DNA of 64,000 nt from Chloroflexota bacterium (lineage in GTDB: Bacteria > Chloroflexota > Dehalococcoidia > Bin125): assembly GCA_009838915.1 (NCBI GenBank), contig VXQT01000013.1, positions 199,746 to 263,745 on the forward strand. Direction: 5' to 3'. The position numbers were made by a program, and so were the translations under genes. The notes beneath the pieces are model-generated. The model made no database searches. It was not told the origin of the DNA and saw nothing but the letters and a program-made list of their open reading frames with translations. Of this stretch, positions 1-64,000 are shown one piece after another (within the stretch, counting starts at the first letter, position 1; each line of letters starts with the position of its first letter).

Positions 1-2
1 TG

Positions 3-607
3 ACGGAGAGTTGGGTGCCGCGGCCGTTAGGTTCAGCGCAGCAAAGCCGCGTGGCGGCGGAACGTGTGGCGAGGACGTATCGAAGGCGAGTTCCGCTCTC
101 GATCGTGCGGCCAGCGCCGGTGATTGCGAGCGGCAACGGACCGATGATGCGGGTGATTCAACACTTTGTCTCCCGTCCGCGCGGGGCTTTGGTGGGAGGT
201 GGCCGGGCGCCGCTCTCGATTCTCGCCGGCGCCGATCTCGGTCGCGCCGTGTGGGCCATGCTCTGTCATCCTGAGGAATCGGTCGACCAGGTGTTTCATG
301 TCGCATCGGCGCATACGACCTGGCGGGAACTGGCCAACGAAGCGTGTCAGTTGCGAGGCGTTGAAGGACGATTCTGGAGCGCGCCATACGTGGTCGCACG
401 GAGCCTGGACGCACTCAAGTTGTCAGCCTGGGTGTTGCCAGAGCCGGAGGGTGTGGATGCCTACGTGGATATGACCGGACGGCCGCACCTGATCGACGAC
501 TCGCGGGCGAGGATCTCGCTCGGCTACGCACCGCTACTGAGTCTTCGCGGCGCGCTGGCTCAGGCTCTGGATGTGTACGAACGGCAGTCGAACCCGGCGG
601 AGGACGC

Positions 608-611
<4 letters not shown>
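3..611 (+). CDS. NAD-dependent epimerase/dehydratase (extended SDR), 3' part
   Basis: The gene enters from the left edge, so only about 202 C-terminal residues are visible, read from base 3. The part seen begins in the alpha-helix that follows the catalytic Tyr region (SRVAAERVARTY resembles the usual SKLAAERLV segment), followed by SIVRPAPVIASGNG, a form of the RPxxVYGPG motif of extended SDRs. The segment after it (ADLGRAVWAMLCHPE, then QVFHVAS) is the usual substrate-domain core. Members oxidise, reduce or epimerise nucleotide-sugars or similar substrates; the substrate cannot be told here. The stop overlaps the last 4 bases of the convergent malic enzyme gene. The family call is good; the function is open. 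Confidence 0.72.
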
Positions 612-1765
<1,154 letters not shown>

Positions 1766-1955
1766 GTTGTCGCTCTTTCTGAAGCCCTGAACTGATCGAC
1801 AGAGCCGCGAACTGGTATTCATGCACTGTAATCGTGCAAGTGAAATCGGTCACTAGAGAACCGCCCGGTGAGCAGTTGGATCGGCTGATACGTAGCAGCG
1901 ATTACATCCGTACAACAAAGCAGGAGCCAGACGAAGCCGATGCGCGCACTCGGGC

Positions 1956-2330
1956 TTACAGCAGTGAACCCTCGAGGATGCCGCGATGCGCACGCAGGAC
2001 GAGCTGTCCTTCCTCTCGGCGCTCGACGATCAACGGCTTGCGGCAATGGCGGCAGGGCGTGGTCTCCTTTCGCCGCAGCAGGCCCTTCGGCGGCACTCGA
2101 GCGACGGTGTCCGCCTTGCAGTAGGGACATGTCACGTCCCAGCGCATGCAGGCGCGTATACGCAGCGGTTCGCCATCTTTCTGCGAACGGGAGACGACCA
2201 GGTCGTAGTTGCAGTTCGGACACATCGTCACCACGCGCCGCGTACGACCGCTCTCCGGCGGAGTCCCGACATCCAGCCGATTGGAGCAGTTTGGGCAGCG
2301 GATGCGCTTGACGGAGATGTCTGAAGCCAT
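1956..2330 (-). CDS. Double zinc-ribbon protein of unknown function
   Basis: A 124-residue cytosolic protein built from two zinc ribbons with identical spacing: CxxC at residues 12-15 and 37-40, then CxxC at 68-71 and 93-96, each pair of knuckles separated by 21 residues. This regular spacing suggests an internal duplication. Between the knuckles are basic stretches that could contact nucleic acid. I recognise no named family. The gene stands alone between malic enzyme and a divergent RlpA-like gene; there is no Shine-Dalgarno sequence, and TACGAT lies exactly six bases before the ATG, which suggests a leaderless mRNA. The existence of the gene is well supported; its role is unknown. Confidence 0.75.
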   Translation of the reverse strand: MASDISVKRIRCPNCSNRLDVGTPPESGRTRRVVTMCPNCNYDLVVSRSQKDGEPLRIRACMRWDVTCPYCKADTVARVPPKGLLRRKETTPCRHCRKPLIVERREEGQLVLRAHRGILEGSLL

Positions 2331-2336
2331 GCCGAC

Positions 2337-2342
2337 ATCGTA
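2337..2342 (-). promoter_or_regulatory. -10 element TACGAT, leaderless start of the double zinc-ribbon gene
   Basis: TACGAT sits six bases upstream of the ATG at 2330 with no Shine-Dalgarno sequence between, so transcription should begin at or next to the start codon. No good -35 is visible. Confidence 0.5.
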
Positions 2343-2395
2343 ACGAGACTTGATGGCCTTGCGCCTGGCGCTACCGCGATCCAGAGGTGATCACA

Positions 2396-2401
2396 TACCC
2401 T
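2396..2401 (+). promoter_or_regulatory. -10 element TACCCT, leaderless start of the RlpA-like gene
   Basis: TACCCT is followed by GCAGCC and then the ATG at 2408. The same CTGCAGCCATG string follows the TATACT element of the gene starting at 4097, which supports both the promoter and the choice of the ATG over an in-frame GTG at 2387. Confidence 0.45.
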
Positions 2402-2407
2402 GCAGCC

Positions 2408-3313
2408 ATGAGTCAATTCTCCCGGGACCCGCGAGGGGCGCGGGACTTTTCCAGTCCCCAGGTTCGTGTTCGGGGCGCCAACGACTTTCGCCAGTACAGC
2501 AGTCAACGGCTGCGACTGCCGAACGAGCGCCCGCCGTTCGGTCCCACGCTACGCCGTCTGTTCGGAGCGCTGGTCGCGCTGGCCGTGGTCGCTGGAATCG
2601 GCGTCGGCGTGTATTTCGGCGTCACCGAGCTGCTCGAAGAAGACGATGTGAACGTCGCTGCAACGCAGGAGACGAGCGAGCCCACGCAGTCGACCTCCGC
2701 AGAGTCGGCGGAAGCAGAGCCTGTTTCGGATTCCTCAGCGGAGCAGTCGGCAGAGGAGCAGTCGGCGACGGCCGGAGAGGAGGCTGCCGATTCCGACGCG
2801 GAAGAGGCGGGAGACGCGCAGTCCGCGCAGTCGGCTGAGTCGCAAGACGAAGAGATCTCGCCGTCGGAGGACGAGGAGCAGGAGCAACAGAGGGCCGCTG
2901 CGCCGTCGATCTCGGCTGTTCTCCCGACCGTCAGCGAGGAACCGGTCACCGCCGCGCAGATCGGTGGGGCGGAAACGGTCGCCGAGCGCGTCACCGCTGA
3001 GGCAATTCCGTCGGGGATTCCGCGAACCTTGGCCGACGGCGTCGCTTACGACCCGACTGAGCCGGCGACGGTGTTCACGTCGCGCTGGCCGGCCGGCACC
3101 ACCCTGCGCCTGACCCGGTTGCCCGGGGCAACGCTGCTGACGGACGAACAACAGGCTGAAATTGTTGGTGCGCAAGCTCTGGTAGTGGTTCGCGGCACGG
3201 AAGCCACGAATACGGACCTGCAGATGAGTCCGGCGGCGTTCGACCTGATCGCGTTCTATGGGGTGGAGCGGATCATTGCGGTTCGAGTCGAAGTGACAGC
3301 GCCGCCACCGTGA
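2408..3313 (+). CDS. Membrane-anchored protein with acidic linker and RlpA-like barrel
   Basis: A 301-residue protein. Residues 1-45 are a cytosolic basic/polar head, then one hydrophobic helix (LFGALVALAVVAGIGVGVYF) spans the membrane. About 100 residues of Glu/Ser/Ala/Gln-rich low-complexity linker follow. The C-terminal ~95 residues resemble a double-psi beta-barrel of the RlpA type: a segment like TVFTSRWPAGTTLRLTRLPG, a VVVRG strand, then DLQMSPAAFDLIAFYGV and an IIAVRVEV end strand. RlpA barrels bind or cleave denuded glycan strands, but the catalytic Asp/His pattern is not obvious here, so this may be a binding module outside the membrane. The barrel assignment is by eye only. ATG 2408 is preferred over GTG 2387 because of the leaderless promoter spacing. 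Confidence 0.7.
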   Translation: MSQFSRDPRGARDFSSPQVRVRGANDFRQYSSQRLRLPNERPPFGPTLRRLFGALVALAVVAGIGVGVYFGVTELLEEDDVNVAATQETSEPTQSTSAESAEAEPVSDSSAEQSAEEQSATAGEEAADSDAEEAGDAQSAQSAESQDEEISPSEDEEQEQQRAAAPSISAVLPTVSEEPVTAAQIGGAETVAERVTAEAIPSGIPRTLADGVAYDPTEPATVFTSRWPAGTTLRLTRLPGATLLTDEQQAEIVGAQALVVVRGTEATNTDLQMSPAAFDLIAFYGVERIIAVRVEVTAPPP

Positions 3314-3336
3314 TGTGTGGCGGTGAAGTGCGCGGA

Positions 3337-3624
3337 CTACGACCGGCGCCGCCGGCCGAAGGGCATCCTGAGCTCTTCGCCGTAGTTGAGGAAGTCCTTT
3401 TCGGCGCCGCACTTGGAGCAGCGCCCGTGGGACACCTGCTGATTGGGCCGATCAATCTCCCAGGCGTGGGAGCATTCGACGATCTCTGTAGGAGCGCCGG
3501 GTGGATCTGGCTGGCTCGCGTCGGCCGGAGGCCGAGTTTCGGTTCTACGCTCGACCACGGGCCCTGCCTTGTCGATTCGCTGCTCGGACACAATCACTCG
3601 CAGCGTATGACAACCAGCTAACAC
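3337..3624 (-). CDS. Small CxH...CxxC zinc-binding protein
   Basis: A protein of at most 95 residues. The first ~45 residues are Pro/Asp/Arg-rich and probably disordered. The last part has a compact zinc site made by Cys51, His53, Cys69 and Cys72 in the pattern CSHAW...GRCSKCGAEKDFLNY, a motif I recognise from short uncharacterised proteins of Chloroflexota and Actinobacteria. The function is unknown. It converges on the RlpA-like gene, with 23 bases between the stops. The start is uncertain: GTG 3624 gives the longest form, and GTG codons at residues 10 and 12 are alternatives. Confidence 0.62.
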   Translation of the reverse strand: MLAGCHTLRVIVSEQRIDKAGPVVERRTETRPPADASQPDPPGAPTEIVECSHAWEIDRPNQQVSHGRCSKCGAEKDFLNYGEELRMPFGRRRRS

Positions 3625-3665
3625 CTACAAAGCTCACGACATAAGACAGCGGCGTGGCAGCAGCG

Positions 3666-4097
3666 TCACGACGAACGTTCGTAGAGCGTGTGGTACTTTT
3701 CGCCGCCGGCGATCGCCTGGCGAATGTCTTCGCGGTCGAGTTCGTAGAGGCGGCTCAGCGCCGCGCGGGCGTCGTCCTCAGCAGTCGTATCGCCGTCACA
3801 GCGTTCGAGGATGCGATCGAACAGATCCGCCTCAACGAACGAGTCCACCCGTCCAGCCCATGGAAAAAACACGAACGATTCCGGGTCGTCGAAGTTGGGA
3901 CGCAGCTTGCGTAGCTCGCGAATTCGATCTTGGGGGGAACGGACCGGCTCAACGACGCGAATGTATGGTCCATCGGATTCGTTGCGTCGACCATCGATCA
4001 GCAGCCGCTCCTGGAGCCAGCCGAAGCCGATCACGACGACATCTGCCTCGCGCAAGGCGCGCAGCGTCTCTTCCAGATCGAATCCTTCGTCAGGCAT
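3666..4097 (-). CDS. Conserved hypothetical protein (143 aa)
   Basis: A soluble, acidic protein with no membrane segment. It starts MPDEGFDLEETLRAL, contains a hydrophobic beta-strand (VVVIGFGWL), a region FVFFPWAGRVDSFVEADLF and a helical C-terminus rich in Arg, Glu and Asp. I do not recognise a domain. Codon usage and frame integrity fit a real gene, and TATACT sits exactly six bases before its ATG, as at several other genes here. It is divergent from the ferritin-like gene, so the 83 bases between them carry two promoters. The function is unknown. Confidence 0.65.
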   Translation of the reverse strand: MPDEGFDLEETLRALREADVVVIGFGWLQERLLIDGRRNESDGPYIRVVEPVRSPQDRIRELRKLRPNFDDPESFVFFPWAGRVDSFVEADLFDRILERCDGDTTAEDDARAALSRLYELDREDIRQAIAGGEKYHTLYERSS

Positions 4098-4103
4098 GGC
4101 TGC

Positions 4104-4109
4104 AGTATA
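4104..4109 (-). promoter_or_regulatory. -10 element TATACT, leaderless start of the 143-aa gene
   Basis: TATACT is followed by six bases and then the ATG at 4097. No Shine-Dalgarno sequence is possible within this spacing, so the mRNA should start at the initiation codon. Confidence 0.6.
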
Positions 4110-4154
4110 CGATCAGCATCGCGATGGAACCGAGTACCGCGCTCCGTCAGTGGG

Positions 4155-4160
4155 TATGAT
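4155..4160 (+). promoter_or_regulatory. -10 element TATGAT for the ferritin-like/NUDIX operon
   Basis: TGGGTATGAT lies 20 bases upstream of the ATG at 4181, on the opposite strand to the TATACT promoter of the neighbouring gene. An AGAGG further downstream (about 4165-4170) could serve as a weak ribosome site. Confidence 0.45.
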
Positions 4161-4180
4161 CGGGCAGAGGCCGCCAATCC

Positions 4181-5008
4181 ATGCGACGATCACCCAGCGC
4201 AGTTCGCCCCCATCGCTCAGTTGAGCAGGCCGAAGCGTTCCGCACCCTGTTCCGCCAACAGAGCGATCGGCTGTGGAACGCCGACCGCGACGTGGACTGG
4301 TCGGCGGGCTCCGAGATTCCCGATTCCAGGCGCGCCGCCTGGCTGCGGTTGATGAATGTGTTCCTCGGCCTGGAGGTAATGGGCCTGGACACGATCCAGG
4401 TGATGATGAGCCAGGCGACGCACCAGGTGCGCGATCCGGCGCTCAACCTGTACCTGGCGGCGCAATGCCAGGACGAGGCGCGCCACGTCTACGTGCTGGA
4501 CCGATACCTGACTGAAGTGGACGGTCACGGCTATCTATCCAAGCCGGAGCGTTTTCTGATCGAGCGATTTGGCGGGATGGCCTCGTGGGGCTTCTACCGG
4601 GTCGAGAACTGGCTGACTTCGACCCTGTTCAGCGAGAACTTTGCGGCGTTGTTCCTGCAGCAGGCGCTCGAGTTGGACGACGTGGATCCGCTGGCCAAGC
4701 AGATCTTCCGGCTGATCCTGCGCGATGAGGTACGGCACGTCAACTTCCTGCATACGATCCTGCCCCGGCTGATCGACCGGCTGCCGACCGCGGGGCGGCT
4801 GTACGTGTGGCAGAACCAGATTCTGTTGGCCGGGGCCGTGGCGCTGGGACTACGCCGCATCAAGTCTGATGTGGCAGCGCTCGGAATCGATGTGGACGGA
4901 TACAAGCGAACGCTGCTCGCGAACCTGGAGACGCAGTTCGTGGACGCGGGGCTGGATTCGTTTCTGAAGATCGACACCTACGCCAAAGTGATCAACGCAG
5001 CGACATGA
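4181..5008 (+). CDS. Ferritin-like di-iron protein
   Basis: A 275-residue, mostly helical protein with the signature of a four-helix di-iron carboxylate fold. Glu in the first long helix (FLGLEVMGLDTI), the ExxH site in CQDEARHVYVLD, Glu in TLFSENFAALFL and a second ExxH site in LRDEVRHVNFLH give the usual six ligands. This pattern is shared by ribonucleotide reductase small subunits, fatty-acid desaturases and N-oxygenases, so the protein probably activates oxygen, but the substrate is unknown. Residues 1-15 are basic and unstructured. The stop overlaps the NUDIX gene start by four bases (ATGA), so the two are translated together. Confidence 0.82.
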   Translation: MRRSPSAVRPHRSVEQAEAFRTLFRQQSDRLWNADRDVDWSAGSEIPDSRRAAWLRLMNVFLGLEVMGLDTIQVMMSQATHQVRDPALNLYLAAQCQDEARHVYVLDRYLTEVDGHGYLSKPERFLIERFGGMASWGFYRVENWLTSTLFSENFAALFLQQALELDDVDPLAKQIFRLILRDEVRHVNFLHTILPRLIDRLPTAGRLYVWQNQILLAGAVALGLRRIKSDVAALGIDVDGYKRTLLANLETQFVDAGLDSFLKIDTYAKVINAAT

Positions 5009-5574
5009 GCGGAATCGACAACTGGCGTCGGCTGAGTTCGGAGATCATCGAGGACTTCAGGTTCTTCAAGTTGCGCAAAGATGTTTCGCGGCATCCGACT
5101 TCCGGCCGCGACCATCGCTTCTTCATTTTCGAGTTTCCCGACTGGGTCAACATCATGCCGATCACGCCGGAGCGGGAAGTGGTGTTCGTCAACCAGTTCC
5201 GACACGGCACTCGCGAACTGACATTGGAGATCCCCGGCGGCATCGTCGACCCGGGTGAGTCCGCGAAAGCGGCGGGCCTACGGGAGATGTTCGAAGAGTC
5301 CGGCTACTCCGCGACCGACGCTATCGAACTGGGGTGGGTGCATCCCAACCCGGCGTTGCAGGAGAACCGTTGCTGGTCATACCTGGCCCAGGACGTATCG
5401 CGCGTCGTTGGCGACGACCACGTGGTGGGCACGTCTAGCGAGGCGATCGAGGTGTCGAAGGTACCCCTGGACGAGATACCGGGGCTGGTCAACGACAAGC
5501 TGATCACACACGCGTTAACAATCGCGGCGTTCGATCACTACTGGCGTTGGAGCGGGCAGGTCGCGGGAAGTTGA
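5005..5574 (+). CDS. NUDIX hydrolase, ADP-ribose pyrophosphatase type
   Basis: A 189-residue enzyme with a complete NUDIX box, GxxxxxExxxxxxxREMFEESGY, near residues 75-97, which binds Mg and cleaves a nucleoside diphosphate linked to another group. The fold and the segment VFVNQFRHGTRELTLEIPGG place it with ADP-ribose/ADP-sugar pyrophosphatases. It overlaps the ferritin-like gene by four bases. Coupling of a di-iron protein to an ADP-sugar hydrolase hints at a shared metabolite or a housekeeping function, but that is inference. Confidence 0.88.
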   Translation: MSGIDNWRRLSSEIIEDFRFFKLRKDVSRHPTSGRDHRFFIFEFPDWVNIMPITPEREVVFVNQFRHGTRELTLEIPGGIVDPGESAKAAGLREMFEESGYSATDAIELGWVHPNPALQENRCWSYLAQDVSRVVGDDHVVGTSSEAIEVSKVPLDEIPGLVNDKLITHALTIAAFDHYWRWSGQVAGS

Positions 5575-5577
5575 GGC

Positions 5578-5952
5578 TCACGCACGCAGCGTGTCAACGT
5601 CGAAGTCGTCCGGCAGCGGTATGAAGAGGCTGCGGCGGGGACCCTCAAGGTCACGGGTGATATGGCCTCGACCGGTGACATCGTCGGCGAGCAAAATGTC
5701 GCCGCCGCGCAGTTGCAGCTTGGTGCCGTCGCCGATCTCAATCTCGACCGTGCCGCTCAGCGTGACGACGAACTGGCGCCGCGGCGCGTTGTGAAAGTCG
5801 AGTTCGCCGCCGACCGGCGTGGTTCGGAAGATGACACCTTCGGCGTCGAACATCTGGGAGAGTTCTCCGTAACGGCTCTCCGACTGAGCGATATCGATGG
5901 TCTCGAAGTGGGATTCGCCGTCTTCGCCGGTGTAGACGCGGGTGATCTGCAT
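5578..5952 (-). CDS. Cupin protein, paralogue of its neighbour
   Basis: A 124-residue single-domain cupin beta-barrel. It begins MQITRVYTGEDG, has the first cupin motif degenerated around DFHNAPRRQFVVTLSG and the second around GDILLADDVTGRGHIT; His residues at these places could hold a metal. It resembles the next gene along the whole length (both have the HN-A start of the barrel and a DLEGPR...LPDDFDV end), so they arose by tandem duplication. ATG 5952 is chosen because AGGAG lies eight bases upstream; an upstream in-frame GTG at 5961 would sit too close to that AGGAG. The substrate is unknown. Confidence 0.82.
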   Translation of the reverse strand: MQITRVYTGEDGESHFETIDIAQSESRYGELSQMFDAEGVIFRTTPVGGELDFHNAPRRQFVVTLSGTVEIEIGDGTKLQLRGGDILLADDVTGRGHITRDLEGPRRSLFIPLPDDFDVDTLRA

Positions 5953-5973
5953 CTCACTCACTCCTTGAATCGA

Positions 5974-6360
5974 TTAGTCGTTGAATGAACGCGCCCAGTG
6001 GTGAACGTCGAAGTCATCGGGCAGGAAGACCATCAGGCTGAGACGTGGGCCTTCAAGATCGGTGGTCAGGTGACCGGGTCCATCGACATCCTCGGCATAA
6101 CAGATCTCTCCCGGGCCGAACCGGCGTGTTTCGCCGTTGGAGACCTGCGTCTGCACTGCACCCTGAATGACGACGATCATCGTCTTCTGTGTTGCGTTGT
6201 GCCAGTCGTAGACCAGGTCCGGCGGTGAGATTCGGAACGACATGTGCTGGGGACGCAGATTTCGAGTGAACGCGCCGATGTCCAGCTCGGTCATGCCAAT
6301 CTCGATGTCCTCGAACTGCGAGGTGCCGTCGTCCCCCTGGTACATGCGGGTGAGTTTCAT
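5974..6360 (-). CDS. Cupin protein, first of tandem pair
   Basis: A 128-residue cupin with the same architecture as its downstream paralogue: MKLTRMYQGDDG start, VYDWHNATQKTMIVVIQG as the first motif, then GPGEICYAEDVDGPGH as the second. AGGAGG six bases before the ATG gives strong ribosome binding. Only 21 bases separate it from the second cupin, and 21 bases separate it from the HAD gene upstream, so dinB-HAD-cupin-cupin probably form one transcript. Cupins of this size are often small-molecule dioxygenases or isomerases; no specific activity can be assigned. Confidence 0.83.
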   Translation of the reverse strand: MKLTRMYQGDDGTSQFEDIEIGMTELDIGAFTRNLRPQHMSFRISPPDLVYDWHNATQKTMIVVIQGAVQTQVSNGETRRFGPGEICYAEDVDGPGHLTTDLEGPRLSLMVFLPDDFDVHHWARSFND

Positions 6361-6381
6361 CGGTCGCCTCCTGCGCTGATG

Positions 6382-7068
6382 CTATCGGGAGTAGTGAAGC
6401 CGCCAGTAGTCGCCGAGCTCGGCCAGTGACTGGACGATCAGATCGGGCTCGACGTCGTCTGGAATCGGTTCGTGGAAGCGACGCACCCAGACCGTCGTCG
6501 CGCCGAGTTCAGCTGCGGGTCGGATGTCGTGGGCGATCGAGCCGGCGATATGTAGTTGTTGGCTCGCAGCAACATCCCGCGTCCGGTAGAGCTCGCGCCA
6601 GTGGTCGTGATCAGGTTTGTAGCTGCGCACATCTTCCGCCGTAATCAACTGATCGAATGCTGCGCCTAGCTTGCGGACGCTGACGGCCAGGCTGGAGCGG
6701 GTCACGTTGGACAAGATCGCCAATGGCGCGCCGACGGTGGCCAGGCGCTTGAGAAACCCGCCGGCGTCCTGAAACGCCGGCCAGTCGCCAATCGAGTTGG
6801 CAAACGCCGTGGCGGAGGCGTCGCTCAGGTCCACGCCGAACTCCGAGGCCGTGCGCTGAATCGAGATAGCCAACACCTGGTCGTAAGGTCGATAGCGTTC
6901 GTGTTCAACTTCGAGTTCTACCTCAAGGCGTCGAGCGATCAGCGCTTCGACATCGACATGCGCCAACTCTGGAAGTGCCCGAACCGCGGCTCTCGCACCC
7001 GATTGCCAATCAATCAGCGTGCCGTAACAGTCGAAGCTGACTACGGACGAGTCGCGCGGATGGATCAT
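6382..7068 (-). CDS. HAD-superfamily hydrolase, haloacid-dehalogenase type II-like
   Basis: A 228-residue HAD enzyme. The nucleophile is Asp13 in the motif FDCYGTLIDW. The position two residues later, an Asp in HAD phosphatases, is Tyr here, which is the state seen in 2-haloacid dehalogenases (DAYGT). Motif II (LSNVT), a Lys motif (SYKPD) and motif IV (IAHDI) are present. It could therefore be a C-halogen hydrolase, but many uncharacterised proteins share this motif. Its ATG overlaps the dinB stop by one base (TGATG). Confidence 0.83.
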   Translation of the reverse strand: MIHPRDSSVVSFDCYGTLIDWQSGARAAVRALPELAHVDVEALIARRLEVELEVEHERYRPYDQVLAISIQRTASEFGVDLSDASATAFANSIGDWPAFQDAGGFLKRLATVGAPLAILSNVTRSSLAVSVRKLGAAFDQLITAEDVRSYKPDHDHWRELYRTRDVAASQQLHIAGSIAHDIRPAAELGATTVWVRRFHEPIPDDVEPDLIVQSLAELGDYWRLHYSR

Positions 7069-8294
7069 CAGGCCTCCTCGGATCTCGATGTTGGTCCAAA
7101 GTGGACGATATCGCCGCCGTACTTCTGGTTCAGCTCTTGTACTGCATCGTCAACCACCCGCTGACGCGCGCGTCTGGAGGTCGACTCGGGCGGCACGAGC
7201 GCGGAGCGTCCCGACTCGTCGAACAGCGAGAGCTGCGCGGCGACGCCCTGACGCTCGAGCCCGGCGACCCCTACGCCGACCAGGCGAAAGCGCCGTGATG
7301 GTGAGAGTTGTTCCTGCAGCAGGGCCAGCGCGGTTCGCTCGATTGACTCCGCCGCCTGCGTCGGACTACTGAGCGTGCGTTGTCGTGTGAAGGTCGTGAA
7401 GTCGGACAGCCGAAGCTTGAGCTGGACCGTGCGGGCGCGGAAGCCCTGCTCGACCAGGCGTCGGGCGACGCTGGAGGACTGATCCCCGACCACGGAACGC
7501 AATCTGGCTTCGTCGCCGACATCTTCGGCGAATGTGGTCTCAGAGGAGATCGACTTGGTCTCTCGGTCTTGACTGAGCGGCCGGTCGTCGATTCCTTGGG
7601 CCAGTTGCCAGAAGAACTCGCCGCGCGATCCGAACCGGTCAATCAACCACGGCAACGGCCGTTGGGCGAGGTCGCCGATTGTCTCGATGCCGGCGTGACG
7701 CAGGCGATCCGCGGTCTTCGGTCCGACGCCCCAGAGGTCGGAGATGGGTAGCGGGGCCAGGAAGGCCGCCTCATCTCCCGGGCCAACGACCGTGAGGCCG
7801 TCGGGCTTGTGCTGATCGGACGCGATCTTGGCGACCGACTTGCTGGTCGCAACGCCGCAGGAGACGGTGAGCTCCGTGGCCTCGCGCACGCGTTGGCGGA
7901 TCCACTGCGCAACTTCGGCCGGCATAGCGCCAGCCTCGACTCGAAGCGTGATGTCGATGAATGCCTCGTCCACGGACAGCGGCTCGACCAGCGGCGAGAC
8001 ATCGCGAAAGATAGACATAATCTGCGTAGAGACCTCCCGATAGCGGGAGAACCTGGGCCGTACGATCTCGGCCTGCGGACAGAGTCTGACGGCGGTGCGC
8101 ATCGGCATCGCCGAGCGGCATCCGAAGACGCGCGACTCGTATGATGCCGCCGCGACGACGCCGCGTCCCTTGGGCGAGCCGCCGACGAGTACCGGCTTGC
8201 CGCGCAGTTCCGGTCGGTCGCGCTGTTCAACAGAGGCGAAGAACGCGTCCATGTCGGCGTGAACGATGTGGCGGATGCTGGGGCGAGAGGTCAC
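7068..8294 (-). CDS. dinB: DNA polymerase IV (Y-family translesion polymerase)
   Basis: A 408-residue Y-family polymerase that copies past damaged bases. The palm carries the catalytic acids Asp14 and Asp16 in HADMDAFFASVE and Asp109-Glu110 in SVDEAFIDIT. Helix-hairpin-helix DNA contacts (LWGVGPKTADRLRHAGI, then IGDLAQ) and the little-finger domain follow. The C-terminal tail (ALVPPESTSRRARQRVVDDAVQELN) is longer than a minimal polymerase; a clamp-binding peptide such as QLSLF (about residue 360) precedes it. The start is GTG, six bases after a TAGCGT -10. No LexA box is visible in the short divergent region. Confidence 0.95.
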   Translation of the reverse strand: MTSRPSIRHIVHADMDAFFASVEQRDRPELRGKPVLVGGSPKGRGVVAAASYESRVFGCRSAMPMRTAVRLCPQAEIVRPRFSRYREVSTQIMSIFRDVSPLVEPLSVDEAFIDITLRVEAGAMPAEVAQWIRQRVREATELTVSCGVATSKSVAKIASDQHKPDGLTVVGPGDEAAFLAPLPISDLWGVGPKTADRLRHAGIETIGDLAQRPLPWLIDRFGSRGEFFWQLAQGIDDRPLSQDRETKSISSETTFAEDVGDEARLRSVVGDQSSSVARRLVEQGFRARTVQLKLRLSDFTTFTRQRTLSSPTQAAESIERTALALLQEQLSPSRRFRLVGVGVAGLERQGVAAQLSLFDESGRSALVPPESTSRRARQRVVDDAVQELNQKYGGDIVHFGPTSRSEEA

Positions 8295-8300
8295 GCCACT

Positions 8301-8306
8301 ACGCTA
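8301..8306 (-). promoter_or_regulatory. -10 element TAGCGT, leaderless start of dinB
   Basis: TAGCGT, six bases, then the GTG start at 8294. The spacing leaves no room for a Shine-Dalgarno sequence. Confidence 0.5.
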
Positions 8307-8338
8307 TCAATCGCGCATATGGGGACGGGGAGCCTGCG

Positions 8339-8938
8339 ATGAGTCTGTTCAGCCGCCTCCGCAGCCGGATCGGGAGCGACCCCGAGTCCGAGCGCCGACG
8401 CAGCAGCCTGGAAGAGGCCGAACAATTGCTCCGCTCCGGCGGTGCAGTTGCGGCGATTCAGCAGGTGGTGCGCGAACTGGCTGGACACAACGACGTTGAA
8501 GATTCCTGGATCGCGCTGTTCCGCGGCGATCTTGATCGGGCGCTTGATTGTTCCTACCGGACCGCGGAACGGCGTCCGTACGATGTTGACTCTCGACTCG
8601 TACACGGCCTGGTGCGACTGGCTCGGAACGAACTGGACCACGCCGAGCACGAATTCGATGCGGTGATCGAGGAGTTTGGCGCCGAACAGGAGGCGTTGGA
8701 CGGCAGACGCGCGGTGATCCTTGCTCGGGGATTCGCACCCCTCGACGAGTTTCCCGCCTCGGAGTCGGACTGGGAGGCTGCCGCGGTGTTGTTGACGACG
8801 CTGTGGCGACGATCCGCGACATCCAGGACTCGAATGCTCGGATTGCGAAATGGGCACGAGTTGGGCATAGCTATCGTGCAAGGAGCGCTGGATCGAGGTT
8901 TGGCGCTGGATGCGGAGTCGGAAGATGGGTCTATTTGA
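8339..8938 (+). CDS. Hypothetical helical-repeat-like protein (199 aa)
   Basis: A soluble protein that begins with the amphipathic peptide MSLFSRLRSRI, then mainly helices. Residues 25-125 look like degenerate tetratricopeptide repeats: Leu/Ala spaced helices such as EEAEQLLRSGGAVAAIQQVV and LVHGLVRLARNELDHAEHEF. I recognise no catalytic motif. GGGGAG about eight bases before the ATG supports the start. It is divergent from dinB and overlaps the next gene by 14 bases, so the two are coupled. The function is unknown; TPR-like proteins usually serve as protein-binding scaffolds. Confidence 0.68.
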   Translation: MSLFSRLRSRIGSDPESERRRSSLEEAEQLLRSGGAVAAIQQVVRELAGHNDVEDSWIALFRGDLDRALDCSYRTAERRPYDVDSRLVHGLVRLARNELDHAEHEFDAVIEEFGAEQEALDGRRAVILARGFAPLDEFPASESDWEAAAVLLTTLWRRSATSRTRMLGLRNGHELGIAIVQGALDRGLALDAESEDGSI

Positions 8939-9251
8939 CGGTTTGCGGCGACGACTGGCCGAGCTTAACGACGTAAGAGCCGCGTCGCAGGCGGAAGCAG
9001 CGACGCTTGCGGACGTGCAGACCGTGCGCCGAGCACTGCAGGCGGAGACAACGCGACTGGGACGGCACGATCGAATCTCCGTGACGATGCTGATGGAACA
9101 CTCGGACGAGGATTTGCGCCGGCTGGATTTGTTCCAGATTCTTGGACATCTCGACTCGGAAGGCGAGATTCGCAACGTCGAACAGGACTCGTTTGGGAAT
9201 CTGAGATTCGACCTGGTTGAGCGCGGCGATCGAAGCGATCTCAAGTCATGA
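8925..9251 (+). CDS. Hypothetical small protein (108 aa) coupled to the previous gene
   Basis: It begins MGLFDGLRRRL, an N-terminal amphipathic helix very like that of the preceding protein (MSLFSRLRSRI). The middle (residues 15-50) is helical and Ala/Glu/Arg-rich; the end has DLFQILGHLDSEGEIRNVEQ. There is no recognisable domain. Its ATG lies inside the previous gene (14-base overlap), so it is probably translated by coupling. Matching N-terminal helices suggest that both proteins bind the same partner or the membrane surface, but that is speculative. Confidence 0.6.
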   Translation: MGLFDGLRRRLAELNDVRAASQAEAATLADVQTVRRALQAETTRLGRHDRISVTMLMEHSDEDLRRLDLFQILGHLDSEGEIRNVEQDSFGNLRFDLVERGDRSDLKS

Positions 9252-9263
9252 TCGCACTATGCA

Positions 9264-9301
9264 GGTTATGTAGCGACACTGGCGGATTGCGCGACATAAC
9301 C
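9264..9301. terminator. 38-base hairpin between convergent genes
   Basis: GGTTATGT (9264-9271) pairs perfectly with ACATAACC (9294-9301). The stem continues after one A/G mismatch with GCG (9273-9275) against CGC (9290-9292), leaving a 14-base loop. It lies between the stops of the 108-aa gene (9251) and the YceI gene (9357) and could end transcription from either side, although neither flank has a T-run. Confidence 0.5.
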
Positions 9302-9356
9302 ACAGTCTTGCGCCGAGCCGGTTCCTGAGTGAAGCAGAAACTGGGTGGTTGGCACG

Positions 9357-10391
9357 CTACGGCGCGCGCTCAAAGACGAGCTGGAATTCCATGATCCCGA
9401 CATCGTCAATCGAGAACACCCGGGCCGTGGTGGGCTTTTCGATGTTGTAGTCGGCCAGCGCAATCTCAGTCGAACCGACGACGACAACTAGTCCATCCAC
9501 GAACTGCCCCGAGAGCGCGATGCTCACCGGATTGGTCACGCCGTGCAGGTCGAGCGTGCCTTGCACCGTGACGCTGAGCGACTCCTCTTTGGTCGGCAAC
9601 GCGCCAATAGGGATCGGTTCCGCAAGCGTGAAGGTAGCGAACGGGTACGTATCCGACTCGATGCCACGTGTGCGCAAGGCGCCGTCGCGGAACGACTGGT
9701 CGCTGCGCAGCGTGCGCAGATCGGCCGTGATCACGACCGAGGTGATCACGGCGCCGTCGAACTCCAGGCTCGCCTCGATCTGGCCGGTTCGACCGACCGC
9801 CGTCGTAGTGCCGATGTCGGCGATTTCTTCGCCGATTCGGTAGCCCACGAAGGACTCGCCGCGCTCGGAGATGATCCAGGAGCCGGCCAAATCGGCGAGA
9901 CTTGGCGACTCGGCGGCGGCGGGCTGACCGCGTTGTTGTTGATCCTGCCCGGGCTGCGTCTGTTGCGTCTGTTGTTGCGCCTCGTCGTCCTCCGCCCGGG
10001 CGGCGTCCGAGTCCTCGTACTGATCCCCGTAGCCGTTCACATAGGCCTGTTGCGAGTCGGAGGTGGCTGGCGACTGAACCGAGTCGGACTGTCCGTCCGC
10101 TGAACCGGGATCAGACGCTGCGGACTGTCCATCCGCTTGCTGCGGCGACACCTGCTGATCGAGGCTTGACTGTTGATCGGGTTGTGCCGGGTCCTGTGCG
10201 GCGGACTGTTGCTCCTGGTCGTCCTGGCGCAGGGACTCGACGGCGGACTGCAGCGTGGCCGGGGGCGGGGCACTGTCGAAGACTCCGAGCTGCCAGAGCA
10301 CGATCAACAACGCGGCCAGCAGGGCTGCGCCGACCAGCAATGCGACACTGATCAGGCGGCGTGGACTGAGATTGAGAATCTGACTCAACAC
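9357..10391 (-). CDS. Membrane-anchored YceI-like protein with Gln/Ser/Asp linker
   Basis: A 344-residue protein. A short cytosolic start is followed by one membrane helix ([20 protein letters not shown]). Then come about 125 residues rich in Gln, Asp and Ser with repeated QQ, DQQ and GQS units. The C-terminal ~175 residues are a YceI lipocalin-like domain: [46 protein letters not shown] and IMEFQLVFE. YceI proteins bind isoprenoids or similar lipids at the cell surface. GTG 10391 is chosen since GGAGA lies upstream and an earlier start would overlap ftsY. It lies 25 bases after ftsY and may be cotranscribed with it. Confidence 0.85.
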
Positions 10392-10416
10392 TGGGCTCGT
10401 CTCCGTTATGTACAGC

Positions 10417-11424
10417 TCAGTCTTCGGACAGCAGCGCGTCGACAAAGGCGGTTGCGTCAAATGGCGCGATGTCGCCGAGCCGCTCGCCTGTGCCGGCGAA
10501 GCGTACGGGAATGTCGAGCTCCTCGGCGATGGCAAAGACGATGCCGCCCTTGCTGGTGCCGTCAAGCTTGGCCAGACAGACCGCGGTCACGCCCGTCGCG
10601 TCGGAAAACTGGCGTGCCTGACTCAGGGCGTTCTGTCCGCTGGTGGCGTCGATCACGAGCAACACTTCGTGCGGCGCGCCTTGATGCCGCGACTCAACGA
10701 CGCGCCGCACTTTGCCCAGTTCGGCCATCAAGTTGCGCTGCGTTTGCAGTCGTCCGGCGGTATCAATCAACATCACGTCCGCGCCGCGCGAGATGGCCGC
10801 CTCGACGGCGTCGTAGGCAACGGCGCCGGGATCGGAGCCCTGTTGGTGTGCGATCACCGGAGCCTGGAGCCGCTCGCCCCAGGTCTGCAGCTGCTCGATC
10901 GCTGCAGCGCGGAAGGTGTCCGCGGCAGCGAGGATGACCGACTTGCCCTCTTCCTGGTAGGCGTGGGCCAGCTTGGCAATCGACGTCGTCTTGCCGGCGC
11001 CGTTCACTCCGACTACGAGGATGACGTGCGGCGCGCCGACTGGCTCTAAACCGTTCTCAGCACTCCACAATGAGCCGACCCCGGTAGGGCGCTCCAATCC
11101 CCGAATCATGCGTTCACGCAGCATCTCCCGGATCGCGGCGGCGTCCTTGCCGGTGGCATCCTCCCGGAGCTCCTCGACCCACTGCGCTGAAGTTGCGCCG
11201 CCGATGTCGCCGAGGATTAGCGTCTCCTCGAGCTCTTCCCAGAAGTCGTCGTCAACGCGGGAGCGCTGAAAGATGCGTCGCAACGCGCCAAGCTGTCCGC
11301 GACGCGTGTTGGCCACGCTGCGCTGGTACTCGCCGCGTACCTCATCCGCCTCCCGGGCGTTTTGCTCAAGCGTCTGCTCGTTCGGAGCATCGCCGCGCCG
11401 GAAGCGTCGGAACAGGTTCGCCAT
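10417..11424 (-). CDS. ftsY: Signal recognition particle receptor FtsY
   Basis: A 335-residue GTPase that docks SRP-ribosome complexes at the membrane. Residues 1-110 are the A/N region (a basic start [11 protein letters not shown] could touch lipid, followed by a four-helix N domain with [15 protein letters not shown]). The G domain has a P-loop GVNGAGKTT (139-147), the SRP-GTPase insertion motif [19 protein letters not shown] and TKLDG-equivalent [10 protein letters not shown]. The C-terminus has the [11 protein letters not shown] motif typical of FtsY. Its ATG overlaps the esterase stop by one base. The SRP RNA of the same system is encoded at about 25.2 kb. Confidence 0.96.
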
Positions 11425-12089
11425 CAGTCGCCCGCCCCACTGTCGAGCAGGAGTTTGCTCAGCCAGGCGGAGAGATCGTGCATGCTCTGGCGTCCAATCT
11501 CGTGCTGCATCGGGTACTCGCGGTAGTCAAGGTTCATCCGCATCGCTTGGAGTCGATCGCGGGAGTTGCGTCCGCGTTCGATTTCGACCAGCGGGTCGTT
11601 GATGCCGTGCTGGACCAGCAGAGGTAGGTCCGCGGCGTCAGGGTGGACATCGTCTGCCGCTTCGTCGGAGAGCCAGGTCGAGAGCATGGCCGCGCCCTGC
11701 CAGCGATGAGGTTTGCTCAGTGCGAGTCGGTAGGCCAGCGATCCACCCTGCGAGAAGCCCATCAACGCCACCCGCCGCGTGTCAACCTGGTATCGCTCGC
11801 AGACGGCGCTGATGAACTCCGACAGCGCCGTGGCGACGCGGGCGAGTTCTCCGTCTATCGGCCGGTCGTTGGCCCCACGACGCATCCACGTGTACATCGG
11901 CGAGTAGGAGTAGGGCGCGCCCTCGAGCCGGAACTCGGCCTGCGGGCAGATGACCTGGAGCTGCCCGTCGGCCAGGAGCGGCGCCAGCGGCGCGAGGTCC
12001 TGGCAGTGCGCGCCGTGGCCGTGCAGCGCAATCAGTGTGGGATGCGGACCCGCACCAGCAGGGGTCCAGACTGCGTGAATGAAATCCAT
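11424..12089 (-). CDS. Phospholipase/carboxylesterase-family serine hydrolase
   Basis: A 221-residue alpha/beta hydrolase. HGHGAHC supplies the oxyanion loop, GFSQGGSLA is the nucleophile elbow with Ser, and a late Asp (HGINDPLVE) and His (PMQHEI) complete the triad. The short length matches carboxylesterases of the YpfH/phospholipase type that cleave acyl esters in the cytosol. It is inserted between smc and ftsY, which are adjacent in many bacteria. ATG 12089 is chosen; the frame is open to 12170 but TAACCT lies seven bases upstream of this ATG, marking a leaderless start. Confidence 0.85.
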   Translation of the reverse strand: MDFIHAVWTPAGAGPHPTLIALHGHGAHCQDLAPLAPLLADGQLQVICPQAEFRLEGAPYSYSPMYTWMRRGANDRPIDGELARVATALSEFISAVCERYQVDTRRVALMGFSQGGSLAYRLALSKPHRWQGAAMLSTWLSDEAADDVHPDAADLPLLVQHGINDPLVEIERGRNSRDRLQAMRMNLDYREYPMQHEIGRQSMHDLSAWLSKLLLDSGAGD

Positions 12090-12096
12090 GACGCTC

Positions 12097-12102
12097 AGGT
12101 TA
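12097..12102 (-). promoter_or_regulatory. -10 element TAACCT before the esterase-ftsY unit
   Basis: TAACCT, seven bases, then the ATG at 12089. It would give esterase and ftsY their own transcript despite lying behind rnc-smc. Confidence 0.4.
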
Positions 12103-12178
12103 CGACAGCGCAGCCCACGGTTAGCCGACACGCGTGCAAAGTCTTTGTACGAGGACTTGACATCGCACACGCAGTGGC

Positions 12179-15100
12179 TCAGGAGGCGGCGGCGATTGCT
12201 TGATCGACCCTGACCGAGAGCAATCGGCTTACTCCCGCTGCGCCCATCGTGACGCCGTAGATGCTGTCGGCCTGTTCGATCGTGCGTCGGTTATGGGTGA
12301 TGACCACGAACTGGGTGTGCTTTGCGCGCTCTCTGAGCGCGTTGACGAAACGCTCCACGTTGGCCTCGTCGAGCGCGGCATCGACCTCGTCGAGGATGCA
12401 GAACGGCGCAGGCCGCACTTCCAGCAGTGCAAACAGTAGCGCGATCGCAGTTAGCGCCCGTTCACCCCCGGAGAGCAGGCCCAGTGTCGAGACGCGCTTG
12501 CCCGGTGGTTGTGCGCGAATGTCAACGCCGAGACTGCGCTGAGTCTGCGCCTCCGGTTCGGCATCCACATTGGGCGAGGGCGAATCCTCGGTGAGCACCA
12601 GCGACGCGCGCCCGCCGCGGAACATGAGCTGGAAGTAGCGCTGAAACGCTTCGTCCACTCGGCGGCAAGCGTCGCGGAACCGACGCTCAATCTGCTGCTC
12701 AAGGTCTCGCTCCGCCGCAGACAGCGATCGTTCAGTCTGTTCGAGGTCATCGATCTGGGCTTCAATGTCTTGCCATCGATCGTGTTCGGCGTCGTACTCG
12801 CTCGCTGCTCCGGGATCAATGGGACCAAGACGCTGCAGCCTCTGCTGCAAGTCCTGCATCCTCTCGCGGAGCAGCGAAACAGGAGGCGCCTGTGGTTCGG
12901 CGACCGCGACCGCGCCTGCAGGAGACCCGGAAGAACGCTCTGTGTGTCGATTGACGCCGGTGCCGACCGGCGCCGAGCCATTGAGTTCGAGGGTCGGGTG
13001 GGAGTGGTGATGCCGACCGGAGAGGTCGACACCTTCAGCAGCAGCCTCGGCATCGAGACGCGCGAGGGCAGTCTCGGTTTCACGCAGCAACGCCTCCGCT
13101 TCGACCCCATGCCGTTCCGCGTCAAGCCGGGACTCCTGAGCATGCTCCACTTGACGAGCGGCCTCGGACCGTCGTTGCTCCAACCCCTCTAGATGCTCAC
13201 GCGTGGAGTCGCGGGCGGTGGTGTCTTCGGCGATCGATGCGGCCGCCTCCAATTGGGGCTCCCGTGCTCGGATCGTGGACTCGACTTCGGCAAGCTCCCG
13301 ATGCAGAGAGTTGAGGCGGGCGCGATCGACGCGCGCCCGTTCGGCCGAGGCGGCGTGTGCCCGCGCTTCAGCCAGGACGGCGGCGCATTCGTCTCGCCGC
13401 TGTTCGAGCGCCGCAAGGTCCGGCGTTTGGCCATCATCCGAGGTGGCCAGTTCGCGATCCGCCTGCGTAAGCGCAGCACGTGCCTCAGCGAGCGCCACCT
13501 GCAAGCGCTCGGCATCGCGACGCAGCACACGAGACTGCGCCAGTGCATCGCCTCGTTGGCGGCGGAGCTGCTCCGCCAGCTCTCTTGCTTGTTCCGTCTC
13601 CAGCCGCGCGAAGTCCCGCTCCTCCGCTAGTTCCTGCAACGCCTCCTCGGCATCTTCAACTTCCTGATCGACGCGCTCGCCAGGCGGAATCGATTCAAGC
13701 TCACGCGTCGTTGTCGCCCGCTCGGCGCGAAATTGTTCGATCTGTTTTCGTAGTCGCGCCGCGCCGGGCAGCGTGCCGCCGCCGAGCACGACGCCGTCGG
13801 GTCGGAGCACGATTCCATCCGGCGTGGCCGCAATGCGGTTCGATTCGGCGGACAACTTGGCCTGTTCGAGCGTGTCGGCGGACTCCATGGCGCGAAGCGT
13901 CGTGCGAATCAGTTCGTCCGCGCGATTCTCCGGCAGGGCTACTGCCCGACCTGCATCTCCGTCGACAATTCGTCGGACCGACTCGAGGGCTTCTTCGGGC
14001 GATTCGTGCAGCGTCGCATCCATGAGTTCACCGAAGATGGCGTCCGCCCGCACGTGATCGTTGGTCAGTTCGTACACCCGAGCCCGGAACGTGTTGGCGG
14101 CGGAGATTCGACGCTCGAGGCTGTCGACCTGCGCGCCAACCTCATCGAGTTGAGAGGAGAGTTCCGCACGCCGGCGCCGGTTCGCCTGCTGTTCGTCCCG
14201 GCGCTCGATCAAGTGTTGCTGCGCGTCACGCACGCGAGCCTCTGCTTGATGCCACCCCTGCTCGTGGTCGTGACGCGCCGCCTCGGCCATCGACAGCTCG
14301 GACGCGTTCAGAATGATGCGAGCTGCTCCAGCACGCCAACGTTGCGAGAGTTGCCTCGCATGCCCTTCAACTTCCGCTATCTCCGCCAGCGACCTGCGCC
14401 GGCGGACCGAAGAAGATGCTTGTGATCGCTCAATCCGGTCGCGACGATCGCGCGCCGAGGAAAGCGCCCGGCTCGCCTCGGCCAGCGCTTGCGCGGCGGA
14501 CTCCACGTCGCCTTCTGCCTGTTCGTCGGGCTGGGACTGTACGCGTTCGACCAGATCCGCAATCTCACGAGCGAGCCAGGAGCGTTTCTGCTGGTCGAGT
14601 TCCTGCTGGTGCTCAAGCGTACGGAGCCGGTTGCGTGCGCCGCGGATGGTCTCGGCGGCAGCCTCGACAGCCTGCCTGGCCGCTGCGGCTTCGCGTTCGA
14701 CAGCGCCGAGCGCGTCGGTCGCCGAGGCGCGCTCCGCTTCTGCGCTCTTGCGGGCGCTCGCCGCGAAGGCCGCGGACTCGCGTCGAACCAACAGCTCTTG
14801 TGCCATCTCCGCCGAGGCGGCGAGGAAGTAGTCACGCTGCGCCTCAGTCAGCTGCAGCCTGAGCTTCTGGGCCTGGCGCGAGCGGCGAGCTGCGCGCTCA
14901 AGGCTCTTCAGCCGAGGCGACAGTTCGTCGCGCAGCAGACGAGCACGCTCGAGATGTTCTTGCGCGCGCTCGCGTCGGCGGCGTGACTCCTCCATCTGGT
15001 GGCGGTGTTGCCGAACGCCGCTGACCTCCTCGATCGCCTGCCGCCGCTCCAGGGGCCGCAATCTGAGCATTTCGTCGACCAGACCCTGGCTCATCAAGGC

Positions 15101-15514
15101 GAAGCCGCCGGAACCCAGGCCGGAGTTACGAAACAGATCCTGAACGTCGCGCAAGCGTGCGGCGCGACCGTTGATTCGCAGATCGGACTGGCCGTCGCGG
15201 TGGACCCGGCGCACGACCTCGACCTCAGCGGCATCCAGGTCGAGCCAGCGCTCACTGTTGTCAAGCTGCACCCGCACCTCGGCAAACCCCGACGGCGCGC
15301 GATCACGGCCTCCCGAGAAGACCACATCCTCTGCCCGGCGAGTACGCAGGGCGCGTCCCGAACCAGCGCCGATCGCCCAGCGCAGCCCGTCCATGACGTT
15401 CGACTTGCCAGATCCGTTTGGTCCGACGACGGCCGTAAGCGGCGCGTCAAACTGCAACGCGGTCCGCGCGGCAAACGACTTGTAGCCATGAAGTTCGACG
15501 GATCGCAGCCGCAT
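12179..15514 (-). CDS. smc: Chromosome segregation ATPase SMC
   Basis: A 1111-residue SMC protein. The N-terminal head holds the Walker A loop GPNGSGKSN (31-39). Two long coiled-coil arms flank a hinge at about residues 460-590 (RADAIFGELMD ... DGIVLRPDGVVLGGG). The C-terminal head has the signature LLSGGERALTAIALLFAL and Walker B FCILDEVDAALDEAN. The C-terminal arm is broken near residues 828-876 by a Pro/Gly/His/Ser-rich stretch (starting GRHHHSHPTLEL) before the LGPIDP motif close to the head; such breaks are unusual. SMC with ScpA and ScpB (not in this window) compacts and separates chromosomes. The ATG overlaps the rnc stop by one base. Confidence 0.97.
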   Translation of the reverse strand: MRLRSVELHGYKSFAARTALQFDAPLTAVVGPNGSGKSNVMDGLRWAIGAGSGRALRTRRAEDVVFSGGRDRAPSGFAEVRVQLDNSERWLDLDAAEVEVVRRVHRDGQSDLRINGRAARLRDVQDLFRNSGLGSGGFALMSQGLVDEMLRLRPLERRQAIEEVSGVRQHRHQMEESRRRRERAQEHLERARLLRDELSPRLKSLERAARRSRQAQKLRLQLTEAQRDYFLAASAEMAQELLVRRESAAFAASARKSAEAERASATDALGAVEREAAAARQAVEAAAETIRGARNRLRTLEHQQELDQQKRSWLAREIADLVERVQSQPDEQAEGDVESAAQALAEASRALSSARDRRDRIERSQASSSVRRRRSLAEIAEVEGHARQLSQRWRAGAARIILNASELSMAEAARHDHEQGWHQAEARVRDAQQHLIERRDEQQANRRRRAELSSQLDEVGAQVDSLERRISAANTFRARVYELTNDHVRADAIFGELMDATLHESPEEALESVRRIVDGDAGRAVALPENRADELIRTTLRAMESADTLEQAKLSAESNRIAATPDGIVLRPDGVVLGGGTLPGAARLRKQIEQFRAERATTTRELESIPPGERVDQEVEDAEEALQELAEERDFARLETEQARELAEQLRRQRGDALAQSRVLRRDAERLQVALAEARAALTQADRELATSDDGQTPDLAALEQRRDECAAVLAEARAHAASAERARVDRARLNSLHRELAEVESTIRAREPQLEAAASIAEDTTARDSTREHLEGLEQRRSEAARQVEHAQESRLDAERHGVEAEALLRETETALARLDAEAAAEGVDLSGRHHHSHPTLELNGSAPVGTGVNRHTERSSGSPAGAVAVAEPQAPPVSLLRERMQDLQQRLQRLGPIDPGAASEYDAEHDRWQDIEAQIDDLEQTERSLSAAERDLEQQIERRFRDACRRVDEAFQRYFQLMFRGGRASLVLTEDSPSPNVDAEPEAQTQRSLGVDIRAQPPGKRVSTLGLLSGGERALTAIALLFALLEVRPAPFCILDEVDAALDEANVERFVNALRERAKHTQFVVITHNRRTIEQADSIYGVTMGAAGVSRLLSVRVDQAIAAAS

Positions 15515-16227
15515 CAGGCCGAATCCTCGGGGAATCGCAGCAGCGCGAGCCGCGCCGCTTCCATCTCCGCGGCCTGCTTGCTGCGTCCTACGCCCTCGGC
15601 CAGCGATTCGCCCTCAACTTCAACCGCGGCGCGGAACGATCGGTCATGATGCGGCCCGCACTCCGCGATGATTGCGTACGTCGGTTGCGCACCGCGCCGG
15701 GACTGGACGACCTGCTGCAAGCGCGACTTTGCGTCGTGCACGACGCCGACGTCGGCGACGTCGTCTAGCTCATCGGCGAGCAGCGTAAGAATGACCGACT
15801 CTGCCGCCTCATCGCCGCCATCCATCCAGACCGCGCCGATCACAGCCTCAAGCGCGCGGCTCAACACGGTGTCGCGTTCTCGGCCACCCTCGTTCGCGAT
15901 GCCTGCGCCCATCAGCAGGCACGGTCCAACTCCAACAGAACGAGCGATGTCAGCCAGTGTTTCCTTGCGTACGAGCTGCGAACGCGCCACGGTCATCCAG
16001 CCTTCGTCGGCCTCAGGGAAGTCCTCGAACAGGCAGCGGGCGACGACTGCGCCAAGCACTGCGTCGCCAATGAACTCCAGGCGCTCGTTGGACTCCGTAC
16101 CCGCTCTTGTCGCCTCATTCAGCCATGAACGATGCACGAGAGACTGACGCAAGAGCTCCGGATCGGTGAAGCGATACTGCAGGCGATCCTGCAACATGTC
16201 GAGCGGGCTTTGATAACGCGCGCACAT
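15514..16227 (-). CDS. rnc: Ribonuclease III
   Basis: A 237-residue double-strand-specific endoribonuclease that matures rRNA and trims structured mRNA. The RNase III signature NERLEFIGDAVL lies at residues 47-58, a second acidic site (Glu in ALEAVIGAVWMDGG) follows, and residues ~160-235 are the double-stranded RNA-binding domain (DAKSRLQQVVQ ... SKQAAEMEAARLAL). It is the first gene of rnc-smc, a conserved pair. The ATG is at 16227, with TACACT nine bases upstream. Confidence 0.96.
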   Translation of the reverse strand: MCARYQSPLDMLQDRLQYRFTDPELLRQSLVHRSWLNEATRAGTESNERLEFIGDAVLGAVVARCLFEDFPEADEGWMTVARSQLVRKETLADIARSVGVGPCLLMGAGIANEGGRERDTVLSRALEAVIGAVWMDGGDEAAESVILTLLADELDDVADVGVVHDAKSRLQQVVQSRRGAQPTYAIIAECGPHHDRSFRAAVEVEGESLAEGVGRSKQAAEMEAARLALLRFPEDSA

Positions 16228-16236
16228 CGTTGTCTC

Positions 16237-16242
16237 AGTGTA
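16237..16242 (-). promoter_or_regulatory. -10 element TACACT for rnc-smc
   Basis: TGAGTACACT precedes the rnc ATG with nine bases between, giving a leader of a few bases at most. The TGNG just before the hexamer recurs at other promoters here. Confidence 0.45.
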
Positions 16243-16278
16243 CTCAGGTGATCAATTAGTGGACAGATGAGGCTGTCG

Positions 16279-16309
16279 TTGACGGGCCCCGTCTTGGTCG
16301 TCGTACGGT
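16279..16309 (+). promoter_or_regulatory. Promoter of the CCA-adding enzyme gene
   Basis: TTGACG (16279-16284), 19-base spacer, TACGGT (16304-16309), then seven bases to the ATG at 16317. The -35 is good, the spacer is long, and the transcript should be leaderless. Confidence 0.5.
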
Positions 16310-16316
16310 GAGATGC

Positions 16317-17567
16317 ATGAAGCACGAGTTTCCACGGCTGCGTCTGCTCGATTTCGTCAGGCGTCGGTCCGATACGACCGGGCACTTGTTGAGTACATTA
16401 TGTCAAACCGCGACCGCTCGCGGTGAACCGCTTTATGTGGTCGGCGGAGTCGTGCGGGACATCCTGCTCGGCAACGACTCAGCTCCGCGGCCAGCGCTCG
16501 ACCTCGACCTCGCCGTTGACGCCGATACCTACGCCTACCGCGCGGCAATCGCCGGGGTAACTGGTGTGAGCGCGACGCATCACGAGCGCTTCGACACTGC
16601 GAGCGTCACGCTGTCCGACGGCGCTACCGTCGATCTGGCTCGAACTCGAGCCGAGCGGTATCCGACCTTAGGTTCGTTGCCCGTGGTAGAGCCCGCGCCA
16701 ATCGAGATCGACCTGGGCCGCCGCGACTTCACGATGCATGCGGCCGCCGTCGCGCTCGTCGGCCCCGACTCCGGGTTCTTGCTCGACCCGTTTGGCGCAT
16801 GCACTGACCTCGAGTCGCGCACCATCCGCACGCTGCACGCAGACTCATTCCGTGACGATCCGACCCGTCTGATCCGTGCTGCGCAATACGCGGCGCGGAT
16901 TGGTGGGCAGATTGAGCGACGTACCGCCGCATCGGCACGGCGTGATCGTGCGCTGCTCGGCAGGCTGAGCGCTGATCGATTCGGAGATGCGTGGCGGCGC
17001 CTGCTACAGGACACCGCAGTGCAGGAGGCGCTGGTCCTCTCTCGGAGATTCAGGATCCCCGAGAGCCGGGAGCCCCGCTGGGCGCTGCCGTCGCGGGTGT
17101 ACGAATGGCCGCAAGGGGCAGAGTCGTTCTGGTCATGCGTCGGCTTAACCAGCAGCGATCCAGAGATCGATCAGTGGCTGCCACGATCGGTTGGAATGAC
17201 CCGCCGGGAACAGGTCTCTCTGGCTATGGGAGCCGAACTGCACAAATCTCGACGGAGGATCGGAGTGATGAGCAGGCCGTCGAGCGTGGCTGCGGCGCTC
17301 CAGCGGATTCCTCATCCCACGCTTGAGGCTGCGGTCCAATTGTGGGACGGGCCTTCGGGCGATGCTGTCGCCATGTATCTCACCCGGCGCGAATCGGTCC
17401 GTGCGCCCATTTCGGCCAGTCGACTGAGTGAGCTGGGCATTGAGCGAGGCCCGTCCACCGGCAAGTGGCTGCGCAAGCTCGAACGGTTGGTGTGGGACAA
17501 CGAACTAGACCCCCACAACCCGGCGGATATTGCCCTTGCTGAAGAGCGGATACGCTTATCGCGATGA
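16317..17567 (+). CDS. cca: CCA tRNA nucleotidyltransferase / poly(A) polymerase family
   Basis: A 416-residue class II nucleotidyltransferase. The head has VVGGVVRDILLG (41-52) and the catalytic LDLDLAVD with Asp62 and Asp64. Next come RRDFTMHAAAV, which is the usual RRDFTINA, and the nucleotide-selecting DDPTRLIRAAQYAAR. The rest is helical, with a RADRF-like segment (LSADRFGDAWRRLL). It most likely adds or repairs the 3' CCA of tRNAs; the three tRNA genes in this window encode CCA themselves, so repair is a sufficient role. A poly(A) polymerase function cannot be excluded. ATG 16317 is preferred to GTG 16308 by promoter spacing. Confidence 0.88.
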   Translation: MKHEFPRLRLLDFVRRRSDTTGHLLSTLCQTATARGEPLYVVGGVVRDILLGNDSAPRPALDLDLAVDADTYAYRAAIAGVTGVSATHHERFDTASVTLSDGATVDLARTRAERYPTLGSLPVVEPAPIEIDLGRRDFTMHAAAVALVGPDSGFLLDPFGACTDLESRTIRTLHADSFRDDPTRLIRAAQYAARIGGQIERRTAASARRDRALLGRLSADRFGDAWRRLLQDTAVQEALVLSRRFRIPESREPRWALPSRVYEWPQGAESFWSCVGLTSSDPEIDQWLPRSVGMTRREQVSLAMGAELHKSRRRIGVMSRPSSVAAALQRIPHPTLEAAVQLWDGPSGDAVAMYLTRRESVRAPISASRLSELGIERGPSTGKWLRKLERLVWDNELDPHNPADIALAEERIRLSR

Positions 17568-17920
17568 CTAGCAAAGCGATCTCGGAGTCGGGACTCCCGG
17601 CCTGCGTTGTCTGCGATGAGCCGGCCGCTCCTGAGGCGCGCTCGGATTGCTACCGCTGCGGCGACTACTTCCACTTGCGCCTGACGACGACGGCGACCGG
17701 TCCGGACTGCGGCGATGTCTGGATCGACGACGAGGTCATGGCGCTGCAGTTTGCCTGTCACAATTGCCTGGCAGCGCAGCGCGGGGAGGCTGCTCCAGCA
17801 GCGGACGATACCCCCGGGACTCAGCCGGCGGCGGAGCCATCGCCAAGGCGGACCCTGCACGCGCGCGAGGGCGCATCGGCGCGCGACCTGGCTCGTGACC
17901 GGGCGCGGAGACGGCGCTGA
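17564..17920 (+). CDS. Small zinc-binding protein, PHD/RING-like cysteine pattern
   Basis: A 118-residue protein. Cysteines at 14, 17, 29, 32, 49, 65 and 68 plus His37 give the spacing CxxC...CxxC-x4-H...C...CxxC, which resembles a cross-braced treble-clef zinc domain. The remaining ~45 residues are Pro/Ala/Arg-rich and probably disordered, ending in a very basic tail. The start overlaps the cca stop (ATGA), so it is coupled to the tRNA enzyme. It could bind RNA or a protein partner, but no known family is recognised. Confidence 0.7.
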   Translation: MTSKAISESGLPACVVCDEPAAPEARSDCYRCGDYFHLRLTTTATGPDCGDVWIDDEVMALQFACHNCLAAQRGEAAPAADDTPGTQPAAEPSPRRTLHAREGASARDLARDRARRRR

Positions 17921-17921
17921 G

Positions 17922-18218
17922 ATGCCTCGCCAACGACCGCGTCGCCGACGCCGACGAAGTTCGGCTGCGAATGTGCCCGATCCCGTTGCGTATCGGGAAC
18001 CGCAGATACAGCATGCCGTCGCAACTCCGAGCCGCCGCTGGATTCCTTCGGCCGGCGTAGTCACAGCGATGGGAGTCGGTATCTGGTTGGGCGTGGTGTT
18101 CGGAGGCGCGGGCGGGCTACCGGAGACGATCGCGTTATGGGTGGGTGTGCTGATGGCCGGTTTGGGTGGCGGACGCATATTCCGGCGGTCGCTGCAGAAT
18201 CGCCAACGCAAGCAATAG
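17922..18218 (+). CDS. Small membrane protein, two helices
   Basis: A 98-residue protein with a very basic first 20 residues (MPRQRPRRRRRR) and two hydrophobic segments near residues 43-63 and 67-87 separated by a short turn, then a basic tail. The topology should leave both ends in the cytosol by the positive-inside rule. The ATG follows the previous stop by one base (TGAGATG), so it is the third gene of the cca unit. The function is unknown. Confidence 0.65.
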   Translation: MPRQRPRRRRRRSSAANVPDPVAYREPQIQHAVATPSRRWIPSAGVVTAMGVGIWLGVVFGGAGGLPETIALWVGVLMAGLGGGRIFRRSLQNRQRKQ

Positions 18219-18224
18219 CGGGCG

Positions 18225-18644
18225 TCAGTCGCGGGTCAGGTTGACGCCGCTCCCCTGTACCGAGTCCAACCTGATGATCACCGCGGTCCCCTGCCGCTCC
18301 ATGTCCCGCGACTTCTCGAGGTCGTGTTGGCCCTCCCAAATCACATCGCGCTGCTGTTGGTCGGTGGTCACGGCTGCCTGGCCGCGGAATATGAAGAACT
18401 TGCGCGCGGGCATGTTGGTGTAGGTCATGGCGACGCTCGGATTCTGCGTGATCGCCTCGAGCGTTGAGGACGGCTCTCCTCGGACCCAGACGGCGAGCGC
18501 GTCGTCGCCGTATGTCTGGGCGCTGCCGCGAAAACTGACCACCGGTTGGGCATCGGCGCTGACGGCCATCAGGACGAGGGGAAATCCTTCGTCGAGCGCA
18601 CCATTGACTCGGTCTTTGACTTCATCGGGCAAGATCATCGGCAT
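18225..18644 (-). CDS. Pyridoxamine 5'-phosphate oxidase-family protein
   Basis: A 139-residue FMN-binding split-barrel protein (VLMAVSADAQPVVSFRGSAQTYGDDALAVWVRG, then AMTYTN and the end strand AVIIRLDSVQGSGV). Such single-domain members reduce flavins, F420 substrates or haem-type compounds, or have unknown substrates; they lack the full PdxH substrate site. ATG 18644 is selected because GAGGA lies seven bases upstream; the frame is open much farther, but that is an artefact. It follows the GNAT gene by 10 bases and ends six bases short of the convergent small membrane gene. Confidence 0.83.
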   Translation of the reverse strand: MPMILPDEVKDRVNGALDEGFPLVLMAVSADAQPVVSFRGSAQTYGDDALAVWVRGEPSSTLEAITQNPSVAMTYTNMPARKFFIFRGQAAVTTDQQQRDVIWEGQHDLEKSRDMERQGTAVIIRLDSVQGSGVNLTRD

Positions 18645-18654
18645 CAGCGATTCC

Positions 18655-19191
18655 TCATTCTGCGGGCAGATTGTCGAGATGCAACGAACGCTGCATCCAC
18701 AGCGCGTCGCGAGCGACTCCGCTCGGCCAGTCGTCGGCCGAGACATCGACCGAGCGGAGCGGGATGTAGCCCAAGCGTAGCCAGAAGTAGAGCGCGACTC
18801 CATTGTCCGGAGGCAGGGGCGCGAGCGCGACGGTCGCTCCAGCTGAGCGGGCCGCGTGTTCAAGCAGCGGGACGGCCGCGCCCCCGTAGCCGTAGGCTCG
18901 CCAGCGCGCCTCGACCGCCAGCCAGGTCCAGATCACTGCGCGGGACTCAGGAGTCGCGGCGCTTGAGCCGAGCCGGGCGCAAAGCGCGCCGACCTGCTCG
19001 TCGTCGGCAACGATCCACCAACCCTGATCACCGTCAGCCAACCGACGCTCGATCCGACATGGCTCGCGTCGACCGGCGATTGCCCGCGCCGCCTCATCGA
19101 ACCAGTCGGCGGTTGTGATCGAATCGACAAACGGGACGATGGCCGCTCGCTCTCCACGAACGGTTGATGGCCATGCGTCGTTCAGGCTCAC
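18655..19191 (-). CDS. GNAT-family N-acetyltransferase
   Basis: A 178-residue acetyltransferase. The acetyl-CoA loop is RAYGYGGAAVPLLEHA, matching the (R/Q)xxGxG/A motif. The final strand ends in FWLRLGYIPLRSVDV, where motif B is expected. The substrate is unknown. The GTG start overlaps the DinG stop by four bases (GTGA), which makes this part of the dinG-GNAT-PPOX run. Confidence 0.83.
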   Translation of the reverse strand: MSLNDAWPSTVRGERAAIVPFVDSITTADWFDEAARAIAGRREPCRIERRLADGDQGWWIVADDEQVGALCARLGSSAATPESRAVIWTWLAVEARWRAYGYGGAAVPLLEHAARSAGATVALAPLPPDNGVALYFWLRLGYIPLRSVDVSADDWPSGVARDALWMQRSLHLDNLPAE

Positions 19192-21965
19192 GCGGCACCG
19201 TCCGGCCGCGGCAAGAACTCGCGAAGCTCATTCGCCACCGCGGCGCTTGGAATCTGCCGAAGGGGCGCGGGGGGCATGGCTTTGATGAACTGCTGCCCGT
19301 AGCGGCGGCTGACGATGCGGCCGTCGAGAAGCGCGATTGCGCCGATGTCGGATTGAGTCCGAACCAAGCGGCCCACGCCCTGGCGAAACTGCAGAATCGC
19401 GGCCGGCAGGGTGAACTGCATGAACTCGTTCTCGTACTGCTCACCGCGAGCGTGAAGCACGGGATCGTAGGGAGGCGCAAACGGCAGACGGGTCACGATC
19501 AACAGGGAGAGCGCATCGCCCGGGACATCGACGCCGGTCCAGAGCGCGTTCACGCCGAAGAGCACTGAACGGGAGTCTCGGCGCAGCGCCTCAACGACGG
19601 CGGCTGCCGAGCCGTCGCGGCCCTGGCGCAGAAGGACCAAGCCTTCCTGTTCCAACCGCTCCTGTGCTCGCCGCGCGACCTGGTTCATGGCGCTGTAGGA
19701 ACGGAACAACACCATGGTACGGCCGTCGGCGGCGGCGGCGAGCGTCACGACAGCGTCGGCGACAGAGTCATGGTGTTCCGGATTGTCGGCATCCAGGATG
19801 TCGCCGGGCAGATAGATGCGGCAACGCCGCTCGTAGTCGAACGGTGAGCCATACTGCGCCTCCGCCGCATCGTTGATGCCGAGTCGTTCTCGCAGGTAGC
19901 CGAAGTCGGCCTCCTGCGGCGATGCGGCCAGGGTCGCACCGGTCAGCACCGCGGCATGTCGGTCCTGCCACAGCGGTCGCAGGTAGTCAGCGACGCTCAG
20001 CGGAGCCGCATGGACGCTCGTTCGCTCCGACTTCCTGGTTTCACGCGTCGCCCAGGCGACGATGTCCTCGGAGTGCTCCGTGACGGCACGGTTCAACTGG
20101 TTCATCCGTTCATTGAGTTCAGTGACGAGTAAGTCTGCTTCCTCGGCGAAGGAGAGGAGTTGCTGTTCCTCATCACCCCGATACTCGGCGGCTTCGCTGC
20201 GCCCGCGATCGGCGACCTCCTTGACCTCGGCGGAGAGGAGGATCAGGTCTTCGTGCGCGCCTTCCCAGACGATCTCCACGTCGGACCATGCGCGACTGTT
20301 TCGAGCTCCGGGACTAAGGGTGACTCGATCCTGATTGCCCATGCGATCGTCCGCATACTCGGACACGAATGCGGCGACATCCTCAAACAGTTTGGCCAGG
20401 GACATCTCGCTTCGAGCAACGGACTGTGTCAACGCAGTCGACTGGTCATCCAGCCCGACCTGCTCGGCCTTGGCGGCCAACGAGTCGGCGCTGTGCGCGA
20501 CCTTAACCACGGTTTCCATCATCCAGCCCTCGTTCATGGCAAGGGAGAGCTGGTCGGTAGCGACATCTTCGAGCGCGTGCGCTTCGTCAATGATCGCGAC
20601 TGCGCCATCCGGCATGGTGATCGCCCCGTTGACCAGGGCCCGAACCAGCAGCGCATGGTTGGCGATGACGATGTGCGACGCAGCCGCCTGCCGCTGCACA
20701 CGGAGCAGGAAACAGCTGCCATCGTTGGCGTATTCGCAAGACCTGTCTGAAAGACAGCGCGTGTCGCCGGCAGAGAGCTTTGGCCAGAGGTCGACCATCG
20801 GCGCCGGCAGCCTCAGTTCTGCCCGGTCGCCTTGCTCAGTGCCCGACCGCCAGACGGCAGCACGGGCGAGCAGCAACGGGTCTTCCCAATCGGCGCAACG
20901 CCCGAGTTCGAGGTCAAGCTTCTGCTGGCAGAGATAGTTGTCTCGACCCTTGACGACGGTTGCCAGGAGCGCATCGGATGCGTCCTCGGAGACCCCTGCA
21001 ATCAACCGTCGAGCGAACTCAATGTCCTTGTGCACGAGCTGTTGTTGCAGATTGATCGTGTGTGTGCTGACGATCACAGTGCTGCCGGTCTTGAGCGCCC
21101 ACAGCGCGGCAGGAACGAGATATGCGAGAGATTTGCCGGTGCCGGTGCCGGCCTCGACGATCAACGTGCCGCCGTGCTGCAGCGTCTCCGCGACATCTCT
21201 TGCCATCTCGAGCTGCTCCGGCCGATGCTCGAACTCATCGTCGTCAAGCGAGGCGAAGGCAGCCTCAGTCAGACTGGCAAGCGATCCACTTGGCAATTCG
21301 ACGCGATCGGGCGAGCGAGCAATCGACGGCCCAACCGTCCTCCGCTTGCCGGGAGGCTGAACACGAGGCGTTAAGCGCTCCCAATCCCTGAGTACGCGTC
21401 CCGGTTGCCAGAAGAAGGACCCGGTGCTGCTGATCTCGGCGAGGGCGTCTCGCGCGTCCAGCGAGTGCTCGGCGAAGCGCTCGCCGAGACTGAGAAACAG
21501 CTGCCGGCACGCCTCCGCATCGGCGAGCGCGCGATGAGCGTCGTCGAGTGGAATCCCGTAGCGCAGGCAGAGCTCACCGAGTCGGTGCGACGGCGCGGCC
21601 GGGTCGAGGATCTGCGCCAGTGGCAGCGTGTCCACGGAGGGCGAGGTGGGCGTGATCCCCGCAGCATCGAGAAAGCTCTCGTCGAAACCGATGTTGTGAC
21701 CCAACAGGGTCGCGCCGTCAAGCAGCTCGCGCAGGCGTCCTTCGACTTGATCCCACGCTGGAGCCGATTCAAGCATTTCGGGCGTGATGCCGGTCATTCG
21801 CTGGACGCGAAGCGGCGGCATTTCCATGGGACGGACGAGCGTTTGCCAGCTATCGAGCACTCGCTCGGGCGTACAGCGGATCACGCCGACTTCAATGATC
21901 TCGTCGAAGCCAGGCTTGAGGCCTGTCATCTCGAGGTCGACAGCGGCGTAGATGCGTTCAGTCAC
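19188..21965 (-). CDS. dinG: DinG-type helicase with DEDDh exonuclease domain
   Basis: A 925-residue two-domain protein. Residues 1-180 are a DEDDh 3'-5' exonuclease (Asp10, Glu12, Asp95, His144, Asp149) like the DnaQ proofreading fold. From about 245 it is an XPD/DinG superfamily 2 helicase: Walker A AGTGTGKS (272-279), DEAH box (460-463), and a C-terminal half ending in QFRQGVGRLVRT. Four cysteines at 346, 404, 410 and 418 lie where XPD-type helicases hold a 4Fe-4S cluster, so unlike many Gram-positive DinG proteins this one probably is an iron-sulphur enzyme. It unwinds DNA during damage repair. The start is GTG. It lies 30 bases after the PHP gene. Confidence 0.94.
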   Translation of the reverse strand: MTERIYAAVDLEMTGLKPGFDEIIEVGVIRCTPERVLDSWQTLVRPMEMPPLRVQRMTGITPEMLESAPAWDQVEGRLRELLDGATLLGHNIGFDESFLDAAGITPTSPSVDTLPLAQILDPAAPSHRLGELCLRYGIPLDDAHRALADAEACRQLFLSLGERFAEHSLDARDALAEISSTGSFFWQPGRVLRDWERLTPRVQPPGKRRTVGPSIARSPDRVELPSGSLASLTEAAFASLDDDEFEHRPEQLEMARDVAETLQHGGTLIVEAGTGTGKSLAYLVPAALWALKTGSTVIVSTHTINLQQQLVHKDIEFARRLIAGVSEDASDALLATVVKGRDNYLCQQKLDLELGRCADWEDPLLLARAAVWRSGTEQGDRAELRLPAPMVDLWPKLSAGDTRCLSDRSCEYANDGSCFLLRVQRQAAASHIVIANHALLVRALVNGAITMPDGAVAIIDEAHALEDVATDQLSLAMNEGWMMETVVKVAHSADSLAAKAEQVGLDDQSTALTQSVARSEMSLAKLFEDVAAFVSEYADDRMGNQDRVTLSPGARNSRAWSDVEIVWEGAHEDLILLSAEVKEVADRGRSEAAEYRGDEEQQLLSFAEEADLLVTELNERMNQLNRAVTEHSEDIVAWATRETRKSERTSVHAAPLSVADYLRPLWQDRHAAVLTGATLAASPQEADFGYLRERLGINDAAEAQYGSPFDYERRCRIYLPGDILDADNPEHHDSVADAVVTLAAAADGRTMVLFRSYSAMNQVARRAQERLEQEGLVLLRQGRDGSAAAVVEALRRDSRSVLFGVNALWTGVDVPGDALSLLIVTRLPFAPPYDPVLHARGEQYENEFMQFTLPAAILQFRQGVGRLVRTQSDIGAIALLDGRIVSRRYGQQFIKAMPPAPLRQIPSAAVANELREFLPRPDGAA

Positions 21966-21995
21966 GCCCGAACCAGACGTCTGCGGGTGAGTGTC

Positions 21996-22727
21996 CTATG
22001 GAGCTTCGTCCTCGGCGCAGGGTCCGAATGGGCGAAACTCGCCGATGTTGAGTCCTTCGTAACAGACGGTGGCTCCATCATGCAGAAGCTGGACCGTGTG
22101 CTCGCGTCCGGTCAGCTTCTCCGGGAACACCGTCGCGTAGCTGCCGATGCCGGACGTTGAATGCGCGTCGGAGCCGCCGGTGACGGGCTTGTCCAGAATC
22201 CTGGCAACCTCGAGCGCGAACAGATTCTCCCGCCTCGTGTTGCCGCCGTTGCCGACCTCAATCCCGTGCACGACCTGGAAGACGTGCATCTTCTCGGCCG
22301 CTTCCTCGGGCGTCATCGAGAACGGCTCCTCGCCGCGCCGGCGGAACGTGACGGGATCGAAGAAGTGCCGAAACGGGTGCGCGACCGACATGAATGCGCC
22401 GATCTCGTCACACACTTCGCGAAGCCGTTCCGCGGAGCGAATCCCGGCGTAGTACTGATCTATGCCGAAGACGACGACGTGACCAAGGTCCGTGGAGACT
22501 TCCATCCCCTGGTTGAGATAGATGCCCGCCTCGGTCATCGATTCCGAGAACTGATTCCAGTCATAGCGTTCCCAGACGCGGTCGTGCTCGGTCAGGTTGA
22601 CGCCGGTCAGGCCGATTCGCGTCGCCTCTTCCAGCAGTTCGTCAGGCTGTAGTGCCGAGTCGGCCGCGCCGCGAACGGTGTGAATGTGGGCGTCAAGAAT
22701 GGTGCCAGGCAGTGTCTGAGGATCCAC
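21996..22727 (-). CDS. PHP-domain metal-dependent phosphoesterase
   Basis: A 243-residue single PHP domain. Metal-binding motifs are visible in order: DAHIHT near the start, EHDR, a GMEV strand, AHPF and GSDAHS near the end. The family includes histidinol phosphatase and 3',5'-nucleotide phosphatases. The start is GTG 22727 with AGGAG five bases upstream; the frame stays open back to 23057 but would overlap the membrane protein gene. It has its own promoter and precedes dinG. Confidence 0.88.
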   Translation of the reverse strand: MDPQTLPGTILDAHIHTVRGAADSALQPDELLEEATRIGLTGVNLTEHDRVWERYDWNQFSESMTEAGIYLNQGMEVSTDLGHVVVFGIDQYYAGIRSAERLREVCDEIGAFMSVAHPFRHFFDPVTFRRRGEEPFSMTPEEAAEKMHVFQVVHGIEVGNGGNTRRENLFALEVARILDKPVTGGSDAHSTSGIGSYATVFPEKLTGREHTVQLLHDGATVCYEGLNIGEFRPFGPCAEDEAP

Positions 22728-22768
22728 CAGGGCTCCTGCTCCAGGGGCTAGTCGGACTTGCTCACCTG

Positions 22769-22774
22769 AGTATA
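22769..22774 (-). promoter_or_regulatory. -10 element TATACT of the PHP gene
   Basis: TGCGTATACT, the same ten bases as at the alaS promoter (55041-55046). The inferred leader is about 35 bases and carries the AGGAG for the GTG start. Confidence 0.5.
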
Positions 22775-22822
22775 CGCACCGATCTGTCCTCCTCCGTTTA
22801 CGCCGATTGCACCCCTCCAGGG

Positions 22823-23242
22823 TCACGCCGCGGCGAGATGCGGCAGCATCCAGCCATAACAGCCGATCGCGAGCAATGCGGAGAGCGCAAAGCGGCGCCA
22901 GAGCTGCGGTTGCCACGCGGCCGCGCCCCCGGCGAGCAGAAAACCGATCAGGATGACCCCGGTCGTGAACTGCCACGCGGGGCTGCCGAGCCCGCCCGAT
23001 GCATCGTCGGCGATGCTGAGGAAGACGACGCCCAGCAGCAACCCAACCACGGCGCATCCCGCTTGCGCCGCGAGCGCTGCGCCGAGACTGACCATGACCC
23101 AGTTTGAGGGGTCGGGAAACTGGCGGCGAAGCCAGTTCGTCGTGGGCACGCTGACCAGCAGCGGCCCGAAGATGCCCAATCCCAACACCCCGACGGCCGC
23201 GCCGGCGACGAATCCCGAGAACAACGCGGCAACTGTTTCCAT
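22823..23242 (-). CDS. Membrane protein, about four helices
   Basis: A 139-residue very hydrophobic protein with four predicted membrane helices (near residues 5-30, 48-75, 93-112 and 118-137), Gly/Ala-rich as in small carrier or cell-envelope proteins. There is no recognisable family. The ATG at 23242 lies two bases after the ispE stop, so it is translated as part of rsmA-ispE. A longer start exists in frame but overlaps ispE. The function is unknown. Confidence 0.68.
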   Translation of the reverse strand: METVAALFSGFVAGAAVGVLGLGIFGPLLVSVPTTNWLRRQFPDPSNWVMVSLGAALAAQAGCAVVGLLLGVVFLSIADDASGGLGSPAWQFTTGVILIGFLLAGGAAAWQPQLWRRFALSALLAIGCYGWMLPHLAAA

Positions 23243-23244
23243 GT

Positions 23245-24186
23245 TCAGAGCGGTCGCACTGTCGTGGTCTCGCGGCTGCCTAACACTCTTGCGACGCAAG
23301 TGAAGCCTGCAGCGGCTCGAAGTTGCGAGGCGGCGCGCTGCGCATCGCGTTCCGAGAGCAGCGCGAACAAGGTGGGACCGGCTCCGGCCAACAGTGGCAC
23401 GACCGGCTGTTCACCGGATTCCAGCGTCGAGTTTGCGATGGCTGAGCCCATCGCTCTCCAGGCTCTGGTCAGCCCCTGCATGACCTCTCGCGCAGGCACG
23501 TCGAAGGAGTTCACGCAGTCGTCCTGGATCGGGGTCGCGCCGTCGCGCAATCGCTCAACCAGCCGGTTCGTCGCGTCGCCGCTGCGGAAATCGGACGTGC
23601 GAAGCGCGCGATACATGGTCGCCGTCTTCGCCGCGGGCACCGGAATCTCCGGACGGTGCAGCAAGACGGCGCAAGAGTTGGTCGACGCTTCCAGGTGTTG
23701 GATCGGCGTCACCCGCTCTCCGCGGCCTTCCATCAGCACGGGACCGCCGATCAGGCAGACGGGGACATCGGAGCCGACCTGCGCGCCGATCTCCAGGAGG
23801 TCGTCGTCCGACAGGTCGAGCTGCCAGGCGGCGCGCGCGAGACGCAGAAAGGCGGCAGCGTCTGTAGAGCCGCCGCCGAGACCGCTGGTTACCGGGATTC
23901 GCTTGGTCACTTCGACCGTCGCCTCGGACGGTAAGCGGCAGTGCCGCTGGAGGAGCGACCATGCTCTGAGGACGATGTCGTCCGACGTTTCGATGGAGAC
24001 TCGCCTGCCGGCGTCGTCGCGATATGAGATCGATCGTTCTTCGGCGCCCACGCTGAGTCGCACTTCGTCGGCGAGGTCCAGTGACACCACGACGGATCCT
24101 AGGTCGTGAAAGCCGTCTTCGCGCTTGCCCCGGACTTCCAGGGTGAGATTGAGTTTGGCCGCTGCTGGCGAACTCCAGGTCGTCAT
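23245..24186 (-). CDS. ispE: 4-diphosphocytidyl-2-C-methyl-D-erythritol kinase
   Basis: A 313-residue GHMP kinase of the MEP (non-mevalonate) isoprenoid pathway, which phosphorylates the 2-hydroxyl of CDP-methylerythritol using ATP. It begins with the AKLNLTLEVRG segment (Lys at 11) and has the ATP-binding PVTSGLGGGSTDAA loop (99-112). Glu and Asp residues at the active site follow, and the late LAGAGPTLFAL is typical. The ATG overlaps the rsmA stop by four bases. It shows that the cell uses the MEP route. Confidence 0.95.
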   Translation of the reverse strand: MTTWSSPAAAKLNLTLEVRGKREDGFHDLGSVVVSLDLADEVRLSVGAEERSISYRDDAGRRVSIETSDDIVLRAWSLLQRHCRLPSEATVEVTKRIPVTSGLGGGSTDAAAFLRLARAAWQLDLSDDDLLEIGAQVGSDVPVCLIGGPVLMEGRGERVTPIQHLEASTNSCAVLLHRPEIPVPAAKTATMYRALRTSDFRSGDATNRLVERLRDGATPIQDDCVNSFDVPAREVMQGLTRAWRAMGSAIANSTLESGEQPVVPLLAGAGPTLFALLSERDAQRAASQLRAAAGFTCVARVLGSRETTTVRPL

Positions 24187-25022
24187 GAGCGCGATCCGCC
24201 GTACTCAGCGAGATGTTGCTCGCGCCACCAGGCAAGGCGAGCCCACTCGTCCAGGCTCAACGTGCCGGGGCGCCTCGTGGGATCAATCTCGCAAGCCTCC
24301 AGCCATTCACCAGCGCCTTCGGGCGGCAGCCAGACGCCCTGAGCCAGTGCGTTATGTAGTTGTTTGCGCGGGCTGCGAAAACCGCCGCGCACCACCTCGA
24401 AGAATCGCTCCACGCTGGGCACGTCGACGGCTGGTTGATCGAGCAACCTGAGCATCACGACTGCGGAGCGAACTTCGGGCGGCGGATCAAACGCCTCACG
24501 CTCAACCGCAAAGAGCAGCTCGGAGCGGGCGTAGAACTGAACCGACACGCCGATTAGCGAGAGCTTGCCCGGCAGCGCCGTAACCCGTTGCGCGACCTCG
24601 TACTGGATCATGACCAGCATCCATGCCGGGCGTTGGCCTTCCGTCTCGAGAAACTTGCGAAAGATGGGCGCAGTGATGGCGTAGGGCAGGTTGCCGACGA
24701 GGCCGTACGGACGCCGTGCGGCTACAGCCGCCAGCGACTCTTCTGGATCGATCTCGAGCACGTCCTGTTCCAGTACGGCCGTCGCTCGATCCAGGCCGAG
24801 CTTGGCGAGTCGGCGTCTCGTGCGGAACGCCATGATCTCATCAAGTTCGATGGCGACAAGTGGACGCCCGGTCTGCGCGAGTCGCTCGGTCAGAACGCCG
24901 TCTCCCGACCCGACTTCAAGGATCGGAACCGGATCATCCGGCAGCGCTTCGAGGATGCGGTCCACGACCCGTTGGTCACGGAGCAAGTGCTGGCCCAGGC
25001 GGGTCCGTCTGCGTCTACTCAT
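24183..25022 (-). CDS. rsmA: 16S rRNA (adenine1518-N6/adenine1519-N6)-dimethyltransferase
   Basis: A 279-residue rRNA methyltransferase that dimethylates two adenines in helix 45 during small-subunit assembly. Start RTRLGQHLLRD binds RNA, EVGSGDGVLT (36-45) is the SAM motif I, and NLPYAIT (111-117) is the catalytic motif IV. The ATG at 25022 gives the usual N-terminus; the frame is open to 25076 but lacks the family match there. It overlaps ispE, a common pairing (ksgA-ispE) in several phyla. Confidence 0.95.
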   Translation of the reverse strand: MSRRRRTRLGQHLLRDQRVVDRILEALPDDPVPILEVGSGDGVLTERLAQTGRPLVAIELDEIMAFRTRRRLAKLGLDRATAVLEQDVLEIDPEESLAAVAARRPYGLVGNLPYAITAPIFRKFLETEGQRPAWMLVMIQYEVAQRVTALPGKLSLIGVSVQFYARSELLFAVEREAFDPPPEVRSAVVMLRLLDQPAVDVPSVERFFEVVRGGFRSPRKQLHNALAQGVWLPPEGAGEWLEACEIDPTRRPGTLSLDEWARLAWWREQHLAEYGGSRS

Positions 25023-25121
25023 GGCGCGTCCCCACCGACCGGGCGCGGCCGTGAGGGAGTTGTAGTGGCCGTGCACCTGGAATCGAACGACTCCACAAGC
25101 TTGCCTTCGCTAGCCGGCTCC

Positions 25122-25220
25122 GCCCAGGCACTCCCACGTCACCCGACCGAACAACCGCTTACCGCTGCTTCCTCTCGGACCTGACGGGGTTCACGGCGGG
25201 CCGCCGCGCGGGACCCAGGC
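25122..25220 (-). ncRNA. ffs: Bacterial signal recognition particle RNA (4.5S type)
   Basis: The minus strand carries the universally conserved SRP apical motif: GTCAGGTCCGAGAGGAAGCAGC, read from about 25187 down to 25166, with the usual GGAAG-type tetraloop replaced by GAGA. The flanks pair: GCCUGGG at the 5' end with GCCUGGGC at the 3' end (G-U pairs allowed), and the next stem UCCC with GGGA. This gives about 99 nt, the length of the small bacterial SRP RNA. It binds Ffh, the partner of FtsY (10.4-11.4 kb). The exact ends are uncertain by several bases because a longer outer helix is possible. Confidence 0.9.
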
Positions 25221-25377
25221 TTCTTCACTGCTTGGCGTCGGTAGGTCTCATGTCGCCGGCCTCAACTCAGGAGTTCAACCCCGCTAGAGCGGATTGCGGG
25301 TAGAGGGCACCGCTAGCTCCCCGTCTAGCACGACCGCTCATAACGTTATCACCAGCCGTCACAGCAACACTCACAGG

Positions 25378-25383
25378 TACACT
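25378..25383 (+). promoter_or_regulatory. -10 element TACACT of the gene at 25436
   Basis: GGTACACT lies about 50 bases before the ATG, which has a good Shine-Dalgarno sequence of its own. No -35 is seen. Weak evidence. Confidence 0.3.
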
Positions 25384-25435
25384 CGATGCAGCGGGCGACC
25401 GAGCTCGCCCAGTCGACCGAGGCAAGGAGCAGCCC

Positions 25436-26836
25436 ATGCGCATCATCTCAATCGGCTGCCCCGTGCCCAGTCCTAACGTCGACAATCACTCGATCGCCAA
25501 CGCCCCGTCGATCTTCGACTACGACGCTTGCGTCATTGACCCGCAGGCAGTCTCGGAGCAGATCGAGGGCATCGCAAACATGACGCTGGATGTCAAGTCG
25601 CCAGACGGACGGGCAATCTCACCGGGGGAGTCGGGTGCGTTTCACTTCGGTCTGGGAGAATTGCTGGAGTCGCGCCAGCTTGAGTTGCGCCAGCTCTTGG
25701 ACCGCGGTGGCTTACTGGTCGTGTTTGCGTATGCCAATGTGCGCCACCCGAGCGTCGCATCATTCCCCGGCCTCAATCGATACTCCCTGATTCCCAGTCC
25801 AGAGGGCGACCCGTTCAAGTGGCCCTCGTTGCGTCCCGCCGACGGCAAGGACGTGCGCTCGACGATCCCGCAACACGCCGCCAGTGGATACCTGGACGAT
25901 CTTGCCGGACGCCTGCGTTATCGGGCGGTGCTTGACCTGAGCAACGCGCACGAAAGCATGGTGTTAGGTCGTTCAGTCGGGGACGCCGTCGTTGCCGCAG
26001 AGTTTCGCGTCGGCGCGGGGCGAATCGTGGTCCTGCCGCCTCCGGATGCGCTTGCGGCGACGCAGCGCAAAATCTTCAGTTCGGCGCTGCTGGAGTGCAT
26101 CGAGCGCTTGATGCAGGAGCCGGACGCCGAGGAAGCGCCGCCCTGGGTCCGCCGCTATGACACGCCGGAGTCGTCGTCGGTGCGAGACGAACTGTCCGCG
26201 GCCGAGCTTGACCTCAAGCACGCACAACGAAGGGTACAGGAAGCTCGGTCACTGCTGGCCGACGCCACCAGGCTCCAGGGCATGCTGTGGCTGAGTCAGA
26301 ACACGGCATTCCGCGAAGTGATTGAAGACGCCTTCCGACTCCTCGGCTACAGCGTGACCGGCAGCGACGCTGCTATTGAGATCCGTGACGGCTCCGAGTC
26401 CGTGCTGGTTGAGATTGCGTCGTCCAACAACGCCGTCAGCGATCGGCTCTACCTGACCTTGCAGCAGCGGATCGAGGAACACTACCTGCGGCGGAAGTCG
26501 CGCCCGCGCGGGATCATCGTGGCCAATGGACTTCGCGAGACCGATCCGCGCATCCGGCGTGAGCCATTCCCGCGAGCGCTGGTCAATGCCTGCGAGACCT
26601 ATGGCTATACATTGATCCCGGCGGAGGCCCTGTTCGAGCTGGTTACGTTCGCGGCAGAGGCGATTGACGAGCCGGAACTGCTCGAGGAGATTCGCCGCTC
26701 GATCGCCGAGACGGCAGGCGTGTTGGAGATCGCCCTTGAAGATGACGTTGATGACGACACCGGAGCAGAAGTGGATGAACCTGGCTCGAATGGCGCAACC
26801 AGTGAGGCGGTGATTGGAGCCTCTGAACCAGCCTGA
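25436..26836 (+). CDS. Unknown protein with nuclease-like C-terminal domain (466 aa)
   Basis: A soluble 466-residue protein not resolved to a named family. Residues 1-235 look like an alpha/beta domain (MRIISIGCPVPSP start, FDYDACVIDP, VVFAYANVRHP, then IVVLPPPDAL), which resembles a recurrent uncharacterised family I have seen in Actinobacteria and Chloroflexota. Residues ~247-285 form a coiled coil. Residues ~288-410 resemble a restriction-endonuclease-like fold: helix FREVIEDAFRLLGYSV, Asp311, strand VLVEIAS with Glu326, then helix RLYLTLQQRIEEHY. The lysine expected two residues after the Glu (ExK) is absent. The last 35 residues are acidic and disordered. AAGGAG six bases upstream fixes the ATG. 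It converges with lepA (6 bases apart). Confidence 0.7.
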   Translation: MRIISIGCPVPSPNVDNHSIANAPSIFDYDACVIDPQAVSEQIEGIANMTLDVKSPDGRAISPGESGAFHFGLGELLESRQLELRQLLDRGGLLVVFAYANVRHPSVASFPGLNRYSLIPSPEGDPFKWPSLRPADGKDVRSTIPQHAASGYLDDLAGRLRYRAVLDLSNAHESMVLGRSVGDAVVAAEFRVGAGRIVVLPPPDALAATQRKIFSSALLECIERLMQEPDAEEAPPWVRRYDTPESSSVRDELSAAELDLKHAQRRVQEARSLLADATRLQGMLWLSQNTAFREVIEDAFRLLGYSVTGSDAAIEIRDGSESVLVEIASSNNAVSDRLYLTLQQRIEEHYLRRKSRPRGIIVANGLRETDPRIRREPFPRALVNACETYGYTLIPAEALFELVTFAAEAIDEPELLEEIRRSIAETAGVLEIALEDDVDDDTGAEVDEPGSNGATSEAVIGASEPA

Positions 26837-26842
26837 CGCCGC

Positions 26843-28693
26843 CTAGTTCTTGCCGAGCTGGAGCACGGCGAGGAAGGCTTCCTGGGGAATCTCGACATTG
26901 CCGACCCGCTTGAGCCGCCTTTTTCCCTCGGCTTGTCGCGCGAGCAGTTTCCGCTTGCGGGTGATATCGCCGCCGTAGCACTTGGCAGTGACGTTCTTAC
27001 GCATTGCACGGACGGTCTCGCGCGCGATGATGCGTCCGCCGACCGCGGCCTGGATCGGCACGTCGAAGAGCTGACGGGGAATGAGCCGACGCAGCCGATC
27101 AGCGAGCTTGCGGCCCTGCGAAGCGGCGGCATCGGCGTGGACGATTGCCGAGAGCGCGTCGACCGGCTCGCCATTGATCAACAAGTCAAGCTTGACCAGT
27201 TTGGCCGGCCGATAGCCGATCAGGGTGTAGTCGAGACTGGCGAAGCCGCGCGTGCGCGACTTCAGCTCGTCATAGAAGTCGGTCAATATCTCGGAGAGCG
27301 GTAGTTCGTACTCCAGGAGCACGCGAATCTCGCTGACCGCAGGCGCCGAACCACCTGAGCCATTGGAGCGGCTGCTGCGCTGCAGGTACTCCATTTGCTT
27401 GTACTCTCCTCGCCGGCCGGTCACCGTTTCCATCACTGCGCCGACGTGCTCGTGAGGGGCAATCACGGAGATGCGCACCCAGGGCTCTCGGATCTCATCG
27501 ATGTGGTTGGGCGCCGGCAGGTCGGAGGGGTTCTCGATCAGGCGTACCTGGCCGTCCACGCCCTCTACCTCGTACTCGACCGACGGCGCCGTGAAGACCA
27601 GTTCCAGGCCGTACTCACGTTCCAGGCGTTCCTGCACGATTTCCATATGCAGCAGTCCCAGGAATCCCATGCGGTAACCAAATCCGAGCGCGGCGGACGA
27701 CTCAGGTTGATACTGGATCGAACTGTCGGACAACCGCAGTTTGTCGAGCGCGTCGGAGAGTTCCTGATAGTCGGACGAGTTGGCGGGATACAGGCCCGCA
27801 AACACCATCGCCTTCGGTTCGCGGTAACCAGGCAACGGGTCGGGATACGTCCGACCTCCAACAGTGAGTGTGTCGCCGACGCGAACGTCCGCGACATCCT
27901 TGAGGCCGGTCGCCACATATCCGACGTCGCCGGCGGCAAGCGCGTCCAGGCGATGCAGCGCCGGTGAGAAGCTGCCCACTTCCATTGCCTCGAAACGCCG
28001 GTCGGTCGCGCAGAGTCGCAGGGGCGACTGGCCTCTCGCCTCGCCGTCCTTGACGCGCACGTGCGCGATCACGCCCTTGTAGGAGTCATACTCGGAGTCG
28101 AAGATGAGCGCCCGCAGCGGTTCGACAGAGTTGCCTGTGGGCGGCGGAATCCGATCGACGATTGCTTCGAGCAACTCCGATATCCCCTCGCCGGTCTTGG
28201 CAGAGACGTAGAGCATCTCGTCCTGGTTGAAGCCAATCACGTCGACCAGTTCCGCCGCAATCGCATCGGGCCTCGCAATGTCCAGGTCGATCTTGTTGAT
28301 CACCGGGATCAGCGTGAGGTCCTGTTCCATCGCGAGGTAGACATTGGCCAGGGTCTGCGCCTGGATGCCCTCAACCGCGTCGACGACCAGGAGGGCGCCC
28401 TCGGCCGCCGCAAGACTGCGTGAGACTTCGTAGGAGAAGTCGACATGCCCGGGTGTGTCGATCAAGTGGAGCCGATGCCGGCCATGTTCCGGCGACTCAT
28501 ACTCCATGCGCACGGCGCGGGCCTTGATCGTGATCCCCTTCTCGCGCTCGAGATCCATCGAGTCCAATAGCTGATCCGACATCTCGCGACGGTCGACCGT
28601 CGCGGTGGCCTCGATCAGGCGATCGGACAGCGTCGATTTGCCGTGGTCAATATGCGCGACGATGCAGAAGTTGCGGATACGTTGGGGGTCCAT
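26843..28693 (-). CDS. lepA: Elongation factor 4 (LepA), ribosome back-translocase
   Basis: A 616-residue translational GTPase that acts on stalled or mis-translocated ribosomes and is almost universal in bacteria. The G domain starts with AHIDHGKST (13-21), followed by DTPGHVDF and NKIDLD; later come a domain II barrel and the LepA-specific C-terminal domain rich in Arg/Lys. Start ATG 28693 agrees with homologues (MDPQRIRNFCIVAH). TACGAT lies eight bases upstream, again with no Shine-Dalgarno. Confidence 0.97.
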   Translation of the reverse strand: MDPQRIRNFCIVAHIDHGKSTLSDRLIEATATVDRREMSDQLLDSMDLEREKGITIKARAVRMEYESPEHGRHRLHLIDTPGHVDFSYEVSRSLAAAEGALLVVDAVEGIQAQTLANVYLAMEQDLTLIPVINKIDLDIARPDAIAAELVDVIGFNQDEMLYVSAKTGEGISELLEAIVDRIPPPTGNSVEPLRALIFDSEYDSYKGVIAHVRVKDGEARGQSPLRLCATDRRFEAMEVGSFSPALHRLDALAAGDVGYVATGLKDVADVRVGDTLTVGGRTYPDPLPGYREPKAMVFAGLYPANSSDYQELSDALDKLRLSDSSIQYQPESSAALGFGYRMGFLGLLHMEIVQERLEREYGLELVFTAPSVEYEVEGVDGQVRLIENPSDLPAPNHIDEIREPWVRISVIAPHEHVGAVMETVTGRRGEYKQMEYLQRSSRSNGSGGSAPAVSEIRVLLEYELPLSEILTDFYDELKSRTRGFASLDYTLIGYRPAKLVKLDLLINGEPVDALSAIVHADAAASQGRKLADRLRRLIPRQLFDVPIQAAVGGRIIARETVRAMRKNVTAKCYGGDITRKRKLLARQAEGKRRLKRVGNVEIPQEAFLAVLQLGKN

Positions 28694-28701
28694 GTGGGCA
28701 G

Positions 28702-28707
28702 ATCGTA
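28702..28707 (-). promoter_or_regulatory. -10 element TACGAT before lepA
   Basis: TACGAT, eight bases, then the ATG at 28693; a leader of zero to two bases is implied. Confidence 0.4.
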
Positions 28708-28742
28708 TCAGTCGGCAGAGCCGCCGCCGATTGTCAGGCACG

Positions 28743-28770
28743 CAGAACAGGGCCTTGCGGCCCCGTTCTG
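28743..28770 (-). terminator. Hairpin downstream of oppF
   Basis: CAGAAC-A-GGGCC, loop TTGC, GGCCC-C-GTTCTG. The stem has 11 pairs with one A/C mismatch. It starts 28 bases after the oppF stop (28799). No T-run follows, so it may act as a processing or stabilising hairpin as well as a terminator. Confidence 0.55.
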
Positions 28771-28798
28771 ATTGGCTGCCGATTCGCCAAGCGACTAG

Positions 28799-30035
28799 CT
28801 AGACGCGGTGGCAGCGGACGAAGTGATCCTCGACCACTTCGCGCCACTCCGGGTCTTCCTCGCGGCAGATGTCGATCGCGATCGGACAGCGGGTGTGGAA
28901 GTTGCAGCCCGGCGGCGGGGCGATCGGGTTCGGCACGTCGCCGGTCAGGATCAACCGTTCACGCCTGCGCTCCAACGCGGGGTCGGGAATCGGTACCGCC
29001 GAGATCAACGCCTGCGTGTAAGGATGCAGCGGGTTTTCGTACAGTCGATCGGACTGCGCCAGCTCGACGATTTTGCCCAAGTACATCACGGCGATGCGGT
29101 GCGAGATGTGCCGTACCACCGAGAGGTCGTGGGCGATGAAGAGGTAGGTCAGACCGAAGTCGGCCTGCAGGTCCTCGAGCAGGTTGATGATCTGCGCCTG
29201 GATCGACACGTCAAGCGCGGAGACGGGTTCGTCGCAGACGATAAATGCAGGCTCAACGGCGAGCGCGCGGGCGATGCCGATGCGCTGCCGCTGTCCACCG
29301 GAGAACTCGTGCGGGTAGCGGCTGGCGAAGTAGGGGTTCAAACCTACGGTTTCGAGCAGCTCGCGGACGCGCTCTTTGCGCCGTCCCTTTTGCAGGCCGT
29401 GGATGACCATCGGCTCGGACACGATGCTGCCGACGCTCATGCGCGGGTTCAGCGATGCGTAGGGGTCCTGGAAGATCATCTGCATTTGCCGCCGGTAGGC
29501 GCGCAGGTTGCGACCGGACAGCCCGGTCAGATCAACCGGCCCGCCGGCCGCGACCTCGGGCGTGAGTTCCTCATCCTCGCCGCCGGCGCCGTTTTCCTCA
29601 GCGCCGATGTGCGAGGTATAGCGCGGCGGCGACATGAAGACCTGTCCGGCGGTGGGCCGGTAGAGCTGCAGAATGGCGCGTCCGGTCGTCGACTTGCCGC
29701 ACCCGGACTCGCCCACGAGCCCGAGCGTCTCGCCCTCGCGCACCGCGAAGGAGATACCGTCGACGGCCTTGATGTCCGCGACCTTGCGCTTGAGCAGGAG
29801 TCCGGCCGTGACCGGGAAGTACATCTTGAGGTCCTGGACCTCAAGCAAGGTGTTCTCGTGCGGTTCGGTGCGGCCGCTGCCTTCGTGTTCGACCAACGCA
29901 GCAGCGGCCTGGCTGACCGACGCCGCAGCGGCGGCGCGCATCTGCTCAGGCGTCATCGTGCCGACGGCGGCTTCTTCCTGGGACTGCACTTCTTCTTCGG
30001 GCTGAGCGTCCTCGGCCTCGGGAAGCTGTTCATTC

Positions 30036-30043
<8 letters not shown>
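28799..30043 (-). CDS. oppF: Oligopeptide-type ABC transporter ATPase (OppF-like)
   Basis: A 414-residue ABC ATPase of the peptide/nickel transport family. Walker [10 protein letters not shown] (111-119), the Q-loop region [11 protein letters not shown], the signature [16 protein letters not shown] and Walker [13 protein letters not shown] are intact, and the C-terminal oligopeptide-transporter extension with the [13 protein letters not shown] motif is present. Unusual: residues 1-62 are an acidic Ala/Glu-rich extension, and about 33 residues of acidic Gly/Glu-rich sequence (136-169) are inserted just after Walker A. The ATG lies within oppD (8-base overlap, AGGAG before). Permease and binding protein are not beside it. 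Confidence 0.9.
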
Positions 30044-31082
<1,039 letters not shown>

Positions 31083-31172
31083 AAGAGAACTCCTTTAGCG
31101 ACGCCTCTGGCTCCGGTAGTTGCAACGACCCGGACGATGCATCGCCGAGTCGAGCCTGGCTAGGGGGATTGG

Positions 31173-31254
31173 TGGGGAAGAGGAGACTCGAACTCCTACG
31201 CCTTGCGGCACATGATCCTAAATCATGCTCGTCTGCCAATTCCGACACTTCCCC
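31173..31254 (-). tRNA. tRNA-Leu(UAG)
   Basis: The 82-nt gene folds with acceptor stem GGGGAAG/CTTCCCC, a D arm containing GGAATTGGCAGA, anticodon loop TTTAGGA giving anticodon UAG (Leu, CUA/CUG codons), an extra arm TGCCGCAAGGCGT typical of class II tRNAs and a T arm AGGAG-TTCGAGT-CTCCT. The 3' CCA is encoded (31170-31172). Confidence 0.95.
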
Positions 31255-31343
31255 CGATGCGAACGAAGGAGACGGTGAACCGTCATCCTCGAACGAACGG
31301 CGCAGAAGCGTGGGCAGACCGCCCATGCTGCTGAAGTGGTTGG

Positions 31344-31416
<73 letters not shown>

Positions 31417-31560
31417 GCGCGTGACGCGCTGCCGCGACACCGGTTGCGCCGCGGCGTCAGACAATCTTACACGCACTGCACTGCTTCCGCGCGCGGCGGC
31501 CCGTTGGCTCAAGTTCTGCTCCTGTCCCCCCGAGGTGACGACGACCGAAGCGCCGCGTCT

Positions 31561-31594
31561 CGTCGACTTGGCCTGCAAGCTAGCCAAGACGACG
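31561..31594. other. Unexplained 34-base hairpin in the tRNA spacer
   Basis: CGTCG-A-CTTGGC (31561-31572) pairs with GCCAAG-A-CGACG (31583-31594); ten loop bases between can add two further G-C pairs. The A·A mismatch splits 11 Watson-Crick pairs. It lies about 75 bases upstream of the tRNA-Val promoter and 92 bases from the tRNA-Lys leader promoter. Confidence 0.55.
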
Positions 31595-31669
31595 CAGAAC
31601 GTCAACGAGGTAACAGTGATTGTAGTCGCTGGTTGCGTCTGAGTCGCGCCTGACGCTCGGTGACCCGCG

Positions 31670-31699
31670 TTGACCAGGCGCGTAGGCGCAACCTACGAT
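31670..31699 (+). promoter_or_regulatory. Promoter of tRNA-Val (and perhaps thrS) with overlapping palindrome
   Basis: TTGACC (31670-31675), 18-base spacer, TACGAT (31694-31699), with tRNA-Val starting 21 bases later. A perfect palindrome CGTAGG-N5-CCTACG (31681-31697) covers the spacer and most of the -10, so a protein binding it would block transcription. Confidence 0.7.
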
Positions 31700-31720
31700 G
31701 ATTCCACACCACACCGGTGC

Positions 31721-31794
31721 GGGCGGTTAGCTCAGTTGGCTAGAGCGCTGCGTTGACATCGCAGAGGTCACTGGTTCAAGTCCAGTATCGCCCA
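31721..31794 (+). tRNA. tRNA-Val(GAC)
   Basis: The 74-nt gene folds with acceptor GGGCGGT/ATCGCCC, D arm GCTCAGTTGGCTAGAGC, anticodon loop TTGACAT giving GAC (Val, GUC/GUU), and T arm ACTGG-TTCAAGT-CCAGT. CCA is encoded (31795-31797). It lies only 26 bases before thrS, so the tRNA may be cut from a joint transcript. Confidence 0.95.
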
Positions 31795-31820
31795 CCACTG
31801 ATCCACCAGTTACCCCGGCG

Positions 31821-33698
31821 ATGCGACTGCCATGGCGGGGGCCACAGCTCGACGGCATGCGGATGGCGGACGACCCGTTCGACGCGGAATCAGAACCGCT
31901 ACAAGGCCTTCCCAGCGTTGTGGCGCGCGATGACGTGGACGAAGCCGAATGGCTGCGTCGGATGCGGCACTCCGCCGCGCATGTGCTCGCCCAGGTCGTT
32001 CTGGAGATGTTCCCAGAGGGCAAGATCGCGATCGGCCCGCCGATTGATACCGGCTTCTACTACGACTTCGATTTGCCGCGTCCGCTCACGCCTGAGGACT
32101 TATCGGAGATTCAGAAGCGGATGCGCAAGGAGATCGGCCGCAATCACCGATTTATCTGGGAAGAGATCACAGTCGCCGAGGCGCGCACACGCTTTGCCGA
32201 TCAACCGTTCAAGCAAGAGTTGATTGACCAATTCTCGCTTGACTCGGACCGCCTGGGCATATGCACACATGCCGGGTTCACCGATCTGTGTCGTGGCGGG
32301 CATGTGGAGTCGACACGCCAGATCGGGCCACTGCGCCTGACCAACGTCGCCGGCGCCTACTGGCGAGGAGACGAACAGCGGCCGCAGCTCCAACGGGTCT
32401 ACGGTGCACTGTTCGCAACGCGTGAAGAGCTGGATGCGCATTTTGCTCGGATCGAGGAGGCGCAGCGACGGGATCATCGGCGGTTGGGCCGAGAGCTCGA
32501 GCTGTTCGCCTTCGACGAGCTGGTGGGCGCAGGAGTGCCGCTGCTGCTTCCTGACGGAGCAATCGTCCGACAGGAGATGGAGCGTTTGATACGGGAGCTC
32601 CAGGATGCGCGCGGTTACCAGGAGGTCTGGACCGGCCACCTGGCGCGCGGTGAACTGTTCCGTCGATCAGGTCACCTTGAGAACTACTCGGACGTGATGT
32701 ATCCGGCCATGCACGAGCACAACGAGGACGGTGAAGACGGGGACGCGTACTTCCTCAAGCCAATGAACTGCCCCGTGCACATGACGCTCTACAACAACAC
32801 CCTGCACTCCTATCGCGAGCTGCCCCTGCGCTATGCCGAATACACGACGCTCTATCGCTTTGAGAAGTCTGGTCAGCTATCGGGGCTGACCAGAGTCAGG
32901 TCATTGACCCAGGACGACTGCCACATCTTCATCACGCCTGACCAGATCACGGACGAAGTGTCCCGCGTGCTCGAACTCGTCCAGACGTTGTTTGAGACCT
33001 ATGGCATGCCCAACTTCCGTTACGAACTGTCGCTGCCCGGCGAGGGCGGCAAGTTCGTTGACGATGCCGACGCCTGGTCATTCGCTGTTCGCGCGCTGCG
33101 CGATGCCCTCGATGCGGCGGGCATCGACTACGTCGAGCAGCAAGGCGAAGCCGCGTTCTATGGACCGAAGGCCGACCTGTTCGTGTCTGATGTCATGGGC
33201 CGCGAGTGGCAGCTCTCGACAATCCAGCTCGACCTGATACAGCCTGCGCGGCTGGGTTGCGTCTATGTAGCCGACGACGGCGAGCGCCGCACGCCGGTCG
33301 TGATACATCGAGCGATTCACGGATCGTTCGAGCGGTTCATGGGCATCCTGATTGAGCACTACGCCGGTGCGTTCCCGCTCTGGCTTGCCCCCAAGCAAGC
33401 GCGCTGCATTCCGATCGCGGATCGGCACCAGGACTGGGCGAATGACGTTGCGGCCGAGCTGCGCGCGGCGGGCCTGCGCGTCGATGTCGACGACGGCAAT
33501 GAGCGGATGCAAGCCAAGATCCGCAACGGTCAACGGCGCAAGATTCCCTACCTGCTCGTGATCGGCGATCGTGAGGTCGAATCGAAGTCGGCGGCCGTAC
33601 GGGTGCGAACTGGCGAGGACCTGGGCGCCATGCCACTCGATCAGATTCGCGACATGCTGACCAGACTTAAGGTCAGTCGGGTGAGCGAACCTGTCTGA
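31821..33698 (+). CDS. thrS: Threonyl-tRNA synthetase, form without TGS domain
   Basis: A 625-residue class II synthetase that charges tRNA-Thr. The editing N2 domain carries HSAAHVLA (His50, His54) and a later LCRGGHV; the catalytic core has MNCPVHM with the Zn-binding Cys, motif 2 around RFEKSGQLSGLTRVR and the Zn His residues; an anticodon-binding domain closes the protein (IPIADRHQDWANDVA). The first ~45 residues are unstructured and the usual TGS domain is absent. Start codons ATG 31821, 31857 and 31863 are all possible; no clear Shine-Dalgarno sequence decides. No T-box leader is present. Confidence 0.93.
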   Translation: MRLPWRGPQLDGMRMADDPFDAESEPLQGLPSVVARDDVDEAEWLRRMRHSAAHVLAQVVLEMFPEGKIAIGPPIDTGFYYDFDLPRPLTPEDLSEIQKRMRKEIGRNHRFIWEEITVAEARTRFADQPFKQELIDQFSLDSDRLGICTHAGFTDLCRGGHVESTRQIGPLRLTNVAGAYWRGDEQRPQLQRVYGALFATREELDAHFARIEEAQRRDHRRLGRELELFAFDELVGAGVPLLLPDGAIVRQEMERLIRELQDARGYQEVWTGHLARGELFRRSGHLENYSDVMYPAMHEHNEDGEDGDAYFLKPMNCPVHMTLYNNTLHSYRELPLRYAEYTTLYRFEKSGQLSGLTRVRSLTQDDCHIFITPDQITDEVSRVLELVQTLFETYGMPNFRYELSLPGEGGKFVDDADAWSFAVRALRDALDAAGIDYVEQQGEAAFYGPKADLFVSDVMGREWQLSTIQLDLIQPARLGCVYVADDGERRTPVVIHRAIHGSFERFMGILIEHYAGAFPLWLAPKQARCIPIADRHQDWANDVAAELRAAGLRVDVDDGNERMQAKIRNGQRRKIPYLLVIGDREVESKSAAVRVRTGEDLGAMPLDQIRDMLTRLKVSRVSEPV

Positions 33699-33837
33699 CG
33701 CTCAGGCGTTGCGGCCGCCTCGTCGCCGCTCTGATAGTGCCAGTTCACTCGGACAGGTATCATCTCTGAGGTCGCGCAGCGCCGCGTGCGGGCTGAGGGC
33801 GCCCATACCGGGGACCAACGGAACAAGACCAGAGCGC

Positions 33838-35400
33838 ATGCCAGAACTGCAACGTCCCTTCGACACGCTCCTGGTTGCGAATCGGGGGGAAATTGCTGTC
33901 CGCGTGATCCGCGGCGCGAGGGATCTTGGCATCCGTACCGTCGCGGTGTATTCGGACGCCGACCGCGATGCGAGACACGTTCGGATGGCCGACGAATCGG
34001 TGCGCATTGGCGACTCAGCGCCTTCAGAGAGCTATCTGTCGATTGAATCGGTGCTCAATGCCGCCATAGAGTCCGGCGCCAACGCTGTCCATCCCGGTTA
34101 TGGCTTCCTCTCCGAGAACACTACGTTCGCGCGGGCCTGCCGCGACAACGGCATCATCTTCGTGGGTCCGTCGCCGGAGGCGATTGAGCTGATGGGCGAC
34201 AAGATCGAGTCTCGCCGCACCATGCAACAACACGGCGTGCCGATCATCCCAGGCGCGATCGACCCGATCATCGACCTCGACGCGGCGCGTCAGATGGCCG
34301 ACGAGATTGGCTATCCGGTGGTGATCAAGGCGGCCGCGGGCGGCGGCGGACGGGGCATTCGCGTAGTGGATTCGCCCGACGAGATTGAACGCGCGGTGAA
34401 GCAGGCACAGGAAGAGGCGATTACGGCGTTCGGCGACGGCGCGGTGTTCGTCGAAAAGCTATTGAGGCCGGCCCGGCACATCGAGATCCAGGTCGTTGCC
34501 GATTCGTTCGGGAACATTGTCTGCCTTGGCGAGCGAGACTGCTCAGCGCAGCGGCGACGTCAGAAGCTGGTTGAGGAGTCGCCAGCGCCAGGTATGACCC
34601 CGCAGCTACGCGCGCGTATGGAAGAGGCGGCGACCAACGCGGCACGCGCGTGCGATTACACCTCCACGGGAACGGTGGAGTTCCTGGTCTGGGATGACCC
34701 CGAGGCGCCCGATGGCAAAAACTTCGCCTTCCTCGAGATGAATACCAGGTTGCAGGTGGAGCACCCGGTCACCGAGCTGGTTCGCGGGGTCGACCTCGTC
34801 CAGGATCAGTTGAAGATCGCGGGCGGTCAGCCGCTCGGATACACCGCGGCTGAGCGACCGATTCGGGGTTGGGCGATGGAGTGCCGGATCACGGCTGAGG
34901 ACCCCTTCCGCGACTTCACGCCGTCAGTCGGACCAATCGCATGGTTCCGCGAGCCCGGCGGACCGGGCGTCCGGCTGGACTCGATGCTGGCGCGCGGAGT
35001 CGGCGTGAGCCCGTTCTACGACTCACTGATCAGCAAGCTGATCACCTGGGGGGAGACTCGCGACCAGTGCATCCGCCGAATGAAGCGGGCGCTGGGTGAG
35101 TACCTGATTCTCGGCGTGAGCACCTCGATTCCGTTCCACCAGGCCCTCCTGGACGACGAACAGTTCCGCGCCGGGGACATTCACACGTTGTACGTCGAAG
35201 AGAAGGAAATTCTGGATCCGGCCGAACGCCCATTGGGCGAACATGAGGCGGCGCTTGCCGCGGCGCTGTTCTTTCATGCACAGGGTGAGCGGGCCGACGC
35301 GGATCGCGGCGGTCCTTCAACTCGGCGGCGACCATGGGCGCGCAGCGCGCGCGGTCGTAGAAGTCTTGTGGAGCAAGGATGGCGAAGAACTACCGGCTAA
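33838..35400 (+). CDS. accC: Biotin carboxylase subunit of acyl-CoA (or pyruvate) carboxylase
   Basis: A 520-residue ATP-grasp enzyme that carboxylates biotin with bicarbonate and ATP. It begins with the biotin-carboxylase N-domain LLVANRGEIAVRVIRGAR, then the ATP-grasp glycine loop AAGGGGRGI, and the HPGYGFLSEN and EHPVTEL segments with the catalytic His/Glu. The last 40 residues are Arg-rich and not conserved. ATG 33838 gives the family N-terminus; the longer frame from 33709 does not. Its end overlaps the carrier protein gene by 22 bases. A carboxyltransferase must be encoded elsewhere. Confidence 0.94.
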   Translation: MPELQRPFDTLLVANRGEIAVRVIRGARDLGIRTVAVYSDADRDARHVRMADESVRIGDSAPSESYLSIESVLNAAIESGANAVHPGYGFLSENTTFARACRDNGIIFVGPSPEAIELMGDKIESRRTMQQHGVPIIPGAIDPIIDLDAARQMADEIGYPVVIKAAAGGGGRGIRVVDSPDEIERAVKQAQEEAITAFGDGAVFVEKLLRPARHIEIQVVADSFGNIVCLGERDCSAQRRRQKLVEESPAPGMTPQLRARMEEAATNAARACDYTSTGTVEFLVWDDPEAPDGKNFAFLEMNTRLQVEHPVTELVRGVDLVQDQLKIAGGQPLGYTAAERPIRGWAMECRITAEDPFRDFTPSVGPIAWFREPGGPGVRLDSMLARGVGVSPFYDSLISKLITWGETRDQCIRRMKRALGEYLILGVSTSIPFHQALLDDEQFRAGDIHTLYVEEKEILDPAERPLGEHEAALAAALFFHAQGERADADRGGPSTRRRPWARSARGRRSLVEQGWRRTTG

Positions 35401-35894
35401 TCGTTCAGCAGGCGCTGCGCGAGGTTTCCATCGAGGAAGCCGCTGATGGTCGATATCTGGCTGACTTAGATGGCAAAACGTACGAGCTGGAGCTCGTGCC
35501 GCTCGAGAACAGCAGCCTGTTCCGGTTCCGCATCGACGGCCAGACCACGCCGCTGGCCATCCGACGAGACGGAATGTCGCTGGACGTCTTCATCGGCCCG
35601 GATCGGTTCGTAGCGGAGATTGAACGCAGCGCCGGGTTGTTGAGCCAGTCCGGACCGGCGATCGCCGGGGAGATTCGGTTGACCGCGCCGATGACAGGCC
35701 AGGTCACGGAAGTGCTCGTCGCCGAAGGCGACCTGGTGTCAGAAGGCGACGGCCTGCTGGTGATGGTGGCGATGAAGATGAACAACGAGATTCGCTCGCC
35801 GGCGTCCGGCAAGATCACCCAGGTGAGCGTCTCGCCGGGCGATGCGGTCGATCAGGGCGACCTGATGCTCGTGATCGACTCGGAATCGACATGA
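35379..35894 (+). CDS. accB: Biotin carboxyl carrier protein
   Basis: A 171-residue protein. A ~95-residue N-terminal half of unknown fold precedes a biotinyl domain with the target Lys in VAMKMNNEI. The usual sequence is EAMKM, so the residue before Ala is Val here, a small deviation. The start overlaps accC by 22 bases, meaning the two are made in fixed proportion. It carries the carboxyl group from AccC to a carboxyltransferase. Confidence 0.9.
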   Translation: MAKNYRLIVQQALREVSIEEAADGRYLADLDGKTYELELVPLENSSLFRFRIDGQTTPLAIRRDGMSLDVFIGPDRFVAEIERSAGLLSQSGPAIAGEIRLTAPMTGQVTEVLVAEGDLVSEGDGLLVMVAMKMNNEIRSPASGKITQVSVSPGDAVDQGDLMLVIDSEST

Positions 35895-35921
35895 GTCCAG
35901 TAGCGTTGCTCGGGACGCAGA

Positions 35922-35950
35922 TTGAAACCCTGACCTGACAGACCTAGTAT
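35922..35950 (+). promoter_or_regulatory. Promoter of infC-rpmI-rplT
   Basis: TTGAAA (35922-35927), 17-base spacer, TAGTAT (35945-35950). Close to the sigma-70 consensus in both boxes and spacing. The leader of about 45 bases carries the infC ribosome site. Confidence 0.75.
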
Positions 35951-35988
35951 CGGCGTCAATACAGCGAATCAGGGGATGATTCGCAGCG

Positions 35989-36004
35989 AAGGAGATTTCC
36001 TCTG
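35989..36004 (+). promoter_or_regulatory. infC ribosome binding site and rare CTG start
   Basis: AAGGAG (35989-35994), seven bases, then CTG (36002-36004), in frame with the IF3 coding sequence. No ATG, GTG or TTG lies near the correct distance in that frame. Confidence 0.7.
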
Positions 36005-36625
36005 GCCGTCAAGGATCAACGAGAACAACGAGAACAGCGCGTCAACGAAGCGATCCGGATTAGCGAAGTCCGCGTGATCGGCTCGGAGGGTGAGCAGCTC
36101 GGCATCATGCCGACTGGCCAGGCCCTCGATCTTGCCCGCGCGCAGGGTCTGGACCTGGTGGAGGTTGCGCCCAACGCGCGGCCGCCTGTCGCCAAGATGC
36201 TCGACTATGGGCGATTCAAGTACGAACAGTCGAAACGGGAACGCGAGGGACGCAGACGCCAGAAGACCGCGTCGCTGCACCAGGTAAAGATGCGCCCGAA
36301 CATCGGCAAGCACGACATGGAAGCCAAGGGCCGCACCGCGGCGCGACTGTTGCGCAACGGCGACAAGGTCAAGATCTCGGTCATGTTCCGCGGTCGCGAG
36401 ATCACCCACCGCGAAATCGGTCAAGAACGCATCCAGGAGATGCTCGACACCCTGGCCGAGAACGACGTGCCGACGGTGATCGAGAAGCCGATCACGACCG
36501 AAGGCCGGTTCATGTCGGTGATCGTGGCTGAAGACAAGGCGAAAGCCAAGGCAATAGCCGACGCTAAACTCGCGGCCGAGGCAGAGGCCGCCAACGCCGT
36601 AGAAGCCGTCGAGGCCGCCGGCTAG
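36002..36625 (+). CDS. infC: Translation initiation factor IF-3, starting at CTG
   Basis: A 207-residue IF-3, which binds the 30S subunit and checks start-codon choice. The N-domain starts with RVNEAIRISEVRVIGSEGEQLG and DLVEVAPNARPPVAKMLDYG, the linker is Lys/Arg-rich, and the C-domain has MRPNIGKHD and RGREITHREIG. A short Ala/Glu tail follows. The usual N-terminus needs a start near 36002, but the first conventional codons are GTG 36074 (inside the N-domain) and later, so CTG 36002 behind AAGGAG is proposed. E. coli IF-3 starts at AUU and regulates itself through it; the same logic may apply here. Confidence 0.9.
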   Translation: MAVKDQREQREQRVNEAIRISEVRVIGSEGEQLGIMPTGQALDLARAQGLDLVEVAPNARPPVAKMLDYGRFKYEQSKREREGRRRQKTASLHQVKMRPNIGKHDMEAKGRTAARLLRNGDKVKISVMFRGREITHREIGQERIQEMLDTLAENDVPTVIEKPITTEGRFMSVIVAEDKAKAKAIADAKLAAEAEAANAVEAVEAAG

Positions 36626-36687
36626 CTCCGGCTCTTCCCAGCAGCCCGCACTGCGCAGACCTCGGACGCGCCGTGTGTCGCGTCTGA

Positions 36688-36716
36688 TTGGACTGTGTCC
36701 GGATTGGTCGTAAGCT
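36688..36716 (+). promoter_or_regulatory. Internal promoter before rpmI-rplT
   Basis: TTGGAC (36688-36693), 17-base spacer, TAAGCT (36711-36716), placed in the 148-base gap between infC and rpmI. A GACGCG/CGCGTC hairpin (36665-36684) sits just upstream and might end infC transcription or mark a leader structure. Confidence 0.5.
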
Positions 36717-36773
36717 GAGACAACGCGCCGGCCGGGCCTCGCCAGGCTTCGATTGCGCTGGAGATGTCGACCG

Positions 36774-36980
36774 ATGCCGAAGATGAAGACCCACAAGGGC
36801 GCGGCGAAGCGATTCCGGATCACGCGAAACGGCAAGGTGATGCGGATGAAGGGCTACCGCGGCCACAACAAACAAAGGAAGCACAAGCGCACCCTGCGGG
36901 CGCAGAGCCGCATGCACGAGGTCAAGCGTCTCGGCGATCAGAAGCGGGTCAAGCGGTTGCTGCCCTACGGCTCGCCCTGA
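36774..36980 (+). CDS. rpmI: 50S ribosomal protein L35
   Basis: A 68-residue very basic ribosomal protein, with the family start [21 protein letters not shown] and end [13 protein letters not shown]. It is of normal length. GGAG lies ten bases before the ATG. It forms part of the standard infC-rpmI-rplT unit. Confidence 0.97.
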
Positions 36981-37005
36981 GCCGCACCGAACAGGAACGT
37001 TCACC

Positions 37006-37365
37006 ATGCCACGTGTCAAGGGCGGCCCGCGCGAGCGGCGTCGCCACAAGAAAGTCCTCAAGCAGACCAAGGGACATCATGGCGTTCGCAATCGCCTGTA
37101 CCGCCGGGCCTCCGAATCGCGCCTGCATGCGCTCTCCTACGCCTACGCGCACCGGCGCGAACGCAAGGGCGACATGCGCCGCATCTGGATTCAACGGATC
37201 AACGCTGCGGCACGGCTGAACGGTACGACCTACAGCCGCTTGATTCACGATCTCAAGCTTGCGGGCATCGAGATCGACCGTAAGGTGCTGGCCGAGATGG
37301 CGGTTCACGACCCGAACGGTTTCGCCGAGGTCGTTGAACAGGCCCAGGCCGCGCAGGCTGCCTGA
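37006..37365 (+). CDS. rplT: 50S ribosomal protein L20
   Basis: A 119-residue protein that binds 23S rRNA early in 50S assembly. The start [26 protein letters not shown] and the later [23 protein letters not shown] are diagnostic. It lies 25 bases after rpmI and ends before a strong terminator. In other bacteria L20 represses this operon by binding its leader; no obvious mimic was confirmed here. Confidence 0.97.
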
Positions 37366-37401
37366 GCCATCAGCTCTCCCTATCTCTGCCAGGAACGACC
37401 A

Positions 37402-37444
37402 CGCCCGGCGCCGTCGAGTCCGACGGGCCGGGCGTTTCAGTTTC
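37402..37444 (+). terminator. Intrinsic terminator after rplT
   Basis: CGCCCGGCGCCGTCG pairs with CGACGGGCCGGGCG (one bulged G) around a four-base loop AGTC, then TTTCAGTTT. The 14-pair GC-rich stem and the T-rich tail fit a rho-independent terminator for infC-rpmI-rplT. It also lies 20 bases from the stop of the convergent 171-aa gene. Confidence 0.85.
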
Positions 37445-37463
37445 GCGCGCCGGAGGCGGCGGG

Positions 37464-37979
37464 CTAGGAGCTCGCCGCCAAGGCCGGTGCTCCGCTCGAC
37501 TCCGCCGCGAGTTCGGCGTCGTCACCCTCGGGTAGCTGGTTGAGCAGCCACTGCGCGCCGTCGTGATCGCGCAGCCAGGGCAGGATATTGGTCAGCGCGA
37601 TGAACTCGCGCGGGTGCAGCCCGTTCTTGATCGCGCCGAACTCAATCTCGCGGTTGCGATCGCGCCACTCGCCCGGCAGGTCGATGTGGGCGTCCTCGAA
37701 CGCGCGAGCGGCGACCCGGGCGTTCTCTACGTCAAGAGTGAGCAGCGCACGCACTCGCCTGACGGACAGTTCGTGGGCGAGGTCTATCGACGCCGCGCCT
37801 TCGCGCCGGGCCAGCGCGCGCATCACGCGGCGCAGCTCGACTGGCGGCAGCGCGGTCGCATCGTATAGCGCCGCCCCCAGTTCGACGTGATCACGGGCAT
37901 CGTTCAATCGGTGAGTGAGATCCCCGAGATCGAAGGCGCTGCCATAGTTCTCCGACAGGTTCGGATGCACGTAGGTCAT
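37464..37979 (-). CDS. Uncharacterised protein downstream of a CIRCE operator (171 aa)
   Basis: A soluble 171-residue acidic protein with no membrane segment or signal. It starts MTYVHPNLSENYGSAFDLGDL; the middle has two helical stretches (VELRRVMRALARREGAASIDLAHEL and REFIALTNILPWLRDHDGAQWLLNQL), and the tail is Ala/Ser-rich. I recognise no domain. The ATG at 37979 has GGAG six bases upstream. A well-matched CIRCE element lies 41-67 bases upstream, implying control by the HrcA heat-shock repressor. It might be a small stress protein or chaperone accessory, but only the regulation, not the function, is supported. Confidence 0.7.
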   Translation of the reverse strand: MTYVHPNLSENYGSAFDLGDLTHRLNDARDHVELGAALYDATALPPVELRRVMRALARREGAASIDLAHELSVRRVRALLTLDVENARVAARAFEDAHIDLPGEWRDRNREIEFGAIKNGLHPREFIALTNILPWLRDHDGAQWLLNQLPEGDDAELAAESSGAPALAASS

Positions 37980-38019
37980 GATCGACTCCGTTCCACGAAA
38001 TCTGCTGCTGAAGGCAATT

Positions 38020-38046
38020 CTGGCACTCTCTATGTAAGAGTGCCAA
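38020..38046 (-). promoter_or_regulatory. CIRCE operator (HrcA site)
   Basis: On the minus strand: TTGGCACTC, nine bases, GAGTGCCAG. This matches the consensus TTAGCACTC-N9-GAGTGCTAA at 15 of 18 positions and has the exact N9 spacing. The inner eight bases of each arm (TGGCACTC and GAGTGCCA) are perfectly complementary. It lies between pheT and the 171-aa gene, 41 bases before its ATG. Confidence 0.85.
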
Positions 38047-38112
38047 CTGCCGGTGCACGCTCAGGCAGGACAGTGAAAAGCACTGCACACTCCACGTGCG
38101 GTTAGCCAGGTT

Positions 38113-38129
38113 TGACTCATCGGGAGTCA
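38113..38129 (-). terminator. Hairpin after pheT
   Basis: TGACTC-ATCGG-GAGTCA just after the pheT stop (38135). The six-pair stem has no T-run; it may end or stabilise the pheST transcript. Confidence 0.35.
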
Positions 38130-38134
38130 GCGGC

Positions 38135-40546
38135 TCAGGAGTCGCGGAGCGTCGCCTGAAATTGCGATTGCAGCCGTCGCACGATGCCCCGACGAGCCTT
38201 CTCGACGTCGCGTTCGGTCAGCGTCCGATCAGGAGAACGGTAGTAGACGCGGAAGCCTATCGACTTCTGTCCGTCGGGGATCTGATCGCCCGTGTAGATG
38301 TCGAACAGTTCTACTGTCTCGACGAGTCCGTTGTCCATGATCGCCGCCTCGAGCTCGCCCGCGGGGCAAGCGTCGTCGACAATCAGCGCCAGATCCTCAA
38401 CCGCGGCCGGGTAGACCGACGGCGCAGCGATGACATCGGAGTCCTCGAGCAACGGCGCCAATGTGGAAATCGAGAGTTCCAAGGCGAAGACATCTCCGTC
38501 GATGTCGAATGCGTCGGCTGTTGTCGGCTGTACCTGGCCAATCACGCCGATGTCATGTCCGTTCACGCTGAGCCTTGCCGAGCGGCCCTTGACGAGCAGC
38601 TCGTCGTCCGCCCCGGAGCTAAGGTCGAACGTCACGCCCAGGCCCGCGCCCAGTTGCTCCAGTAGTCCCTTGGCATCGAAGAAGTCGAACTGGCGCGCGG
38701 AATCACCGTGCACAGAAGGGGGAGTCTCGCCGCCGAGCAGAGCGAGCAGCACTCGCATCTCCGTGGGCTGACGAGCTGTGCTGGGTGCGAATGTCTTGCC
38801 CACTTCGAAGAGGCCGAGCACGCCCCGCGCTTCGCGCTGATTCTGGGCATATGAGCGCAGGGCCCATGGCCGAAGGCTGGGACGCATCCGATCCCGCTCA
38901 GCGTTCATCGGATTGAGCAGTCGAACGGTGTCGGGTTCCTCCTCGCCCGACGACGACGTGGCCTCGACTTCCTGCTGACCAACAGTCACATAGGTGATGA
39001 TCTCACGCAGACCAAGGCCGCTGAGCAAGTCGCGGAGCTGCTCACCGAGATCGCGCTCGAGGTCGAATTCGGGGTCGGGAACCGCCCCGGGTAGCGGTGC
39101 GGAAGGCAGACTGTCGTAACCGATGATCCTACCGATCTCCTCGATCACGTCGTCTGACACATTGATGTCCGAGCGCCAAGGCGGGCAACTGACGGCAAAG
39201 CGATCCGGCGGGATCCAGCGATTGGAGATGCCAAGCGCCGAGAGAATTCCCCGAACATCCTCGACGCTTGGCAAGACGGAGAGAATCTGCTCGATTCGGT
39301 GCTGTGTGACGATGACCTGCGGAGCATGCTTCTTGCCGGGGTATTCGTCGGCAATCCCTGCAAGAGCCTGTCCGCCGGCGGTCTCGATGATCAATGCCGC
39401 CGCCCGGCGAGCGGCCAGTTCGGCCAACTCCGGATTGAGCGACTTCTCGAACCGTCGACTTGCCTCTGTGCCTGACTCAGTGTGTGTCGAACGGCTGCGA
39501 CGAATCGTCGCCTCCTGGAAGTTGGCCGTTTCGAGGAGCACGGTTGTGGTGGAGTCGGAGATTTCCGAGTCGGCGCCGCCCATAATGCCTGCCAGCGCGA
39601 CCGCGCGCTCCGCGTCGGCGATCACCAGGTCCTCGGGCTGCAGTTCAAGCCGCGATCCGTCCAAGAGCTCCAGTTGCTCAGCCGGTTGCGCCCGTCGCAC
39701 GACGATCCGATGCTCTCGCAGCACCTCGTAGTCGAACGCGTGCAGCGGCTGACCCCACTCAAGCATGACGTAGTTGGTCACGTCGACAATGTTGTTGATC
39801 GGGCGCATCCCGGCCGAGACCAGCACTTCCTGCATCCACTGAGGTGAGGGGCCAATGCGGACACCGTCGATCACGATGGCGGTGTATCTGGGACAGCCTT
39901 CGGGGTCTTCGATTGTCACGTCCGTGCGATCGGTAATCGGCGTGTCTGCTTCCGGATAGGTCATTGAGGGCTCAGTGACGACGCTGCCGTTCAGCGCAGC
40001 AACCTCGCGAGCAATTCCCAGGATCGAGAAGTGGTCGGGGCGATTTGGCGTCGGCTTGATGTCGAGCACCACATCGGCAAGCACATCAGCGAGCGGCGTT
40101 CCCGGTGCAGCGTCGGTTTCGAGCACGAGAATCCCCTCGTGCTCGTCGGAAAGTCCAAGCTCGCGTTCCGAGCAGACCATGCCCATGGAGGTGACGCCGC
40201 GGATCTTTCCGCGGCGAAGCTTGCGCAACTCTCGCGTGCTGGGATCGATCAGTTGGGCGCCAACCTGGGCAAAGGCGATCGTCTGGCCGGCCTCCAGGTT
40301 CGGCGCTCCGCAGACGACCTGAAGTGGCTCCTCCGCACCGAAGTCAACCGTGGCGAGCCGCAGACGATCGGCGTTGGGATGTGGATCGACTGCCGCGACG
40401 CGACCGACAACGACCTGGTCCCAGTCGCCGCCGCTGCGCTTGATCGCCTCGACCTCCGCTCCGGCCATGCTCAGCCGATGCGCCAACTCCTCGACTGAGA
40501 AGTCCCAGTCAACGTAGCTCGCCAGCCACTTGAGCGGGACGTCCAT
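38135..40546 (-). CDS. pheT: Phenylalanyl-tRNA synthetase beta subunit
   Basis: An 803-residue subunit of the alpha2-beta2 enzyme that charges tRNA-Phe. Domains in order: core start (PLKWLASYVDWDFS), an OB-fold tRNA-binding segment (RVAAVDPHPNADRLRL), B3/B4 editing domain that removes mis-charged Tyr, B5 (DINVSDDVIEEIGRIIGYD) and a C-terminal anticodon-binding domain (IGFRVYYRSPDRTLTERDVEKAR). The ATG overlaps the pheS stop by one base (TAATG). Confidence 0.96.
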   Translation of the reverse strand: MDVPLKWLASYVDWDFSVEELAHRLSMAGAEVEAIKRSGGDWDQVVVGRVAAVDPHPNADRLRLATVDFGAEEPLQVVCGAPNLEAGQTIAFAQVGAQLIDPSTRELRKLRRGKIRGVTSMGMVCSERELGLSDEHEGILVLETDAAPGTPLADVLADVVLDIKPTPNRPDHFSILGIAREVAALNGSVVTEPSMTYPEADTPITDRTDVTIEDPEGCPRYTAIVIDGVRIGPSPQWMQEVLVSAGMRPINNIVDVTNYVMLEWGQPLHAFDYEVLREHRIVVRRAQPAEQLELLDGSRLELQPEDLVIADAERAVALAGIMGGADSEISDSTTTVLLETANFQEATIRRSRSTHTESGTEASRRFEKSLNPELAELAARRAAALIIETAGGQALAGIADEYPGKKHAPQVIVTQHRIEQILSVLPSVEDVRGILSALGISNRWIPPDRFAVSCPPWRSDINVSDDVIEEIGRIIGYDSLPSAPLPGAVPDPEFDLERDLGEQLRDLLSGLGLREIITYVTVGQQEVEATSSSGEEEPDTVRLLNPMNAERDRMRPSLRPWALRSYAQNQREARGVLGLFEVGKTFAPSTARQPTEMRVLLALLGGETPPSVHGDSARQFDFFDAKGLLEQLGAGLGVTFDLSSGADDELLVKGRSARLSVNGHDIGVIGQVQPTTADAFDIDGDVFALELSISTLAPLLEDSDVIAAPSVYPAAVEDLALIVDDACPAGELEAAIMDNGLVETVELFDIYTGDQIPDGQKSIGFRVYYRSPDRTLTERDVEKARRGIVRRLQSQFQATLRDS

Positions 40547-41550
40547 TATCGCCGTCCTTCGAACTGACGCAGGAAGCGCACGTCGTTGCGGTAGAAATGG
40601 CGGATGTCCCGCACGCCGTAACGCAGCATCGCGACACGCTCGACGCCCATGCCGAAGGCGAATCCGGTGTATCGGTCGGGATCGAGTCCGGCGTCCTCGA
40701 TGATCTCGGGATGCACCATCCCGCAGCCGAGGACTTCGAGCCAGTCGCCCTGCCAGCGCACGCCGAGTTCAGCGCCCGGCTCGACGAAGGGAAAGTAATC
40801 GCAGCGGAAGCGAGTCTCGATGTCGGCGCCGAACATGCGCCGGACGAACGCCTCAAGCGTGCCCTTGAGATGGGCGAACGAGAGGTTTTCGTCGATCACC
40901 AGACCCTCGATCTGGGTCAGCATCCACTCGTGAGTCGCATCGGTCGCCTCGTAGCGGTAGCAGGTGCCGGGAACAATCACGCGAATCGGCGGCTGGCGCC
41001 GCTCGAGGTAGCGAATCTGCATCGGCGAGGTATGCGTCCGCAGCAACTGGCGCGGACCGCCGTTGTCGCCGGCATCGTCTGCTACCCAGATCGTGTCCCA
41101 CATGTCGCGCGCCGGATGGCCGGCCGGTATGCGCAGGCGGTCGAAGTTGTACTCCTCCAACTCGACGTCGGGACCTTCAACGACATCGAAGCCCATGTCG
41201 CGAAAGGTTCGTTCCAGATGTCGGCGAGTCAGGGTGACCGGATGCAGCGAGCCGAGCGGAGGTGTGCGACCGGGCAATGACACGTCAATCGATTTCGCGT
41301 GTTCGGCAGATGCATGCAGCTGAGCTCGATGCGCAGCGACGGCGTCCTCCAACGCGGACTTGAGCCGGTTGGCGCCGGCGCCCACGCGAGGGCGTTCCTC
41401 CGCCGGTAGATCGCGAACGCCGCGCAAGACCGCCGTCAGCCGACCTCGACGACCAAGCCAGGCGACGCGCCATTCGTCAAGCGCCGTCTCGTCGCCCGCT
41501 TCGGCGAGCGACATCCGCGCTTCCGCTTCCAACGCCTCAAGATCAACCAC
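40546..41550 (-). CDS. pheS: Phenylalanyl-tRNA synthetase alpha subunit
   Basis: A 334-residue catalytic subunit. After a coiled N-terminal arm (LEALEAEARMSLAEAGDE) come motif 1 (around FRDMGFDVVEGPDVELEEYNFD), motif 2 (GTCYRYEATDATHEWML) and motif 3 (GFAFGMGVERVAML). The GTG at 41550 is chosen as the first sensible start; the frame stays open far upstream in antisense to moeA but that is not coding. There is no T-box leader. TACGAT (41591-41596) is a possible -10 on this strand. Confidence 0.95.
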   Translation of the reverse strand: MVDLEALEAEARMSLAEAGDETALDEWRVAWLGRRGRLTAVLRGVRDLPAEERPRVGAGANRLKSALEDAVAAHRAQLHASAEHAKSIDVSLPGRTPPLGSLHPVTLTRRHLERTFRDMGFDVVEGPDVELEEYNFDRLRIPAGHPARDMWDTIWVADDAGDNGGPRQLLRTHTSPMQIRYLERRQPPIRVIVPGTCYRYEATDATHEWMLTQIEGLVIDENLSFAHLKGTLEAFVRRMFGADIETRFRCDYFPFVEPGAELGVRWQGDWLEVLGCGMVHPEIIEDAGLDPDRYTGFAFGMGVERVAMLRYGVRDIRHFYRNDVRFLRQFEGRR

Positions 41551-41736
41551 AGCGCAATCCCGTTGCTGACTGCCGGAGCCGCTGCTTCGTATCGTACCTG
41601 CCGACCCGGCAGCGCAGAACTCGCGCCGAACTCGGATTGTCCGCCTGCCATGTGTCCAGCAGATGGATAGTAGACTTGGGCCGACGGAGAGACTGTGCGG
41701 ATTGGAACATCCGCGTGCGATCCTGGAGCGTCGACA

Positions 41737-41985
41737 ATGGCAGTCAAGAGCTACATCCTGATAGAAACCGATGTCGGCACCGCCAAACAGGTGGCGCTGT
41801 CGCTGGGCGACATCACTCATAGTGAAGGCGAGATCAAGTCCGTCGAACTGGTGACGGGCCCGTTCGATGTGATCTGCCTGGTCGAAGCCGAAAACCTGGA
41901 ACGCCTCGGAAGCTGCATCACTGATTCGATTCAGACCGTCGCCGGCGTCAAACGCACCACGACCTGCCTGACGATCCAGGTCTGA
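41737..41985 (+). CDS. Lrp/AsnC ligand-binding (RAM) domain protein without DNA-binding domain
   Basis: An 82-residue protein that is a stand-alone RAM/ACT-like domain as found in the C-terminal half of Lrp/AsnC regulators: KSYILIETDVGTAKQVALSLG, VTGPFDVICLVEAENLERLG, and VKRTTTCLTIQV. Such proteins sense amino acids or similar ligands as oligomers, sometimes modulating full-length partners. GGAG eight bases before the ATG marks the start. It is divergent from pheS and lies 57 bases before moeA. Confidence 0.9.
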   Translation: MAVKSYILIETDVGTAKQVALSLGDITHSEGEIKSVELVTGPFDVICLVEAENLERLGSCITDSIQTVAGVKRTTTCLTIQV

Positions 41986-42042
41986 GTTCCCAGGCCCGCG
42001 TTCCCAGGATTGGACATAGATTGAATCAGTTACGAACCGTCG

Positions 42043-43368
42043 ATGACCACGAGTAAATCGGCTCCCGAACGATCCACTGAACCTCCTGTCGACATGCTGC
42101 CGGTCGAGGATGCGATCGATCGCATTCTGTCCTTCTGCCAACGCTTGCCTACCGAGACGAAGGAAATCGATGACGCGGTCGGCCAGGTGCTCGCCAGCGA
42201 CTTCACCGCGCCGTTCGACATCCCCCCGCATGACAACACGGCGATGGATGGCTACGCGGTGCAGTCCGACAGCACGGACGGCGCATCGGAGTCGAGTCCG
42301 GTTCGCCTCAGGGTGATCGGTGAACTGGCTGCTGGCTATCTCTTCGACGATGCGGTCGGACCGGGAGAGGCGGTGAGGATCATGACCGGCGCGCCGATGC
42401 CGGATGGGGCCGACACCATCGTCCCATTTGAAGAAACGGACGAGATGGGGCTGCGCGCGCCTGGCCAGGAACACGCCGTGATCGAGGACGTAGGAGTCCT
42501 GAAAGCTGCCGGTCCAGGAAACAACATCCGCCGCCGCGGTGAAGACGTTCGCAAGGGACAGCAGGTGCTCGACGCAGGAGCCGTCTTGCGCGGTCCGCAG
42601 GTGGCGGTGTTGGCATCGCTGGGGGTTGGCGAGGTGGAAGTGATTCGCCGACCGCGCGTCGCCATCCTCTCGACCGGCGACGAATTGCTGACGCCGGGTG
42701 AACCGCCAGCAGCGGGAAAGATCTATGACTCCAACTCCTACGGGCTCAGCGCGTTGGTCTCGCAGTACGGCGGCATTCCGAAACGCTTCGGCATTGCGCA
42801 GGACACGATTCCGGCCTTGACCGCGAAGATCAATGAGGCCCTTGAGTCCTGCGACCTGGTCATCACCTCGGCCGGTGTGTCGCGAGGTGACTTCGATGTG
42901 GTTAAGGAAGTGCTCGCGCGAGAAGGCGCGATCGACTTCTGGACGGTCAGGATGAAGCCGGGCAAGCCGCTCGCGTTCGGCGACTTCGCCGCGCCGGGCG
43001 GTCGGCGCGTGCCGCACATCGGCTTGCCGGGCAATCCGGTGTCATCGCTTCTGGCGTTTGAGCTGTTCGGCCGGTTGGCTATCTACCAGATGATGGGGCG
43101 CAAGCCGCAGCCGCGCCCGATCATTCGCGCCATCGCCGACGAAGACATCGTGAACACCGACTGGCGGCGCGTCTACGCCCGGGCGATCCTCGAGCAAGAC
43201 TCCGGTGGCCGCTGGCACGCGCGTCTGACCGGCCCCCAGGGCAGCGGCGTCCTGACCTCGATGGCCTTGGCCAACGGCTACGCGGTCTGTCCTGAAGATC
43301 GCGAACGAGTGCATGCCGGCGAGGAATGCGACGTGATCATGGTCGACTGGGACCACCCGCTCGACTGA
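42043..43368 (+). CDS. moeA: Molybdopterin molybdotransferase MoeA
   Basis: A 441-residue enzyme that inserts molybdate into adenylated molybdopterin. Segments typical of MoeA are visible: VEDAIDRILSF, DNTAMDGYAV, IMTGAPMPDGADTIVPFE, RRRGEDVRKGQ, then the MPT-binding domain with STGDEL, TSAGVSRGDFDVVKE and GLPGNPVSSLLAFELF. Its presence shows that the cell has molybdenum enzymes. It precedes two P450 genes; no Mo cofactor biosynthesis partner is nearby. Confidence 0.94.
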   Translation: MTTSKSAPERSTEPPVDMLPVEDAIDRILSFCQRLPTETKEIDDAVGQVLASDFTAPFDIPPHDNTAMDGYAVQSDSTDGASESSPVRLRVIGELAAGYLFDDAVGPGEAVRIMTGAPMPDGADTIVPFEETDEMGLRAPGQEHAVIEDVGVLKAAGPGNNIRRRGEDVRKGQQVLDAGAVLRGPQVAVLASLGVGEVEVIRRPRVAILSTGDELLTPGEPPAAGKIYDSNSYGLSALVSQYGGIPKRFGIAQDTIPALTAKINEALESCDLVITSAGVSRGDFDVVKEVLAREGAIDFWTVRMKPGKPLAFGDFAAPGGRRVPHIGLPGNPVSSLLAFELFGRLAIYQMMGRKPQPRPIIRAIADEDIVNTDWRRVYARAILEQDSGGRWHARLTGPQGSGVLTSMALANGYAVCPEDRERVHAGEECDVIMVDWDHPLD

Positions 43369-43403
43369 ACCGGCAACACCTTCAGGCACGAATCGAGAAC
43401 AGC

Positions 43404-44762
43404 ATGTCACTACGAACCACGATCCGCTCAGCCGTGGCGCCCGTGTACATCAAGGCGCGGCTCATGCAGGAGCGGCTGCAGTCTGGCGTGGTCTGGTATC
43501 CACTGGATCCCGACTTCATCGCCAACCCTTATCCGACCTACAGGGAGTTGCGCGAGCGCGACCCATTCCACCCAAGCCCGTTGACCGGGGCGATGGTCAT
43601 CTCCAGGTACGACGATGTCGACTCGGTACTTCGCAACTACAAGGTCTTCTCCAACGTACGCGGCCCCGTAGCCACCCGCCGACGGGCGAGCGGGCGACCT
43701 GTTCGTGAAGACATTGCCGAACAGATCGAGAATGAACTCCAACCTTCGATGCTCGGACTTGACCCACCCGACCACACGCGCCTGCGCGGACTGGTCAGCC
43801 GCGCGTTTACTCCGCGGCAGATCGCCAAGATGGAGGACCACATTCGAGCAACTGCTCACGCACTGCTCGACGAGGTCGAGGGCCAAGACGAGTTTGACCT
43901 GATGGGCAATCTCGCCGCCCTCCTGCCTACCGTGGTGATCGCGGAGATGATCGGCGTACCCACCGAGGATCGTCAGCAGTTCAAGGAATGGTCGGACAAG
44001 TTCGCTCGCGTGTTGGAGCCGAACCTGACCTCCAGCGAGCTGTCGGGCGTCTTTGAGACGGGCAGGCTGTTCGACGAGTACTTCAGAGGCATCGTCGCCG
44101 AGCGTCGTGGCAATCCTCAGGACGACCTGGTTTCGCGCCTGATCGAAGCCGAGGAGGAGGGCGACAAGCTGACCGAGTCTGAAATGCTCGTCACCTTGCG
44201 GCTGCTGCTCGTCGCCGGCAACGAGACCACGACCAACTTGATCGGCAATGGGCTCAAGTCGCTGATTGAGCATCCCGAACAGCTGGAACTGCTGCGTCAG
44301 CGACCGGAGCTGATCGACAACGCGATCGAAGAGCTGCTTCGCTATGATTCGCCGGTGCAGCTGGATGGTCGGACGACGCTGGATGAGTTCCAGATCGACC
44401 GGCACACGCTCAAGCCCGGCCGGCCCGTGTCGCTGCTGATCGGCGGGGCCAACCGCGACCCGGAGGAGTTCAGCGACCCGGAGACGCTTGACATCACTCG
44501 CGAAGACGCGGGCAACATCTCGTTCGGTCGAGGCATTCACCATTGCCTGGGCGCGCCGCTGGCGAGACTCGAAGGCAAGATCGCATTCGAGGCGTTGCTC
44601 GAGCGCTTCGACGACATTCAGTTCGGCACAAGGACGCCGGTCTACAAGCCGAACATCGTCCTGCGCGGACTGAAACACCTTGACATTCGAGTCGAACGAT
44701 CGGGCAACCGCCGCATCGGCGCAACCGAGGCCACGCCCGAGACCGTGGCCGCCGCCGACTAA
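43404..44762 (+). CDS. Cytochrome P450 (452 aa)
   Basis: A soluble bacterial P450. The I-helix oxygen-binding segment is LLLVAGNETTTNLIGNG, the K-helix ExxR is EELLRYDSPVQL, and the haem Cys381 is in FGRGIHHCLG. The start carries a ~30-residue basic extension (MSLRTTIRSAVAPVYIKAR) absent from the neighbour. It and the next gene are close paralogues, with almost the same sequence around the I-helix, PPDHTRLRGLVSRAF and the haem loop, so they stem from tandem duplication. No ferredoxin or reductase is adjacent. Substrate unknown. Confidence 0.95.
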   Translation: MSLRTTIRSAVAPVYIKARLMQERLQSGVVWYPLDPDFIANPYPTYRELRERDPFHPSPLTGAMVISRYDDVDSVLRNYKVFSNVRGPVATRRRASGRPVREDIAEQIENELQPSMLGLDPPDHTRLRGLVSRAFTPRQIAKMEDHIRATAHALLDEVEGQDEFDLMGNLAALLPTVVIAEMIGVPTEDRQQFKEWSDKFARVLEPNLTSSELSGVFETGRLFDEYFRGIVAERRGNPQDDLVSRLIEAEEEGDKLTESEMLVTLRLLLVAGNETTTNLIGNGLKSLIEHPEQLELLRQRPELIDNAIEELLRYDSPVQLDGRTTLDEFQIDRHTLKPGRPVSLLIGGANRDPEEFSDPETLDITREDAGNISFGRGIHHCLGAPLARLEGKIAFEALLERFDDIQFGTRTPVYKPNIVLRGLKHLDIRVERSGNRRIGATEATPETVAAAD

Positions 44763-44779
44763 CGAACAGGAAGCGCTGC

Positions 44780-45958
44780 GTGACCCAGGCACCGATGTCG
44801 GTCGACTTTGCGGACCCCGCGCTGATCGCCAATCCCTATCCCATCTACAAACTGCTGCGGGAGACAGACCCGTGCATGCTCGTCGGCGACGACGGACCGT
44901 TCGTGCTGACGCGATACGAGGACGTCGACGCAGTGCTGCGCGACTTTGACCGCTTCTCCAACCAGCGCGACCGGCGGCGCGAGGAAGACCTCGACACCGA
45001 CCAGTCGATGCTCAACAGCGACCCGCCCGACCACACGCGGCTGCGCGGTTTGGTCAGTCGCGCCTTCACGCCGCGCCGCATTGCGACGATGGAAGAGCAC
45101 ATCCGCGAGACGGCCCATGCCCTGCTGGACGAAGTCGCGTGCCAGAACGAGTTCGACCTGATGACGAACCTGGCGGCGTTGCTGCCGACGGTCGTGATCG
45201 CGGAGATGATCGGGGTGCCGTCGGAGGACCGCGAGCAGTTCAAGGCCTGGTCCACCGATATCATCGGCCTCGACAACCCGTCGCCCGAGCTGGCGGCTGC
45301 CGGCGAATCGGCGAGAGATGCGCTCTGGGCGTACTTCGCCGACCAGGTCGAACGCCGTCGCCACGATCCGGCGGAAGACCTGATCACTCGCCTGATCGTC
45401 GCCGAGGAGGAAGGCGATCAGTTGTCGACGAACGAGCTCATTGCCACGTTGATTCTGCTCCTGCTCGCCGGCAACGAGACCACCACGAATCTGATCGGCA
45501 ACGGACTCAAGGCGCTGCTTGAGCATCCCGATCAGCTTGAACTCTTGCGCGCGCAACCGGAGTTGCTGAACTCGGCGGTCGAGGAGTTGCTGCGCTACGA
45601 CGCGCCCGTGCAGCTCGACCCGCGCGTCGTACTACGTGAGATTGAGTACGGTGGCGAGACCATCAGCGCCGACCGCGTCGTCTTCCCATTCATCGGCGCG
45701 GCCAACCGCGATCCCGAGGAGTTCTCGGAGCCTGACAAGCTCGACATCACGCGAGAGGATGCCGGTAACATCTCGTTCGGCCGCGGAATCCACTTCTGTC
45801 TCGGCGCGCCGCTCGCTCGACTCGAAGGCCGAATCGCGTTTGAAGCGTTGATCGACCGCTTCAGCGCTATCGAGTTCGGCAGCCGGATGCCGATCTACAA
45901 GCGCAACCTGATATTCCGCGGGTTCGAGTCGTTCCCAATCGTCGCGCACCGCTCCTAA
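44780..45958 (+). CDS. Cytochrome P450 (392 aa), tandem paralogue
   Basis: A soluble P450 of usual length. I-helix LLLLAGNETTTNLIGNG, ExxR in EELLRYDAPVQL and haem Cys340 in FGRGIHFCLG. It starts at GTG, with AGGAAG about ten bases before. It lies 17 bases after the first P450 and must share its transcript. Differences lie mainly in the N-terminal part and in the 150-200 loop that lines the substrate pocket, so the two may act on related but different compounds. Confidence 0.95.
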   Translation: MTQAPMSVDFADPALIANPYPIYKLLRETDPCMLVGDDGPFVLTRYEDVDAVLRDFDRFSNQRDRRREEDLDTDQSMLNSDPPDHTRLRGLVSRAFTPRRIATMEEHIRETAHALLDEVACQNEFDLMTNLAALLPTVVIAEMIGVPSEDREQFKAWSTDIIGLDNPSPELAAAGESARDALWAYFADQVERRRHDPAEDLITRLIVAEEEGDQLSTNELIATLILLLLAGNETTTNLIGNGLKALLEHPDQLELLRAQPELLNSAVEELLRYDAPVQLDPRVVLREIEYGGETISADRVVFPFIGAANRDPEEFSEPDKLDITREDAGNISFGRGIHFCLGAPLARLEGRIAFEALIDRFSAIEFGSRMPIYKRNLIFRGFESFPIVAHRS

Positions 45959-45961
45959 GAG

Positions 45962-46240
45962 CTAGTAGATCGTCCTAAAGCGGTCGAAGCCGCCCTCGGC
46001 GACGTTCCACTCGACATCCACGCCGCGAACCAGGGCGTGCGCCGGACCGACGCGCAGTTCTTCAAGGAGCTCATCCAGCGCGGGCCGCTGGCCCTCCGCG
46101 ACGACTTCCACAGTCGAGCCGTCGGGCAGGTTCCGCACCATTCCGACGATGCCGCCGATGCGCTCGGCAGCCATCTCCGCGAATACTCGATAACCCACCA
46201 TCTGCACCCGGCCTCGAACGCGCACCGTCACTCGCTCCAT
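45962..46240 (-). CDS. acyP: Acylphosphatase
   Basis: A 92-residue enzyme that hydrolyses acyl phosphates. The phosphate loop is RVRGRVQMVGYRVF, with the catalytic Arg, and the Asn of VRNLPDGSTVEV completes the site. The usual VQGVG is VQMVG here. Convergent with the second P450 gene (3 bases apart); 16 bases after aroKB in the long leftward run. Confidence 0.93.
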   Translation of the reverse strand: MERVTVRVRGRVQMVGYRVFAEMAAERIGGIVGMVRNLPDGSTVEVVAEGQRPALDELLEELRVGPAHALVRGVDVEWNVAEGGFDRFRTIY

Positions 46241-46256
46241 CAGACACTCTCAGACA

Positions 46257-48005
46257 CTATTGGGAGAGGCCGACAACCGCGTCAATGGCGTCGGACACTA
46301 CCTCTGAGGGCACATCGTCGCGGATGATGGGGTTGCCGATGCTCTCAAGCAGTACCCAGTGCTGTTTGCCCCCGACGACCTTCTTGTCGCGGGACATCGC
46401 CTCGACGATCTCCGCCCGTCCAATGCCTGATGGACTCGTGGTAGGGAGACCGAAGCGATCGATCAGACGGCGATGTCTGGCGACCAGGGACTCGTCAATC
46501 AGTCCCAAGGCGCAGCCCATCTCCGCCACGGCGACCATGCCCATCGCCACGGCCTCTCCGTGCAGTACGGCGCTGTATCCGGTGACGGCCTCAATGGCAT
46601 GTCCCAGTGTGTGCCCGTAGTTGAGGATCGCGCGGATGTCCGACTCGCGCTCGTCGGCCGAGACCACCGCGGCCTTGATCGCCTGATTGCGCGTGATGAC
46701 GTCGACCAATAGCTGCCTGCTGGACATGTCCTTCGTCGCCGACGCCGGATCAAGCAACAGGTCCGCCGTCTCTTCCAACAGATCGAGCATTGGTTCGTCG
46801 CGGATAAATCCGTGCTTGATCACCTCTGCGAAGCCGGACCGAAGTTCGCGTGACGGTAACGTCGCCAGCGTTGCCGCGTCGGCCAGCACCGCCCGCGGCT
46901 GATAGAACGCGCCGACCAGGTTCTTCCCCGAGGGCAAGTCAACTGCGACCTTGCCGCCAATCGCCGCGTCCACCATGCCCAGCACGGTGGTCGGCGCGTG
47001 AATCAGCGGCATCCCCCGCAGGTAGGTCGCGGCGACTGTGCCGGCGAGATCCGTTGTCACGCCGCCGCCGAGCGCCAGAATGACGTCCCGTCGTTCGGCC
47101 CGATGTGATGACAACCAGGCGTAGAGCGTCTCCAGCGAGGCCAGCGACTTGCTCACCTCCCCGGAGGGCACCGCGTACGACTCGATGACTCGACCAGTCT
47201 TCGCCAGCGATTGAAGCACGGTGGCGCCGTGAGAGTCGATTACGGCCTGGTCCGCGATCAGAAACACCCGGCCGGGCAGTCCCAGCCGATCCAGGATGTC
47301 GCCGCTTCGTTCGAGCAGCCCCCAGGCGCAGTAGACCGGGTACCGGGCCGAGCCCGCGTCCACGATGCAGGCCACGTCCCTTCCGAAGTCCACCAGTGGC
47401 GGCGGATCGACGCCGGGGCCGTTTCGCATCTCTCGCAGTCGCGCGTCGGATGCCAGCGCAGCAGCGGCGCGGCGATGCACTGCCTCGACGATCTCATTAA
47501 CCGCCTCGCCGATTTCAATCTCATCGGAGTGGACCGTCAGGTCGGACAGCGCGTAGAAGGGCTGGCGGGCAGCCTTGAGAGTCTCGACCCGGCGGCGCGG
47601 GTCAGCGCCGGCCAGCATCGGACGCACTTCGGTCGTGCCCTGCTCTGTTTCCGCGTAGCGGGCCAGGATGGTGGCCGCCCGCGCCTCAAGCGTGACCACA
47701 AATCCGCCGTCGGCGAGCAGCGAACGATTCTCCGCGTTCAGCCAGACACCCCCGCCAGTCGCGATCACCACGCCGTCACGTTCGGCCGCATCGCGCACGG
47801 CTTGCTGTTCCCGGCTTCGAAAGCCGGTCTCGCCCTCGTCGGCAAACACCTGCGCAATCGTCCGTCCCGCGACTCGTTCGATCTCGACATCGAGATCGGC
47901 TACAGCCCAACCCAGCCGATGGGCGATGTACGGGGCGAGCACGGACTTGCCGGTCGCGCTGAAGCCAATCAGCACCACGCGTTTCAGCCCCGGGGGGAGG
48001 CTCAT
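46257..48005 (-). CDS. aroKB: Fused shikimate kinase and 3-dehydroquinate synthase
   Basis: A 582-residue fusion. Residues 1-~180 are shikimate kinase: P-loop GFSATGKS (14-21), DLDVEIE, and the GGGVWL segment. Residues ~200-582 are dehydroquinate synthase: ALGGGVTTDLAG, GGKVAVDLPSGKNLVGAFYQP, NYGHTLGHAIE and HGEAVAMGM, with the metal His residues. It carries steps 2 and 5 of the shikimate pathway. Start ATG 48005 (GGGGAG seven bases before) overlaps the aroC stop by four bases; a GTG two codons upstream is possible. Adjacent aroC and aroE complete most of the pathway. Confidence 0.95.
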   Translation of the reverse strand: MSLPPGLKRVVLIGFSATGKSVLAPYIAHRLGWAVADLDVEIERVAGRTIAQVFADEGETGFRSREQQAVRDAAERDGVVIATGGGVWLNAENRSLLADGGFVVTLEARAATILARYAETEQGTTEVRPMLAGADPRRRVETLKAARQPFYALSDLTVHSDEIEIGEAVNEIVEAVHRRAAAALASDARLREMRNGPGVDPPPLVDFGRDVACIVDAGSARYPVYCAWGLLERSGDILDRLGLPGRVFLIADQAVIDSHGATVLQSLAKTGRVIESYAVPSGEVSKSLASLETLYAWLSSHRAERRDVILALGGGVTTDLAGTVAATYLRGMPLIHAPTTVLGMVDAAIGGKVAVDLPSGKNLVGAFYQPRAVLADAATLATLPSRELRSGFAEVIKHGFIRDEPMLDLLEETADLLLDPASATKDMSSRQLLVDVITRNQAIKAAVVSADERESDIRAILNYGHTLGHAIEAVTGYSAVLHGEAVAMGMVAVAEMGCALGLIDESLVARHRRLIDRFGLPTTSPSGIGRAEIVEAMSRDKKVVGGKQHWVLLESIGNPIIRDDVPSEVVSDAIDAVVGLSQ

Positions 48006-49201
48006 GTCCACTCTCCCCGCGGCACCGCCGTAGCGAGAAACGCCTCCATGTTGCGCCTTGTCTCCGACAGCGAATCGCCCCCGAACTTCTCCAGCATGGC
48101 GTCGGCCAGTACCAGCGCCAACATCGCCTCGACGATGACGCCGGCCGCCGGGACGACGCAGACATCGGAGCGCTCGTAGTGCGCTTCGACGCGCTCACCG
48201 GTCGTCAGATCGGCGGACGGTAGCGGATGCGCCAACGTCGCAATCGGCTTGACCGCCACGCGAACGATCAGGTCCTCGCCGTTGGAGATCCCGCCTTCGA
48301 TCCCACCCGCATGGTTCGTTTGCCGTCGCCAGGGATGACCATCCCAGGCATCCTGCGGCAGGACGACATCGTGGTACCCCCGTCCGCTAAGAGCGGCGCC
48401 GCTGAATCCGTCACCGATCTCCACGCCCTTGAAGGCGTTCATTGAGAGGATTGCCTGTCCGATGCGTCCGCTGAGCTTGCGATCCCACTGCACGTGCGAT
48501 CCCAGGCCAAACGGCATCCCGCTCACCCGCGCTTCGAGCGTGCCGCCCAGGGTGTCGCCATCCTGCTTGGCCGCGTTGATCGCGTCGATCATCGCCTCGG
48601 CGACACTTGGGTTGGTGCAGCGGACCGGAGACGCCTCCACGGCATCCCAGTCGGCTTCAACTGAAGGATCGAGCGCCACCGAGCCAATCTGCACCACGTG
48701 GCTGTTGAACTCGCAACCCAGTTCTTCGCACAGACGTCGCGCAACGGCGCCCGCGCCGACTCGGGCAGCGCTCTCGCGGGCCGAGGCGCGCTCCAGCGAG
48801 TCGCGAACGTCGTCGTAGCCGTACTTGAGCGAGGCAGATAGGTCGGCGTGACCCGGCCGCACGCGGGTCACCTGCGTCGGTGTCGGTTCGACCGACTCGA
48901 GCGACATCGTCTCGCGCCAGGGCCGCTTGTCCGGTCCCAAGCCTTTGTCGAAGTCCCGATTTTCGATCCACAGTGCGATCGGACTACCCATTGTTCGGCC
49001 CTGCCGCACTCCCCCGCGAATGTGGGCATAGTCGGTTTCGATCTTCATCCGGCCGCCGCGACCATAGCCCTTCTGGCGACGGGCCAGCTGCTGGCGAATC
49101 TGCTTCTCCGACAACGGCAAGCCAGCGGGCACGCCGTCGACAATCACGGTCAGGCCGGGACCATGCGACTCACCCGCCGTGAACCAGCGCAGACTGCCCA
49201 T
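48002..49201 (-). CDS. aroC: Chorismate synthase
   Basis: A 399-residue flavoenzyme that makes chorismate, the last step of the shikimate pathway. The signature GESHGPGLTVIVDGVPAG opens the protein, RQGRTMGSPIAL and RPGHADLSASLKYG follow, and HAGGIEGGISNGED lies near the end. Length is normal. It lies 23 bases after the preceding gene in the operon. Confidence 0.96.
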   Translation of the reverse strand: MGSLRWFTAGESHGPGLTVIVDGVPAGLPLSEKQIRQQLARRQKGYGRGGRMKIETDYAHIRGGVRQGRTMGSPIALWIENRDFDKGLGPDKRPWRETMSLESVEPTPTQVTRVRPGHADLSASLKYGYDDVRDSLERASARESAARVGAGAVARRLCEELGCEFNSHVVQIGSVALDPSVEADWDAVEASPVRCTNPSVAEAMIDAINAAKQDGDTLGGTLEARVSGMPFGLGSHVQWDRKLSGRIGQAILSMNAFKGVEIGDGFSGAALSGRGYHDVVLPQDAWDGHPWRRQTNHAGGIEGGISNGEDLIVRVAVKPIATLAHPLPSADLTTGERVEAHYERSDVCVVPAAGVIVEAMLALVLADAMLEKFGGDSLSETRRNMEAFLATAVPRGEWT

Positions 49202-49224
49202 CGGTGGATTCCCAGCTCTTTGGC

Positions 49225-49878
49225 TCAGTTGGCAGCGTTTGCCGCTGTGTCGTCCACCATATCGGCGAACGGATCGTCAGGCAGTTCAATTGGCCGAGGT
49301 TCGCCATTGGGCGCCCGGTCAGCGGTTGTTTCAAACTCGCGGGCGAGCACGGCGGGCGGTTGATTCCAGTCCAGACTCATGGCCGATGCGCGATCAGCCT
49401 GGACTGAGAGAATCGGCAACGCCTCCGCCTTCCCGTCCGGGTCGCGGAATGTGGTGTACACGTCGACGCGGACGTGACTGGGGCGATAGTTCGGCAGGTC
49501 GTAGAAGATCATTTCGACCAGGCGCATGGCAGTTGCGTAGGCGGTGTCGAGTGAGGACGCGATCTGTTGTCGAGAGCCGTCGACCACACCAAACTCCGGA
49601 TCCGCCGAGGTACTGACGCGCACGTGTTCTGCCGATGCGCCTACCAGGTCCAACCCCTGCACTCCCGCCCAGACCATCGCGCTGACGTCCTTGGGCGGCC
49701 GTTGTGTGCGCCAGTGCTCGATCTCCTGGTCGAGAATGCCGCGAATCGCCTTCATGTCGTTGTCGGCGACGAGTTGACGCCAGAATCGATGCGTCCGCGC
49801 CTCCTTGAACAGCAGCAGACCGATGCCGCCAAAGACAGCGGCGATGACTGCGAAGCCGATAGTGACTCCCTCGTTCAC
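49225..49878 (-). CDS. Membrane-anchored protein of unknown function (217 aa)
   Basis: Residues 6-26 (IGFAVIAAVFGGIGLLLFK) form one membrane helix. The rest is a soluble domain: HRFWRQLVADNDMKAIRGILDQEIEHWR, then a middle DVSAMVWAGVQGLDLVG, ADPEFGVVDGSRQQIASSLDTAYATAM, NYRPSHVRVDVYTTFRDPDG and an acidic tail. I recognise no family. The start GTG 49878 overlaps aroE (GTGA, four bases). Placed inside the shikimate run, it is likely co-expressed but need not be an enzyme. Confidence 0.68.
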   Translation of the reverse strand: MNEGVTIGFAVIAAVFGGIGLLLFKEARTHRFWRQLVADNDMKAIRGILDQEIEHWRTQRPPKDVSAMVWAGVQGLDLVGASAEHVRVSTSADPEFGVVDGSRQQIASSLDTAYATAMRLVEMIFYDLPNYRPSHVRVDVYTTFRDPDGKAEALPILSVQADRASAMSLDWNQPPAVLAREFETTADRAPNGEPRPIELPDDPFADMVDDTAANAAN

Positions 49879-50735
49879 AGTGCCGCCTCCGACATTGCCT
49901 CTGCGGCTGCGTTCAGCATGATCTCGACCGGCGCCTCCCGCTCGGTCCACAGCTCAAACGACGCCGCGCCTTGGTAAACCAGCATCGGTAGACCGCCGAT
50001 CGCGCGACGACCGGACTCTCGCACCGCTCGAACCAGCCGGGTCTCAACCGGGTTGGCGATCAGATCAACGACAAACGCATCCGCTGCGAGATGGTCGACG
50101 GCGAAGGGAGACTGGCCTTCGCTCTCGCCACCCCTGAGGCCGACTGACGTGCATTGCACGACCAGATCCGCGTTCGCCAGGGCGCCGACCGCGTCCTCTT
50201 CGTCGGCGCCCATCGATCTCAGCGAGACGTCGGCCGACGCCGCCGCGAGGTCGTGACGCAGCCGTCCGGCGCGGACGGTCGTGCGGTTGACGATGGTGAG
50301 CGACTCGACTCCGCGCCAGATCAATCCCCAGGCGACGGCCCGCGCCGCGCCGCCAGCCCCCCAGAGTGTGGCGCGTGCGCCTCGGGGATCGAATCCGGCC
50401 TCCGACAGGGAGCGCTGGAAGCCGGTGACGTCGGTGTTGTAGCCCTGCAAGTGACCATCGTTGTTGACAATGGTGTTGATCGCGCCGACGAATCGCGCCG
50501 TCTGGTGCAGGCCGTCCATGTGCCGAAGCGCCGCCTCCTTGTATGGAATCGTCACGTTGGCGCCCAGTGAGTCATCACTTCGCAGTTCGTTGATGAACGG
50601 TTCCAGCGCGGACGGCTGAAGATCCCAGGCCTGATAGCAGGCATCGATTCCGGCAGCGTTGAGTCCCGCCTGTTGAAAGCGCGGCGAGATACTGTGCGCC
50701 ACCGGATGGCCGATCACCCCAACTCGAAACGTCAT
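49875..50735 (-). CDS. aroE: Shikimate dehydrogenase
   Basis: A 286-residue NADPH enzyme that reduces dehydroshikimate. GHPVAHSISPRFQQ binds the substrate, NVTIPYKEAA contains the catalytic Lys, YNTDVTGF the catalytic Asp, and GAGGAARAVAW the NADP loop. The ATG at 50735 overlaps the mltG stop by one base; the frame stays open to 50978 but this would lie inside mltG. Confidence 0.94.
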   Translation of the reverse strand: MTFRVGVIGHPVAHSISPRFQQAGLNAAGIDACYQAWDLQPSALEPFINELRSDDSLGANVTIPYKEAALRHMDGLHQTARFVGAINTIVNNDGHLQGYNTDVTGFQRSLSEAGFDPRGARATLWGAGGAARAVAWGLIWRGVESLTIVNRTTVRAGRLRHDLAAASADVSLRSMGADEEDAVGALANADLVVQCTSVGLRGGESEGQSPFAVDHLAADAFVVDLIANPVETRLVRAVRESGRRAIGGLPMLVYQGAASFELWTEREAPVEIMLNAAAEAMSEAAL

Positions 50736-51787
50736 CAGTCGACTCCTCGATATCGCTCCACGTTGGCCTGGTGCTCTTCGAACGTCACCGCGAACGCGTG
50801 CGTGCCGTCGCCGCGGGCGAAGAAAAACAAGTACGGCACCGCTGCCGGGTTGGCGGCGGCCGCGATTGAGTCCAGGCCCGGCGAGGAGATGGGAGCGGGT
50901 GGCAAGCCCGAAGCGACGTATGTGTTGAATGGCGACTGTAGGGCCAGATCGGCGCGCGAAAGCTCGCGCTTCCACCACTCGGCAGGCTGACCGACCGCGT
51001 ACTGGACGGTGGAGTCGAACTGGAGCGGCATGCCGGCCGCTAGCCGATTCCAGATCACTGCCGAGACCAAGACTCGTTCCGCATCCTCAACTACCTCTCG
51101 CTCGATGATTGAGGCAATCGTCACGATTTCGTGCAGCGTCCGACCTGACTGACTGATCTGATTGCGGAGATCGGGAGTGAGTGCGTCATCGAAGCGCTGG
51201 AGCATCTGGCGCACCGCATCGTCTGCCGATCCACTCAACGGGAAGGTGTAGGCGCTGGGAAACAGGTACCCCTCGAGCGATGTCCCCGTTGGCCGCAACT
51301 CCGCGAGCGTGCCTGCAACCAGATCGGCGGATGGAGTGCTAACCACGGCCAGGAACGACGCGGCATCGACCACTTCTGCCTCCACGAGACGTTCCGTTAC
51401 CTGCTCAAGCCTCAACCCCTCAGGCAGCACTACCCGCCAGGGAGAAGTCTCCCCTGAGTGTATGCGCCGAAGAATCTCGTACGTCGTGAGGCCAGGTTCG
51501 AACGTGTAGGCGCCCGACTCGAGGCTCGATTCCCATCCCAACAGCAGCGCCAGCAGCTCGAAGCGGTAGTAGGAGTCAACTGCATCGTTCGCGACCAGCC
51601 GGCGCCCGATCGAACCTGCTGTGTCGCCCGCGACCACGGTGACGGAAGTGTTTGCACTTGTGGTGACCGTGCGACGCGCTTCTGCCTCTACTTCGAAGGA
51701 GCCTGGAGTGTTCGAGAGCGCAATGACTGCCGCAGCCATCGCAGCGAACAGGACGGCGCACATTACAAGAGTGACGCCGACCCTCAT
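50735..51787 (-). CDS. mltG: Endolytic murein transglycosylase MltG
   Basis: A 350-residue cell wall enzyme that cuts nascent glycan strands. One N-terminal membrane helix (VGVTLVMCAVLFAAMAAAVIAL) anchors it outside; the catalytic YceG domain has the active Glu229 in TIASIIERE, LQFDSTVQYA and SPFNTYVASGLPPAPISSPG. It shows a peptidoglycan wall. The ATG overlaps the ruvX stop by four bases (ATGA); ruvX-mltG-aroE neighbours are common in Gram-positive bacteria. Confidence 0.94.
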   Translation of the reverse strand: MRVGVTLVMCAVLFAAMAAAVIALSNTPGSFEVEAEARRTVTTSANTSVTVVAGDTAGSIGRRLVANDAVDSYYRFELLALLLGWESSLESGAYTFEPGLTTYEILRRIHSGETSPWRVVLPEGLRLEQVTERLVEAEVVDAASFLAVVSTPSADLVAGTLAELRPTGTSLEGYLFPSAYTFPLSGSADDAVRQMLQRFDDALTPDLRNQISQSGRTLHEIVTIASIIEREVVEDAERVLVSAVIWNRLAAGMPLQFDSTVQYAVGQPAEWWKRELSRADLALQSPFNTYVASGLPPAPISSPGLDSIAAAANPAAVPYLFFFARGDGTHAFAVTFEEHQANVERYRGVD

Positions 51788-52290
51788 TGGCAATCACGAT
51801 CAGCCGTCGCACGACCCTCCGCGCCCGCCCTGGAGTCCAACCAACGCTGCAAGATTCTGGCGGCCGCCTCCGCGTGCGAGCGCTGATGCTCGCGCCTCCG
51901 TCGTTGCGGGCTCCTGCGACCCGGCGCTCGCGATTTGCCGCCGCGTCCGCGCTCGGTTGACATGAACCTGACGTCCGGGCTCGCGCTTGAGTTCCGTTCG
52001 TTCTGTGCGATGCACTCGGCGCCCAGCTCCGCTGCGAGTGCTTCACCCCACTGTCGGAATCGTTGCGCCTGTTCGTCCTCGAGCCCGTCCGGACGCAGCG
52101 GCACGCCGATCACGAGCTGCGCGACCTGGTCGCCACCGACCAGCGCGCGCAACGACTCGAGCATGGCCTGTTCTCCGACATTGCGGTCGAGCGTGCCGAC
52201 AGGCAAGGCGAGAGACGAACCGTTCGCGGCCCGAGCAACGCCAATCCATCGCTCTCCGGGATCGATCGCGACGGCGCAGCCGCGTGACAT
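51784..52290 (-). CDS. ruvX: Divergent RuvX/YqgF-family Holliday junction resolvase-like protein
   Basis: A 168-residue RNase H-fold protein placed in the YqgF family by VAIDPGERWIGVA (Asp10), LVIGVPLRPDG and the spacing before a late helix. It departs from the family: the usual DER motif is NER (Glu98 kept), and the helix that normally starts with an active Asp reads SHAEAAARILQRWLDS, with His139 in place of the Asp. A ~35-residue basic stretch (GRRSPQRRRREHQR) sits between them. Activity as a nuclease is therefore doubtful; the protein may only process 16S rRNA or bind RNA. ATG 52290. Confidence 0.82.
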   Translation of the reverse strand: MSRGCAVAIDPGERWIGVARAANGSSLALPVGTLDRNVGEQAMLESLRALVGGDQVAQLVIGVPLRPDGLEDEQAQRFRQWGEALAAELGAECIAQNERNSSASPDVRFMSTERGRGGKSRAPGRRSPQRRRREHQRSHAEAAARILQRWLDSRAGAEGRATADRDCQ

Positions 52291-52300
52291 GGCCGGCGTC

Positions 52301-54949
52301 CTATCCAAGCTGCTCCCGGACCGCGTCCGCGACGGCAGCGAGTGCGTCATCGAGTTTGCCGGCGTCGCGCCCGCCCGCCTGGGCCATGTCTGGAGCCCCT
52401 CCTCCGCCGCCTCCTGCGATTCGTGCGATTCCGCCGATGAGCCGGCCTGCATTGATTCCCCCGGCAACTGCGCCATCGGTCGCCATGGCGACGAACAGCG
52501 GACGTTCGTTGGCGACCGCGGCGAGCACGATCACGCCCTCCCGTCCGCTCTCGGCCAGGCGACGGCGCACTTCGTCGCCGGCGCGCCGCAGCGCATCGGC
52601 CGACTCGACGCCAACTCGTCCCGACGCCACCGCGAGCGTCCCGATCTCAACCGCACCGTCGGCGATCTGCTCGGCGACCGTGGCGCCGGTTTGCGCTTCG
52701 ACGGCCTGCAAACGGCGACGAAGTTCGGCCGCTTCAGTCTGCAACTGCGCGATGCGCTCGCCGGCGGTGTCGGGTGTGGCGCGGATCGAGCTCGCGATGT
52801 CCGACAACACGTCAAGCCGTGAATCGGTCCAGTCGGAGGCCGCGGCGCCGGTCAACGCCTCGATTCTCCGCACGCCGGCGCCGACGCTGCCTTCCGAGAT
52901 GATCTGAAACGCGCCAACGAATCCGGTCGCGGGGGCGTGCGTGCCTCCGCACAGCTCCTTGGAGAAGCAGTCGTGGACGTGCGGGTCCGGGTCGCAGATT
53001 TCCACGACTCGCACGTCGGTCTCGTACCTCTCACCGAAGATCGCCATCGCGCCGGTCTTGAGCGCGTCGTCGTAAGACATCTCGGTGGTCGAAACGGGAA
53101 TATCGTCGCGAATCCGCTCCTGGACGAGCTGTTGCACTCTACGCAGGTCGGAAGCGGGTGGCGCTTCGGGCTGGGTGTAGTCGAAGCGCAGATGATCCGG
53201 TGCGACCAACGAACCGGCCTGTCGCACGTGTTCACCCAGCACCTGGCGCAGCGCCGCGTGCAGCAGATGCGTTGCCGTGTGGTTGCGGGCCGCGTCGGCG
53301 CGCCGCGCGTGGCTCACCGTCCCCGTGACGCGGTCGCCCACCGTGACTTCTCCCAACGAGACCGTACCGATGTGTGCAATCACGTCGCCAAAGGCTCTCG
53401 TGTCCTCGATGTCGACTTGCATCCCATCGCCGCGCAGCCAGCCGGCGTCGCCGACCTGTCCGCCGCCCTCGGGATAGAACGAGGTGCGATCGAGCACCAG
53501 GCTGACCTCATCACCCGGGGACGCGAACGCAACCCGTTCACCGCCGGCGACGATCGCGACTACTTCGGCCTGTACCTCAATCGATTCGTAGCCGGTGAAC
53601 TCGGTCGCCGTCTCCAGCTCGGCATAGCGGGCTGCGTCTTCGTCGTAGGCGAAGGTCGCCTGCTGGCGCGAACGTTCGCGCTGAGCTTCCAGGGCGGCGT
53701 CAAACTGCTCCCGCACCATTGACTCATCACCGAGCGCGTCGCGTTCTCGCGCCACTTCCGCCGTGACCTCAAACGGAAGCCCGTACGTGTCGTACAACTC
53801 GAACGCGTCCCGGCCGCTGATCGCGCCTGACTCCAACTCCGCGATCCGCGCTTCCAGCAACGAGCGCCCAGTGGAGAGCGTTCGCCGGAACCGATGCTCC
53901 TCCTGATCCAGCACGTTCGCCACCAGCGCTGCATGTTCGATCAGCTCGGGGTACCAGTCGCCCATGACCGCGCGGACCTTGACGGCCAGGTCGGAGAGCA
54001 GGTCGTCGCTGATACCGAGCGAATCGGCCATGTACAGCGCGCGGCGAATCAGGCGGCGCAGCACGTAGCCGCGTCCCTCATTGCCCGGGATTGCTCCGTC
54101 GGCGACGAGGAAGGTCATTGCGCGCCCGTGCTCGGCGACGACGCGCATGGCGCGCCGCTCGGCCTCGTTCGCCGACTGGTACTCGCGATCGCAACGAGTG
54201 CCGATGTAGTCGAGTAACGGCACAAACAGATCCGTGTCGTAGAGGTTGTCCTGGTCCTGCAACATCATCGCCCAGCGCTCGAGTCCGGCGCCGGTGTCGA
54301 TGCTCTGGGCCGGCAGGTCAGCCCGCGTTCCGTCGTCGAACCGCGTCCACTGCATGAAGACCAGGTTCCAGATCTCCAGCCACTTCTCCTCGGCCTCGGC
54401 GGGTCCGGCGTCGTCTCGGTAGCCGGGACGCATGTCGTAGTGCAACTCGGAGCAGGGGCCGCACGGTCCCGTCGGACCGGCCGCCCAGAAGTTGCCCTGG
54501 TCCTCGCCGTAGCGGTAGATCTTCGAGTCGGGCAGGCCGATCTTCTTCCACTGGTCGTAGGCGAAGTCGTCGTCTGTGAAGACGGTCGCAACCAACCGCT
54601 CGGGCGCGATGCCAATCGCATCTGTGACCAGTTCCCAGGCCCAGGCCTGAGCCTCGGCCTTGAAGTAGTCGCCCAACGAGAAGTTGCCCAGCATCTCGAA
54701 CATGGTCAGATGCGAAGCGTCACCCACTTCGTCGATGTCCGTCGTGCGGAAGCACTTCTGAATCGAGGTCAAGCGATGATGTGGCGGCTGTGCCTCGCCG
54801 AGGAAGTAGGGCTTGAACGGCACCATCCCGGCGCTCGTGAAGAGCAGCGTCGGATCCCCCGGCGCCGTCAGGGGCGCAGACGCGACCGCGAGATGGTCTC
54901 GCTCGACGAAAAAGTCGGTGAAGGTCTTGCGGATAGTTTGAGCGTCCAT
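52301..54949 (-). CDS. alaS: Alanyl-tRNA synthetase
   Basis: An 882-residue class II synthetase. It begins with the conserved FTDFFVERDHLAVASAPL and has the catalytic core (FTSAGMVPFKPYF), the editing domain with NHTATHLLHAAL and CGGTHAPATG (Zn ligands), and a C-terminal DHHA1-type domain ending in GGGGGGAPDMAQAGG. It lies at the head of the leftward run to acyP. The ATG at 54949 has a leader of ~85 bases with a stable hairpin. Confidence 0.96.
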   Translation of the reverse strand: MDAQTIRKTFTDFFVERDHLAVASAPLTAPGDPTLLFTSAGMVPFKPYFLGEAQPPHHRLTSIQKCFRTTDIDEVGDASHLTMFEMLGNFSLGDYFKAEAQAWAWELVTDAIGIAPERLVATVFTDDDFAYDQWKKIGLPDSKIYRYGEDQGNFWAAGPTGPCGPCSELHYDMRPGYRDDAGPAEAEEKWLEIWNLVFMQWTRFDDGTRADLPAQSIDTGAGLERWAMMLQDQDNLYDTDLFVPLLDYIGTRCDREYQSANEAERRAMRVVAEHGRAMTFLVADGAIPGNEGRGYVLRRLIRRALYMADSLGISDDLLSDLAVKVRAVMGDWYPELIEHAALVANVLDQEEHRFRRTLSTGRSLLEARIAELESGAISGRDAFELYDTYGLPFEVTAEVARERDALGDESMVREQFDAALEAQRERSRQQATFAYDEDAARYAELETATEFTGYESIEVQAEVVAIVAGGERVAFASPGDEVSLVLDRTSFYPEGGGQVGDAGWLRGDGMQVDIEDTRAFGDVIAHIGTVSLGEVTVGDRVTGTVSHARRADAARNHTATHLLHAALRQVLGEHVRQAGSLVAPDHLRFDYTQPEAPPASDLRRVQQLVQERIRDDIPVSTTEMSYDDALKTGAMAIFGERYETDVRVVEICDPDPHVHDCFSKELCGGTHAPATGFVGAFQIISEGSVGAGVRRIEALTGAAASDWTDSRLDVLSDIASSIRATPDTAGERIAQLQTEAAELRRRLQAVEAQTGATVAEQIADGAVEIGTLAVASGRVGVESADALRRAGDEVRRRLAESGREGVIVLAAVANERPLFVAMATDGAVAGGINAGRLIGGIARIAGGGGGGAPDMAQAGGRDAGKLDDALAAVADAVREQLG

Positions 54950-55008
54950 TGTTCGTCGGTCACCTTGGGGAATCGGAAGCGCTATGCGCCGTTACACACA
55001 TCAACCAA

Positions 55009-55030
55009 AGCCGCCCTTTGCAGGGCAGCC
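55009..55030 (-). promoter_or_regulatory. Hairpin at the 5' end of the alaS leader
   Basis: GGCUGCCCU-GCAA-AGGGCGGCU: nine pairs (two G-U) closed by a GNRA tetraloop. It lies just after the inferred start of transcription (about 55034) and could protect the mRNA or act in regulation; no T-box consensus is present. Confidence 0.45.
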
Positions 55031-55040
55031 ACAGAGATCG

Positions 55041-55046
55041 AGTATA
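55041..55046 (-). promoter_or_regulatory. -10 element TATACT of alaS
   Basis: TGCGTATACT, identical to the PHP gene promoter. The implied leader is ~85 bases. No -35 is clear. Confidence 0.5.
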
Positions 55047-55097
55047 CGCAGGCGACCGATACCGCATGCCTCGCAAGCCGAGGAAGCGTCAACGCGG

Positions 55098-55127
55098 TTG
55101 ACAGTCAATAAACTGCCTACCTAGCGT
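55098..55127 (+). promoter_or_regulatory. glmU promoter with overlapping palindrome
   Basis: TTGACA (55098-55103), 18-base spacer, TAGCGT (55122-55127): one of the best matches in the window. GTCAAC-GCG-GTTGAC (55088-55102) forms a palindrome over the -35, followed by a further GTCAA. The -10 overlaps the GTG at 55126, so that codon cannot start translation. Confidence 0.75.
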
Positions 55128-55143
55128 GAAGTCCACCAGACCG

Positions 55144-56580
55144 ATGGAATCGGAGCCCCGATTGAGTTCCGACGACGATCCACCAGAATCCAAGCTGTTT
55201 CCCCAGGTCACCGCTGTCGTGCTCGCGGCCGGAGACGGCCAACGCCTGGGCTCCGAGATTCCCAAACCTGCTTACCCGATCTGCGGCAGAGCGATGTCTG
55301 CCCACGTGCTGCATGCGCTCAGCGATGGGGGCATTCGCATGGCTGTCGTCGTCGTTGCGCCCGGCGCGCGCGGACAAGCGGTTCGTGACGCGCTCGACTC
55401 CGATCCCTCCGCAATCGAGCTGTCCTACGTCGTGCAGCAAGAGCCACGTGGCACCGCCGACGCCGTTATGGCTACACGCGGCGAAGTGATGACCAGCCAT
55501 GTGCTGGTAGTCAACGGCGATCTCCCGCTAATCACTCCTGCGCAGATCAGACCCGTGCTTCTGGCTGAGGACGCGGATGCGGTCATCGCCACTGCGCACG
55601 TCGACGATCCATCGCAGATGGGCCGGATCGTTCGCGGAGAGCGCGGCTCGCTGCAGGGCATCGTCGAGTGGCGCGACGCATCGGAATCCGAGCGTCGAAT
55701 CTGCGAGGTCAACCTTGGCTTCTACAGGTTTCGCAGCGACTACCTCTGGCCTGAGCTTGAGTGCGTCCTCGGCGGAGCAGCGAACTCCGGCGAGGCCTAC
55801 GTGACCAGCGTCCTTCCGTCGGCGGTCGCGCAGGGCCACGCGCGGGCCGTCGAAGTTGCCATGGATGACGGTCGTCTCAACGTGGAGACCCCCATCGATG
55901 TCGCCGATGCAGCAACAGTGTTGCGCCAACGCATCGTGACGCGGCACCTGGAAGCAGGCGTTCACATTCGTGATCGCGACGCGGTCTGGATCGATGCCCA
56001 GGTCGCGATTTCGGATGGGGCCGTGATCGAACCCGGCGTTCATATCCGAGGTCGCAGCGAAGTTGAGGCGAACGCGCGCCTCGGACCCAACACCGTGGTC
56101 GAAGACTCGGTCATCGGCGAGGGTTCCGTAGTCGAATCCTGCACGATCAAGGGCTCGACGTTGGACAAGGAAGTGGAGATCGGACCCTATTCCACGATTC
56201 GGCCCGGCTGTGTGATCGGGTCGCGCTCACACATCGGAACGCACGCCGAACTGAAGCAGGCGCACGTCGGATCGGGCGTTCAGATTGGCCACTTCAGCTA
56301 CATGGGCGATGTCGATATCGGTCCGCGGACGAACATCGGCGCCGGCGCGATCACTTGCAATTTCGACGGAGACGGCAAGCATCTGACCGTGATTGGCGAG
56401 GCCGCGTTCATCGGAAGCGACACCATGCTGGTCGCCCCTGTTCGCGTCGGCAATCGCGCGCGCACTGGCGCAGGCTCTGTCGTCACCAGGGACGTCCCGG
56501 ACGGCGGCAACGCCGTCGGCCATCCGGCGCGGCTGACGCCCGCGCGAGCGGAGCGGCGAGGATCGGAGCGACAGGCATGA
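55144..56580 (+). CDS. glmU: Bifunctional GlmU (N-acetylglucosamine-1-P uridylyltransferase / glucosamine-1-P acetyltransferase)
   Basis: A 478-residue enzyme that makes UDP-GlcNAc, the precursor of peptidoglycan. Residues ~22-255 are the nucleotidyltransferase (LAAGDGQRLGSEIPK near 27-41, QQEPRGTADAV, NGDLPLI). The rest is a left-handed beta-helix acetyltransferase with hexapeptide repeats (LGPNTVVEDSVIGEGSV...), IGHFSYMGD with the catalytic His and NIGAGAITCNFDG. ATG 55144 is chosen because the GTG at 55126 overlaps the promoter -10. Confidence 0.94.
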   Translation: MESEPRLSSDDDPPESKLFPQVTAVVLAAGDGQRLGSEIPKPAYPICGRAMSAHVLHALSDGGIRMAVVVVAPGARGQAVRDALDSDPSAIELSYVVQQEPRGTADAVMATRGEVMTSHVLVVNGDLPLITPAQIRPVLLAEDADAVIATAHVDDPSQMGRIVRGERGSLQGIVEWRDASESERRICEVNLGFYRFRSDYLWPELECVLGGAANSGEAYVTSVLPSAVAQGHARAVEVAMDDGRLNVETPIDVADAATVLRQRIVTRHLEAGVHIRDRDAVWIDAQVAISDGAVIEPGVHIRGRSEVEANARLGPNTVVEDSVIGEGSVVESCTIKGSTLDKEVEIGPYSTIRPGCVIGSRSHIGTHAELKQAHVGSGVQIGHFSYMGDVDIGPRTNIGAGAITCNFDGDGKHLTVIGEAAFIGSDTMLVAPVRVGNRARTGAGSVVTRDVPDGGNAVGHPARLTPARAERRGSERQA

Positions 56581-57857
56581 GCGAGGGCTCAATCATCGCT
56601 CTGGTCATCCTGATTCTCGCCGTCACACTGCTGGTGCTGGAGGCGATCGCCGAGGCCGGCGTGATTTCCCTCTCCCGTTCGCGGGCGCAATTGTTGGCGA
56701 GTCGGCAACCCGACAATCGACGCGCGCAGCGCCTGACCGTGATCACGGCAGAGCGTGAGCGGGCGCTGGGCTCGTTTGCCGTCGGACGTACGGTCGCCGT
56801 AGCGAGCGGCTTTACGGCGATCTTTTACATCGTGATCCGCGAAACCGGGTTTCAGTGGGAGTGGCTGTGCGTCACCGGGGTCGTCTCGGCTGTGGTCGCT
56901 GCGTTAACTCAATCCGTACCGCGACGCCTGGCGGCGACCTGGCCGGAGGGCTTCGCGCTCAACTTCGTCCCGATCATTGACCTGCTGGATGCGGTGTTCC
57001 TGATTCCTGCTGCGATCCTGGAGGCCCCGGCGCGCTTGGTCACCGGACTTGGCCGTCGACACACAGAGGTTGCGCCGCAGCCAACCGACATCGAAGTCCT
57101 GATCGAGCAAGAACACGAGACGATCGCAGAAGACGAGCGCGAGATGATCCGCGGGATCATGACGATCGGCGACCGCATCGTGCGCGAGGCGATGACGCCG
57201 CGACTGGACATTGCGGCGCTGGCCGCCGATACCGATCTGACCGAGGCCGCGAACTTCCTGCTTGAACGCGGCTTTTCCCGTGTACCGATATTCGAAGAGT
57301 CGATCGACAACATCACCGGCATCGTCTATGCGAAAGACTTGATGGCAGAGATCCTCAACGAGGGCGACCGTTCGGTTGCCACGATCGCGCGCCCGCCGAT
57401 CCTGGTGCCGGAATCGAAGCTGATCGACGACCTGCTGCACGACTTGCGCGGCTCGCGCGTCCACATGGCCATCGTCCTCGACGAGTACGGCGGGACCGCA
57501 GGGCTGATCACGCTTGAGGACATCCTGGAAGAAATCGTCGGTGAGATCGCCGACGAATACGATCCGGCCGGGGCAGACGACGACGGCGCGCGAATGGTTG
57601 ACGACGCGCTTATCCTTGACGGCCGCGCTCCGCTCGGCGCGCTCGAACAAATCGGCGGACACGTCGAAGCGGCGGACTACGACACCGTTGCAGGTCTCGT
57701 GTTCGACCGGCTTGGTCGCATTCCCGAGGTCGGAGATGAAGTGCGGTTGGGCAATCTCACCGTCGTGGTCGAGCGCATGAACGGGCGGCGCGTCATCCAG
57801 ATGCGGGCGATGGCCACTGCCGCTCCACTTGCTGACAGCAGTGACGAGGCGCGCTAA
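56577..57857 (+). CDS. CBS-domain membrane protein (CNNM/HlyC-CorC family)
   Basis: A 426-residue protein. Hydrophobic stretches near residues 5-30 and 75-125 form the DUF21/CNNM membrane part, though fewer helices are visible than usual. A pair of CBS domains follows (REAMTPRLDIAAL, GFSRVPIFEESIDNITGIVYAKDLM; HMAIVLDEYGGTAGLITLEDILEEIVGEIADE), and a CorC_HlyC C-terminal domain ends it. Such proteins are linked to Mg/Co export or to membrane metal balance. The start overlaps glmU by four bases. Confidence 0.9.
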   Translation: MSEGSIIALVILILAVTLLVLEAIAEAGVISLSRSRAQLLASRQPDNRRAQRLTVITAERERALGSFAVGRTVAVASGFTAIFYIVIRETGFQWEWLCVTGVVSAVVAALTQSVPRRLAATWPEGFALNFVPIIDLLDAVFLIPAAILEAPARLVTGLGRRHTEVAPQPTDIEVLIEQEHETIAEDEREMIRGIMTIGDRIVREAMTPRLDIAALAADTDLTEAANFLLERGFSRVPIFEESIDNITGIVYAKDLMAEILNEGDRSVATIARPPILVPESKLIDDLLHDLRGSRVHMAIVLDEYGGTAGLITLEDILEEIVGEIADEYDPAGADDDGARMVDDALILDGRAPLGALEQIGGHVEAADYDTVAGLVFDRLGRIPEVGDEVRLGNLTVVVERMNGRRVIQMRAMATAAPLADSSDEAR

Positions 57858-57868
57858 CGTGAGCGCTC

Positions 57869-58978
57869 GTGTCTGATCTTGACCAGTCGATGAACTCCGA
57901 CATGCCGTATCGCGTGGCATTCTCCCACGTCACCGGGATCGGCCCTGCGCGAATGAATGCGCTCGAGCGCACGTTCGAGACTCTCGCCGACGCCTGGTCC
58001 GCCGACCGCTCAATGCTCCAACAGGCTGGCCTGGACGCACGCACGGTTGACGAGTTCGAGTCGACCCGCGCCATGCAGGATCCGTTCGAGGCCTACGAGC
58101 GGATGATCGACGCCGGGGTCACAGCGCTGACCACGGAAGACGATGGCTATCCCCGACGCCTCCGGGAGATTGCCGATCCTCCACCGCTGCTGTACGTCAA
58201 GGGAGAGTTGTCGGAACGCGATGAGTGGTCAATCGCGATCGTAGGTACCAGACGTCCGACGGCATATGGCCGCCAGGTGACGAGGTCGCTCGCAGGGGAA
58301 CTGGCCGACTCGGGACTCACCGTTGTGTCCGGACTGGCCCGCGGAGTAGACGGGATCGCGCACGAGACCGCGCTGGAGCGCGGCGCCCGGACGGTCGCAG
58401 TCGTGGCCAGCGGCCTCGATCGCGTGTATCCCCCGGAACACCAGGGTCTGGCCGCGCAGATACTCGATTCAGGAGGCGCGTGGATCAGCGAGTATCCGCT
58501 GGGCACGCGTCCGGACGCCCGGTTCTTCCCCCGCCGCAATCGGATCATTGCGGGAGTCACGCTGGGCACACTGGTCACCGAGGCGGGCGAGAAGTCCGGA
58601 ACCTGGCATACAGTAACTTCGGCCCTCGACCAGGGACGCGAAGTCTTCGCTGTGCCGGGACCTATCACCTCGGAACAGTCCACGGGCGCGAACAACGTCA
58701 TCAAGCGAGGTCTGGGTAAGCTCGTCACTTGCGCGCAGGACGTGCTGGATGAGTTGAACGTGGGACCGATAGAGCGGCAGGCCGAGTTGGCTGAGCAGTT
58801 GCCCGAAGATTCTGTGGAAGCCATGCTGCTGCAGCAGATCGGCAGCGAGCCGATCCATGTGGACGAACTCTCACGACTACTGCAGCGCCCCGTCCACGAA
58901 ACCGCAGCCGCCATGGCCACGCTGGAACTCAAGGGCCTCATCCATCAGGTAGGACCAATGACCTATGCCCGACGCTGA
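57869..58978 (+). CDS. dprA: DNA processing protein DprA
   Basis: A 369-residue protein that loads RecA onto incoming single-stranded DNA during natural transformation. The Rossmann-like core has AIVGTRRPTAYG, VSGLARGVDGIAHETAL, RFFPRRNRIIAG and REVFAVPGP. A N-terminal helical domain (ATGIGPARMNAL-like HVTGIGPARMNAL) precedes it, and a winged-helix end (ELSRLLQRPVHETAAAMATLELKGLI) follows. GTG start; TAACGT lies eight bases before, so a second promoter is possible. It overlaps topA by 14 bases. Confidence 0.94.
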   Translation: MSDLDQSMNSDMPYRVAFSHVTGIGPARMNALERTFETLADAWSADRSMLQQAGLDARTVDEFESTRAMQDPFEAYERMIDAGVTALTTEDDGYPRRLREIADPPPLLYVKGELSERDEWSIAIVGTRRPTAYGRQVTRSLAGELADSGLTVVSGLARGVDGIAHETALERGARTVAVVASGLDRVYPPEHQGLAAQILDSGGAWISEYPLGTRPDARFFPRRNRIIAGVTLGTLVTEAGEKSGTWHTVTSALDQGREVFAVPGPITSEQSTGANNVIKRGLGKLVTCAQDVLDELNVGPIERQAELAEQLPEDSVEAMLLQQIGSEPIHVDELSRLLQRPVHETAAAMATLELKGLIHQVGPMTYARR

Positions 58979-61460
58979 GCGGACCGCGACCCAGGACGGC
59001 AAGACGCTGGTGATCGTCGAGTCGGGCGCCAAGGCCGAGACGATCTCCCGTTTCCTGGATGACGACTATCTCGTCACTGCCTGTTTCGGTCACATTCGCG
59101 ACCTGCCCCGCCGCGCCGCCGAACGGCCTGCCAAGATTAAGGGCAAGCCCTGGGCGGACTTCTCCGTTGACGTCGATCACGGGTTCCAGCCCTACTACAT
59201 CGTCCCCGGCGAATCGAAGAAGCATGTGACACGGCTGCGCAAAGAACTCAAGCAGGCCGACCGGGTGCTCCTCGCCACAGACGAAGATCGGGAAGGCGAA
59301 TCAATCGGCTGGCACCTCGTCGAAGTGCTCAAGCCCAAAGTGCCCTACGAACGAATCGTCTTTCACGAGATCACCGCTTCGGCGATCGAAGCCGCGCTCG
59401 AATCGCCGCGCCAGATCGATGAACACCTGGTCGAGGCGCAGGAGTCGCGCCGCATTATTGATCGCCTCTATGGCTACTCGCTGAGTCCCGTGCTCTGGCG
59501 CAAGCTCGGACAGGGCACCTCCGCCGGCCGAGTGCAGAGCGTAGCGCTCAAGTTCCTCGTGGATCGCGAGCGCGAGCGGATGGCTTTCGTCAGCGCCGAG
59601 TACTGGGGCGCTAATGCCGACTTCCTCGTCGGTGACACGCAGCTCAGTGCCCGCCTGCACTCGCTGGGAGGCAGCGAGCTCGCCAGCCAGACCTCAGACT
59701 TCGACCCGACGACGGGGTTGCTGGCGGCAAACGAGAAGCGATGGGAGACCGAGCAGTCGCTCACCGAGCTTCAGCCCGCGTTGACCGAGGCTCAGTGGAC
59801 GGTTGCCACAGTGGCCAAGACCCAGGCAAGAATGCGCCCGGCGCCGCCGTTCACGACTTCGACGATGCAACAGGCGGCATCGAACCGGTTGGGCATGGGC
59901 TCGGCCCGCGCCATGGCCGCGGCTCAGCGGCTGTACCAGGGCGTCGACCTGGGCGCGGAACGGGTCGGTTTGATCACGTACATGCGGACCGATTCGGTCA
60001 CGCTCTCCGACCAGGCATTGGCCCAGGCGTCCAGCTACATCAAGAGCACGTACGGCGAGGATTACCACCAGTTCCGCACCTACAAGACCCGATCCCGCAA
60101 TGCCCAGGAGGCGCACGAGGCAATCAGGCCAACCGATATCGCGCGCACGCCGGACTCGCTGCGCGGCGTGGTCGATGGCGACGATCTGGCCCTCTACGAG
60201 CTCGTCTGGCGCCGGGCGGTCGCCTCTCAGATGGCCGACGCGCGCGTCGAGCGCACGCGCATCGAACTTGAGGCGCGCCTTCCCGCACGATCGAACGACG
60301 ATCCAGCGGTCATGGTCGCCAACGGGCAAGTCGTGGTCTTTCCCGGCTGGTACGAAGTGCTGCCGCCGCGCGGCGACGGACAACAGTTGCTGCCTGATGT
60401 CGCCGAGGGCGAGCGCGCACGCTTGGTCGGATACGAACCGCGCCAGAGTGAGTCCCAACCCCCGGCGCGCTTCACCGAAGCCTCCCTGGTCAAGAAGCTG
60501 GAAGACGACGGGCTCGGTCGCCCGAGCACCTACGCGGCAATCATCAAGACGTTGATCGACCGCAGTTACGTCAACCGCAGCGGTCGAACCCTGATTCCCA
60601 CGTTTCTCGGGTTCGCCGTTACAGATCTGCTGACACAGCACTTTTCCGACCTCGTCAACGCCGAGTTCACGGCTGAAATGGAGGAGCACCTCGATCAGAT
60701 CGCCCGCGGCGAAACGCGCTCCGAGGAACACCTGCGCGCGTTCTACTTCGGCGACGTTGACGCGGCGAACGGACTCAAGGGTCGGGTCGCCGAGAAGATC
60801 GACACCATTCCGTTCTGGGCGCTGAATCTGACCACGGACGGCCTGACGCTCGATACGACTTCGGACGACGACCAGATTGGCCCGGACGATGTCCAGGTGA
60901 GGGTTCGCGGAGGACAGTCGTTCCTGCGCCGAGGCGCAGGAGACGGCATGCGCACCGCGCCCCTGCCGCCCGACATCGCGCCGGCCGATCTCACGCTGGA
61001 GAAGGCCACCGATCTGTTGGACACCACGATGCAGCTGCCTCGGCGGCTTGGGCGTCATCCCGAGGCCGACGATGACGTCTGGCTGCTGAACGGCCGCTTC
61101 GGACCGTTCGTGCAGATTGGCGAGGTTGTCGGCCGGCCCAAGCGCGGCGCACCGAAGCCCAGGCGCGCGTCTGTGCCCAGCGGCATGGAGATTGCCGAAG
61201 TCAACCTCGAGCACGCCATCGAGTGGCTGCGCTGGCCCAAGACGCTCGGCCTGCACCCCGACACCGGCGAAGAAGTCGTCGTTCGTCCAGGACGCTGGGG
61301 ACCCTATGTCCAGTCTGGAGACGAGCGACGCAATCTCAAGGACGACGACGACCTGGAGACGATTGAGTTGGATCGGGCGTTGACCCTGCTCGCCGAACCC
61401 AGGCCGCAGCGTCGCGGCCGCGGCCGATCCGGTGGCAGGCGCGGACGACGCCGCTCTTAG
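58965..61460 (+). CDS. topA: DNA topoisomerase I (type IA)
   Basis: An 831-residue enzyme that relaxes negative supercoils. The TOPRIM domain starts TLVIVESGAKAETISRFL and holds ATDEDREGE; the active Tyr is in VGLITYMRTDSV. The GRPSTYA segment ends the core. The C-terminus has no cysteine zinc fingers; instead it has repeats such as LGRHPEADDDVWLLNGRFGPFVQIG and LGLHPDTGEEVVVRPGRWGPYVQSG, as in actinobacterial and some Chloroflexota enzymes, and a basic tail. Overlaps dprA by 14 bases. Confidence 0.96.
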   Translation: MPDAERTATQDGKTLVIVESGAKAETISRFLDDDYLVTACFGHIRDLPRRAAERPAKIKGKPWADFSVDVDHGFQPYYIVPGESKKHVTRLRKELKQADRVLLATDEDREGESIGWHLVEVLKPKVPYERIVFHEITASAIEAALESPRQIDEHLVEAQESRRIIDRLYGYSLSPVLWRKLGQGTSAGRVQSVALKFLVDRERERMAFVSAEYWGANADFLVGDTQLSARLHSLGGSELASQTSDFDPTTGLLAANEKRWETEQSLTELQPALTEAQWTVATVAKTQARMRPAPPFTTSTMQQAASNRLGMGSARAMAAAQRLYQGVDLGAERVGLITYMRTDSVTLSDQALAQASSYIKSTYGEDYHQFRTYKTRSRNAQEAHEAIRPTDIARTPDSLRGVVDGDDLALYELVWRRAVASQMADARVERTRIELEARLPARSNDDPAVMVANGQVVVFPGWYEVLPPRGDGQQLLPDVAEGERARLVGYEPRQSESQPPARFTEASLVKKLEDDGLGRPSTYAAIIKTLIDRSYVNRSGRTLIPTFLGFAVTDLLTQHFSDLVNAEFTAEMEEHLDQIARGETRSEEHLRAFYFGDVDAANGLKGRVAEKIDTIPFWALNLTTDGLTLDTTSDDDQIGPDDVQVRVRGGQSFLRRGAGDGMRTAPLPPDIAPADLTLEKATDLLDTTMQLPRRLGRHPEADDDVWLLNGRFGPFVQIGEVVGRPKRGAPKPRRASVPSGMEIAEVNLEHAIEWLRWPKTLGLHPDTGEEVVVRPGRWGPYVQSGDERRNLKDDDDLETIELDRALTLLAEPRPQRRGRGRSGGRRGRRRS

Positions 61461-61501
61461 GCTCTTGATCTTCCGTTGCATGTTGGCGACTTCGGTCGTC
61501 C

Positions 61502-61507
61502 TACAGT
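61502..61507 (+). promoter_or_regulatory. -10 element TACAGT, leaderless start of the Xer recombinase gene
   Basis: TACAGT, six bases, then the GTG at 61514. No Shine-Dalgarno sequence can fit. Confidence 0.5.
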
Positions 61508-61513
61508 GGACTC

Positions 61514-62467
61514 GTGTCCAACGAATCGACCGCGACGCGAGCGCATCCTGCCCTTGATCAGTATCTCGGGCTGCTGCGAGACGGGCGCGGCCTCTCTCCA
61601 TACACGATTCGCAACTATCGGTCTGACATCGCCGACTTCCTCGATTGGCTCGGTGCCGAGTCTCGGGTGCTATCCGATCTGACGCGGGCTGACTATCGCG
61701 GATACCTGGCTTCGCTGCAGGAGGCGGGAACGGCCGAGTCCTCGGTCAGGCGGCGCGCCTCGACGATCAGGTCGTTCACCCGACACTTGAAGCGAGAAGG
61801 CGTGCTGCCACGCGATCCACTCGCGCTGGCGGCCACGCCGAAGTCGACGTCGAGGCTTCCACATGTGCTCAGCCACTCGCAGGTCACGGCGCTACTCGAA
61901 GCGCCGGATACGGCGACCGCCGCAGGTATCCGCGACCGGGCCATGCTCGAGTGCCTGTACGCCGCCGGCCTCCGAGTCTCGGAGCTTGTCGGCCTGCGAA
62001 TGAATGACTACGACGATGACCACCAGGCGTTTGTCGTGCGCGGCAAGGGCGATCGTCAGCGCGTTGCGCTACTGGGCGACAGCGCGCGTCTATGGCTGCG
62101 TCGATATCAGCGCGACGGTCGGCCCAGACTTGTCTCTGAAGAGTCGACCGACACGCTCTGGCTCAATCGATTCGGCAAGCCATTGTCGGCGCGCGCAGTC
62201 CAGTTATCGCTCAAGCGCCACGCCGAGCGGGCAGGGCTCCAAGTGGACGTGCATCCCCATCTGTTGCGGCACTCATTCGCCACACATATGCTCGACGGAG
62301 GCGCCGATGTCCGGGTGGTCCAGGAGTTGCTCGGCCATGCTTCCGTCTCCACGACCCAGCTCTACACACATGTCACCGACGCCGCACGCCGCGAGACGAT
62401 CGACCACGCGCTCGACGGCATAGCTGAACTGCTTCGCGAGCGGCGGGGCAAGGACCTGAACGAGTAG
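61514..62467 (+). CDS. xerC: Tyrosine recombinase XerC/XerD type
   Basis: A 317-residue recombinase for chromosome dimer resolution at dif sites. The N-terminal SAM-like domain is followed by the catalytic domain with Arg in AAGLRVSELVGL, HPHLLRHSFATHML (His-x-x-Arg), LLGHASVSTTQLYTHV with His and the nucleophilic Tyr. Whether it is XerC or XerD, or a sole Xer, is undecided. GTG start. It lies 53 bases after topA, eight before aroQ. Confidence 0.92.
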   Translation: MSNESTATRAHPALDQYLGLLRDGRGLSPYTIRNYRSDIADFLDWLGAESRVLSDLTRADYRGYLASLQEAGTAESSVRRRASTIRSFTRHLKREGVLPRDPLALAATPKSTSRLPHVLSHSQVTALLEAPDTATAAGIRDRAMLECLYAAGLRVSELVGLRMNDYDDDHQAFVVRGKGDRQRVALLGDSARLWLRRYQRDGRPRLVSEESTDTLWLNRFGKPLSARAVQLSLKRHAERAGLQVDVHPHLLRHSFATHMLDGGADVRVVQELLGHASVSTTQLYTHVTDAARRETIDHALDGIAELLRERRGKDLNE

Positions 62468-62474
62468 CACGCCA

Positions 62475-62957
62475 ATGAAAGTCCTGCTGATCTCGGGACC
62501 CAACCTCAACATCCTGGGCCAGCGACAGCCGGAGATCTACGGCTCGCAGACGCTGGCCGACATCGAGGATCTCGTGGGCAAGCGGGCCAAGGAGTGGGGA
62601 GTCACGATCCGTCCCTACCAGTCCAATCACGAGGGCGCGATCATCGACTTCATTCAGCAGGAGCGCTCGGCGGAGGGTCTGATCATCAATCCCGGAGCGC
62701 TGTCTCACTACGGCTATTCCCTGCGCGATGCCCTTGAGGCGTTCCCAGGCGGCAAGATGGAAGTACACCTCTCCAATGTTCATGCGCGGGAGGAGTTTCG
62801 ACACAATCTCGTAACCGCTCCAATCATGGATGGCGTAGTAGCCGGACTCGGCTGGCGCGGCTATCTCGCCGCGCTCGACGCATTGGTACCGATGCTCCAG
62901 GAGCGGCTGAATCGCGACGCTCCGGCAGCGCCTGCCAGCTCTGAATCAAGCGCATGA
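62475..62957 (+). CDS. aroQ: 3-dehydroquinate dehydratase, type II
   Basis: A 160-residue enzyme of the shikimate pathway. SGPNLNILGQRQPEIYG carries the catalytic Tyr and Arg, NPGALSHYGYSLRDAL the general-acid His, and EVHLSNVHAREEFRH the substrate-binding His/Arg. It forms dodecamers. It sits in a different run from aroE/aroC/aroKB but serves the same pathway, with dehydroquinate supplied by AroKB. The stop overlaps the next start by four bases (ATGA). Confidence 0.95.
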   Translation: MKVLLISGPNLNILGQRQPEIYGSQTLADIEDLVGKRAKEWGVTIRPYQSNHEGAIIDFIQQERSAEGLIINPGALSHYGYSLRDALEAFPGGKMEVHLSNVHAREEFRHNLVTAPIMDGVVAGLGWRGYLAALDALVPMLQERLNRDAPAAPASSESSA

Positions 62958-64000
62958 CCTCCACGCCCGGCCGAGTCCAACGCATCAGAGAGCGCCTGTC
63001 GGAAGCAAACGTCGACGCGCTCTTAATCTCCAATCCGCACAACCGGCGCTACGCCTCGGGCTTCAACGGCTCAAACGGTTGGCTGGTGATTCCCGCAGAC
63101 GGCGCCCGCGCGCCGATTCTGGCCACGGACTTTCGCTACATGGAGCAAGCCGCGCAGGAGTCGCCCGAGTTTGAAATCGTGCAGATGCAGGGTGAGATGC
63201 AGACGTGGTGGGAGGCGCTGGTCAGGCCGCTGGGGAGGATCCGGCTCGGGTTTGAGTCCTGCGATCTGACAGTGGCCGCCCACAAGCAGCTTCGTGACGT
63301 CAACGCCAAGATCCCCGCTTCACAACGCCCGGCACTGGTCCAGAGTGACAAGATCGTCGAGTCGATCCGTGCAATCAAGGACGAGCCCGAGTTGGACATG
63401 CTGCGCTGCGCAGCAAAGCTCACGGATGACGCATTCGCTCATGTCGCCACAGCGATGGAGCCGGGTTGGACTGAGACCGGCGTGTCCTGGGAGATCGAAC
63501 AGTACGCCCGCGATCACGGCGCTGAAGCGATGGCCTTCGAGTCCATAGTCGCCGCCGGACCCTGGGGCGCCAGGCCGCACGCTCGCCCGCGCGACGAAGC
63601 CATTCGCGAGGGGGAACCGATCGTGATCGATATGGGCGCCCGCTTCAGCGGATACTGCGCCGACATGACCCGGACCATCGTGCTGGGAGAGCACGACGAG
63701 CACTTTCCCCGCATCTACGACATTGTTCTGGCCGCGCATGAGATTGCCGCGCAGATGATTGAGCCGGGCATGTCAGGCAAGGACGCCGACCAGCTCGCGC
63801 GCCAGGTCATCACCGACGCGGGCTACGGCGAGCAGTTCGGTCACGGCCTCGGTCATGGCGTGGGATTGCAGATACACGAAACGCCGCATCTCGGCATCAC
63901 GTCGACAGACACGCTGGAACCCGGCATGGTGATTACCATTGAACCGGGCATCTACCTGCCCGACTGGGGCGGAGTGCGGATTGAAGACATGGGACTGCTT
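62954..64000 (+). CDS. pepP: Xaa-Pro aminopeptidase (M24), truncated by the window end
   Basis: 349 residues seen so far. The N-terminal creatinase-like domain is followed by the pita-bread domain with metal ligands in IDMGARFSGYCADMTRT (Asp), GHGLGHGVGLQIHE (His), IEPG (Glu) and RIED (Glu, at the end). Such enzymes remove N-terminal residues ahead of proline. aroQ-pepP-efp neighbours are common in bacteria; efp may follow beyond the window. The sequence is open to base 64000. Confidence 0.93.
   Translation, partial: MTSTPGRVQRIRERLSEANVDALLISNPHNRRYASGFNGSNGWLVIPADGARAPILATDFRYMEQAAQESPEFEIVQMQGEMQTWWEALVRPLGRIRLGFESCDLTVAAHKQLRDVNAKIPASQRPALVQSDKIVESIRAIKDEPELDMLRCAAKLTDDAFAHVATAMEPGWTETGVSWEIEQYARDHGAEAMAFESIVAAGPWGARPHARPRDEAIREGEPIVIDMGARFSGYCADMTRTIVLGEHDEHFPRIYDIVLAAHEIAAQMIEPGMSGKDADQLARQVITDAGYGEQFGHGLGHGVGLQIHETPHLGITSTDTLEPGMVITIEPGIYLPDWGGVRIEDMGLL

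Follow-up and report, generated by a model that had tools for sequence, protein, structure and literature searches.

We found that the gene for a 171-aa protein in an uncultured Chloroflexota bacterium of the class Dehalococcoidia is very probably controlled by HrcA. The original prediction of an HrcA-controlled protein is strongly, if indirectly, supported by sequence comparison, as a CIRCE operator precedes the gene in all relatives found, hrcA is present in the genome, and the CIRCE sites before groES, groEL and hrcA match that of the gene. The protein and its orthologues, designated here as family A, are very probably a heat-shock component that has not been described before. As a whole, these comparisons suggest that the HrcA-repressed family A protein is probably an accessory quality-control factor, such as an adaptor, holdase or co-chaperone.

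The CIRCE element and its surroundings

The window, that is, the whole 64-kb stretch of DNA analysed, contains the features listed in Table 1. On the plus strand, the CIRCE element reads CTGGCACTC-TCTATGTAA-GAGTGCCAA. As originally claimed, it matches TTAGCACTC-N9-GAGTGCTAA at 15/18 positions with a spacer of exactly 9 bases, and it is the sole match at ≤3 mismatches in the window (0 in 100 shuffles). The element lies upstream of the ATG, as originally stated, and reads on the same strand as the gene; the distance had been given as 41 bases and was 40 on recounting. At ≤3 mismatches, base composition predicts 0.009 matches in 64 kb and 0.39 in the 2.87-Mb genome. Therefore, one CIRCE match by itself is no proof, and conservation is. 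The claim that the site is too well matched for chance thus holds through conservation, but not through the match alone. Compared with the local CIRCE consensus, TTRGCACTC-N9-GAGTGCYAA, the window element has 1 mismatch, and a reversed-pattern control at 1 mismatch to this consensus gave 0 matches in 118 genomes.

Table 1. Features around the CIRCE element, in window coordinates.
Feature	Position	Strand	Remarks
rplT, convergent neighbour	37006..37365	plus	by inspection
Family A gene, 171 aa	37464..37979	minus	all-helical, no Cys, tail 155-171 disordered
CIRCE operator	38020..38046	minus	TTGGCACTC-TTACATAGA-GAGTGCCAG read on minus
Tentative -35 hexamer	38074..38079	minus	TTTTCA, by alignment and position, by inspection
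pheT, upstream neighbour	38135..40546	minus	by inspection of sequence

The tentative -35 hexamer starts 33 bases upstream of CIRCE in the window and 33-35 bases upstream in relatives, where the alignment, read by eye, mostly shows TTGTCx. Before groES, groEL2 and hrcA of the window genome, TTGCNN was seen by eye 36 bases upstream of CIRCE, and 7 bases separate the end of the sigma-70-like promoter from CIRCE. The -10 before the 171-aa gene is poorly conserved in the alignment by eye and allows no confident assignment. With so weak a -10, the predicted promoter does not pin down where CIRCE lies with respect to the start of transcription. In the 5' leader RNA, the CIRCE inverted repeat is also predicted to fold into an 11-bp hairpin, which may have an additional effect on mRNA stability. 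The stop codon of pheT is 88 bases from CIRCE, and in the genus of the window pheT and rplT flank a solitary family A gene.

Conservation of the gene and the HrcA regulon

The window genome (2.87 Mb, 95% complete) has 4 CIRCE sites within 3 mismatches of TTGGCACTC-N9-GAGTGCCAA. As read from their flanks, they precede groES-groEL, a second groEL, hrcA followed by grpE, and the 171-aa gene. The genome scan proposed with the original prediction thus found CIRCE sites matching the window site before groES-groEL, and also before groEL2 and hrcA-grpE. One copy of hrcA is present (PF01628, E 4.4e-33). An FmdB/Ruc-like zinc-ribbon gene (PF09723) was observed upstream of the CIRCE-bearing groEL2 (L003:634-975, G000:C37), with a signal-peptidase-like ORF between the two.

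Orthologues were found at 10 named MAG loci (Chloroflexi/Dehalococcoidia) with 74-91% identity, and CIRCE was located 38-40 bases before the ATG in all ten. Differences among 10 sequences of the gene were 0.154, 0.095 and 0.445 at codon positions 1, 2 and 3, and the family A gene is, as judged from such comparisons, real and under protein-level selection. When 13 members of the genus were aligned, the left and right CIRCE arms were 100% and 94% identical (mean pairwise), and identity was 48% in the spacer, 35% in the 60 bases upstream and 53% in the 40 bases downstream.

The reach of family A was determined by profile searches over up to 393 Dehalococcoidia genomes. It was present in all 15 species sampled from the genus, in a single species of a sister genus (G151), in a second taxonomic family, f2 (G043, G209, G374 and G309, 27-31% identity, and a broken copy in G176), and in a third (G070). 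The same searches did not find it in the other sampled genera of the window's family (G140, G232 and G241), and a phylum-wide search gave no convincing member outside the class, but short fragments with a best E of 1.5e-4. Family A is missing from most members of the class and so does not qualify as a core chaperone. In G140, 3 CIRCE sites occur, before groEL, groES and hrcA. Every family A member found has CIRCE upstream, with 0-2 mismatches to the local consensus; loss of the operator in relatives, which the original prediction had named as one refutation, was not seen.

Some of these operators vary. In G043, the CIRCE before family A is TTAGCAGTC-N9-GACTGCTAA (L077:462-488, G043:C43), in which both arms are changed at mirrored positions so that the dyad is kept; the other three G043 sites are canonical. 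Two CIRCE sites with the same change in one arm only were observed in G137 (G137:C69:2830-2856). These variants hint at a tolerated or altered HrcA specificity. Two tandem CIRCE copies precede family A in G151, G054 and G215 (L079, L080 and L029). The broken copy in G176 is a decayed family A gene with a truncated PAC2 gene behind a nearly perfect CIRCE (L081:4306-4971, G176:C4:36805-37470).

We classified 56 distinct CIRCE sites in the class. They precede hrcA (19), groEL (16), groES (14), family A (3), Ruc-like zinc-ribbon (2) and Hsp20 (1) genes, and one was unclear, so that 55/56 lie before genes of these kinds; three assignments (one hrcA, two groES) were made by reading frames by eye. 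The statement that CIRCE normally precedes groE, dnaK or hrcA therefore holds in this class, with rare Hsp20 and Ruc-like additions. As the CIRCE targets are nearly all chaperone-type, membership of the regulon strongly points to protein quality control.

Several single sites were observed alongside. The Ruc-like zinc-ribbon genes lie directly behind CIRCE at L202:551-917 (G070) and L214:148-535 (G022), and HrcA control of the Ruc-like family may extend to Dehalococcoidia. The Hsp20 gene begins 55 bases behind CIRCE (L210:1516-2074, G056). G022 also has a tandem CIRCE before groEL (L213, G022:C107:10333-10387). A perfect CIRCE in G025 (L203:1491-1517) has no adjoining chaperone; a Ser/Thr kinase-like ORF lies ~260 bases downstream, with a membrane protein on the other side.

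The family A protein, its relatives and its neighbours

The 171-aa protein had been described as lacking a known domain, which agrees with our searches: it had no Pfam or NCBIfam match, and structure prediction gave no fold match in the PDB. Among Pfam and NCBIfam profiles of chaperones and co-chaperones (Hsp20, GrpE, DnaJ, GroES etc.), none matched family A. Pfam matches of its distant relatives, to profiles such as Docking, TMEM174 and DUF3106, were far below cut-off and were rejected. The protein is acidic (pI about 5.1) and free of Cys, with no membrane parts predicted by eye and no obvious catalytic set among the invariant residues of the family. A first structure model, built from close relatives alone, was discarded as poor, with a pLDDT of 51. 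AlphaFold2 with 35 diverse sequences gave a pLDDT of 82, with all helices and a disordered tail, and residues 21-120 were at pLDDT 90 or above in ten-residue blocks. Neither Foldseek against the PDB (best E 0.17, TM below 0.45) nor a PDB sequence/profile search (best E 0.11) gave a significant match, and Foldseek against viral models gave none either. Weak resemblances to alpha-solenoids (TPR, HEAT and an Arp2/3 subunit), with TM below 0.45 and an rmsd of at least 5 A, were set aside. We infer a non-enzymatic binding role for the protein. In the literature on HrcA in Chloroflexota, we found no paper describing the family A gene.

A distant homologue, family B, occurs in other Dehalococcoidia. 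It is helical and shares with family A a homologous core, with profile matches in both directions, and an RLRAWL-type motif. In contrast to family A, it has an aromatic tail, mostly ending in a PWWKFW-like C-terminus, its loci have different neighbourhoods, and the loci examined have no CIRCE upstream. In a maximum-likelihood tree, 19 CIRCE-bearing sequences were split from 16 others by one branch with support of 100/99. On this tree, a single change therefore accounts for CIRCE control, which has since been retained. A further set of helical tandem-repeat proteins, group C, matched family B at 1e-12 to 1e-14, and two of the three group C proteins scanned had a DUF3106 match just over cut-off; group C was set aside, its repeats being of low complexity. 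Helical tandem-repeat proteins distantly like family B were observed at L172:4308-5183, L173:4589-5476, L174 and L175:3967-4647, near reductase-like and membrane genes, with a ClpP-like gene in L172 and apparently in L174.

The neighbours of family A are different in f2. Closely downstream of it, behind the same CIRCE, lies a PAC2-family gene (PF09754, E 1e-36 to 1e-45 for the intact copies) in G043, G209, G374, G309 and the broken locus of G176. This neighbour is a paralogue beyond the PAC2 genes elsewhere in those genomes. The next gene in G043 encodes an FKBP prolyl isomerase. In the genus of the window, two PAC2 genes are located elsewhere, without CIRCE. PAC2 is a protein family unrelated to family A, and is a neighbour only, with a common CIRCE in f2. 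Family A is probably co-made with the extra PAC2-family protein in this one lineage. No clear 20S proteasome emerged as a PAC2 partner: some genomes had only weak PF00227 matches (E 1e-9 or worse), and G309, G374, G070 and G151 had none.

Proposed role and known systems

HrcA regulons are small. The HrcA-GroEL cycle is established in other bacteria, where GroEL keeps HrcA active and unfolded protein diverts GroEL. By the same cycle, in unstressed cells HrcA dimers on CIRCE at the transcript start would repress the family A gene. When misfolded protein occupies GroEL, HrcA activity would be lost, and family A would be derepressed jointly with groES-groEL, groEL2 and hrcA-grpE. The family A product probably then acts beside GroEL/DnaK as an accessory quality-control factor. 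HrcA binding, heat induction and a chaperone-related role are what we infer for family A, the role from association. A general role in protein quality control is somewhat favoured.

The repeat might instead serve another unit, through pheST read-through or an antisense transcript, or act as an mRNA hairpin only and not as an HrcA operator. Its predicted leader-RNA hairpin is stable, and pheT lies close upstream on the same strand. However, the gene keeps its CIRCE in f2 and f50 genomes despite wholly different neighbours, and the arm sequence is kept beyond what pairing requires and is identical to that of the groE and hrcA sites. This explanation is therefore very unlikely, while a hairpin role alongside the operator role may coexist. 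A chance CIRCE match before a spurious ORF could be considered from the number of matches expected per genome, but it is refuted by conservation in all relatives, by substitutions falling mostly at third codon positions and by the empty reversed-pattern controls, and its probability is negligible.

Two further explanations concern the role of the protein. Instead of serving quality control in general, family A may modulate the HrcA-GroEL switch by feedback, for example by binding HrcA or GroEL and turning the response on or off, with HrcA control unchanged. In each genome that has it, family A is strictly coupled to CIRCE as a single copy, and the protein is acidic, Cys-free and helical, without enzyme signature, which is consistent with this. 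However, most members of the class run the same CIRCE regulon without family A, the PAC2 neighbour points beyond HrcA, and CIRCE is not linked to the related family B, so that we regard a modulator as unlikely. An adaptor for proteolysis or for the assembly of a protease complex with PAC2-family proteins appears similarly improbable. The extra PAC2 paralogue behind the CIRCE of family A in the f2 genomes, including the broken locus, and the FKBP gene that follows in G043 argue for it, whereas the weak or missing PF00227 matches and the CIRCE-free location of the PAC2 genes in the window's genus argue against it.

The reading of family A as an HrcA-repressed accessory quality-control factor agrees with the make-up of the regulon. 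Because the HrcA regulon is small and nearly all its members in the class are chaperones, a conserved new member strongly points to an undescribed proteostasis factor. More tentatively, family A might represent a new heat-shock protein class: a helical chaperone or adaptor that needs no ATP, has no kinship with known chaperones and has GroEL or PAC2-type proteins as partner. In this reading, HrcA control was acquired a single time within Dehalococcoidia, and family A and the non-heat-shock family B descend from common stock. The f2 loci also give bacterial PAC2 proteins a putative connection to heat shock, and the A/B pair illustrates how one change of control keeps a gene in the heat-shock regulon. 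Being small, Cys-free and without predicted membrane parts (by eye), the family A protein is simple to test directly.

Compared with the HrcA/CIRCE regulon of class I heat-shock genes (groESL, the dnaK operon and hrcA), the family A gene has the same operator, the same 9-base spacing and the same place in the 5' leader, and hrcA is present. Unlike those genes, it encodes a protein without a known domain and is confined to Dehalococcoidia in the searches made. A close parallel is Rv0991c/Ruc of M. tuberculosis, a small protein encoded by the fourth gene of an HrcA regulon that otherwise consists of GroES/GroEL genes (PMC7448276). Its function was at first not known, and it was subsequently shown to be a chaperone that is cysteine-dependent and redox-regulated (PMC7448276). 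Family A, in contrast, has no Cys, is wholly helical and shows no zinc ribbon; it is not a Ruc homologue. Ruc-like zinc-ribbon genes are separate from family A, with one near groEL2 in the window genome and two under CIRCE in relatives. The discovery of the Ruc chaperone was preceded by an earlier lead of the same kind, HrcA control of an uncharacterised gene.
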